DNA of 35,238 nt from an uncultured Clostridium sp. (lineage in GTDB: Bacteria; Bacillota; Clostridia; Clostridiales; Clostridiaceae), in the NCBI GenBank assembly GCA_902785295.1, contig CACZYK010000015.1, positions 1 through 35,238 on the forward strand, in the 5' to 3' direction. The stretch's first letter is position 1. Each line of letters begins with the position of its first letter. Below, in pieces: positions 1 through 35,238 of the stretch. The position numbers and the translations under genes were made by a program. Under the pieces are notes generated by a model. That model saw nothing but the letters and a program-made list of their open reading frames with translations, was not told where the DNA came from and did not search any database.

Positions 1-323
1 ATAGGAACACAATCAGCAGTAAAAACTCCAATAGCAATATTTTTTAAATTTGTAATTATTGCATCTCCTTCACTTTCATTTATTTTGTCTATATTTTCTT
101 CATTTATTATAAGTATTTTATCAGAGTGAATTTGTTTTAAGTATGATACAGTCCTTACATTAAAATCTTTTTTTATACTCATAAGATTTTCTATGCCATC
201 ATCTGTATGTCTATTAAAGCTTCTATTTTCTTCTGCTGTTGAAAAAACAACTTTACTTCTTTCATTTTCTATTATTAAATAATCTTTTACCTTTTTAAAA
301 TCAGTTATATTTAACTTATTCAT
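1..323 (-). CDS. pgeF: PgeF/YlmD-type laccase-domain protein (partial, C-terminus outside window)
   Basis: This open frame begins at an ATG at 323 behind a strong AGGAGG-type site and runs off the left edge after about 107 codons. The visible protein starts MNKLNITDFKKVKDYLII and contains QIHSDK, GDAIIT and IGVFTADCVPI, which are hallmark segments of the YfiH/YlmD/PgeF (Cu-oxidase_4, laccase-domain) family. Family members are purine nucleoside phosphorylase/adenosine deaminase-like enzymes, and some are linked to peptidoglycan quality control. The metal-binding His of the HSD segment and the Cys of TADC are both present. In Bacillus, ylmD is also near the ftsZ/sigE/sigG/ylmC cluster, which supports the call. 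It lies downstream of nrdR but behind a terminator and has its own candidate promoter. The C-terminal half cannot be judged. Confidence 0.85.
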   Translation of the reverse strand, partial: MNKLNITDFKKVKDYLIIENERSKVVFSTAEENRSFNRHTDDGIENLMSIKKDFNVRTVSYLKQIHSDKILIINEENIDKINESEGDAIITNLKNIAIGVFTADCVP

Positions 324-447
324 TTATTCCTCCTATATTATTACACCACTATTTTAACATTTTACATTATCATAGTCTATTTTTACCATATAAATTAACT
401 TATCTTTAACTTTATTTTAAAAAATTTTAACTTTTTTCTTATATCAA

Positions 448-476
448 ATTTTATTGCAATCTTAGCAAATTGTAAA
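448..476 (-). promoter_or_regulatory. Candidate sigma-A promoter for pgeF
   Basis: On the minus strand TTTACA (471-476) and TAAAAT (448-453) are separated by 17 bp. It lies between the nrdR terminator and the pgeF start, leaving a leader of about 115 nt. In DNA this AT-rich a chance match is possible. Confidence 0.4.
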
Positions 477-570
477 TAATCATTCAAGTCATATAAATTT
501 TTTATTAAGCTTTATTATTAACTTGGCAAATTACCAATACCTTATAAAGTGATATAATTTCTTATACATT

Positions 571-625
571 AAAAAAGAGGTGAAATGCTAATTGGATAAT
601 TTTATAGCTTTCACCTTCTCTTTTA
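571..625 (-). terminator. Intrinsic terminator after nrdR
   Basis: The inverted repeat AAAAGAGAAGGTGAAAGCTA / TAGCATTTCACCTCTTTT encloses a loop of about 17 nt. On the minus strand it is followed by a run of T. The 5' arm begins at the nrdR stop codon. A run of T on the other side could make it bidirectional. Confidence 0.75.
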
Positions 626-1081
626 TTCTTGATTAGTCTTTAAATTTTCTATTTCCTCTAAAAATGTATCAATATCTTTAAATTGTCTATATACTGAAGC
701 AAATCTTACATAAGAAATTTCATCTAGTTCTTTTAGCTTCTTCATAACCATTTCACCAATATCTTTACTTTGAACTTCTGTTATCATTTTGTTAGAAATA
801 TCCCTTTCTATTTCATCTGCCAATTTTTCTATCTGACTTCTTGAAATTGGTCTTTTTTGACAAGCAATAATCAAGCCATTAACTATTTTATCTTTATTAA
901 AATTTTCTCTAGTTGAATCTTTCTTTATTACTTGAATAGGAATATTTTCTATTTTTTCATATGTTGTATATCTTTTGCCACAATTTAAACATTCTCTTCT
1001 TCTTCTAATTGTAGTATTATCGTCTGCTGACCTTGAATCAATAACCTTACTTTCTTCAAAAAAACAAAAAGGACATTTCAT
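623..1081 (-). CDS. nrdR: Transcriptional repressor NrdR
   Basis: NrdR represses ribonucleotide reductase operons by binding NrdR boxes, sensing ATP and dATP through an ATP-cone domain. The 152-residue length is typical. The N-terminal zinc ribbon is intact with Cys3, Cys6, Cys31 and Cys34 and the basic RRRREC segment. The ATP-cone follows from about residue 49 (QVIKKDSTRENFNKDKI) to about 140. The start ATG follows an AGAGGTGG-type ribosome site. It is the last gene before a strong terminator, downstream of the ylmC/sigG group, as in other clostridia. No nrd genes are in the window, so its targets are elsewhere. Confidence 0.96.
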   Translation of the reverse strand: MKCPFCFFEESKVIDSRSADDNTTIRRRRECLNCGKRYTTYEKIENIPIQVIKKDSTRENFNKDKIVNGLIIACQKRPISRSQIEKLADEIERDISNKMITEVQSKDIGEMVMKKLKELDEISYVRFASVYRQFKDIDTFLEEIENLKTNQE

Positions 1082-1149
1082 ATGTGTTCCACCTCTCTTA
1101 TTTTATAAACCTGATTTAAGCTTATTATACATACTTATGCGTATATTTT

Positions 1150-1419
1150 CTAGTGTGTACTTAAAATATTATTAATATCTTCTAGGTCTACAAGGAGTAC
1201 ATCAATGCCTATTTTAGAAATATTGTTCCATAATATTTCTATATCATCTCCTTTTGAAAACCATCCTTTTTCTTGTCCTTGAAGAATTATAGAAATTATT
1301 TTATTTTCACTACAATCTATTTTTATATCTTTTATAAAGCCAAGCTTTCTACCAGTATTAATATCAATTATTTCCATACTTCTCATAGCATTAATTGAAT
1401 GAAGCATCTCTTCTTCCAT
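1150..1419 (-). CDS. ylmC: YlmC/YmxH family PRC-barrel sporulation-associated protein
   Basis: This 89-residue protein is a single PRC-barrel-like domain (MEIIDINTGRKLGFIKDIKIDCSE region) of the YlmC/YmxH family. The family is conserved beside sigG in spore-formers, and its molecular role is not established. There is no signal peptide or membrane segment. It lies 49 nt downstream of sigG on the same strand with no obvious terminator between, so co-transcription is likely. This fits forespore-associated expression, which is an inference from position. A second PRC-barrel protein at 22830-23306 is unrelated in context. Confidence 0.85.
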   Translation of the reverse strand: MEEEMLHSINAMRSMEIIDINTGRKLGFIKDIKIDCSENKIISIILQGQEKGWFSKGDDIEILWNNISKIGIDVLLVDLEDINNILSTH

Positions 1420-1468
1420 ACTTATCCCACCTTTCTGTAAGAATAATATGAAGATTTAATGCTTTTTA

Positions 1469-2242
1469 TTACACATGGTTTTTCATATGTTTTAAAGCTA
1501 TTTTTTCAAGCCTTGATACTTGAGCCTGGGATATACCTATTTCATCTGCCACTTCCATTTGTGTTTTTCCATTAAAAAATCTTAAGTTTAATATTAGCTT
1601 TTCTCTACTGCTTAACTTTTTCATAGCTTCTTTTATTGATATATTTTCAAGCCAGCTTTCATCTGTATTTTTATTATCTTTTACTTGGTCCATAACATAA
1701 ATGGCATCTCCTCCATCATGGTAAATAGGCTCATACAATGATACTGGGTCTTGTATTGCATCTAATGCAAACACTACATCTTCTCTTGGAAGATTTAATT
1801 CTTTTGATATTTGAGATATTGTTGGTTCTTTATTATTATCTTTTATTAATTTATCTCTTACTAAAAGTGCTTTATAAGCTATGTCTCTTAATGATCTGCT
1901 TACTCTTATTGAATTATTATCTCTAAGATATCTTCTTATTTCTCCTATTATCATAGGTACTGCGTATGTAGAAAATTTTACATTTTGATTTAGGTCAAAG
2001 TTATCTATTGCTTTCATTAACCCTATGCATCCAACTTGAAATAAATCATCTACATTTTCTCCCCTATTATTAAATCTTTGTATTACACTTAAAACTAATC
2101 TTAGATTTCCTTTTATAAAAGAATCTCTTGCAACATTATTGCCTTGTTTAATTTGTAAAAGTAATTCTCTTTTTTCGCTTTCTTTCAAAACAGGAAGTTT
2201 TGAAGTATTTACTCCACAAATTTCAACCTTATTAATGATCAA
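1469..2242 (-). CDS. sigG: RNA polymerase sporulation sigma factor SigG
   Basis: Late forespore sigma factor. The N-terminal block NKVEICGVNTSKLPVL, region 2 (NLRLVLSVIQRFNNRGENVDDLFQVG; FSTYAVPMIIGEIRRYLRDN) and region 4.2 (GKTQMEVADEIGISQAQVSRLEK) are nearly identical to B. subtilis SigG. I place the start at the TTG at 2242, giving 257 residues. This start is 9 nt from the AAGGGG ribosome site (2252-2257) and gives exactly the B. subtilis N-terminal length before NKVEICG. The upstream ATG (2248) and TTG (2251) are only 3 and 0 nt from that site. The gene follows sigE in the same direction by about 80 nt. The leader holds a hairpin covering the ribosome site and a sigma-F-like promoter (see findings). 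Confidence 0.97.
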   Translation of the reverse strand: MIINKVEICGVNTSKLPVLKESEKRELLLQIKQGNNVARDSFIKGNLRLVLSVIQRFNNRGENVDDLFQVGCIGLMKAIDNFDLNQNVKFSTYAVPMIIGEIRRYLRDNNSIRVSRSLRDIAYKALLVRDKLIKDNNKEPTISQISKELNLPREDVVFALDAIQDPVSLYEPIYHDGGDAIYVMDQVKDNKNTDESWLENISIKEAMKKLSSREKLILNLRFFNGKTQMEVADEIGISQAQVSRLEKIALKHMKNHV

Positions 2243-2251
2243 AATCATCAA

Positions 2252-2299
2252 CCCCTTCGGAAGTAATTACAAAATTCATTTAATATTATTTCCGAAGAG
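2252..2299 (-). promoter_or_regulatory. Leader hairpin sequestering the sigG ribosome-binding site
   Basis: On the minus strand CTCTTCGGAA (2290-2299) pairs with TTCCGAAGGG (2253-2262), a 10-bp stem with one G-U pair and a loop of 27 nt. The 3' arm contains the only good ribosome site for sigG (AAGGGG, 2252-2257). The stem would occlude translation initiation in any mRNA carrying both arms. Confidence 0.65.
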
Positions 2300-2313
2300 T
2301 TATACTTTTATAC
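2285..2313 (-). promoter_or_regulatory. Candidate sigma-F promoter for sigG
   Basis: GTATA (2309-2313) and GGAAATAAT (2285-2293) are 15 bp apart on the minus strand. They match the B. subtilis sigma-F pattern GYATA and GGnnAnAnT at all defined positions. The predicted start near 2278 lies between the two hairpin arms, so this transcript would lack the 5' arm. Confidence 0.5.
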
Positions 2314-2323
2314 TAGAGACAAG

Positions 2324-3031
2324 TTATGTCATTTTAGTAATTTCTTTTTTTAATCTATTAATTATTTTCTTTTCTAATCTAGAAATGTAAGATTGTGATA
2401 TTCCTAAAATGTCTGCAACTTCCTTTTGAGTTTTTTCTCTATTTCCATCAAGTCCAAATCTAAGCTGTATAATTTCCTTTTCTCTATCATTTAAACTTTT
2501 TAATGCTGTAAATAATAACTGCTTATCCACTTCATCTTCTATAAGATTATATACTGTATCATTTTCAGTTCCTAATATATCAGATAATAAAAGTTCATTT
2601 CCATCCCAATCTATATTTAAAGGCTCATAAAAAGAAATTTCTGCTTTAATTTTGCTATTTCTTCTTAAATACATTAAGATTTCATTTTCAATACAACGAG
2701 AAGCATAGGTTGCTAATTTTATTTTTTTTTCAGGTTTAAAAGTATTTACTGCTTTTATAAGTCCTATTGTTCCAACAGAAACTAAATCTTCAATATATAC
2801 TCCTGTATTTTCAAATTTTCTTGCTATATAAACTACTAACCTCAAATTTCTTTCTATTAAAACACTTCTTATATCTTCATTTCCATTGAGCAATTCTAAA
2901 AGAAGCTTTTCCTCCTCTTCCTTAGATAAAGGGGGAGGTAAAACATCATTGCCACCTACATAATGAAGACTATTTCCTTGTATCTTTAACCTTTCCATTA
3001 ATTTATTTAAAATAAGTCCTAAGTTTAACAT
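2324..3031 (-). CDS. sigE: Pro-sigma-E, mother-cell sporulation sigma factor
   Basis: Early mother-cell sigma factor made as an inactive precursor. The first ~23 residues ([20 protein letters not shown]) form the hydrophobic/amphipathic pro-sequence, removed by SpoIIGA. The mature protein begins around [19 protein letters not shown], which aligns with YYIGGSEALPPPLSK of B. subtilis. Region 2 ([53 protein letters not shown]) and region 4 ([23 protein letters not shown]) are intact. It is 235 residues long, with ribosome site AGGAGGG 8 nt before ATG. It lies 15 nt behind spoIIGA, so protease and substrate are co-expressed. Confidence 0.97.
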
Positions 3032-3046
3032 AATTTTACCCTCCTT

Positions 3047-3850
3047 TTAAATAACACCTCTTGAAAGTAATGCATTAAAATCTCTCTCTTTACTAAGTAA
3101 TTCTTTACATGGACATATAATGGCATTGATTTCTCTCCATATTCCTCCTTCTTCTCTTATCCTTACTTGTTTTCCTAAAAAACCTTTAAGTTTTCCTGCA
3201 TAACCTATTGCTTTATATGGAATGTAATAAGCTTCCTTTTCATTTAAATTAGCTATAAAATTTTCTTCTACAATAATACATGGAAAGTTTGTTATAGGCT
3301 CTCTAAGTTCATTTCCTGTGTCTAGAAAACCTTTAATCATATACTTTGAATCACCAATAAAAAATTCTATATCATAAGTAAAATTTTTTATTAAAGTTCT
3401 TTCCTTTATATATTCAATAATTCTACTAAAAGATATATATATTATCATTAAAGAAATAAGTAAACCTTTAATTGAATAATCGTTTATTTCATACCCCCTA
3501 GAAATTCCTTTGAAACTTCTACTAACAGAAAACATTATACATAAACCACTCAAAGAAAAAGCTCCTAACAAATATATTAAAGCTGCTTTTAACTTAAAAA
3601 GAAAATTAGTGTTCTTAAATGAAATATTTATAATTTCATAAACAACAACTATCTGACAAGGTATTACTGCAAAGATTCTTAAATTTTTAAAAACCATGAC
3701 TAATGTATATAATGCCCCTAATATCCCTCCTAAAAATTCTCTTTTTAATGTGATTTTTTTTCTTAAAATCTTGGAAGTAACCTTAAGTAAAAAGATATCT
3801 ACAATGAAATTTTCTAAAAGAATTACATCTAAATAAATTTCCATTTGCAT
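3047..3850 (-). CDS. spoIIGA: Sigma-E processing peptidase SpoIIGA
   Basis: Membrane aspartic protease that cleaves pro-sigma-E after a forespore signal (SpoIIR in known systems). The N-terminal ~145 residues contain five hydrophobic segments. The cytosolic domain follows, with the catalytic GFLDTGNELREP motif (Asp177-Thr178-Gly179). The length of 267 residues is somewhat below the ~309 of B. subtilis, mainly in the C-terminal part. It begins the spoIIGA-sigE(-sigG) transcription unit, behind a candidate promoter with an unusually long spacer. Confidence 0.95.
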   Translation of the reverse strand: MQMEIYLDVILLENFIVDIFLLKVTSKILRKKITLKREFLGGILGALYTLVMVFKNLRIFAVIPCQIVVVYEIINISFKNTNFLFKLKAALIYLLGAFSLSGLCIMFSVSRSFKGISRGYEINDYSIKGLLISLMIIYISFSRIIEYIKERTLIKNFTYDIEFFIGDSKYMIKGFLDTGNELREPITNFPCIIVEENFIANLNEKEAYYIPYKAIGYAGKLKGFLGKQVRIREEGGIWREINAIICPCKELLSKERDFNALLSRGVI

Positions 3851-3867
3851 CTCTCCCTTTAAAGATA

Positions 3868-3900
3868 ATTATACTTGTTTTAATTTCAAAATTTTGTCAT
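3868..3900 (-). promoter_or_regulatory. Candidate Spo0A-activated promoter of spoIIGA-sigE
   Basis: On the minus strand ATGACA (3895-3900) and TATAAT (3868-3873) are separated by 21 bp. B. subtilis spoIIG is known for a sigma-A promoter with a 22-bp spacer activated by Spo0A. The opposite strand reads TTTTGTCA over the -35, which contains the TGTC core of a 0A box. Confidence 0.45.
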
Positions 3901-4071
3901 TTTATTATTTAAAAGATTTATTTTTAAAAGCTCATATTTTACATATTTTTACAGTAGATTGCATTTTTATTTCCTCTTTTCTATTATCAAAGTTATTAAC
4001 AAATATAAGTTTTCATTATTAGTTCCCAAAATATTAGAAATATTCAGAAAAATATCAAATCAATAAAAAAA

Positions 4072-4130
4072 GTGCGAAATTATTATTTTTATAAAACCAA
4101 TTTCTTGATTCTAAAAAAATAACTTCACAC
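4072..4130 (-). repeat. Degenerate copy of the large-hairpin repeat
   Basis: The left arm GTGCGAAATTATTATTTTT (4072-4090) pairs imperfectly with AAAAAAATAACTTCACAC (4113-4130). Flanks AATAAAAA on the left and CTTAAACTA on the right resemble those of the two copies at 34510-34581 and 34608-34673. On the minus strand the hairpin is followed by a T-tract. Confidence 0.55.
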
Positions 4131-4183
4131 CTTAAACTATTTTTTATAACAAAAATTTATTAAATTAATTTTCTAAATAACAT

Positions 4184-4216
4184 AAAAAAGACCAATTTAA
4201 AAATTGATCTTTTTTA
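4184..4216 (-). terminator. Intrinsic terminator after ftsZ
   Basis: On the minus strand AAAAAAGATCAATTT pairs with AAATTGGTCTTTTTT (one G-U) around a very short loop and ends in a T run, 10 nt past the ftsZ stop codon. Confidence 0.85.
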
Positions 4217-4225
4217 TTAAAAATA

Positions 4226-5365
4226 TTAATTTCTTCTAGATCTTCTTAAGAAAGCTGGTATATCTATGCCATCTTCTTCCTCTTCTTTAGGCATTTCTTT
4301 AACAACTTCCTCATGCTTTGGTTCTACTACTGGCTTTTGATGTTCTTCTGTTATTGTATGTTTTTTAGGTCTTTCTATGGTTCTTCCTAAATCAGAAGGT
4401 TTTTCAGAATCCTCAAGTTCAAAACCTGTTGCTATAACAGTTATTCTTATTTCATCTTTTAGGTTTTCATCTATTACCGCACCAAATATTATGTTTGCAT
4501 CTGGATCAGCAGATTCTCTTACAACATCTGCAGCTTCATATACTTCTAAAGCTCCTAAATCTGCTCCTCCGGTAAAGTTTAATATAACTCCAGTAGCTCC
4601 ATCTATAGAAGTTTCTAATAATGGTGAAGAAATAGCTTGAGTTACTGCATCAGAAGCTCTTGTATCTCCTTTACCATATCCTACTCCCATATGTGCTAAA
4701 CCTTTATCTAACATAACTGCTTTTATATCAGCAAAGTCAGCATTAACTACCCCTGGTATTGTAATAAGGTCTGATATTGCCTGTACACCTTGTCTTAATA
4801 CATCATCTGCTAGCTTAAATGAATCTAAAAGAGTAGTCTTTTTATCTGCCATTGATAATAATCTTTCATTTGGTATTATTACTAAAGTATCTACTTTTTC
4901 TTTTAAATTAGCTATACCTATTTCAGCATATCTCATTCTTCTTTTACCTTCAAATGGGAACGGTTTTGTTACTACACCAACTGTTAAAATTTCTAAAGAT
5001 TTAGCAATTTCAGCAACAACTGGTGCTGCTCCAGTTCCTGTTCCGCCTCCCATTCCAGCAGTAATAAAGACCATATTTGCACCCTTTATTGCAGCTGTAA
5101 TCTCTTCTCTACTTTCTTCTGCAGCCTTTTGTCCAATTTCTGGATTAGCTCCTGCTCCAAGTCCTTTAGTTAATTTTTCTCCTATTTGAATTTTTTGATC
5201 CGCATGTGAAAGCATCAAGGCTTGTTTATCTGTATTTATAGCAATAAATTCAACATTTTTTAACCCTTCTACTATCATTCTATTAACGGCATTGCTTCCA
5301 CCGCCGCCACATCCTATAACCTTTATGTTAGTTAATTCTTGCATATCAACTTCAAAATCTAACAA
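4226..5365 (-). CDS. ftsZ: Cell division GTPase FtsZ
   Basis: Tubulin-like GTPase that forms the Z-ring. The nucleotide-binding signature GGGTGTG is at residues 106-112. The T7 synergy loop ([11 protein letters not shown]) lies near 205-215. The C-terminal domain is followed by a charged linker of about 50 residues and the conserved tail [14 protein letters not shown], which docks FtsA/SepF. The length of 379 is normal. It sits 13 nt behind ftsA in the same unit and is followed by a strong terminator. In spore-formers FtsZ is also needed for the polar septum, which fits its place next to the spoIIGA operon. Confidence 0.98.
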
Positions 5366-5378
5366 AATAACTCCTCCT

Positions 5379-6644
5379 TCAATCCTTTCCCATTAGGAAT
5401 TTTTTTATTTTTTGAATAAATCCCCTTGGTTCCTCTTCTTCATATTCATCATTAATTTCTTCAACATAATTATTATTATATTCTTCTTTAGATTTTTCTA
5501 TTTCTATTTTGTCTTCATCAATTAAACTTAATCTATCATATACTTCTTTAACATCTGCTAAAGAAGAAATATCTGCTAAGCTTTTCATACCGAGTTCTGC
5601 CTTAGTTACAACTTTGCACTTTTTTTCAATATTATTGTTTACAATTGAAGTAATATTTTCATAGTTAACTAGCCCATCTCCATAGATAATTATACTACAA
5701 ATTCCTTCATAAAAGGAAGTCTTTTTTATTTCTAAGTTAATATATTTTATAATTTCTTCTAGTCTAGCTTGTATTACCTCATAAAATAATTCTTTTGAAA
5801 CCTTTGTACTTCCAACTTCTATTATATCATCTGTAGTAGTATCATTATACATGCTTTCATAATTTTTACTATAAATATTTTTCAAATTTTCTGCTTCTAC
5901 TAATGAATACTTTCCACAAATAGAAAGATCCTTAGTAATATTTTCTCCACCTAATGGTACTGAAGATATGTATTTAAGTATTCCATTATTAAAAACAGCT
6001 ATATCTGTTATCTCTGCTCCTACGTCTATAATAGCATGAGTGCCTATAGATTTATTATCATATAAGAATATATTCTTTCCACTTATAATATTTACTATAA
6101 AGCCATTAAACTCATAGCCAGCTTCTTCAACTATTTTTCTATATTTATCCAATTCATTTTTAAGACCTAAAACAAATGTTATATTTACTTTCAAATTATT
6201 TCCTAAAGAATCCTCTATATCTTCATCTATTATTCTTCCATCTAATGTGTAAAAATTAACTAATGTATCTACGATTTCTTCTCCTTCTGCTAATGAAAGC
6301 TTTTCTTTTGCATCCTCAATAACATTCTTTTTATCTTCTTCTCTTACACTACCATTTTTAAGATGAATTTCTCCATCGCCTTCAGTAGTTCTAAGGTTTT
6401 TAGATGATATTCCTGCATATATTCCTTCTACCTTTTCACCAGAGAGCCATTCTAATTTTTTTAATACTTCTCCTAATGAATCTTTACAGATATTCACATC
6501 TTCAACTATCCCTTTTTTTATTCCTCCTTTGGATGGAACATTTTGGCTGGCAATTATCTCTACTTCTGTTCCTGTCCTTTTTCCTAAGGAGGCCGAAAGC
6601 TTTTTACTTCCAAAATCAACCACAGTTATTAATATATCTTGCAT
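5379..6644 (-). CDS. ftsA: Cell division protein FtsA
   Basis: Actin-like protein that anchors FtsZ filaments to the membrane. It has the N-terminal phosphate-1 segment ([11 protein letters not shown]), an SHS2/1C-like region with [14 protein letters not shown], the phosphate-2 segment [15 protein letters not shown] and the adenosine segment SIIIYGDGL. An acidic linker ([12 protein letters not shown]) leads to a basic amphipathic C-terminal helix, [14 protein letters not shown], the usual membrane-targeting sequence. It is more divergent than FtsZ. The start is uncertain. ATG at 6644 matches the family N-terminus, but the AGGAG site is 14 nt away. GTG at 6659 directly abuts that site. Co-transcribed with ftsZ. 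Confidence 0.9.
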
Positions 6645-6687
6645 CTCTTTCGTCTTCACTCCTCATTACTCTATTTTCATAACAATA

Positions 6688-6717
6688 AAAGAGAAATGCT
6701 TTTACATCTCTCCTTTA
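6688..6717 (-). terminator. Probable intrinsic terminator between pilT and ftsA
   Basis: On the minus strand AAAGGAGAGATG pairs with CATTTCTCTTTT (two G-U pairs) around a 6-nt loop, ending in TTTTATT. If active, ftsA-ftsZ would need read-through or their own promoter close to the hairpin. Confidence 0.5.
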
Positions 6718-6764
6718 TTATACTTCCTTTTTATAGCTTTAAGCTACAATTTTATGATATTTTT

Positions 6765-7823
6765 TTACACAATCATCATTCTTTTTAGTACTTCTTTATC
6801 TACAGCATATTGTAATGCTGTTTCCTTACTAATCTTTCTTTGTTTATATAAATCAGCTAATGCCATATCCATTGTCTTCATTCCATACTTAGCACCAGTT
6901 TGAATTGAAGACATAATTTGATGACTCTTGCCTTCTCTTATAAGATTTTGTATTGCAGGTGTAATTGTCATTATCTCAAGTGCTGCAACTCTTCCCTTTT
7001 TATCAGTTGTAGGCATTAATTGTTGAGATATTATCCCTTGTAAAACACCAGCTAACTGTACTCTTATTTGTTGTTGCTGATGAGGTGGGAATACATCAAT
7101 AACTCTATCAACTGTTTTATCTGCACCAATAGTGTGAAGAGTTGAGAATACTAAGTGACCAGTTTCTGCCGCTGTAAGTGCTATTTGTATAGTTTCAAAG
7201 TCTCTCATTTCTCCTATTAGAATAACGTCTGGGTCTTCTCTTAAAATCGCTCTTAAGGCATTATTAAAGCTTTCAGTATCATTTCCAACTTCTCTTTGGT
7301 TTACTATTGATTTTTTGTGTTGATGCAAATATTCTATTGGGTCCTCAAGAGTTATAATATGTTCACTTCTGTTTGAATTTATTTCATCTATCATAGCTGC
7401 AAGAGTTGTAGACTTACCACTACCAGTTGGTCCTGTAACAAGTACAAGTCCTCTTCTCTTTTTAGTTAAATCCTTTAATACTGAAGGATGTCTTAATCCA
7501 TCTAATGTTGGTACCCCTTCAGTAATCAATCTTAATGCAATTGCATGAGTTCCTCTGTCTTTGTAAAGGTTAACTCTAAATCTAGCAACTCCTTCTATTG
7601 CATATGCTATATCATATTCACCTATTTCACAATATTCTTTAAACTTAGTTGCCCCAAGAATTTCCTTAGCAAAATTTTCAGTATCTAATGGGGTCAACGC
7701 CTCTTCTCCTAATGGTGTTAATTGACCATGTAATCTTACCATAGGTGGTAAACCTACTGTGATATGAACGTCTGATCCTGATAGTTCATTTGTTTTTGTT
7801 AATAATTCATTTAATACGTACAT
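6765..7823 (-). CDS. pilT: Type IV pilus retraction ATPase PilT
   Basis: Hexameric secretion-superfamily ATPase that depolymerises type IV pili, powering twitching and gliding. It shows the PAS-like N-terminal domain, Walker A GPTGSGKST at about residue 131-139, the Asp box EDPIEYLH, Walker B DPDVILIGEMRD and the His box STLHT. The C-terminal AIRNLIRE-type helix is represented by AIQNLIREGKSHQI. The length of about 352 is typical. The start is ATG at 7823, 7 nt from AGGAGG, rather than the adjacent GTG. No other pilus genes are in the window. A pilT copy beside ftsA-ftsZ is known from C. perfringens, where gliding depends on type IV pili. Confidence 0.96.
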   Translation of the reverse strand: MYVLNELLTKTNELSGSDVHITVGLPPMVRLHGQLTPLGEEALTPLDTENFAKEILGATKFKEYCEIGEYDIAYAIEGVARFRVNLYKDRGTHAIALRLITEGVPTLDGLRHPSVLKDLTKKRRGLVLVTGPTGSGKSTTLAAMIDEINSNRSEHIITLEDPIEYLHQHKKSIVNQREVGNDTESFNNALRAILREDPDVILIGEMRDFETIQIALTAAETGHLVFSTLHTIGADKTVDRVIDVFPPHQQQQIRVQLAGVLQGIISQQLMPTTDKKGRVAALEIMTITPAIQNLIREGKSHQIMSSIQTGAKYGMKTMDMALADLYKQRKISKETALQYAVDKEVLKRMMIV

Positions 7824-7966
7824 CACTTTTCCTCCTAAATTTTTATATAAAGCTAATGTATTCCTTTACTTATATTTATAAAAAAATAATTCCTTGTTTT
7901 TCATTTTATCACATTTGATATTACAATTCTATACATAATATGCTTTATTTATTAAATACTTTTAAT

Positions 7967-8665
7967 TTAGCTATTATAAGTGAGTGATTTTTTTAATTTC
8001 TTTAATGCCTTTTTCTCTATTCTTGAAACGTAGGACCTTGATATATTTAAAAGTCCAGCAATTTCTCTTTGAGTTCTATTTCTTCCATCATCTAAGCCAT
8101 ATCTCATTATAATTATATTATATTCTCTTTTTGTTAAAACCTCTTTCATTTTCCTATAGAGAGATTTTATTTCTAATTTACTTTCAACCTTATCTATTAC
8201 AGAATCCCTTTCACTGCTTAGAACATCGATTAAACATATTTCATTACCTTCTTTATCGACACCTATAGGCTCTTGTAAATATACCTCGTTTTTTTGTTTT
8301 TTATTGTTTCTAAACAGCATTAATATTTCATTTTCAATACATCTAGAGGCATATGTGGCAAGCCTTGTACCTTTAGAGCAATTAAAGGAATCTATTGCTT
8401 TTATAAGACCAACTGTCCCTATTGAAATTAATTCATCTACATCCTTATTAGGAAATGAATATTTTTTTACAATATGAGCTACCAAGCGAAGATTTCTTTC
8501 AATAAGTACTTCTTTTGCTTCTTTATCTCCCTCTCTTAATTTTTCTAAGTAAAATTTTTCTTCATCTTCATCTAATGGTAATGGAAAAACATTATTACCA
8601 GAAATATATCCTGATAATAAAACTGTGTTTGATATAATTTCTAAAAAATTTGTTAATAAAAACAC
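7967..8665 (-). CDS. sigK: Pro-sigma-K, late mother-cell sporulation sigma factor (uninterrupted)
   Basis: Late mother-cell sigma factor. I place the start at GTG 8665, 5-6 nt after a strong AGGAGGA site, giving 232 residues. The N-terminus FLLTNFLEIISNTVLLSG is a hydrophobic pro-sequence. The mature protein would begin near YISGNNVFPLPL, aligning with YVKNNAFPQPL of B. subtilis. Region 2 (NLRLVAHIVKKYSFPNKDVDELISIGTVGLIKAIDSF) and region 4 (RTQREIAGLLNISRSYVSRIEKKALKKL) are intact. The gene is continuous, with no skin-type insertion. No SpoIVFB gene is nearby. Confidence 0.95.
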   Translation of the reverse strand: MFLLTNFLEIISNTVLLSGYISGNNVFPLPLDEDEEKFYLEKLREGDKEAKEVLIERNLRLVAHIVKKYSFPNKDVDELISIGTVGLIKAIDSFNCSKGTRLATYASRCIENEILMLFRNNKKQKNEVYLQEPIGVDKEGNEICLIDVLSSERDSVIDKVESKLEIKSLYRKMKEVLTKREYNIIIMRYGLDDGRNRTQREIAGLLNISRSYVSRIEKKALKKLKKSLTYNS

Positions 8666-8725
8666 CTTGCTCCTCCTAGCAGTGCTTAATACTATAATAT
8701 TCAAGAAATAAGGTATTTATTAACA

Positions 8726-10345
8726 TTAATACACTAATTTTTTAACTATATCTCTAAAAATTGGTGCTGCTGTACTTCCTCCTCCAAGTTCTTCTCCATT
8801 TTCTTCATCATTTTGTATGTTAGGTACAAAAACAATCATTGTATAATATTTTTCATTTATATTAAAGTATCCAACAAACCATCCATGAGTTCCACTTTTA
8901 GTTCCAGAAGTTGCAGAACCAGTTTTTCCTCCTATGTCAACTCCCTCTACCATTGCTTTTTTTCCAGTTCCTCTCTCAACTACAGCTTTCATTGATTTTT
9001 TTAAAAGACTTGTTGTTATTTGATTATATACTTTTTTACTTTCAGAAGAAAATTCTTCTATAATATTATTATCTTTATCTAATATTCCTTCAACTAAGTA
9101 AGGTTTTACATATACTCCATTGTTAGTTATGGTATTTATAGCTCCTAACATTTGTATAGGAGTTACATTAAAACATTGCCCTATAGCTATATTGTTCATT
9201 CCAGCTTCCACACTAGGCTTTACACCTTCTGATTCATTTGTTCCATCGCCTTGAAGATTTAATACTCTACTAAATAGTCCTTGCTTTTCTGAATATTTCA
9301 TTAAATCTTCATATCCAACTAAATTTCCTACCTTACCAAAAACATCATTACAAGACTTTACCAAAGCTTCTTCTACACTTAAAAACCCATGGCAATTATT
9401 TTTTTCGCATATTACTGAATTACAACTAAAAGTATTTTCTAATGTTATTACACCTTTATCTAGTGCTGCTTCTAAAGTAATAAGTTTATATATTGACCCT
9501 GGTTCATACCCTATTCCTTCTATAGCTAAATTTAAATTTGCTTCACTTTCATCCTTTTGAACCATAGCCCTAATTTTTCCTGTTTCTGATTCCATTATCA
9601 TTACTGCTATATTATCTAGGCCTTCGTATTCTTCTTTTTTTAATACCTCACGCACCTTATCTTCAACTTCTTTATTTATAGTAAGCTTTAAATTTTTATT
9701 TTCTTCATTAATGTTAATTTTATTTTCACTATATATTCCTTTATCATCAAGATAAAAATCTTCCATAGGAAGCTTGTTATTTTCTACATATTTATCTATT
9801 TGCCAAAGTAATGTATTTGTTGGAATATTATTATTTTCTATTCTTGAAAGAAAACTACTTACCATCCATGCCTTTTTTCTGTCTACTTCACTATATACAT
9901 ATGTGTATATACCTTTAATATTTTTTAATGAATTGATTTTTTTATAGGTATCTTCTGATATAGTATAGTACACTTTTCCTTTTGATTTCATAATGTCAGT
10001 AAAATTAAATTCATCACTTTCTCCCTTCATAATAAAATTTAAAGCCATTAAGTCTTTTAAGCTTTCTTCATAGTTATTTAAGCTAAATGGTTTTGAATCT
10101 ATTACTAAGATATATTTATAGTTATACTTCATTAAATTATTTCCATTTGTATCTAAAATCTCATATTTAAAGTCTGATATTTGTTCACTTTGATGATTTT
10201 CATATTGTGCTGTTACTCTTTCTGTGGGATATAGTTGTAAAAAAACTAATCTAACTCCTAATGCAATTAAAATTGTAAGAAAAAATGCTAATACTTGAAT
10301 AATTCTTTTTTTACTTTTATATTTAATAATAAGAAACACCTCCAC
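8726..10345 (-). CDS. Class B penicillin-binding protein (SpoVD/FtsI-like transpeptidase)
   Basis: Peptidoglycan transpeptidase anchored by one membrane segment (about residues 14-36). The catalytic motifs are complete: Ser-Ile-Tyr-Lys at 284-287, Ser-Cys-Asn at 331-333, and Lys-Thr-Gly at 474-476. The dimerisation region is short and divergent. At 539 residues there is no room for PASTA domains, unlike typical SpoVD. Its position directly upstream of sigK suggests a septal or sporulation wall role, which is an inference. The start is ambiguous. GTG 10345 has a weak site, GTG 10339 is itself part of the best site (GGAGGTG), and that site is best spaced for rare ATT codons just downstream. Confidence 0.9.
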   Translation of the reverse strand: MEVFLIIKYKSKKRIIQVLAFFLTILIALGVRLVFLQLYPTERVTAQYENHQSEQISDFKYEILDTNGNNLMKYNYKYILVIDSKPFSLNNYEESLKDLMALNFIMKGESDEFNFTDIMKSKGKVYYTISEDTYKKINSLKNIKGIYTYVYSEVDRKKAWMVSSFLSRIENNNIPTNTLLWQIDKYVENNKLPMEDFYLDDKGIYSENKININEENKNLKLTINKEVEDKVREVLKKEEYEGLDNIAVMIMESETGKIRAMVQKDESEANLNLAIEGIGYEPGSIYKLITLEAALDKGVITLENTFSCNSVICEKNNCHGFLSVEEALVKSCNDVFGKVGNLVGYEDLMKYSEKQGLFSRVLNLQGDGTNESEGVKPSVEAGMNNIAIGQCFNVTPIQMLGAINTITNNGVYVKPYLVEGILDKDNNIIEEFSSESKKVYNQITTSLLKKSMKAVVERGTGKKAMVEGVDIGGKTGSATSGTKSGTHGWFVGYFNINEKYYTMIVFVPNIQNDEENGEELGGGSTAAPIFRDIVKKLVY

Positions 10346-10449
10346 TTTATTAAATTATTAACAAAATGTAGGTGTCTTATTCAAACTTTTCTTTATTTTT
10401 TATTAGAATTTTGATAGTAAAAAATTTTTTAGCTTTAAAATAACAAATC

Positions 10450-11667
10450 TTACTTTTCTTTTATTAACATATCTTTAGGTTTTAATGGCTTCTCTACTTG
10501 AACTTTAAATAACATTTGAGCTCTTGGTGCATTTTCTATCTTTTCTCCTGAATTTTCTCTCATATCCTTTAAAGTAACATTAAATGGGGAACCTTCTGGT
10601 CTTAAAACTTCAACAATATCGCCTTCAAAAACTTTATTTCTCTGTTCAATTGTTGCTACCTTTGTATTCTCATCATATTCTCTTACAACTCCAACAATAT
10701 CAGCATTTCTTATATAAGATGATGAATCAAATATTTGAGTTTCTGACTTTCCATAATAAAATCCAGTATGATAACGTCTATGGCTTACTTTCATTAAACT
10801 TTCCATCCATTCCGGCTTAGCTTTATAATTTTCTGGGTCTTTCATATATTCATCTACCGCCTGTCTGTAAGCTTTGACAACTGCAGCTACATAATAAGGA
10901 CTTTTCATTCTTCCTTCTATTTTCAAAGAATAAACCCCTGCATTTATAACATCATCAATATGCTCTATCATGCATAAATCCTTTGAATTCATTATATAAG
11001 TCCCCTTATCATCTTCCATAATAGGAAAATATTCTCCAGGCCTTTTTTCTTCAACTAAATAATATTTATATCTGCAAGGTTGTGCACATGCTCCTCTATT
11101 AGCATCTCTTCCTGTCATGTAATTAGAAAGAAGACATCTTCCAGAATAACTCATACACATAGAACCATGTACAAAAGCTTCTAAATCACACTCTTCTGGA
11201 AGATTATCATGACATTCCTTTATTTCTTTTAATGATAATTCCCTCGCTAAAACTATTCTCTTTATACCTTGGTCATACCAGAACTTTGCAGATTTCCAGT
11301 TTACATTGTTAGCTTGAGTACTTAAATGTATTTCTAAATCTGGAACAACTTCTTTTGCTATTACAAGTATTGATGGGTCTGCAACTAAGATAGCATCTAC
11401 ATTTAATTTATAAAGTTCTCTTAAATAATCTTCAATTCCTATTAAATCGCTATTATGAGGATAAACATTCATTGTTACATAAACTTTTCTTCCTCTATCA
11501 TGAGCATATTTAACCCCTTCTGCTATTTCTTCATTAGTAAAGTTATCTGCAAAAGCTCTTAAATTAAGCCTGCTACCTCCTAAGTAAACTGCATCTGCAC
11601 CATAATCTATAGCTGTTTTTAATTTTTCTAAATTTCCTGCTGGTGCTAAAATTTCTGGCTTTCTCAT
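10450..11667 (-). CDS. trhP: U32 peptidase-family tRNA hydroxylation protein (TrhP/YrrO-like)
   Basis: The 405-residue protein has the U32 N-terminal TIM-barrel part (PEILAPAGNLEKLKTAIDYGADAVYLGG) and the signature EAFVHGSMCMSYSGRC. It has four cysteines (171, 178, 194, 198) consistent with an Fe-S cluster. Despite the peptidase name, B. subtilis YrrN/YrrO and E. coli homologues act in prephenate-dependent formation of 5-hydroxyuridine at tRNA position 34. It starts 3 nt after the O-methyltransferase gene trmR, which methylates that product, so the pair forms one tRNA modification module. B. subtilis has two adjacent U32 genes here; only one is present. Confidence 0.88.
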   Translation of the reverse strand: MRKPEILAPAGNLEKLKTAIDYGADAVYLGGSRLNLRAFADNFTNEEIAEGVKYAHDRGRKVYVTMNVYPHNSDLIGIEDYLRELYKLNVDAILVADPSILVIAKEVVPDLEIHLSTQANNVNWKSAKFWYDQGIKRIVLARELSLKEIKECHDNLPEECDLEAFVHGSMCMSYSGRCLLSNYMTGRDANRGACAQPCRYKYYLVEEKRPGEYFPIMEDDKGTYIMNSKDLCMIEHIDDVINAGVYSLKIEGRMKSPYYVAAVVKAYRQAVDEYMKDPENYKAKPEWMESLMKVSHRRYHTGFYYGKSETQIFDSSSYIRNADIVGVVREYDENTKVATIEQRNKVFEGDIVEVLRPEGSPFNVTLKDMRENSGEKIENAPRAQMLFKVQVEKPLKPKDMLIKEK

Positions 11668-11670
11668 TTT

Positions 11671-12318
11671 TTATTTCCTCCTCTTAGTAATTGCAATTCC
11701 ATCTCCCATAGGGATTACTGATGTAATTAAGTTCTCGTCATTAGATACCATTTCTAAGTATGTCTTCATTCTTTTTACTATTGTAATTTTTCTTCTTTTT
11801 ACAAGCTCTTTTGAAGCTACCATTCCTCTAAATAAAACATTATCTGCAATTATTATTCCATCTTCTTTTAAAAGTCTTAAACAATGTGGCAAGAAATGAT
11901 TATAATGACCCTTTCCTGCATCCATAAAAATTAAATCAAAAGGCTCTTGAAGCTTTTCTAAAACTTCTAAGCAATCTCCTTCTTCTATTTTTATCTTATC
12001 TTGAAGATTAAATTTTTTAAGATTAATCTTTGCAAGCTCTATCATTTTTTCATCTCTTTCAATTGTAACTATATCTGGATTATTTCCACTTGCTTCATAC
12101 ATTAATATGGATGAAAATCCTATGGCTGTTCCTAATTCTAAAATTCTAAGAGGTTTTTTCATACTTACCATAAACTCAAGAAATTTTCCTGTTTCTTTTT
12201 GAACTATTGGTACATTATTTTCTCTTGCAAAATCTTCTATTTCTTTTAAAACTCCTGTTCTATCTGGAATTAACCCTTTAATATATTCTTCCATATAGTC
12301 ATAAGTTATATTGCTCAT
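11671..12318 (-). CDS. trmR: tRNA 5-hydroxyuridine O-methyltransferase TrmR
   Basis: Class I SAM-dependent O-methyltransferase of the catechol/caffeoyl type, 215 residues. The SAM-binding motif ILELGTAIGFSSILM is near residues 58-72, the acidic EERDEK-type segment is TIERDEKMIELA, and the metal-binding FDLIFMDAGKGHY segment follows. Its position between mltG and the U32 gene is the same as yrrM in B. subtilis. YrrM was shown to be TrmR, which converts ho5U34 to mo5U34. The spacing of 20 nt from mltG and 3 nt to the U32 gene supports one operon. Confidence 0.88.
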   Translation of the reverse strand: MSNITYDYMEEYIKGLIPDRTGVLKEIEDFARENNVPIVQKETGKFLEFMVSMKKPLRILELGTAIGFSSILMYEASGNNPDIVTIERDEKMIELAKINLKKFNLQDKIKIEEGDCLEVLEKLQEPFDLIFMDAGKGHYNHFLPHCLRLLKEDGIIIADNVLFRGMVASKELVKRRKITIVKRMKTYLEMVSNDENLITSVIPMGDGIAITKRRK

Positions 12319-12338
12319 TTTTTTCCTCCAAAAAATAA

Positions 12339-13379
12339 TTAATTAGCTCTTGCTTTAGCTTCTTCTTCACGCTTTACTTTTTCATGCTCTGCTCCATTAT
12401 TAGAAAAATGATGTTTTCCTCCTTGATTATATAATAACATAAAGTATAAATAATCTGTTTGAGCTGGTTTTACAGCTGCAATTATTGATTTTTCTCCTGG
12501 ATTGGTTATAGGTCCTACTGGAAGACCTTCATTTTTATATGTATTATAAGGAGAATCTATTTCTAAGTGTTTATTTAAAACTTGTGGTAAATGCTCTCCC
12601 CAAGCATAATTTATTGTTGAACAAAATTCTAATTTCATTCCTTTTTCTAATCTATTGTATATAACTGAAGATACTAAGTCTCTTTCTTCATCTAATTCTG
12701 CTTCCTCTTCAACTAAAGATGCTATTGTTATTATTTTCTCTACTTCATCATCTTTAATTGTAACTCCAGTTTCTTTTTCAACCTTTTCTAAAGTTTTTTC
12801 AAATTCACTAATCATTAAAGATATTACTTCATCTGCATTAATATCTTTATCCAAAAAATATGTATTTGGAAATAAATATCCTTCTAAGTTATATTTTTTC
12901 TTATCATCTTTTTTTACATAGCTTGGAAGTTCATGATTTTTAACTGCATTCAAAAAATCATCTTTAGAGAATAATCCACTTTCTTCAAATACATTTGCCA
13001 TCTCTTCTATATCATATCCTTCAGGGATTGTTACAGAAATTCTGTTTTTACTAAAATCCTCTGTTTCTAATATCTTTATAAGCTCTTTAAGAGTGACATT
13101 AGTATTTACCTCATATTCTCCTGGTACTAAATTTATATTATTTTTTTTATCTAATTTTAAATTAAGTTTTATAACTTCTTTATTTTTTAAAACACCAATA
13201 CTTGATAATTTATCTAAAAGAGAATAAAAACTTTCTCCTTCATCTACAGTTATCTCTATTTTTTCTTTATCAGATTCTAAGGGTTTTTCTATGATTTCAT
13301 CATAATACTCAAATCCCCCTATAATAACAGCCACTAATAATACTACTATTAATAATAGTATTCTCTTTTTCTTTTTCAT
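12339..13379 (-). CDS. mltG: Endolytic murein transglycosylase MltG
   Basis: Membrane-anchored lytic transglycosylase (YceG family) that cuts nascent glycan strands and sets their length. A basic N-terminus and one membrane helix (residues 6-23) are followed by a LysM-like region (about 40-110) and the YceG catalytic domain. The catalytic glutamate is probably Glu224 in ASLVEEEA, with the GLPVGPITNPG segment downstream. The length of 346 is normal. It heads the mltG-trmR-U32 unit, as yrrL does in B. subtilis. Its start lies only about 21 nt past the typA terminator. Confidence 0.93.
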   Translation of the reverse strand: MKKKKRILLLIVVLLVAVIIGGFEYYDEIIEKPLESDKEKIEITVDEGESFYSLLDKLSSIGVLKNKEVIKLNLKLDKKNNINLVPGEYEVNTNVTLKELIKILETEDFSKNRISVTIPEGYDIEEMANVFEESGLFSKDDFLNAVKNHELPSYVKKDDKKKYNLEGYLFPNTYFLDKDINADEVISLMISEFEKTLEKVEKETGVTIKDDEVEKIITIASLVEEEAELDEERDLVSSVIYNRLEKGMKLEFCSTINYAWGEHLPQVLNKHLEIDSPYNTYKNEGLPVGPITNPGEKSIIAAVKPAQTDYLYFMLLYNQGGKHHFSNNGAEHEKVKREEEAKARAN

Positions 13380-13400
13380 ATAATCCTCCCATAATATAAC

Positions 13401-13434
13401 AAAAGTAAATAGCCTTTTTAGACCATTTACTTTT
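13401..13434 (-). terminator. Intrinsic terminator after typA
   Basis: On the minus strand AAAAGTAAAT pairs with ATTTACTTTT around a 14-nt loop, with flanking A and T runs. It lies 32 nt past the typA stop and 22 nt before the mltG start. Confidence 0.75.
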
Positions 13435-13465
13435 ATTATAATATAAAATGTTAATATTCAAAAGA

Positions 13466-15292
13466 TTATCTTTTATTTCTGCTCATAGCTTTCTTTCTTT
13501 CAGCACTATCTAATATAATTTTTCTCATTCTTATATTTTTAGGTGTAATTTCTACAAGTTCATCATTATTTATAAATTCTAAAGCATTTTCAAGAGACAT
13601 TATTACTGGTGGTACTAACTTAACTGCTTCGTCTGAACCTGAAGCTCTTGTATTTGTAAGTTTCTTTCCTTTACATACATTTATGTCTATATCTTCTGCT
13701 CTTCCACATACTCCAACTATCATACCTTGATATACAGGTACTCCAGGTCCTATAAATAATTGACCTCTTTCTTGAGCATTAAATAAACCATAAGCTATAG
13801 CTTCACCTGTTTCAAAAGAAACTATTGACCCTCTACTTCTTGTAGGAATTTCTCCCTTATATGGTTCATAGCTATCAAATACGTGGTTCATTATTCCATT
13901 ACCCTTTGTATCTGTCATGAATTCATTTCTAAATCCTATAAGTCCTCTTGCAGGAATCTTGAACTCTAATCTTGTATAACCATTTACTGCTGAAGTCATG
14001 TTTACCATTTCTCCTTTTCTTGGTCCAAGCTTTTCCATAACAGGTCCCATAAATTCTTCTGGAACATCTATTGTTAAATATTCAATTGGTTCTAATTTCT
14101 TTCCGTTTTCTTCTTTAAATATAACATTTGCTTTAGAAACTTGAAGTTCATATCCTTCTCTTCTCATTGTTTCAATAAGTATTGATAAATGAAGTTCTCC
14201 TCTTCCTGATACTTCAAAACATTCTGGAGTTATTTCTCTAACTCTTAAAGAAACATTAGTTTCTAATTCTTGCATTAATCTATCTCTTAAATGTCTTGAT
14301 GTTATAAATTCCCCATCTTGACCTGCAAATGGTGAATTGTTTACCATAAAGTTCATGCTTAATGTTGGTTCATCTATATGAACAAATGGAAGTGCTTCTG
14401 GACATTGAGAATCTGCTATAGTTTCTCCAATATTAGCATCTGTTACACCACTTATTGCTATAATGTCTCCCATTGAAGCTTCTTCAACTTCTTCTCTCTT
14501 TAATCCATTATATGTATATAAATTTGTAACTTTATAATTTTTTGTTGTGCCATCCATAGTTACTAATGAAACACTTTGATTTTTCTTAACTGTTCCTCTA
14601 TGAATTTTTCCAATTGCTATTTTACCTACGAATGCATTTGAATCTAATGTAGTTACAAGCATTTGGAATGGCTCATCCATATATCCTTCTGGACATTGTA
14701 CATGTTTTATTATAGTTTCAAATAAAGGTTGCATATCATTATTTTCATCTTCAACATTGTATCTTGCATATCCTGACCTAGCTGATGCATATATTATAGG
14801 GAAGTCTAATTGTTCATCATTAGCACCTAATTCTAAGAATAAGTCAAAAACTTCATCTATAACTTCTTCTGGTCTAGCATCTGGCTTATCTATTTTATTG
14901 ATTACAACTATTGGTTTTAATCCTAATTCTAATGCTTTTTTTAGAACGAATTTAGTTTGTGGCATTGGTCCTTCATAAGAATCTACTACTAATAAAACTG
15001 AGTCAACCATTTTTAGTACACGTTCAACTTCTCCACCAAAATCAGCATGCCCTGGAGTATCTACTATATTAATCTTAATTCCATTATGCATTACTGCAGT
15101 ATTTTTAGAAAGTATAGTTATTCCTCTTTCTTTTTCTAGGTCATTAGAATCCATAACTCTTTCTTGTACTTTTTCATTGGTTCTAAAAACATGACTTTGT
15201 TTAAGAAGAGCATCAACTAAAGTAGTTTTACCATGGTCAACGTGAGCTATAATAGCTATATTTCTTATATCTTCCCTTTTTATTAATTCCAT
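13466..15292 (-). CDS. typA: Translational GTPase TypA/BipA
   Basis: Ribosome-binding GTPase related to EF-G, involved in ribosome biogenesis and stress adaptation. The G1 motif AHVDHGKTT is at residues 16-24. The others follow in order: RGITI (G2), [11 protein letters not shown] (G3), [13 protein letters not shown] (G4) and SARSGYA (G5). Domains II, III and V and the BipA-specific C-terminal domain ([16 protein letters not shown]) are complete in 608 residues. The ribosome site TGGAGGC precedes ATG. It stands between two terminators and is probably monocistronic. Confidence 0.97.
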
Positions 15293-15351
15293 ACTATTTT
15301 GCCTCCAAAAATTTATATTAAAAATATGTAAACCTATAAATCATTTTTTCC

Positions 15352-15381
15352 AAAAGAAAATTGGATACTTTCGTACCCAAT
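15352..15381 (-). terminator. Intrinsic terminator after rnjA
   Basis: On the minus strand ATTGGGTAC-GAAA-GTATCCAAT forms a 9-bp stem (one G-U) capped by a GNRA tetraloop, followed by TTTTCTTTT. It lies about 105 nt past the rnjA stop. Confidence 0.75.
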
Positions 15382-15485
15382 CCTCGCCTTTTTAATAATA
15401 TACTTTCTCTTTAATTCTGTCAATATTTTATAATATTTTTTTATTTTATAAAAAATTATATATGAATTGCTAAATTAATAATATA

Positions 15486-17153
15486 TTAAACTTCCATTAT
15501 TATTGGCAATATCATTGGCTTTCTCTTAGTTTTTTCGTATAAGAATTCTCTTAAGCCATCTCTCATTCCTGATTTTAAAGTTGACCAATCAGTAACTTTC
15601 TTTTCTTGGAAATCATCTAATATATTTTTTACAAGTTCTCTTGCTTCGTCCATAAGCCCTTCTGACTCTCTTACATATACAAATCCTCTTGAAATTATAT
15701 CTGGTCCTGCAATAACAGTACCTGTTGCTCTTTCTATTGTAACTACTACGGTTAAAATACCATCTTGTGAAAGATGTTTTCTATCTCTAAGAACTATATG
15801 TCCTACATCTCCAACACCTAAACCATCAACAAATACCTGACCTGAAGTAACAGTTCCTGTTTTCTTCATACAATTTCTAGTAACCTCTATAACATCACCA
15901 TTTTCAGCTAATAAGAAATTTCTTTCAGAAAGACCTCCCTTACATGCAAGTTCAGCATGTTGTTTTAAATGACGATATTCTCCATGTACTGGTATAAAGA
16001 ATTTAGGCTTTACTAAAGCATGCATAAGTTTTAATTCTTCTTGGCAAGCATGACCAGATACATGAACCTTTTCTAATGATTCATAAATAACATTTGCACC
16101 TTTCTTAAATAGTTGATTTATAACCTTTGAAACAAATTTCTCATTTCCTGGTATTGGTGAGGCTGATAATATTACAGTATCTCCTTCAACTATATTTATT
16201 TTTCTATGCTCTGATGCTGCCATTCTAGCTAGTGCTGACATTGGTTCTCCTTGACTTCCTGTTGTTATTAAAACAACTTGTTCATTAGGATATTTAGATA
16301 TTTGGTCTATAGAAATTAATGTATCTTCCTCCATTTCTAAATATCCAAGTTCCATTGCAACTTGCACTATATTTTCCATACTTCTTCCTGAAACTGCAAC
16401 TTTTCTTCCAAGTTTTTCAGAAGCCTGTATAATTTGTTGAATTCTATGAATATTTGATGCAAATGTAGCAACAATTATTCTTCCTTCTGCTTTTGAAAAT
16501 AGTCTTGAAAAACTTTCTCCTACTACTCTTTCAGACATAGTATATCCTGGTCTTTCAGCATTTGTTGAATCTGCAAGCATTACTAAAACACCTTTTTTAC
16601 CTAATTCAGCTAACCTTCCAAAATCAGTAAGTTCTCCATCTATTGGAGTATAATCAATTTTAAAATCACCTGTGTGTAATACTACTCCTAAAGGTGTGTG
16701 AATAGCTATTGCTACTGAGTCTGCAATAGAATGATTAGTTTTAATAAATTCAACAGATACTGTATTTAATTTTATTATATCTCTTGGCTTTACCTTAATT
16801 AGCTCTGTTGACCCCAATAATCCGTGTTCCTTTAGTTTTGTTTCAACAATACCAAGAGTTAATTTAGTACCATATACTGGAACATTTAGTTGTTTTAATA
16901 CATAAGGTAATGCTCCTATATGGTCTTCATGTCCGTGAGTTAAAAATATACCCCTTATTTTCTCTTGATTCTTTAATAGATATGAAATGTCTGGTATAAC
17001 CACATCTATTCCAAACATATCTTCATCTGGGAATCTTAGTCCGCAATCTATAACTACTATATCATCCTTGTATTCTATAGCAGTTATATTTTTACCAATC
17101 TCATTCAAGCCACCAAGAGGTATAATTTTAACCTTTGCTCTTTCTGCTTTCAT
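15486..17153 (-). CDS. rnjA: Ribonuclease J
   Basis: Metallo-beta-lactamase/beta-CASP nuclease with endo- and 5'-3' exoribonuclease activity, central to RNA maturation and decay in Firmicutes. The zinc motif THGHEDHIGALPY covers residues 72-84, with later ligands in VVLHTGDFKID and HVSGHACQEEL. The beta-CASP section contains TFASNIHRIQQI. The C-terminal oligomerisation domain is present, and the 555-residue length matches RNase J1. The ribosome site AAGGAGG precedes ATG. It follows the Fur-family gene by 54 nt. Only one rnj gene is in the window, so whether this is J1 or J2 is not decidable, though J1 is more likely. Confidence 0.96.
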   Translation of the reverse strand: MKAERAKVKIIPLGGLNEIGKNITAIEYKDDIVVIDCGLRFPDEDMFGIDVVIPDISYLLKNQEKIRGIFLTHGHEDHIGALPYVLKQLNVPVYGTKLTLGIVETKLKEHGLLGSTELIKVKPRDIIKLNTVSVEFIKTNHSIADSVAIAIHTPLGVVLHTGDFKIDYTPIDGELTDFGRLAELGKKGVLVMLADSTNAERPGYTMSERVVGESFSRLFSKAEGRIIVATFASNIHRIQQIIQASEKLGRKVAVSGRSMENIVQVAMELGYLEMEEDTLISIDQISKYPNEQVVLITTGSQGEPMSALARMAASEHRKINIVEGDTVILSASPIPGNEKFVSKVINQLFKKGANVIYESLEKVHVSGHACQEELKLMHALVKPKFFIPVHGEYRHLKQHAELACKGGLSERNFLLAENGDVIEVTRNCMKKTGTVTSGQVFVDGLGVGDVGHIVLRDRKHLSQDGILTVVVTIERATGTVIAGPDIISRGFVYVRESEGLMDEARELVKNILDDFQEKKVTDWSTLKSGMRDGLREFLYEKTKRKPMILPIIMEV

Positions 17154-17207
17154 AATATCCTCCTTATTAAGTTTTATATATAAATAAAGAATAATGGTAT
17201 TTACCTT

Positions 17208-17678
17208 TTATTCATTACCTTCATTATTTTTTTCTTGACATTCACGACATATGCCATAAAATTTTAATACATGATCTACTATCTTAAATTCATACTCTTT
17301 TTCTATCTTCACTTCTATCTCTTCTAATAGATCATCTTTTACTTCAATAACTTTATTACAAACATTACAAATTAGATGATGATGTCTATGAACTTCATCA
17401 CTATGAACAAGTTCATATCTACTACAGCCATCATTTAAATGTAATCTGCTTACCACTCCAATCTCTTCTAATAATAAAATTGTTCTATAAACGGTTGCAA
17501 GCCCTATTTCCGGGCAATCTTTTTTTACTTCATCATAGATTTCTTCTGCTGTTAAATGTTTTCCTTCATTAACAACAATAGTGTCTACAATTGCTCTTCT
17601 TTGAGGAGTAAGCTTATATCCTTTTTTCTTTAAATCTTCTTTAAGAATTGTATAATCTATAGTAACCTCTTTACTCAT
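17208..17678 (-). CDS. fur: Fur-family metal-dependent transcriptional regulator
   Basis: The 156-residue protein has the Fur winged-helix domain (GYKLTPQRRAIVDTI, ATVYRTILLLEEIGVV) and the dimerisation domain with the HRHHHLICNVCNKVIEV metal and structural segment. A second CREC motif is near the C-terminus, so both structural Cys pairs are present. Fur, PerR and Zur cannot be cleanly separated by eye. The single iron-type HHH motif and the absence of PerR-specific features favour Fur. It lies between a DUF1292 gene and rnjA, an arrangement seen in clostridia. The start ATG follows a weak AGAGAGTAGGTG site. Confidence 0.85.
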   Translation of the reverse strand: MSKEVTIDYTILKEDLKKKGYKLTPQRRAIVDTIVVNEGKHLTAEEIYDEVKKDCPEIGLATVYRTILLLEEIGVVSRLHLNDGCSRYELVHSDEVHRHHHLICNVCNKVIEVKDDLLEEIEVKIEKEYEFKIVDHVLKFYGICRECQEKNNEGNE

Positions 17679-17727
17679 ATAAAAAACACCTACTCTCTTT
17701 TATAAATTATAATAAATTTATAAAATT

Positions 17728-18006
17728 TTATTCATCAAGTAACCCTTCTAATTCTTCACCTAATAATTCATAGGTTTCAGCTACTATGTTAAATTCTTCT
17801 TCATCATCTATTGTTTCATAAGTTACATCACCATTTTCATCAACAATACGTTTTAAGAAATAAGCTTCATCAATATCTATATCTGCTGGAGTAACAACAA
17901 TATATTCTTGATTTAAATCTTCTATTTTGAAATAATCTATAACCTCCATTTTTTCTTCATTTCCATCTTCATCAAACAATGTGATGTAATCTAATTCTTC
18001 CATCAT
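17728..18006 (-). CDS. DUF1292 family acidic protein (YrzB-like)
   Basis: A small, very acidic protein (about 92 residues) matching DUF1292. It starts MMEELDYITLFDEDGNEEKMEVI, has the YIVVTPADID core and ends in LLGEELEGLLDE. Its function is unknown. It corresponds to yrzB, which in B. subtilis follows yrrK/ruvX, so this is a conserved alaS-ireB-ruvX-DUF1292 string. I chose ATG 18006, 10 nt from GGAG, over the TTG two codons upstream. It overlaps no neighbour and has no membrane segment. Confidence 0.85.
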   Translation of the reverse strand: MMEELDYITLFDEDGNEEKMEVIDYFKIEDLNQEYIVVTPADIDIDEAYFLKRIVDENGDVTYETIDDEEEFNIVAETYELLGEELEGLLDE

Positions 18007-18036
18007 AAACAAATCGCTCCTTTTATTAATTATTTT

Positions 18037-18456
18037 TTATTTCATGTTAAAAAGTCTATCTAAATAGCCCTGTAATATATATGTAGCTGCAACCTTATCA
18101 ACGATTTTTTTTCTTTTTCCTCTTGAAAGGTCTGCTTCTAGCATAGCTCTATGAGCTGCAACTGTTGTTAGTCTTTCATCCCAGAACTCTATTTTCAATC
18201 CTATTTCTTCTTCAATTAACTTGGCAAATTCTTGTATTTTTTCTCCTGCAAAGCCAATACTATTATTCATATTCTTAGGTAATCCTATTACTAGTGTTTC
18301 CACTTCATATTCTTTACATACCTTTTTTAATTCTTCTATATCACTTTGTTTATTTTTTCTATGTATTGTTGTAAGACCCTGTGCTGTTAAGCCTAATGGA
18401 TCTGATATTGCTAAACCTATAGTCTTTTGACCTATGTCTAAACCTAATATTCTCAT
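18037..18456 (-). CDS. ruvX: Pre-16S rRNA processing nuclease/Holliday junction resolvase-like RuvX (YqgF)
   Basis: RNase H-fold protein of the YqgF/RuvX family, 139 residues. The first acidic motif is [19 protein letters not shown] and the later one is [16 protein letters not shown], with the terminal segment [18 protein letters not shown]. In E. coli and B. subtilis the family is tied to 16S rRNA 5'-end maturation; a Holliday junction role has also been proposed. Its start is only about 20 nt past a strong terminator hairpin at the end of ireB, suggesting read-through control. It lies 30 nt upstream of the DUF1292 gene. Confidence 0.93.
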
Positions 18457-18476
18457 ATAGTACTCCTATAAATATT

Positions 18477-18506
18477 AAAAAGATGCCCTTAAACGGGCAC
18501 CTTTTT
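18477..18506 (-). terminator. Strong terminator overlapping the ireB stop codon, just before ruvX
   Basis: On the minus strand AAAAAGGTGCCC-GTTTAA-GGGCATCTTTTT forms a 12-bp stem with one G-U and a T run. It begins inside the ireB stop codon. ruvX starts about 20 nt beyond it. Confidence 0.88.
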
Positions 18507-18771
18507 ACTTTATGTCTAAATAAGATTTTATTACTTCTTCGAGAATTTCATCTCTTTCAAGTTTTCTTACTAAAGCCCTTGCTCCGTTATAATTTGTGAT
18601 GTAAGTAGGGTCTCCTGACATAAGATAACCTACAAGTTGATTAACAGGATTATAACCCTTTTCTTTTAAAGACTTATAAACTTCTGTTAAAATTGTTTTT
18701 GTTAAAACTTCTCTATTTTTAGCTACATCAAACTGCATTGTGTATTCCATATTATCATTATTATCGTTCAT
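18505..18771 (-). CDS. ireB: IreB family regulatory phosphoprotein (DUF965/YrzL)
   Basis: Small cytoplasmic protein of about 88 residues. The MEYTMQFD N-terminus carries the threonine region that is phosphorylated by the PASTA kinase IreK in Enterococcus faecalis, where IreB negatively controls cephalosporin resistance. The core [41 protein letters not shown] is strongly conserved. The start is ATG 18771, or TTG 18777, behind AAGAGG (18783-18788). That site sits in a small hairpin with an alternative partner (see findings). It lies between alaS and ruvX as in B. subtilis. Confidence 0.92.
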
Positions 18772-18778
18772 AATCAAT

Positions 18779-18819
18779 GCTGCCTCTTAGCAGCTCACCC
18801 CCTTACATAAATTGCTAAG
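18779..18819 (-). promoter_or_regulatory. Mutually exclusive hairpins in the ireB leader
   Basis: On the minus strand CTTAGCA (18813-18819) can pair with TGCTAAG (18786-18792), with GGGGGTGAG in the loop. Alternatively GCTGC (18790-18794) pairs with GCAGC (18779-18783), with the ribosome site AAGAG in its loop. The two share bases, so only one can form at a time. Confidence 0.45.
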
Positions 18820-18845
18820 GAAAATTTTCGTTTACTTCTTATTTA

Positions 18846-18876
18846 AGTATACATTAATTTATAAGTTTTGTATACT
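18846..18876. repeat. Inverted repeat AGTATACA-N15-TGTATACT at the alaS stop
   Basis: Perfect 8-bp arms with a 15-bp spacer overlap the alaS stop codon. Read on the minus strand, TATACA and TATACT at 17-bp spacing could also be a weak promoter for ireB. There is no T run, so it is not a typical terminator. Confidence 0.4.
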
Positions 18877-21520
18877 ACTTAACTAAATTTTCAATTATTT
18901 CATATGATTTTTCTATTGCTTCAGCTATCTTTTCTGGATTTTTACCACCGGCTTGAGCCATATCTGGTCTTCCTCCTCCGCCTCCGCCAACAATAGATGC
19001 AACTTCTTTTATAATCTTTCCACAATGAATTCCTTTTTGTAAAGAATCCTTAGTTGCCATTGCTACTAAATTAACTTTATCATTAGAAGCACTTGCAAGT
19101 ACTACAACTCCACTTCCTACTTTATCTCTTATTTTATCTGCTAAATCTCTTAAAGCATTTCCATCTACACCTTCAACAGCATAAGAAACAACCTTTATTC
19201 CTTTAACTTCTTTTGCAGAATTTAAAATTTCATCTTCTGCTCCACTTGTAAGCTTACTCTTAAGTTCTGAAATTTCTTTTTCTTTTTCTTTTAATTCTGC
19301 ACCTTGATGTGAAATCTTAGAAATAACATCTTTTTCATTACACTTTAATGCTTGACATACTTCCTTAAGAAGCTTTTGCTTTTCTTCTACATACTTTATA
19401 GCACTAAACCCTGTTACTGCTTCTATTCTTCTTATACCAGCAGCTACACCAGTTTCACTTAATATTTTAAATAATCCAATTTCTCCTGAATTCTTTACAT
19501 GAGTTCCACCACATAATTCTTTAGAGAATTCACCAACACATACAACTCTTACTTTGTCACCATACTTATCATCAAATAATGCCATAGCACCTGTTTTCTT
19601 AGCTTCTTCTAAAGTCATAAGTTTAGTTTCTACTCCATAAACTTCCATTATCTTTTCATTAACTATATTTTCTACCTTTTCAATTTCTTCTGCAGTTAAT
19701 GCTTGGAAATGGTTAAAGTCAAATCTTAATCTTTCATCATCTACATAAGAACCTGCTTGATGAGTATGGTCTCCTATTACTTCTTTTAAAGCTTCTTGAA
19801 GCATATGAGTTGCTGTATGGTTTTTACAAATGTTATTTCTTCTTGCTGCATTTACTTCTAAAGTAACCTTTTCTCCTTCTTTAACAGTTCCTTCTAATAT
19901 CTTAACATAGTGAATTACTTTTCCACCAACATTTTTCTTTGTATTAAATACTGCTGCTTTAAAGTTTTCAGAGTAGATTTCTCCTTTATCTCCTACTTGA
20001 CCACCCATTTCTGCATAGAAAGGAGTTTTATCTGTAACTATATATCCAGTTTCTCCTGCATTTAATTCTTTTCTAAATTCTTTATCTGTAGCTAAAACTA
20101 ATATTGAAGCTTCCTCTTTTAATTTAGTATAACCAACAAATTCAGTATTTATTTCAGATTCAATTTTATTTATTGGAGTTTCTTCTGCACCCATGTAAGA
20201 ATATACACCTCTTGCATTTCTTGCAGTTACTCTTTGATTTTCCATGTTTTCATCAAAAGATTTTCTATCTATGGTTAATCCCTTTTCTTCACATATTTCT
20301 TCTGTTAATTCATAAGGAAAACCATATGTATCATAAAGCTTAAATGCTTTGTCTCCATCTAAAACTGTTTTATTTTCTTTTTCTAATTCTTGAATATATC
20401 CTAAAAGAATTGAAAGTCCTGTATCTATAGTTTCATTAAATCTTTCTTCTTCTAAGGAAACCATCTTTTTAATGTATTCTTGCTTTTCTCTAAGTTCTGG
20501 GTACGCTTCACCATAGTTTTCAATTACAGAGTCTACTATTTCAGATAAGAATAATCCCTTTATTCCTAAAAGTCTTCCATGTCTTGCAGCTCTTCTTAAT
20601 AATCTTCTTAAAACATATCCTCTTCCTTCATTACTTGGTCCTACGCCATCTGCTATAAGCATAGTAACGCTTTTAACATGGTCAGTTATTATTCTTAAAG
20701 ATACATCTTTAGCTGCATCTTCCCCATATTTAGTGTTAGAAAGGCTACATACTTTTCCTAATATATTTTTAACTGTATCTATTTCAAATATATTATTTAC
20801 TCCTTGCATTATAGTTGCAATTCTTTCAAGTCCCATACCTGTATCTATATTAGTACTTTCAAGTTTTTCATAATTTCCTTTTCCATCACCATCAAATTGA
20901 GTAAATACAAGGTTCCAGAATTCAATTACTCTATCTTCATCTCCAGCTTTTACAAATTCTTCAGCATTTTTTACTGGTGGAAGATTATCTGCTCTATCAA
21001 AGTGTATTTCTGTACAAGGACCACAAGGACCTGCACCATGTTCCCAGAAGTTATCTTCTTTTCCTAATCTAAATATTCTAGCTGGGTCTATATCAGTCTT
21101 TCTAGTCCATATATCATAAGCTTCATCGTCGTCTAAATATATTGTTACGTATAGTTTATCCTTAGGCATTTCTAAAACTTCTGTAACAAACTCCCAAGCC
21201 CATGGAATAACTTCTTCTTTAAAGTAATCTCCAAAAGAGAAATTTCCAAGCATTTCAAAGAAAGTGCCATGTCTTGAAGTTTTTCCTACATTTTCAATGT
21301 CTCCAGTTCTTATACACTTTTGACAAGTTGTTATTCTTCTTCTTGGTGGTTCTTGAACCCCTGTAAAGTATGGCTTAAGTGGTGCCATACCTGCATTAAT
21401 TAAAAGTAAACTTTTATCATTATTTGGAACAAGAGAAAAGCTTTTTAATCTTAAATGGTCTTTTCCTTCAAAGAATTTTAAGTACATTTCTCTTAGTTCA
21501 TTTGTACCATATTGTTTCAT
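18875..21520 (-). CDS. alaS: Alanine--tRNA ligase
   Basis: Charges tRNA-Ala and edits mischarged Ser/Gly. The 881-residue protein starts [17 protein letters not shown]. It has the class II catalytic core ([52 protein letters not shown]). The editing domain zinc motif [11 protein letters not shown] is near residue 570 and CGGTHV near 671. The C-Ala domain has the glycine-rich [15 protein letters not shown] stretch near 848. All parts are complete. It is controlled by a T-box leader immediately upstream (21541-21757) behind a near-perfect sigma-A promoter. ireB and ruvX follow downstream. Confidence 0.99.
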
Positions 21521-21540
21521 TTTTTTCCCTCCATGATTTC

Positions 21541-21757
21541 TTTATAATATAAAAAGCTCCCATCCCTAAAACAAGGGACGAAAGCTAACTCTTCCGCGGT
21601 ACCACCCTAATTATGTATAAAAAATACATCACTTAGTTTTTATATAGCTCCAAGGCAGCTTCGAAGTTTTTTCTAAAAAGTTTGCACCATCCACTTTCTC
21701 TCTAAATAGAAAAATAAAATCTACTAATCCTTATCATTGCTTAAATTTATTCATTTA
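21541..21757 (-). promoter_or_regulatory. T-box riboswitch leader (alanine) controlling alaS
   Basis: On the minus strand the antiterminator signature AGGGTGGTACCGCGG (21595-21609) is followed by a terminator. In that terminator AGCTTTCGTCCCT pairs with AGGGATGGGAGCT and is followed by TTTTT. Upstream, a Stem I-like region contains AGAGAGAAAGTGGATGGTGC and then GAAGCTGCCTTGGAGC, with adjacent alanine codons GCT GCC as specifier candidates. Uncharged tRNA-Ala would pair with the specifier and the UGGU bulge and permit alaS transcription. Confidence 0.93.
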
Positions 21758-21763
21758 TTGTTG

Positions 21764-21792
21764 ATTATATTTTAACTTTGAAGTTATGTCAA
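21764..21792 (-). promoter_or_regulatory. Consensus sigma-A promoter of the alaS T-box leader
   Basis: TTGACA (21787-21792) and TATAAT (21764-21769) are separated by exactly 17 bp, both perfect. Transcription should start near 21757, just upstream of Stem I. Confidence 0.88.
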
Positions 21793-21826
21793 TATTTTTG
21801 ATTATAATTTTTTAATATTTATTTTG

Positions 21827-22852
21827 TTATGAAAATAATGAATAATTTACATCTTCATATATAACCTTTATCACAACAGCTATTGGAATCACTAAAATCA
21901 TTCCTATAAATCCTCCAAACTTTTCCCCTACAAGAAGAAGTATAACTATAACTAAAGGATGAATATTAGTGCTATCTCCTGTTATTTTAGGAGATAATAT
22001 ATTTCCTTCTATTTGTTGTATTATAAAAATTGCTATAGCTGACCATAAGCATTTTGAAAAAGAATCCATAAGTGCTATTAATAGTATAGGAATTGCTCCA
22101 AGTATTGGACCAAAATAGGGAATTATATTAAAAATTCCATTTAGTATTGATAAAACTATTGGGAGTTTTATCTCTAATACTAAAAGAACTATTAATGTTA
22201 TTATGCCAATTAAAAAAGATAAAAATATTTGACTTAATATATATTTAACTAATATTTTATCTATGTCCTTTGCTATTTTTTTAGTTAACATTCTTTTTTT
22301 TACTGGAATAAGAAGATAAAGATTTTTTAATATATTTTTGCCATCTGATAAAAAGTAATATACTACAATTGGTATAAGAGCTAGAGATAAAATATTTTCA
22401 CTATAAGATATAATATTATCTACTAAAGATTGTGACATAGCAATAAAAAAGTGTGATATCTTTTCTTTTCCCTTTGAATATATAAAATATAAAAATGGTG
22501 ACTTAAAAAATTTTGATTTTTCTTCAAAGCTTTCTATATAATTATATAAAACTTCAAGACCTTCTCCTAAGTTATTTAACTCCTTAAAAATAGTTGGAAT
22601 TAAAATAACTAAAATTCCTATTATAAATAATATTATTCCTATAATAATTATTAAGGTTGCCTTTTTTTCTTTTAAAGATTTTTTATTAATTAAATATTTT
22701 TTTATTGGATTTAAGATATAAGCAATTATAGCAGAAATAATTATTATTGATAAAATTTCTTTAAAAGGTTTAAAAAATATATATAATAAAATTAGACATA
22801 ATATAGAGGATATTATTAGTATTTTTATTTTATGCTTTCTTAAAAAATTCAT
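21827..22852 (-). CDS. AI-2E family transporter (YdbI/PerM-like membrane protein)
   Basis: A 341-residue polytopic membrane protein with about seven hydrophobic segments. It has the AI-2E/PerM family architecture: an N-terminal pair of helices, a cytosolic region (LGEGLEVLYNYIESFEEKSKF), then a cluster of C-terminal helices. These include the motif region FNIIPYFGPILGAIP and IEGNILSPKITGDSTNIHPLVIVILLLVGEKFGG. Family members are linked to autoinducer-2 export or Na+/Li+-H+ antiport. The substrate cannot be read from sequence. Its start overlaps the end of the upstream PRC-barrel gene by 23 nt, indicating translational coupling. The alaS promoter begins about 35 bp beyond its stop. Confidence 0.88.
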   Translation of the reverse strand: MNFLRKHKIKILIISSILCLILLYIFFKPFKEILSIIIISAIIAYILNPIKKYLINKKSLKEKKATLIIIIGIILFIIGILVILIPTIFKELNNLGEGLEVLYNYIESFEEKSKFFKSPFLYFIYSKGKEKISHFFIAMSQSLVDNIISYSENILSLALIPIVVYYFLSDGKNILKNLYLLIPVKKRMLTKKIAKDIDKILVKYILSQIFLSFLIGIITLIVLLVLEIKLPIVLSILNGIFNIIPYFGPILGAIPILLIALMDSFSKCLWSAIAIFIIQQIEGNILSPKITGDSTNIHPLVIVILLLVGEKFGGFIGMILVIPIAVVIKVIYEDVNYSLFS

Positions 22853-23306
22853 AATTCATAGCCTTGTGAGTTATATTTTTAAATGTAATATTATTTGAGC
22901 TTAAATCTAAAATACAATCTTTTTTAAATTCTATATTATTTGAAAGTAATATTTCTTTTCCTTTAGATAATTTTTCTAATATTCCTGGAGAGATTATTAT
23001 ACCTTTTATTTTATAAGTTTTCATATCTATTATTATATCCTCTAAAGCTCCTTTTAAAACACCAAAGTAATCTAAGATATCTGTATGTTTATATTCTGAA
23101 AATCTTATTCCGTCTCCTGTTGATAAAACACCTATTATTTTTTCTTCACATACAAATTTTATATCCCTTACATCAAGAAAATCCTTTTTCTTAAACATAG
23201 TATAATCAGAGACCTTAAACCCTAATACTGATTTATTTTTTAAATCTAAAATAATATCTTTTATTACCCCTAATTTTTTTCCTTTGAAACTATAAACTTT
23301 TTTCAT
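22830..23306 (-). CDS. PRC-barrel domain protein
   Basis: About 158 residues containing two PRC-barrel-like halves (KVYSFKGKKLGVIKDIILDLKNKSVLGFKV and DYFGVLKGALEDIIIDMKTYKIKGIII). There is no membrane segment or signal peptide. The start is ATG 23306, 7 nt from AGGAG; the frame extends 8 codons further but without a good site. PRC-barrels mediate protein or RNA contacts in several pathways, and no specific role can be assigned. Overlap with the AI-2E transporter gene suggests that the two work together or need coupled synthesis. Confidence 0.8.
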   Translation of the reverse strand: MKKVYSFKGKKLGVIKDIILDLKNKSVLGFKVSDYTMFKKKDFLDVRDIKFVCEEKIIGVLSTGDGIRFSEYKHTDILDYFGVLKGALEDIIIDMKTYKIKGIIISPGILEKLSKGKEILLSNNIEFKKDCILDLSSNNITFKNITHKAMNYEFFKKA

Positions 23307-23549
23307 ATAAAAACTCCTACTTGTATCCATACCATACCATCCTTATTCCATTCTATAAATATTCTTCCCCATATTTACTAAATTATTCATTATTTTTTTA
23401 TTTTGCTATCTCACAATATATAGTTCATTCTTGCCAACAAATAATGTAGTTTCTTTTATAATTAAGGAATTATAAAAAATCTATAATAAAGATAAGTAAA
23501 ATTTATTGTATAATTAATTATATAAATCATAATTTATAAGGAAGAATGT

Positions 23550-24218
23550 ATGAAAATTGTAAGTTGGAATTGTAATGGTAAATTTCGCGAAAAATTTAAA
23601 AATATAGTAAAATTGAATGCTGATATATATGTAATACAAGAATGTGAAAATCCAACCAATTTTAAAAATACTAATTATTTTTCTTTTGCAAGTAATTATA
23701 TTTGGATTGGCGATAACAAAAATAAGGGATTAGGGATTTTTGCCAAAGATAATATTGAATTAAAAATGAATAACTGGGAACCATACTGTTTAAGAAATTT
23801 TATATCTGTTAATATAAATAATAGTTTTGATTTAGTAGGAGTTTGGGCTTGTGATCCATATATAGAAGAATATTATATATATCAATGTATTCACATAAAT
23901 AAATATAATAATAAAACAATAATAATTGGAGACCTTAATAGTAATAAAATATGGGATAAGCAACATAAAAAAAGAAATCATACCAATGTTGTAAAAATTC
24001 TAGAAAAAAAAGGATTAATTTCTGCATATCATTATTTTTATAACGAAAACCAAGGGGAAGAAAAACAAAAAACTTTCTATTTATATCGACATTTAGATAA
24101 AGGATATCACATTGATCATTGTTTTATTCATAAAGAAAGAATAAAAAATTACAAAGTATTGGATTATAAAAAATGGTTAATCTATTCTGATCATATACCA
24201 ATTATGTTAGAAATTTAA
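23550..24218 (+). CDS. Endonuclease/exonuclease/phosphatase (EEP) fold protein
   Basis: A compact 222-residue protein with the catalytic motifs of the DNase I-like EEP superfamily: WNCNG (residues 6-10), QECE with Glu31, GDLN at 127-130, IDH with Asp189-His190, and SDH at 213-215. These supply the metal-binding Asn/Glu, the catalytic Asp/His pair and the terminal His. There is no signal peptide, so it is cytosolic. The substrate (DNA, RNA or a phosphoester) is not determined. It is strongly AT-rich like the core genome and is the first plus-strand gene after the alaS block. The ribosome site is AAGGAAG. No partner gene is evident. Confidence 0.82.
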   Translation: MKIVSWNCNGKFREKFKNIVKLNADIYVIQECENPTNFKNTNYFSFASNYIWIGDNKNKGLGIFAKDNIELKMNNWEPYCLRNFISVNINNSFDLVGVWACDPYIEEYYIYQCIHINKYNNKTIIIGDLNSNKIWDKQHKKRNHTNVVKILEKKGLISAYHYFYNENQGEEKQKTFYLYRHLDKGYHIDHCFIHKERIKNYKVLDYKKWLIYSDHIPIMLEI

Positions 24219-24270
24219 ATAACAAATTACAATTTGTTGATATGTAAATTCTTATTTTTCTTTGAAAATA

Positions 24271-24343
24271 GGGCATTTTATTTAATGTCAAAGACTTTTG
24301 ACAATGGAAAATAGTTATAAAATGCTCACTGTCAAAGCTATTT
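24271..24343 (+). repeat. Nested inverted repeats upstream of the Xre-type regulator gene
   Basis: Outer arms GGGCATTTTAT (24271-24281) and ATAAAATGCTC (24317-24327) enclose a perfect TGTCAAA-GACT-TTTGACA hairpin (24286-24303). A further TGTCAAA at 24330-24336 is followed by TTTGATAG. The repeated TGTCAAA units resemble an operator array and may serve autoregulation of the next gene. Confidence 0.5.
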
Positions 24344-24398
24344 GATAGATGAAAAACTTAACTTTGATTAGAGTAAATTGTGAAAGGAGACAAACAAT

Positions 24399-24974
24399 AT
24401 GGAACTTGGAAAACAGATAAAAAAATATCGAAATGAATTAGGATTATCCCAAGATGCACTTGCAGAAAAAATATATGTATCCAGACAGACTATTTCTAAC
24501 TGGGAAAATGATAAGAACTATCCTGATGTAAACAGTCTTGTTCTTTTAAGTGAAGTATTTAAAGTCTCTATCGATAATTTAATCAAAGGAGATGTTGAAA
24601 TTATGAAAGAACAGGTTAATGCAGAGGATAAGAGAGAATTTGAAAAGTTGAGTCAAGTTTTTGGAATTTTATTTTTATTGGTAGTGGTATCACCAATTCC
24701 ATTAGCTCATTTCTTGAATTTCATAGGTATTGGTATTTGGTTAGTACTAGTTGGTGTAGCATTTTATGTTGCTATTATCGTAGAAAAGAAGAAAAAGCAG
24801 TTTGATATTCAAACCTATCGTGAAATTATTGCTTTTATGGAAGGAACTGGCCTTGATGAAATTGCAAAAGTAAAAGAAGAAGCTAAGCGTCCTTATCAGA
24901 AGATATTGCTCGGTTTTGGATCAGGAGTTATCACATTGATTATTGCATTAATTTTTACTCTTGTGCTGAAATAG
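24399..24974 (+). CDS. Membrane-anchored Xre-family HTH regulator
   Basis: Residues 1-66 are a Cro/C1-type helix-turn-helix (LGKQIKKYRNELGLSQDALAEKIYVSRQTISNWENDKNYPD). About 20 linker residues follow, then two close hydrophobic segments (about 87-107 and 109-128), a charged cytosolic stretch, and a final membrane helix (about 168-190). Such fusions of Xre HTH and membrane domains are common in Firmicutes, but their signals are mostly unknown. Ribosome site AAAGGAG. The next gene, a 60-residue membrane protein, starts 12 nt downstream and should be co-transcribed. Codon and base use appear less AT-biased than in the neighbouring EEP gene. Confidence 0.82.
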   Translation: MELGKQIKKYRNELGLSQDALAEKIYVSRQTISNWENDKNYPDVNSLVLLSEVFKVSIDNLIKGDVEIMKEQVNAEDKREFEKLSQVFGILFLLVVVSPIPLAHFLNFIGIGIWLVLVGVAFYVAIIVEKKKKQFDIQTYREIIAFMEGTGLDEIAKVKEEAKRPYQKILLGFGSGVITLIIALIFTLVLK

Positions 24975-24986
24975 GAGGATACACTT

Positions 24987-25169
24987 ATGTTATGGGAACG
25001 TTTAGGAATGAGCTTTGGAGATGTTATTATAGTTCTATTAGGATTATATTTTGTTATAAAACATGGCGTTAAAAGTGGTATAAAGCAATATTTTAAAGAA
25101 AAAGAACAAGAAGAACAGATGAAAAAACAACTCAATGATTACAATAAAGAAGATAGTATTGAACCATAA
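24987..25169 (+). CDS. Small single-pass membrane protein
   Basis: 60 residues: a hydrophobic helix at about 10-25 (FGDVIIVLLGLYFVI) followed by a highly charged tail (QYFKEKEQEEQMKKQLNDYNKE) that probably forms a coiled coil. The start ATG is 8 nt after AGGAGG, and only 12 nt separates it from the membrane-anchored regulator gene. I do not recognise a named function. The pairing suggests it helps sense or anchor with the regulator at the membrane, which is inference. Confidence 0.72.
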   Translation: MLWERLGMSFGDVIIVLLGLYFVIKHGVKSGIKQYFKEKEQEEQMKKQLNDYNKEDSIEP

Positions 25170-25327
25170 AATTGATATTTTCTCTAGAAAAAGACTTCAA
25201 TAAACTCCATTTTGTTAGGTAACTGAATGAAATGGAAAATCAGAATTTAAAATTTGTTTGCAAATTTAAAAGAAATTAAAATCTGTCAATAGTTTTGTGT
25301 AAACTAAATAAGTAACATTTTATTTGA

Positions 25328-25370
25328 AGTAAGGTTGAAATGTTAAAGTTGAAATTCAACCTTACTTTTT
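25328..25370 (+). terminator. Intrinsic terminator, plus strand
   Basis: AGTAAGGTTGAA pairs with TTCAACCTTACT around a loop of about 14 nt, followed by TTTTT. It is about 160 nt past the 60-residue protein gene. The sequence between (25170-25327) holds no supported gene, but includes a short IS-end-like segment at 25283-25305. Confidence 0.78.
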
Positions 25371-25453
25371 AACATATATTTTTAATCTAAGAACCACTCA
25401 CCTTCTGATAAGAGTTTTTCTTTATTTCCTATATAAACACATACATAATAATT

Positions 25454-25690
25454 CTATTTATTTTGTAATTTATCAAATATCATTCCAGCAATAAAAATAA
25501 TAAAAAAGCATCCAAATAGCCTAAAAAGATCCATAACAAATTCTCCAGATGTTGCTGTAGAAAATATTTTGCATTGCATCCAATTGGTGAATAAAATGAA
25601 AAAATGTATTCCTGTTATCATTGCTACAGATACACTAATAAAATCACTTATCCTTTTTCTTCTCTCCTTTATCACAAGCATTTTTTCCAT
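25454..25690 (-). CDS. Small two-helix membrane protein, probable two-component target
   Basis: A 78-residue protein with two hydrophobic segments (about residues 17-38 and 54-72), a basic N-terminus (KERRKRIS) and a short polar C-terminus. No family is recognised. The ATG follows a strong TAGGAGG site. Its upstream region, overlapping the end of the histidine kinase gene, repeats the 11-bp-phased TGTAAT array found before the two-component operon. It is therefore probably under direct control of the adjacent response regulator. This is inferred from sequence. It lies 104 nt downstream of the kinase, so read-through is also possible. Confidence 0.7.
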   Translation of the reverse strand: MEKMLVIKERRKRISDFISVSVAMITGIHFFILFTNWMQCKIFSTATSGEFVMDLFRLFGCFFIIFIAGMIFDKLQNK

Positions 25691-25746
25691 AAATAAAACC
25701 TCCTATAAAATGATGTTCTTGTTTTTTTATTTCTTACAAGTATCAT

Positions 25747-25799
25747 TCTATAAGAGGTTTCTTACACGAATACATGACATTTATTAAATTAACATTACA
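25747..25799 (-). promoter_or_regulatory. Response-regulator operator array before the small membrane protein gene
   Basis: On the minus strand 11-bp units begin TGTAAT (25794-25799), TTTAAT, TCATGT and TGTAAG (25761-25766), followed by TATAGA. The order, phase and distance to the -10-like TATAG match the array at 27881-27935. The first unit overlaps the stop codon of the kinase gene. Confidence 0.55.
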
Positions 25800-26715
25800 A
25801 TTTAATCACAAAACCCTTTGTATATCCAACCACCCTATCATCAATATAAATGCTTCCTTTATGTAGTTCTACGATTCTCTTTGTAATAGCAAGTCCTAAT
25901 CCACTTCCATCTTTTGTTACTCTAGATGTATCAGAACATTTGAAAGGTTCAAATATGGATTCTCTCACATTGCTTGGAATCTCCTCACCAGAGTCTGCTA
26001 CAATGATCTTAATCTTTTTATTATTGTATTTTTTTACCGCTATCAATACTTTTATTCCATCCTGATTGTGTTTTATAACATTTGAAATAATATTATTTAT
26101 GACTCGGGAAAATTCTACTAGGTCAACTGCACCCTCTATTTTTTCATCTGGTATGTCAATATCTAAGTCAATATTATGTTCTTCCAACTCATGATATCGG
26201 TCTGCTATGACACCCCTAACAAATGCACAAATATCTGTCTTTATAAGTTTAAGCTCATATCCATCTGATTCCATTTTGGCATATTGAAACATTTTCAAAA
26301 TCATGTCATTCATTTGATTAGATTTATCTGCAATCAGCTTATATACTTTGTCAGCTTCTGTTTCAGAAATGTTTCCATTCTCTAAAGCTCTTGCATAACC
26401 AAGAACAGATGCCATGGGGTTTTTTAAATCATGAGCAATATTTGCAAAAAGCATATTTCGTTCCTTTACCTGACGTTCTGATTCTTGCACAATCATTCGA
26501 TTCACTTTTTCATAATAGATATATGATACTTTAACAAAAAGGAATACAACCAAAATGCCTCCAATAATTCTAAAAACATCTTGAGATATTCCTGTTTTCT
26601 CACTACATATACTACTGTAATTATATATAAACTGATACAAATACCATTCAGCAATAAGAAGGATTGCTGTAATAACTAAATAATAATATACTATCTTTTT
26701 TCTTAATTTATTCAT
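25795..26715 (-). CDS. Sensor histidine kinase
   Basis: A 306-residue membrane kinase with two transmembrane helices (about 8-28 and 48-66) and only about 20 residues outside, so it probably senses within or at the membrane. The H-box NIAHDLKNP puts the phosphorylated residue at His95. The N-box is NNIISNVIKHN; G1 is ADSGEEIP and G2 is GSGLGLAITKRIVELHKG. There is no HAMP or PAS domain. It lies 22 nt behind the response regulator gene in one operon. Base composition appears higher in G+C than the flanking core, suggesting transfer. Confidence 0.93.
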   Translation of the reverse strand: MNKLRKKIVYYYLVITAILLIAEWYLYQFIYNYSSICSEKTGISQDVFRIIGGILVVFLFVKVSYIYYEKVNRMIVQESERQVKERNMLFANIAHDLKNPMASVLGYARALENGNISETEADKVYKLIADKSNQMNDMILKMFQYAKMESDGYELKLIKTDICAFVRGVIADRYHELEEHNIDLDIDIPDEKIEGAVDLVEFSRVINNIISNVIKHNQDGIKVLIAVKKYNNKKIKIIVADSGEEIPSNVRESIFEPFKCSDTSRVTKDGSGLGLAITKRIVELHKGSIYIDDRVVGYTKGFVIKL

Positions 26716-26737
26716 ATTCTTTTTTCCAATATATAAT

Positions 26738-27436
26738 CTACCTAATCTCTAAACGATAACCTAGCCCTCTTATAGTTTTGATACAGTCTGTACCTATTTT
26801 ATCTCTAAGATGACTAATTGTCACACGAATCGTATTATCATCTACAAAAGTATCTTCCCATCCTCGCTCAAAAATTTGATCCTTTGTATATACTCTTCCA
26901 GGACTTTCCATAAACATTTCCATCAGATTCATTTCAATTTTTGTAAGTTCCAAAGTCTTATTAGCTATTGTTAACTGACATCTGTCAAGATTCAAAACCA
27001 TTTCCTTACAGGTTATAATTCGTTCATCATTTTCTGAAATAGTATTAGACATCATTTCATTTTCCTTATTATTTCTTCTTAGCTGTGCCTTCACCCTAGC
27101 AACTACCTCAACAGGTTCAAAAGGCTTCGTGATATAATCATCTGCCCCAAGCTTTAAACCATAAACTTTATCATTCAAATCAACTTTAGCAGAAATAATC
27201 ATTATTGGGATGTCACAATCCTTCCGTATTTTCGTAATCAGTTCAAAACCATCCATCCTAGGCATCATAATATCTAAGATAGCTAGGTCAATTTTGTAAT
27301 GCTGTATAAGCATATACGCCATCTCACCATCATAAGCTTCATAAACATTGATATCTTCCTTTTCTAAAAAAAGACGGAGAAGGGATATAATTTCCTTCTC
27401 ATCATCTGCAATCAAAACATTATATTTCTTTTCCAT
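26738..27436 (-). CDS. OmpR/PhoB-family response regulator
   Basis: 232 residues. The receiver domain is complete, with the acidic pocket at Asp11/Asp12, phosphorylated Asp55 (LAILDIMMPRMDG) and conserved Lys104 (YITKPFEPVE). The C-terminal winged helix contains RVYTKDQIFERGWED and DDNTIRVTISHLRDKIG...TIRGLGYRLE. It is the partner of the kinase 22 nt downstream. Such regulators bind direct repeats on one DNA face at 10-11 bp spacing. A matching array lies upstream of the operon and upstream of the small membrane protein gene at 25690, so autoregulation plus one adjacent target is likely. Confidence 0.95.
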   Translation of the reverse strand: MEKKYNVLIADDEKEIISLLRLFLEKEDINVYEAYDGEMAYMLIQHYKIDLAILDIMMPRMDGFELITKIRKDCDIPIMIISAKVDLNDKVYGLKLGADDYITKPFEPVEVVARVKAQLRRNNKENEMMSNTISENDERIITCKEMVLNLDRCQLTIANKTLELTKIEMNLMEMFMESPGRVYTKDQIFERGWEDTFVDDNTIRVTISHLRDKIGTDCIKTIRGLGYRLEIR

Positions 27437-27449
27437 ATAATCCTCTCCA

Positions 27450-27830
27450 TTAGAATAAATTACTAGGCATATTTAGAACAAATGATACTTTACCTGAAAT
27501 AAGCTCCTTATATGCAGCATACTGATTACCATCATAAACAAAAATCTTATCTGACTTCTTCTCCATTTTACCAGTTATGATTTCTTCTGCAACATTTTCT
27601 CCTTGAACACGAACAAGAATATCTTCATTTTCTTTTTTAACCAAGAAATATGCTCCCAAGTCTGCCAAAGCATCAGCTTCCTCTAAAATTCCTGGAAATG
27701 GGGTTAGTAGTGCAACAGCCCAGTCAAATGCCTTCTCTTTTTTACTTAACTTTTTAATCCTCTGCAAAGCATAGATTGCACTTGCTCCTTCATACTTTTC
27801 TACTAATTCCTTATCTTTCATAAACTTCAT
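27450..27830 (-). CDS. Uncharacterised soluble protein, first gene of the two-component operon
   Basis: 126 residues, unrecognised. The N-terminal part is charged and helical (VEKYEGASAIYALQRIKKLSKKEKAFDWA) and contains a moderately hydrophobic segment, VALLTPFPGILEEADALADLGAYFLV. The C-terminal half looks beta-rich (EDILVRVQGENVAEEII; DKIFVYDGNQYAAYKELISGKVSFVLN). There is no signal peptide and no clear membrane helix. The ATG follows GGGAGG. It precedes the response regulator by 13 nt and lies directly behind the TGTAAT operator array, so it is probably part of the response or an accessory to the signalling pair. Confidence 0.75.
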   Translation of the reverse strand: MKFMKDKELVEKYEGASAIYALQRIKKLSKKEKAFDWAVALLTPFPGILEEADALADLGAYFLVKKENEDILVRVQGENVAEEIITGKMEKKSDKIFVYDGNQYAAYKELISGKVSFVLNMPSNLF

Positions 27831-27880
27831 AATTTATCCTCCCTTTTTTGGTGATTGATTAGTTTCCTTTTAATATCTTT

Positions 27881-27935
27881 ACTATAGCCCCAAAATATTA
27901 CATCAACACACGAAAAATATTACATTAACATTACA
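27881..27935 (-). promoter_or_regulatory. 11-bp-phased TGTAAT operator array and promoter of the two-component operon
   Basis: On the minus strand TGTAAT occurs at 27930-27935, 27919-27924 and 27897-27902, i.e. at offsets 0, 11 and 33, with TCGTGT at offset 22. TATAGT (27881-27886) follows as a -10, and no good -35 is present. This is the layout of an OmpR-family activated promoter. It lies about 50 bp before the first gene. Confidence 0.62.
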
Positions 27936-28064
27936 TTCATGCATTTGTCCTGAAAAACCACATAAGGTAGCTTTTTATGATAGTAGGATTGTGTTAAAAT
28001 CGAAGGATATAATGTTAGAATTATAACATATGGCATGATATAATACAATTGGAGGTAATTAAAT

Positions 28065-28211
28065 ATGAATTTGGAAGAAATCATTCATAGGTACGCCTAT
28101 ACAGATTGCTATGCACGAAATGAAAACGAATTCGTAATTAACATTAGAACAAATAAGGATATTATAGCAGTCAACTTGATTTCACAAGGTCTAATTTTAA
28201 ACTTTATTTAA
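28065..28211 (+). pseudogene. Truncated N-terminal remnant, possibly of a GH13 neopullulanase-like enzyme
   Basis: A good GGAGG site precedes an ATG and a 48-codon frame: MNLEEIIHRYAYTDCYAR, then NEFVINIRTNKDIIAVNLIS, then an abrupt unrelated end and stop. The IIHR...FVINIRTNKDI pattern resembles the start of the N-terminal beta domain of cyclomaltodextrinase/neopullulanase-type GH13 proteins, from memory and without a search. The frame breaks where that family would continue with a DPY segment. It is 51 nt upstream of the SnoaL-like gene. It looks like a promoter-proximal stub left by deletion or replacement. A genuine 48-residue small protein is the alternative. Confidence 0.45.
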
Positions 28212-28262
28212 AGATAAAAATGAAAAGAACATTGAATTTTGAAAATTAAAGGAGAGAATTAA

Positions 28263-28676
28263 ATGACAGAAAAAGATATTGTGTATAAATTTTTTAAAGA
28301 AGGATATGAAAATAAGAATTACGATTTTGTTATGGAGTATGTTTCAGAGAATTACATTGACCACAGTCCTGCTGGGGCAAGAAGCAATGCAGATGCGGTA
28401 AATATTTTGAAAATTGTGGAGGGGCAGTTCTCTGACTTGAAAATTGAGGTGCTTGATTTATTTTCTGAGAATGATATGATTGCAACTAGAATTCTTTATA
28501 ATGGTATTCATACTGGAACTTGTATGGGAATACCTGCTACTGGAAAACGTATTAACTTTGAAGCATTGGAAAACTTTAAGGTTGTGGATGGCAAGATTGT
28601 AGAATCATGGGGCTATTGGCCTGATAAAGAAATAGAACATAAGTTGTTAGAAGCCAAGAAGAATGCATCAAATTAG
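28263..28676 (+). CDS. SnoaL-like ester cyclase/NTF2-fold protein
   Basis: 137 residues with the SnoaL/NTF2-like pattern: FFKEGYENKNYDFVMEYVSENYIDHSPAG, DLKIEVLDLFSENDMIATRILYNGIHTG and GIPATGKRINFEALENFKVVDGKIVESWGYWPD. The His of YIDHSP and the Asp of the later segment are in the usual active-site places. Many homologues are annotated as ester cyclases or polyketide cyclase-like, but physiological substrates are rarely known. Ribosome site AAAGGAGAG. A terminator follows directly. Base composition is less AT-rich than the core, consistent with recent acquisition. It is probably a stand-alone gene behind a gene stub. Confidence 0.85.
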   Translation: MTEKDIVYKFFKEGYENKNYDFVMEYVSENYIDHSPAGARSNADAVNILKIVEGQFSDLKIEVLDLFSENDMIATRILYNGIHTGTCMGIPATGKRINFEALENFKVVDGKIVESWGYWPDKEIEHKLLEAKKNASN

Positions 28677-28692
28677 ATGTTTAAATTAAAAC

Positions 28693-28740
28693 AAGCCATG
28701 CTTCTTAAACATGGCTTACATTTATAATTTTTTACTAAAA
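28693..28740 (+). terminator. Terminator after the SnoaL-like gene
   Basis: AAGCCATG pairs with CATGGCTT around a 9-nt loop (28693-28717), and TTTTTT follows 10 nt later. The delayed T run makes it of moderate quality. Confidence 0.6.
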
Positions 28741-28749
28741 ATTTTTCAA

Positions 28750-28865
28750 CTTAACTTTGCTTGTTAAAGTATTAGTTTCCTTATTTTATGAAGGCGTGAC
28801 TTGAAGCCAACAGGGCGGAACGACTGAATAACATAAGGAAACTAATACTTTTGAATCAAGTTAAG
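28750..28865. repeat. 116-bp palindromic element between convergent genes
   Basis: The outer arms CTTAACTT and AAGTTAAG (28750-28757, 28858-28865) enclose perfect 19-bp inner arms (AAAGTATTAGTTTCCTTAT at 28766-28784 and its complement at 28833-28851). The loop of 48 nt is richer in G+C (GGCGTGACTTG, AGGGCGGAACGACTG). It ends 2 bp from the mnmA stop codon and has no coding frame. Confidence 0.75.
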
Positions 28866-28867
28866 TT

Positions 28868-29953
28868 CTATAAAATTTTTTCTATTATTCCTCCACCAAC
28901 AACTATATTTCCATCATAGAATACAACTGATTGGCCACGAGTTATTGCTCTTTGCTTTTCTTTAAATGATACCCTAACCTTTCCATAAGGTTCTGGATAA
29001 AGAGTAGCTTCTGCAGGTTTTCCTGCATATCTTACTTTTGCTGTTACTTTAATTTCTTTTTCTAGTTTATCAAAAGGAATGAAATTAACATCTCTTGCTA
29101 ATAAATCTGTTTGGAATATATCACTTTCAGGTCCTACAATTACTTCATTTTTCTTAGTATTTATTCCTGTAACAAAAACTGGTGTTCCAAGAGATAAACC
29201 TAAGCCTTTTCTTTGACCTATTGTATAGTAAACAATACCCTTATGTCTTCCTAATATATTGCCTTCTTTATCAACAAAATTTCCCGGCTTAACCTTACCT
29301 GGCATTTCTTCTTTAATAAATCTTCCATGGTCATTATCTGGTATAAAGCAAATTTCTTCACTATCTTTTTTATTATGAACAGCTAAACCTATTTCTTTTG
29401 CTATTTCTCTTATTTTATCTTTTGTGTATTTTCCACAAGGCATTAAAGTATGTGCAAGTTGGTCTTGAGTAAAATTATATAATGCATAGGTTTGATCTTT
29501 TTTGTCATCATCAGAACGAATTAAAAGATATCTTCCATCTCTTTTTTCAATCTTTGCATAATGTCCTGTAGCAACATATTCAGCACCAATACCTCTTGCT
29601 TTTCTTAAAAGAGCATCAAACTTTAAATACTTATTGCATGCAATACAAGGATTTGGAGTTTTTCCTTGCATATATGAATCTACAAAGTAGTCTATAACTT
29701 TTTCTTTAAATAATTCTTTAAAGTTTAACACATAAAAAGGAATTTCAAGTCTGTCACAAACTCTTCTTGCATCTTCAACAGCAGAAAGTCCACAACACCC
29801 TCCTTCAACTTCTTCAAAGTCAGGATTATTAGGTGCCATTCTCATTGTAACCCCTATAACATCATACCCTTGTTCCTTTAAAAGATATGCAGCAACGGAG
29901 CTATCAACTCCGCCACTCATACCAACTACAACTTTTGGCTTCTTTTCACTCAT
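28868..29953 (-). CDS. mnmA: tRNA-specific 2-thiouridylase MnmA
   Basis: Forms 2-thiouridine at wobble position 34 of tRNA-Lys, Glu and Gln. The PP-loop GMSGGVDSS covers residues 11-19. The catalytic cysteines are probably Cys106 ([11 protein letters not shown]) and Cys202 ([11 protein letters not shown]). The central HYAKI, DQTYALY and [11 protein letters not shown] segments and the C-terminal beta-barrel are present in 361 residues. It lies 3 nt behind iscU in an iscR-iscS-iscU-mnmA operon, so the cysteine desulfurase that supplies sulfur is made with it. There is no simple T-run terminator after it, only the 116-bp palindrome. Confidence 0.97.
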
Positions 29954-29956
29954 ATT

Positions 29957-30391
29957 TTATTCTTCTCCATGAACATGATCATGTAAATCGTCACCATGCT
30001 CTACCATATCCCATTCTTCAAGACCTAATCTTTTTCTATAATCATTTATAGCCTTGTGAATAGCTTCTTCTGCTAAAACTGAACAGTGCATCTTTACTGG
30101 TGGAAGTCCATCTAATGCTTCTGCAACTGCTTTATTTGTTAATTCCCAAGCTTCTTCTACAGTATGCCCTTTTATAAGTTCAGTTGCCATTGAAGATGAT
30201 GCTATTGCAGAACCACATCCAAATGTTTTAAACTTAGCATCTTTTACTATATTATCTTCTATTTTAAGATATATTTTCATTATATCTCCACACTTAGCAT
30301 TACCAACTTCTCCTATTCCATTAGCATCCTCAATTTCTCCTACATTTCTTGGATTTTTAAAATGATCCATAACCTTTTCTGAATATATCAT
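29957..30391 (-). CDS. iscU: Fe-S cluster scaffold protein IscU/NifU N-terminal type
   Basis: Scaffold on which Fe-S clusters are assembled. The three ligand cysteines are Cys34 (NAKCGDIM), Cys59 (FGCGSAIASSS) and the Cys of KMHCSVLAEEAI, with the stabilising Asp36. The protein is 144 residues with a His/Asp-rich C-terminal tail (VEHGDDLHDHVHGEE) that could bind metal. It is close to NifU-like scaffolds of clostridia and lacks the SufU insertion. It is flanked at 3 nt on each side by iscS and mnmA. Confidence 0.94.
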   Translation of the reverse strand: MIYSEKVMDHFKNPRNVGEIEDANGIGEVGNAKCGDIMKIYLKIEDNIVKDAKFKTFGCGSAIASSSMATELIKGHTVEEAWELTNKAVAEALDGLPPVKMHCSVLAEEAIHKAINDYRKRLGLEEWDMVEHGDDLHDHVHGEE

Positions 30392-30394
30392 AAT

Positions 30395-31579
30395 TTAATT
30401 TTCTCCTTTCTTTAAATAGTCTTCCCATAATGGAGACATATTTCTTAATCTTTCTATAATTGGTGGAAGTTTTTCTAATATGTAATCAACATCTTCATCT
30501 GTTGAACCTGCTCCTAAGCTTAATCTTAAAGAACCATGAGCTATTTCATGAGGAAGTCCAATAGCTAAAAGTACATGTGATGGATCTAATGAACCTGATG
30601 TACAAGCACTTCCACTTGAAGCACATATTCCTTCAAAGTCTAGTGAAAGAAGTATAGATTCTCCTTCTATAAATCTAAAGCATACATTAACATTTCCTGG
30701 TGACCTCTTAGAACCATCTTTAGGTCCATTAAGTCTTGTGTGAGGTATCTTTAACAATCCTTCTATAAGTCTATCTCTAAGCTTTGATAATCTATTAGAT
30801 TCTTCTTCTATATTTGAAGTAGCAAGCTCTATTGCCTTTCCTAATCCTACGATTCCAGCAATATTTTCTGTACCAGCTCTTCTTCCTCTTTCTTGTCCAC
30901 CACCATGAATTAAGTTGTGTATTCTAACACCCTTTCTTATATAAAGAGCTCCTATTCCTTTAGGTCCATATATTTTATGACCAGCTAGAGATAATAAGTC
31001 TATATTTAACTCTTTAACATCTATTGGAACATGTCCTACTGCTTGAACAGCATCTGTATGGAATAATACTCCTCTTTCATGGCATATCTTTCCTATTTCT
31101 TTTATTGGTTCAATAGTTCCTATTTCATTATTTATAAACATTACAGAAACTAAAATTGTTTTATCTGTAATTGCATTTTTTAATTGTTCTAAATCAATAA
31201 ATCCTTCTTCATCAACATCAAGATAAGTAACTTCATAACCATTTTTCTCTAAATATTCACATGTATGAAGTATAGCATGATGTTCTATTTTAGTTGTTAT
31301 TATATGATTTCCTTTATTTTTATAAGCTGATGCTATTCCTTTAAGTGCCCAGTTATCTGATTCTGAACCACCACCTGTAAAGTAAACTTCACTTGGTTCA
31401 CAATTTAAAGCTTTAGCAACTTTATCTCTTCCCTCTGTAACTGCTCTGCTTGTTACTCTTGAAATTTCATAAAAAGATGATGGATTTCCAAACTTTTCAG
31501 TGAAGTAAGTAAGCATTTCTTCTAAAACTTCTGGCTTAACATAAGTAGTAGCTGAATAATCCATATATACTGTTTTCAT
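30395..31579 (-). CDS. iscS: Cysteine desulfurase IscS/NifS
   Basis: PLP enzyme that releases sulfur from cysteine for Fe-S clusters and tRNA thiolation. The PLP lysine is Lys202 in [14 protein letters not shown], and the N-terminal MDYSATT segment is present. The active-site Cys is Cys326 in the flexible [14 protein letters not shown] loop, typical of group I (IscS/NifS) rather than SufS enzymes. At 394 residues it is full length. It lies in an operon with iscR (12 nt upstream) and iscU (3 nt downstream); ribosome site GAGGTG. It would serve both IscU and MnmA. Confidence 0.97.
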
Positions 31580-31591
31580 TAATATTCACCT

Positions 31592-32035
31592 CTATAATTT
31601 TAACTTTAACTTTTCATTTTCTGCTTTTATTCTTTTATTGTCATCAACAATGTCTTGTAGTGTTATAGATTCCATAACTTCATCTATACTTTTTTTAAGT
31701 TTTTCCCATAGAAGTCTTGTAGCACAACAATCACTATTATCACAATCATTATTTTCAATGCATTCTGATACTTCTATTGGTCCTTCTACGACCCTCATTA
31801 CATCTGCTACAGTAATATCTTTAGGCTCTCTACTTAAAACATATCCACCTTGAGCCCCTCTTATACTTGTTATGAGATTTGCTTTTCTTAATGGAGAAAA
31901 TAATTGTTCTAAATAGCTTTCTGAAATATTTTGTCTTACAGAAATACTTTTTATTGATACAGGTTCTTCTCCATAGTTTATTGCTAAATCAACCATGGCT
32001 TTTACTCCATAACGTCCCCTTGTAGATAACTTCAT
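31592..32035 (-). CDS. iscR: Rrf2-family Fe-S cluster regulator IscR
   Basis: 147 residues. The Rrf2 winged helix is MKLSTRGRYGVKAMVDLA to about residue 70 (SIRGAQGGYVLSRE). The cluster-binding motif is complete, with Cys92, Cys98 and Cys103/Cys104 followed by RLLW, at the same positions as the E. coli IscR ligands. This argues against CymR, which lacks these cysteines. It heads the iscR-iscS-iscU-mnmA operon and probably autoregulates. No Shine-Dalgarno is visible before its ATG, and the promoter is so close that the leader would be about 11 nt. Confidence 0.94.
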   Translation of the reverse strand: MKLSTRGRYGVKAMVDLAINYGEEPVSIKSISVRQNISESYLEQLFSPLRKANLITSIRGAQGGYVLSREPKDITVADVMRVVEGPIEVSECIENNDCDNSDCCATRLLWEKLKKSIDEVMESITLQDIVDDNKRIKAENEKLKLKL

Positions 32036-32052
32036 TTATTATTCACGTTCAT

Positions 32053-32081
32053 ATCATAGCAAAACACTCGGAAATTGTCAA
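32053..32081 (-). promoter_or_regulatory. Sigma-A promoter of the iscRSU-mnmA operon
   Basis: TTGACA (32076-32081) and TATGAT (32053-32058) are exactly 17 bp apart on the minus strand. The expected start is near 32046, only about 11 nt before the iscR ATG. The spacer contains CCGAGTGTTTTGC, a possible operator segment. Confidence 0.8.
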
Positions 32082-32133
32082 TAACAAAATAAACTACACT
32101 TTAATATTTTTTATTAAGTAAATAAATGTAATA

Positions 32134-32162
32134 TTGACACATTTATACAAGCAATTTATTAT
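32134..32162 (+). promoter_or_regulatory. Sigma-A promoter of the ABC transporter operon
   Basis: TTGACA (32134-32139) and TATTAT (32157-32162) are 17 bp apart. It is divergent from the iscR promoter, 52 bp away between the -35 boxes. Confidence 0.75.
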
Positions 32163-32203
32163 TATATTAAGAAATTTAATTATTTTTATTTAGGAGAAAA
32201 TTT

Positions 32204-32911
32204 ATGAACTTAATTTTAGAAAATGTAAAAAAAAGCTTTCAAGACAAGGAAGTTCTTAAAAATATAAGCTTTACTTTTGAAAAAGGAAAAATATATGGAC
32301 TTTTAGGACGTAATGGTGCTGGCAAAACTACTCTTTTTAATTGTATAAGTGAAGAAATTCAAAAAGATGGTGGAAATATTTATTTGTCAGAAAATGGTTC
32401 TAAAAATATAATATCATCATCAGATATTGGTTATGTATTTTCACAACCTATACTCCCAGAATTTCTAACTGGTTATGAATTTTTAAAATTTTTTATTGAA
32501 ATAAATGAAAAATTAATAAAAAACCCTCTAAGTATTGATGAATATCTTAATTTAGTAAAATTTGATAAAAAGGATAGTTATAAACTTATTAAAGATTATT
32601 CTCATGGTATGAAAAATAAAATTCAAATGCTATGCTATCTTATAACTAAGCCTCCTGTTCTTCTTTTAGATGAACCTTTAACTTCTTTTGACATTGTAGT
32701 TGCTGCTGAAATGAAAAAACTTCTATTAGAAATGAAAAAAGACCATATTTTAATTTTTTCAACTCATATACTTCAACTTGCTACAGACCTTTGTGATGAA
32801 ATTGTAGTTTTAAATAATGGAGTTTTAGAAGAAATTTCATCTGATGTTATACATAGTCAAAATTTTGAGGAAGAAATTATGGAGGTACTTAAAGATGAAA
32901 AAGATGATTAA
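32204..32911 (+). CDS. ABC transporter ATP-binding protein
   Basis: 235 residues. Walker A is GRNGAGKT at 35-42. The signature motif is the unusual YSHGMKNK (near 138) rather than LSGGQ. Walker B plus the D-loop is VLLLDEPLTSFD and the H-loop is FSTHIL. This is the arrangement of single-domain exporters of the drug or bacteriocin type with a separate permease. Ribosome site AGGAG. The stop overlaps the permease start by 17 nt, so the two are translationally coupled. The substrate is unknown, and no peptide or immunity gene is adjacent. Confidence 0.93.
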   Translation: MNLILENVKKSFQDKEVLKNISFTFEKGKIYGLLGRNGAGKTTLFNCISEEIQKDGGNIYLSENGSKNIISSSDIGYVFSQPILPEFLTGYEFLKFFIEINEKLIKNPLSIDEYLNLVKFDKKDSYKLIKDYSHGMKNKIQMLCYLITKPPVLLLDEPLTSFDIVVAAEMKKLLLEMKKDHILIFSTHILQLATDLCDEIVVLNNGVLEEISSDVIHSQNFEEEIMEVLKDEKDD

Positions 32912-34508
32912 TACACTAAAGGTTAGCTTTAAAGTATCTTTTATTAAAAATGCAAATGCCTTTATACATTTTCTTTACAATGTTCCAATTCTTAAAAAAA
33001 TTCTTCCAAACAATCTTTATGAAAATACTGATACAAAGCTTATATTAGCTTTTGTAAAAATGTTTTTAAACATATTTTTAAACCTTTTTGGAAAGAGTTT
33101 ATATATAGGTGTATTTATACTAATACCTTGTATTTTAATTTCAAATTTTTTAGGTTTAAAAGAGTTTGACAGTAACATAGCTCTTCAAAGTTTTATATTT
33201 TTAAATTTTATTTTAGGCTCTTTTCTTAATAATGTTGTTTTTAATACTGTAATTGAAGAGAATTATATAATGATTAAGCTTATGAGAATGGATAGCAGGA
33301 CTTATTATTTATCTCAAATTCTATTTAAAATTATTATAGAATTTATATTTTTTATTCCTTCTCTCTTATTTTTAAAAATTGGTTTTTTTAATGTTTTATT
33401 ACTTTTATTAGAGTTATCTGCTTTTAGATTTATAATAAATTCTTTACTCATATTTTTCTATAAAAAATGGAATTTTATCTTTAGTTCAGATAAATCTATT
33501 ATTTCCTTTTTATTTGTTGCTATTTTTTTATTAGCTTATATTCCTCAAATATTAGGAATAGTATTTAATTGTAAGGCTGTTTTATTTAGTCCATTTTTCT
33601 CAATACCTTTAATACTTTTAGGAATTTTATGTACTATATATTCATTTTTATATACTGAATATAATTCAATTTCTCAGAAAGTACTATCAAGACAAAAAAC
33701 ATTGGATGTTAACTTAGCTATAGATGATATAAACACTTCTGATGTAAAACTTAATAAAAAGAAAATATATAAAGATTTAATGAATACAGAAAAATTTAAT
33801 AATAAGAAAGGATTTGATTATCTAAATTCTTTGTTTTTTTATAGACACTATAATCTTGTTAAGAAAAATATTATTATAACTACTGGAATTATAGTAATTA
33901 TATTTACTTTAATTTCCTTATTAATATTGTTTGATACTACATTTAATAAGAATAACCTTATTGATGTTATTACAAATCTTTCTTTTTATGTAATTATAGT
34001 CAATTTTATATGTAATAGAGAAAGTCTTTGTAAGGCAATGTTTTTTAATTGTGATGTTGCTTTGTTAAGGTATGGATACTATAAAAGTTCAGATAATATA
34101 TTAAGAAATTTTACTTCTAGATTGAAAAAAATGCTACTTTATAATTCAATTCCAATATTTAGCTTTATACTTAGTTTGTTAATACTTTTAATATTATGTG
34201 ATGGAGTTAATAGTATTATAAAGATTATTCCTATTTTTATATGTATAATTTTATTATATTTATTTTTCTCCATATATCACCTATTTATGTACTATATTTT
34301 TCAACCTTATACATCAAACTTTGAAACAAAAAGTCCTCTTTTTTCAATTATTAATTTTGTTGTGTACATGCTTTGCTTAAATATATCTAAAGTTGAATTA
34401 AATAATGTTGTTTTTAATAGCTGTGTGGCTATAATTACAATTATTTTTATACCTTTTTCTCTTATAATTATATATAAATTTGCACCTAAAACTTTTAGGC
34501 TTAAATAA
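32895..34508 (+). CDS. ABC transporter permease, large integral membrane protein
   Basis: 537 residues from ATG 32895, chosen for its GGAGG site 9 nt upstream inside the ATPase gene; the longer frame from 32844 has no site. About ten to twelve hydrophobic segments lie in two blocks (about 65-265 and 330-530) with a charged cytosolic linker (about 275-325, DVNLAIDDINTSDVKLNKKKIYKDL). No permease family is recognised beyond an ABC-2-like exporter. The two-block architecture suggests that one chain may form most of the translocation path. Very AT-rich, like the core genome. Confidence 0.88.
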   Translation: MKKMINTLKVSFKVSFIKNANAFIHFLYNVPILKKILPNNLYENTDTKLILAFVKMFLNIFLNLFGKSLYIGVFILIPCILISNFLGLKEFDSNIALQSFIFLNFILGSFLNNVVFNTVIEENYIMIKLMRMDSRTYYLSQILFKIIIEFIFFIPSLLFLKIGFFNVLLLLLELSAFRFIINSLLIFFYKKWNFIFSSDKSIISFLFVAIFLLAYIPQILGIVFNCKAVLFSPFFSIPLILLGILCTIYSFLYTEYNSISQKVLSRQKTLDVNLAIDDINTSDVKLNKKKIYKDLMNTEKFNNKKGFDYLNSLFFYRHYNLVKKNIIITTGIIVIIFTLISLLILFDTTFNKNNLIDVITNLSFYVIIVNFICNRESLCKAMFFNCDVALLRYGYYKSSDNILRNFTSRLKKMLLYNSIPIFSFILSLLILLILCDGVNSIIKIIPIFICIILLYLFFSIYHLFMYYIFQPYTSNFETKSPLFSIINFVVYMLCLNISKVELNNVVFNSCVAIITIIFIPFSLIIIYKFAPKTFRLK

Positions 34509-34509
34509 A

Positions 34510-34581
34510 AAAGTTTTAATTATTATTTTGCTTTTTCCGTCGACAAGCTCCAAGTCAACGCAAAATAATAATTAAAACTTT
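34510..34581. repeat. Large-hairpin repeat, copy 1
   Basis: A perfect 22-bp inverted repeat (34510-34531 and 34560-34581; left arm begins AAAGTTTTAATTATTATTTT) encloses a 28-nt loop containing GTCGACAAGCTCC. Flanks are AATAAAAA on the left and CTAACTA on the right. On the minus strand it ends in TTTTTT. It starts 2 bp after the permease stop. Confidence 0.78.
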
Positions 34582-34607
34582 CTAACTATAATGAATAGAA
34601 TAAAAAT

Positions 34608-34673
34608 GTGTGAAATTATTACTTTTTCTCTCCTTGCTTGTGCTTTAAGGCAAAACAAAGTAATAATTCACAC
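34608..34673. repeat. Large-hairpin repeat, copy 2
   Basis: GTGTGAAATTATTACTTT (34608-34625) and AAAGTAATAATTCACAC (34657-34673) form a 17-bp stem with one bulged base and a 31-nt loop. The same CTTTCTAACTA right flank and AATAAAAA left flank as copy 1 are present. It lies 17 bp past the stop of the minus-strand HTH gene and is followed by a T-tract on that strand. Confidence 0.75.
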
Positions 34674-34690
34674 TTTCTAACTAAAAATAT

Positions 34691-35116
34691 TTAATTTATT
34701 TTATAATAGTCTTTAAGTATAACTGCTCTTATGCTATCATAACTTATTTCTCTTGGAAGTTCTTTTTTTATTAAAGATACTTTTTCTATTCCTACTTTAT
34801 TACAAGCACTTATTATTCTATTTTCTTCTAAGGGCTTTATAAATTCATCAAGTCCTAAATTAAAATTAGTTTCTCCAGTTTCTTTTATATAATCTGTTAC
34901 ATAACTTAATAAAGTAGATATGGACAATTCTATATTTTTACTTATATTTTTTAAAGAGGTTCCTTTTTTAATTTCATCCATACATATCTCATTATTACTT
35001 CTAGTTTCTCCATCTATTATTATTTTATTTCTTTCTTTATATTTAAAATTAGCATTAATATTATTATCTTTAATATATTTATTAACAAGCTCTAAGATTT
35101 CTTTTGAAGTGTTCAT
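34691..35116 (-). CDS. Orphan helix-turn-helix protein resembling the RecQ C-terminal HTH_40 domain
   Basis: 141 residues. Residues about 45-141 (EIKKGTSLKNISKNIELSISTLLSYVTDYIKETG, then ISACNKVGIEKVSLIKKELPREISYDSIRAVIL) follow the pattern of the helix-turn-helix domain found at the C-terminus of many RecQ helicases. There are no helicase motifs. The ATG at 35116 lacks a ribosome site, and the frame stays open upstream for about 10 codons to a TAA. It may be a decayed end of a larger protein or a stand-alone regulator. A perfect 10-bp inverted repeat (35146-35177) lies just upstream. Confidence 0.6.
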   Translation of the reverse strand: MNTSKEILELVNKYIKDNNINANFKYKERNKIIIDGETRSNNEICMDEIKKGTSLKNISKNIELSISTLLSYVTDYIKETGETNFNLGLDEFIKPLEENRIISACNKVGIEKVSLIKKELPREISYDSIRAVILKDYYKIN

Positions 35117-35145
35117 AGATATTGTGCTATATTCATATACTGCTA

Positions 35146-35177
35146 CTTAAAATGTAATCAAATATAAACATTTTAAG
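35146..35177. repeat. Perfect 10-bp inverted repeat upstream of the orphan HTH gene
   Basis: CTTAAAATGT (35146-35155) and ACATTTTAAG (35168-35177) are separated by 12 bp. There is no T run in either direction. It could be an operator or a remnant structure. The remaining sequence to the window edge shows no supported gene. Confidence 0.5.
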
Positions 35178-35238
35178 AATTTTACTGTTTCAACGTATCT
35201 GTTTTTGCTAATCAATAACTTCAAAGCTACTTACATTT

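Follow-up and report, generated by a model that had tools for sequence, protein, structure and literature searches.

Promoter-spacer complementarity to the sigG ribosome site as a probable silencer of spoIIGA-sigE read-through mRNA in Clostridia and Bacillus relatives

Early sigG RNA in Bacillus subtilis is read-through and is not translated, as stated in excerpts of Jones 2008 (PMC2530871). A very large hairpin (20+ pairs) has been proposed to block translation of this spoIIGA-sigE read-through RNA; it is absent from sigG-promoter RNA, according to excerpts of Mearls 2018 (PMC5942855), which cites Sun 1991 and Masuda 1988. The same excerpts give the B. subtilis sigG leader as 30 nt, with its ribosome site at +19 to +23, and describe within it a 5-bp hairpin that lowers sigG translation 2–4-fold and that, when strengthened, can almost entirely block translation; they also survey sigG leader hairpins, promoter spacing and start codons in 13 Clostridia. 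In phage T4, the long early transcripts of gene e hide the ribosome site, and late-promoter RNA, which starts beside the site and lacks the 5' part of the stem, is translated (PMC3014915, in excerpt). For Clostridia, the excerpts of Jones 2008 (PMC2530871) report spoIIGA-sigE-sigG, spoIIGA-sigE and sigG RNAs in C. acetobutylicum and say that no sigma-F promoter had been predicted there. Excerpts of Saujet 2013 (PMC3789822) count sigG of C. acetobutylicum among the few characterised clostridial sporulation promoters and infer two promoters for C. difficile sigG, for which a mapped start is given in the excerpted PMC7438776. Excerpts of PMC3789829 and PMC3416734 held nothing further on read-through. 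Within a mainly open-licence literature, we came across no paper describing a read-through stem, or coevolution of such a stem, for Clostridia, and no account of how Clostridia avoid early sigma-G after early sigG transcription.

We analysed a 35,238-nucleotide stretch of DNA from an uncultured Clostridium sp. (hereafter the window; a contig of genome G000, from a genus, g1, with 68 genomes). Its sigma-factor similarity and low GC likewise point to a Clostridium. Here spoIIGA and sigE lie directly upstream of sigG, as in the B. subtilis-type silencing arrangement, with SpoIIGA scoring below its NCBIfam cut-off. The features of the locus are as follows.

3850–3047, minus strand: spoIIGA, first gene of the putative read-through operon, preceding sigE; matches NCBIfam TIGR02854 (E 9e-54, 182.8 bits, below the family cut-off of 209.55)
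3031–2324, minus strand: sigE; matches NCBIfam NF006158 and TIGR02835, both above cut-off
2322–2317, minus strand: TTGTCT, just upstream of the -35 element and conserved in the family
2313–2309, minus strand: -35 element GTATA of sigma-F type, read from the sequence and conserved in relatives
2308–2294, minus strand: 15-bp promoter spacer, its last six bases being the anti-ribosome-site part of the 5' arm
2299–2290, minus strand: 5' arm of the stem, CTCTTCGGAA, in read-through RNA only (predicted fold)
2293–2285, minus strand: -10 element GGAAATAAT, its first four bases within the 5' arm
2288–2264, minus strand: upper stem and loop, 2288–2285 pairing with 2267–2264, the loop lying around the likely transcript start
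2277–2279, minus strand: predicted forespore transcript start, separated from the -10 element by 5–7 bases
2262–2253, minus strand: 3' arm of the stem, TTCCGAAGGG, containing most of the ribosome site (predicted fold)
2257–2252, minus strand: ribosome site AAGGGG, 9 nt before TTG 2242
2252–2230, minus strand: a second hairpin, predicted for both transcripts, whose loop holds the start codon TTG
2242–1469, minus strand: sigG; matches NCBIfam TIGR02850 (491 bits, above cut-off), start codon TTG 2242–2240 by alignment
1419–1150, minus strand: YlmC/YmxH-family gene, after sigG
1081–623, minus strand: nrdR, after the YlmC/YmxH-family gene

The sigG start was read as TTG at 2242, and the homologous codon is TTG or GTG in 59/65 genus genomes, the window included. 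Starts across these 65 comprise 40 TTG, 19 GTG, 4 ATG and 2 CTG; ATG is used in 72/82 loci from other genera of the family, and a non-ATG sigG start was given for 1/13 Clostridia in the excerpts of Mearls 2018 (PMC5942855). No intrinsic terminator (GC stem, then T run) was found in window positions 1400–4100, and no Rfam covariance model matched positions 1900–2700 with E ≤ 1. The window also holds a sigma-factor-like frame at 7967–8704 with weak similarity to sigG (34% and 42% identity, in two pieces). Some g24 genomes, G082 and G088 contain 2–3 SigG-like matches per genome (E ≤ 1e-80), suggesting sigG duplicates.

The original prediction described a 10-bp stem, 2253–2262 with 2290–2299, with AAGGGG, the ribosome site of sigG, in its 3' arm, and this was correct to the base. 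Ten pairs (one of them G-U) are followed by an A.C mismatch and four further pairs (2288–2285 with 2267–2264). The RNA from 2250 to 2302 folds at -15.6 kcal/mol, compared with -6.3 ± 2.2 for shuffles (z -4.16, 0/200 as good), and 2225–2313 folds at -22.1 (z -4.08, again with 0/200 shuffles as good); the stem is similarly clean in L010, L011 and L015. The accompanying claim that the 5' arm coincides with the -10 element held for the first four -10 bases (2293–2290) but not for the other six bases of the arm (2299–2294), with which the spacer ends; promoter spacer and -10 thus matter equally as key elements. Pairing with the window leader scored -11.7 for the native site, and none of 29 other GTATA-N15-GGNNANANT sites of the genome (mean -2.3, best -9.7) paired as well. 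These 29 sites serve as promoter-like controls only, because the motif matched about as often as its reversed control in five genomes (30/26, 25/30, 35/43, 18/27 and 18/13) and was rejected as a finder of true sigma-F promoters.

The sigma-F-like promoter named in the original prediction was likewise an exact match (GTATA at 2313–2309, 15 bp, GGAAATAAT at 2293–2285), and a forespore promoter between sigE and sigG is predicted from this consensus match and from its conservation in the genus alignment. Across 148 Clostridiaceae loci (one genome entering twice), the promoter finder returned GTATA in 140 and GAATA in 6, and failed at 2 contig ends. When the 30-nt B. subtilis leader was placed by eye on a relative, L233, seven bases separated the -10 element from +1, and a similar offset would put the forespore start of the window at about 2277–2279. 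The 5' arm ends at 2290 and therefore lies outside RNA begun at this predicted start; in predicted folds, the stem covers the ribosome site of read-through RNA and could not form in RNA from the inferred start. The predicted promoter RNA (2277–2225, 53 nt) folds like its shuffles (z -0.46). A leader hairpin over the ribosome site of about -6 kcal/mol or lower was not found in this 53-nt fold, in which two pairs touch the site. The second hairpin at 2230–2252 has a mean pair probability of only about 0.2 in the genus.

Two further motifs flank the promoter. TTGTC(T/C) precedes the -35 element in 63/65 genus loci, 59/80 other family loci and 1/61 loci elsewhere in the class. AATGC follows soon after the -10 element, near the likely start, in 52/65 genus and 72/80 other family loci and in none elsewhere in the class sample; the window has AATGA (2276–2281). 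A leaderless small frame with an ATG near 2279, overlapping the sigG start, was considered and, on reading the sequences by eye, dropped: its third codon is a stop in L017 and L051, the frame is missing in L027 and L031, and its ATG is perhaps at or before the transcript start.

Taken together with the comparisons described below, the stem very probably silences sigG on spoIIGA-sigE read-through mRNA and leaves forespore mRNA free. The same bases would be double-coded, serving in DNA as spacer and -10 element of the forespore sigG promoter and in RNA as a silencer. Messages from the early spoIIGA-sigE operon would carry the silencer arm, and the stem would cover the sigG ribosome site; forespore polymerase would start inside the stem, downstream of the 5' arm, so that forespore mRNA could not form the stem and would be translated. 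Compensatory change would keep the arms complementary in most lineages with sigG after sigE and no terminator. We infer where transcription starts, that read-through occurs in this species and that folding lowers translation, the last by likeness to the strengthened B. subtilis leader hairpin. The original prediction of silenced read-through and free forespore mRNA thus stands as the best explanation of the anatomy, the predicted folding, the coevolution of the arms and the exclusion by terminators in the Clostridia sample.

We compared the locus in four samples. The genus sample comprised the sigE-sigG junction from 65/68 genomes, leaving out G053, G061 and L074 (without sigG start). For the family, 90 loci were chosen from 184 matching genomes to cover genera and 83 were located (L106, L107, L114, L115, L136, L137 and L146 were not); L084 and L100 (truncated by contig ends) and L103 (already present as a genus genome) were left out and 80 were used, so that genus and family together gave 145 loci, 127 of them distinct. 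The class sample, from outside Clostridiaceae, consisted of 112 loci selected by score and family coverage from 208 + 17 partly overlapping matching genomes; 101 were parsed (all except L200, L228, L381, L396, L397, L400, L403, L407, L411, L417 and L420), and 5 with a promoter score below 9 were left out. The Bacilli sample was the best 80 of at least 574 loci (79 parsed, 62 distinct), and therefore represents Bacillus and its relatives.

Covariation of both arms, proposed as a check of the original prediction, was borne out by swap tests: the arms coevolve in Clostridia and in Bacillus relatives, and in Clostridiaceae, other Clostridia and Bacillus relatives complementarity between the spacer and the ribosome site of its own locus is seen although the sequences differ. 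Counts of covariation in fixed alignment columns were set aside for swap and shuffle tests, since pairing registers differ between clades and column counts therefore understate covariation. Among 99 hand-picked representatives of the three groups (one per genus where genera were known), native arms paired at -9.39 kcal/mol versus -4.09 for crossed arms (z -17.6). The effect was present in 33 class genera, at one locus each, whose sigG follows sigE with no strong terminator between them (z -9.5), in 36 family genera (z -6.3), in Bacilli (z -3.2) and in ten loci of the genus (z -2.1, p 0.018). Over 63 distinct genus sequences, the values were -7.96 native versus -5.99 kcal/mol crossed, with clade-level permutation giving p<5e-5 for 26 and 16 clades and 3.5e-4 for 10 clades. 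Native spacers paired better than the mean of shuffled ones in 66/75 family sequences (40 with p ≤ 0.05), 45/56 class sequences (30) and 61/62 Bacilli sequences (47), and the best complement of the spacer was a 12-nt stretch starting 13–21 nt before the start codon in 59/75 family sequences. Against 29 promoter-like sites, the native 5' arm (spacer plus -10) was the best of 30 in 22/52 genus and 55/75 family sequences and was better than their mean in 46/52 and 70/75, respectively.

Individual loci illustrate how the pairing is kept. Within the genus, a core of GGA(A/G) x UU(C/U)C pairs is found repeatedly, and several registers occur in the pairing of the spacer with the ribosome site and its following bases (for example, AAGTATCATC x GGTTGATACTT in L041, AAGTATTGCC x GGTGAATACTT in L046 and ACTCCTT x AAGGAGT in L060). 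Chosen examples from beyond the genus are wholly changed yet complementary: TCAGCTTCT x AGGGGCTGA in L077 and TCGCCC x GGGGCGA in L139. Further chosen examples are AAACACCTCCGAG x TTCGGAGGTGTTT in L214, CACACCTCGCGCG x GCGAGCGAGGTGTG in L389 and TTTTTCCCACCC x GGGAGGGAAAAA in L233, together with L229 and L413, which have about 20 pairs. The weakest part of the case is the window's own genus, in which the spacer is poor, pairing leans on the -10 element and some relatives keep little. The genus spacer alone scored -2.85 versus -1.51 when shuffled (native better in 29/52, p ≤ 0.05 in 11), and poor pairing of the -10 part was seen by eye in L026, L034–L036, L038, L039 and L048.

Terminators between sigE and sigG provided a natural control. 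We sorted 96 loci of Clostridia outside Clostridiaceae by upstream content, judging sigE by motif and then by phmmer, with cut-offs of -9 for terminators and -4 for spacers that were chosen after the first class batch had been seen. With sigE upstream and no strong terminator, an anti-ribosome-site spacer was present in 39/50 loci, 27/33 genera and 17/21 families; where a strong terminator followed the upstream sigE (families f21, f23 and f31), it was present in 0/17 loci and 0/11 genera (Fisher, p 1.6e-6 at genus level; 17/21 vs 0/3 at family level, p 0.017). A second batch, taken after the pattern had been seen, gave 13/16 vs 0/4 loci (p 0.007), all four from f21, and looser cut-offs counted 1–3 terminator loci as having the stem. 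The strong terminators lie between sigE and sigG, in each case without the stem, in L172–L174, L176–L179, L185, L187, L190, L191, L195, L206, L373, L374, L378 and L379. Eleven of the 50 loci with sigE and no strong terminator did not pass as having the spacer: neither device was seen in L166, L210, L211, L375 and five g132 loci of f21, and L194 and L199 pair, but no better than shuffles; within f21, which includes L375, L380 has the stem and a terminator-like site of only -7.8. The loci with no recognised sigE within 350–400 bases were a mixed group, with the stem in 8/29 loci and 8/26 genera. By-eye inspection of 15 of these 29 found that the f17 loci (n = 4) all lack the stem, three having a divergent gene upstream, and that L399 has the stem and a same-direction gene upstream. 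In Clostridiaceae, all 145 loci tested lacked a terminator-like site between sigE and sigG, even at the loose cut-off. In Bacilli, 8/72 loci had such a site at the loose cut-off (-4.5), all with the stem, and one of the eight (L245) passed the strong cut-off with its stem kept; the exclusion therefore holds for the Clostridia sample only. There, the presence of the stem without a strong terminator and its absence with one suggest that read-through is handled by either a terminator or a hairpin.

The same loci bear on whether the stem, instead of affecting translation, makes the read-through RNA a target for an RNase or stops transcription between sigE and sigG, which we consider unlikely. Such an action would fit the strong-terminator class loci without the stem, which make terminator and stem alternatives, and the separate spoIIGA-sigE and sigG RNAs found beside the long one in C. 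acetobutylicum (PMC2530871, in excerpt). However, no T run follows the stem, and the spacer retains its complement at the ribosome site in most family loci despite sequence change, and a processing site would have no need of this.

Predicted exposure of the ribosome site separated read-through RNA from promoter RNA, being lower in the former in five of six groups. The predicted values were 0.19 vs 0.66 in the family, 0.18 vs 0.51 in the class without terminator, 0.06 vs 0.33 in Bacilli, 0.26 vs 0.51 in the mixed no-sigE group (where exposure thus falls too) and 0.25 vs 0.37 in the genus, and exposure was unchanged in the class with terminator (0.62 vs 0.64). The predicted difference exceeded 0.25 in 12/65 genus loci; by another definition, the genus gave 0.17 vs 0.42, with a difference above 0.3 in 24/63. 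The window itself gave predicted values of 0.11 vs 0.28, or 0.09 vs 0.68 by the other definition, as promoter RNA that includes more of sigG takes up other pairing and its exposure (0.28 or 0.68) depends on the definition. That the stem is a general ribosome-site hairpin, damping sigG whatever the transcript as a 5-bp hairpin does in B. subtilis, is very unlikely. The 2–4-fold effect of that B. subtilis hairpin (PMC5942855, in excerpt) offers a precedent, and the promoter leader alone is predicted to hide the site (exposure <0.2) in 9/63 genus sequences, but the 53-nt promoter RNA of the window has only two predicted ribosome-site pairs, and any start given by the promoter would fall downstream of the 5' arm.

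Inverted repeats near promoters are often operators, and the conserved TTGTCT adjoins the -35 element, so that the repeat could be a DNA site for a forespore regulator. This is most improbable: the repeat sequence varies between clades while complementarity stays, one arm contains the ribosome site and the arms of the window are 27 bases apart. TTGTCTCTAGTATAAAA was rejected as a regulator site recurring through the genome, where it had 51 matches with up to 3 mismatches, versus 49 in the control. It is also scarcely credible that a spacer rich in pyrimidines matches a purine-rich ribosome site merely by chance. Spacers are indeed short, and any of them directed against purines would score; but shuffled spacers, crossed arms and other promoter-like sites gave weaker pairing on average, and in the 17 class loci with a strong terminator the same gene is without the feature.

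With this comparison, silencing of read-through sigG mRNA by a stem, proposed earlier for a single species, would become a widely conserved arrangement, for which the Clostridia sample supplies a natural control: a strong terminator or the stem is present, not both. Clostridia can co-transcribe sigG early with sigE (in C. acetobutylicum, and by inference in C. difficile), and the stem offers an answer to how early sigma-G could be avoided. Promoter spacers, commonly taken as mere spacing, can carry selected RNA sequence. More broadly, the promoter spacers of spore-forming Bacillota may already have served as antisense to the ribosome site downstream of them when Bacilli and Clostridia had not yet split, with both strands renewed by compensatory change and the device exchanged for a terminator in some lineages, and other cell-specific genes after earlier operons may be guarded likewise; we regard this wider view as evenly balanced.

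The closest described system, the B. subtilis sigG read-through hairpin as given in the excerpted account, shares with the window the gene, the place after spoIIGA-sigE and a stem, predicted in the window, that would block translation of read-through RNA and could not form in promoter RNA, and in B. subtilis relatives the predicted 5' arm is likewise promoter spacer plus -10. The two differ in that their sequences are unrelated, that the window has 10+4 pairs as against 20+ and that its sigE stop lies only ten bases before the -35 element. In T4 gene e (also soc, 49 and I-TevI), again as excerpted, the upstream strand of the stem is specified by elements of the promoter, as it is by spacer and -10 at positions 2299–2290 in the window; the T4 device differs in serving phage lysis timing and in using a late phage promoter. 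We know of no homology between it and the sigG stem. The hairpin in the B. subtilis PsigG leader (Mearls 2018, in excerpt) covers the same ribosome site, and its CUCC strand is probably the one that meets the -10 GGAG in L233 read-through RNA; unlike the stem described here, it forms in promoter-started RNA, and it is not predicted in the short leader of the window. The kind of device is thus already known, having been proposed for B. subtilis sigG and sharing its logic with T4 gene e; new here are its breadth, the coevolution of its arms and the terminator as its alternative.
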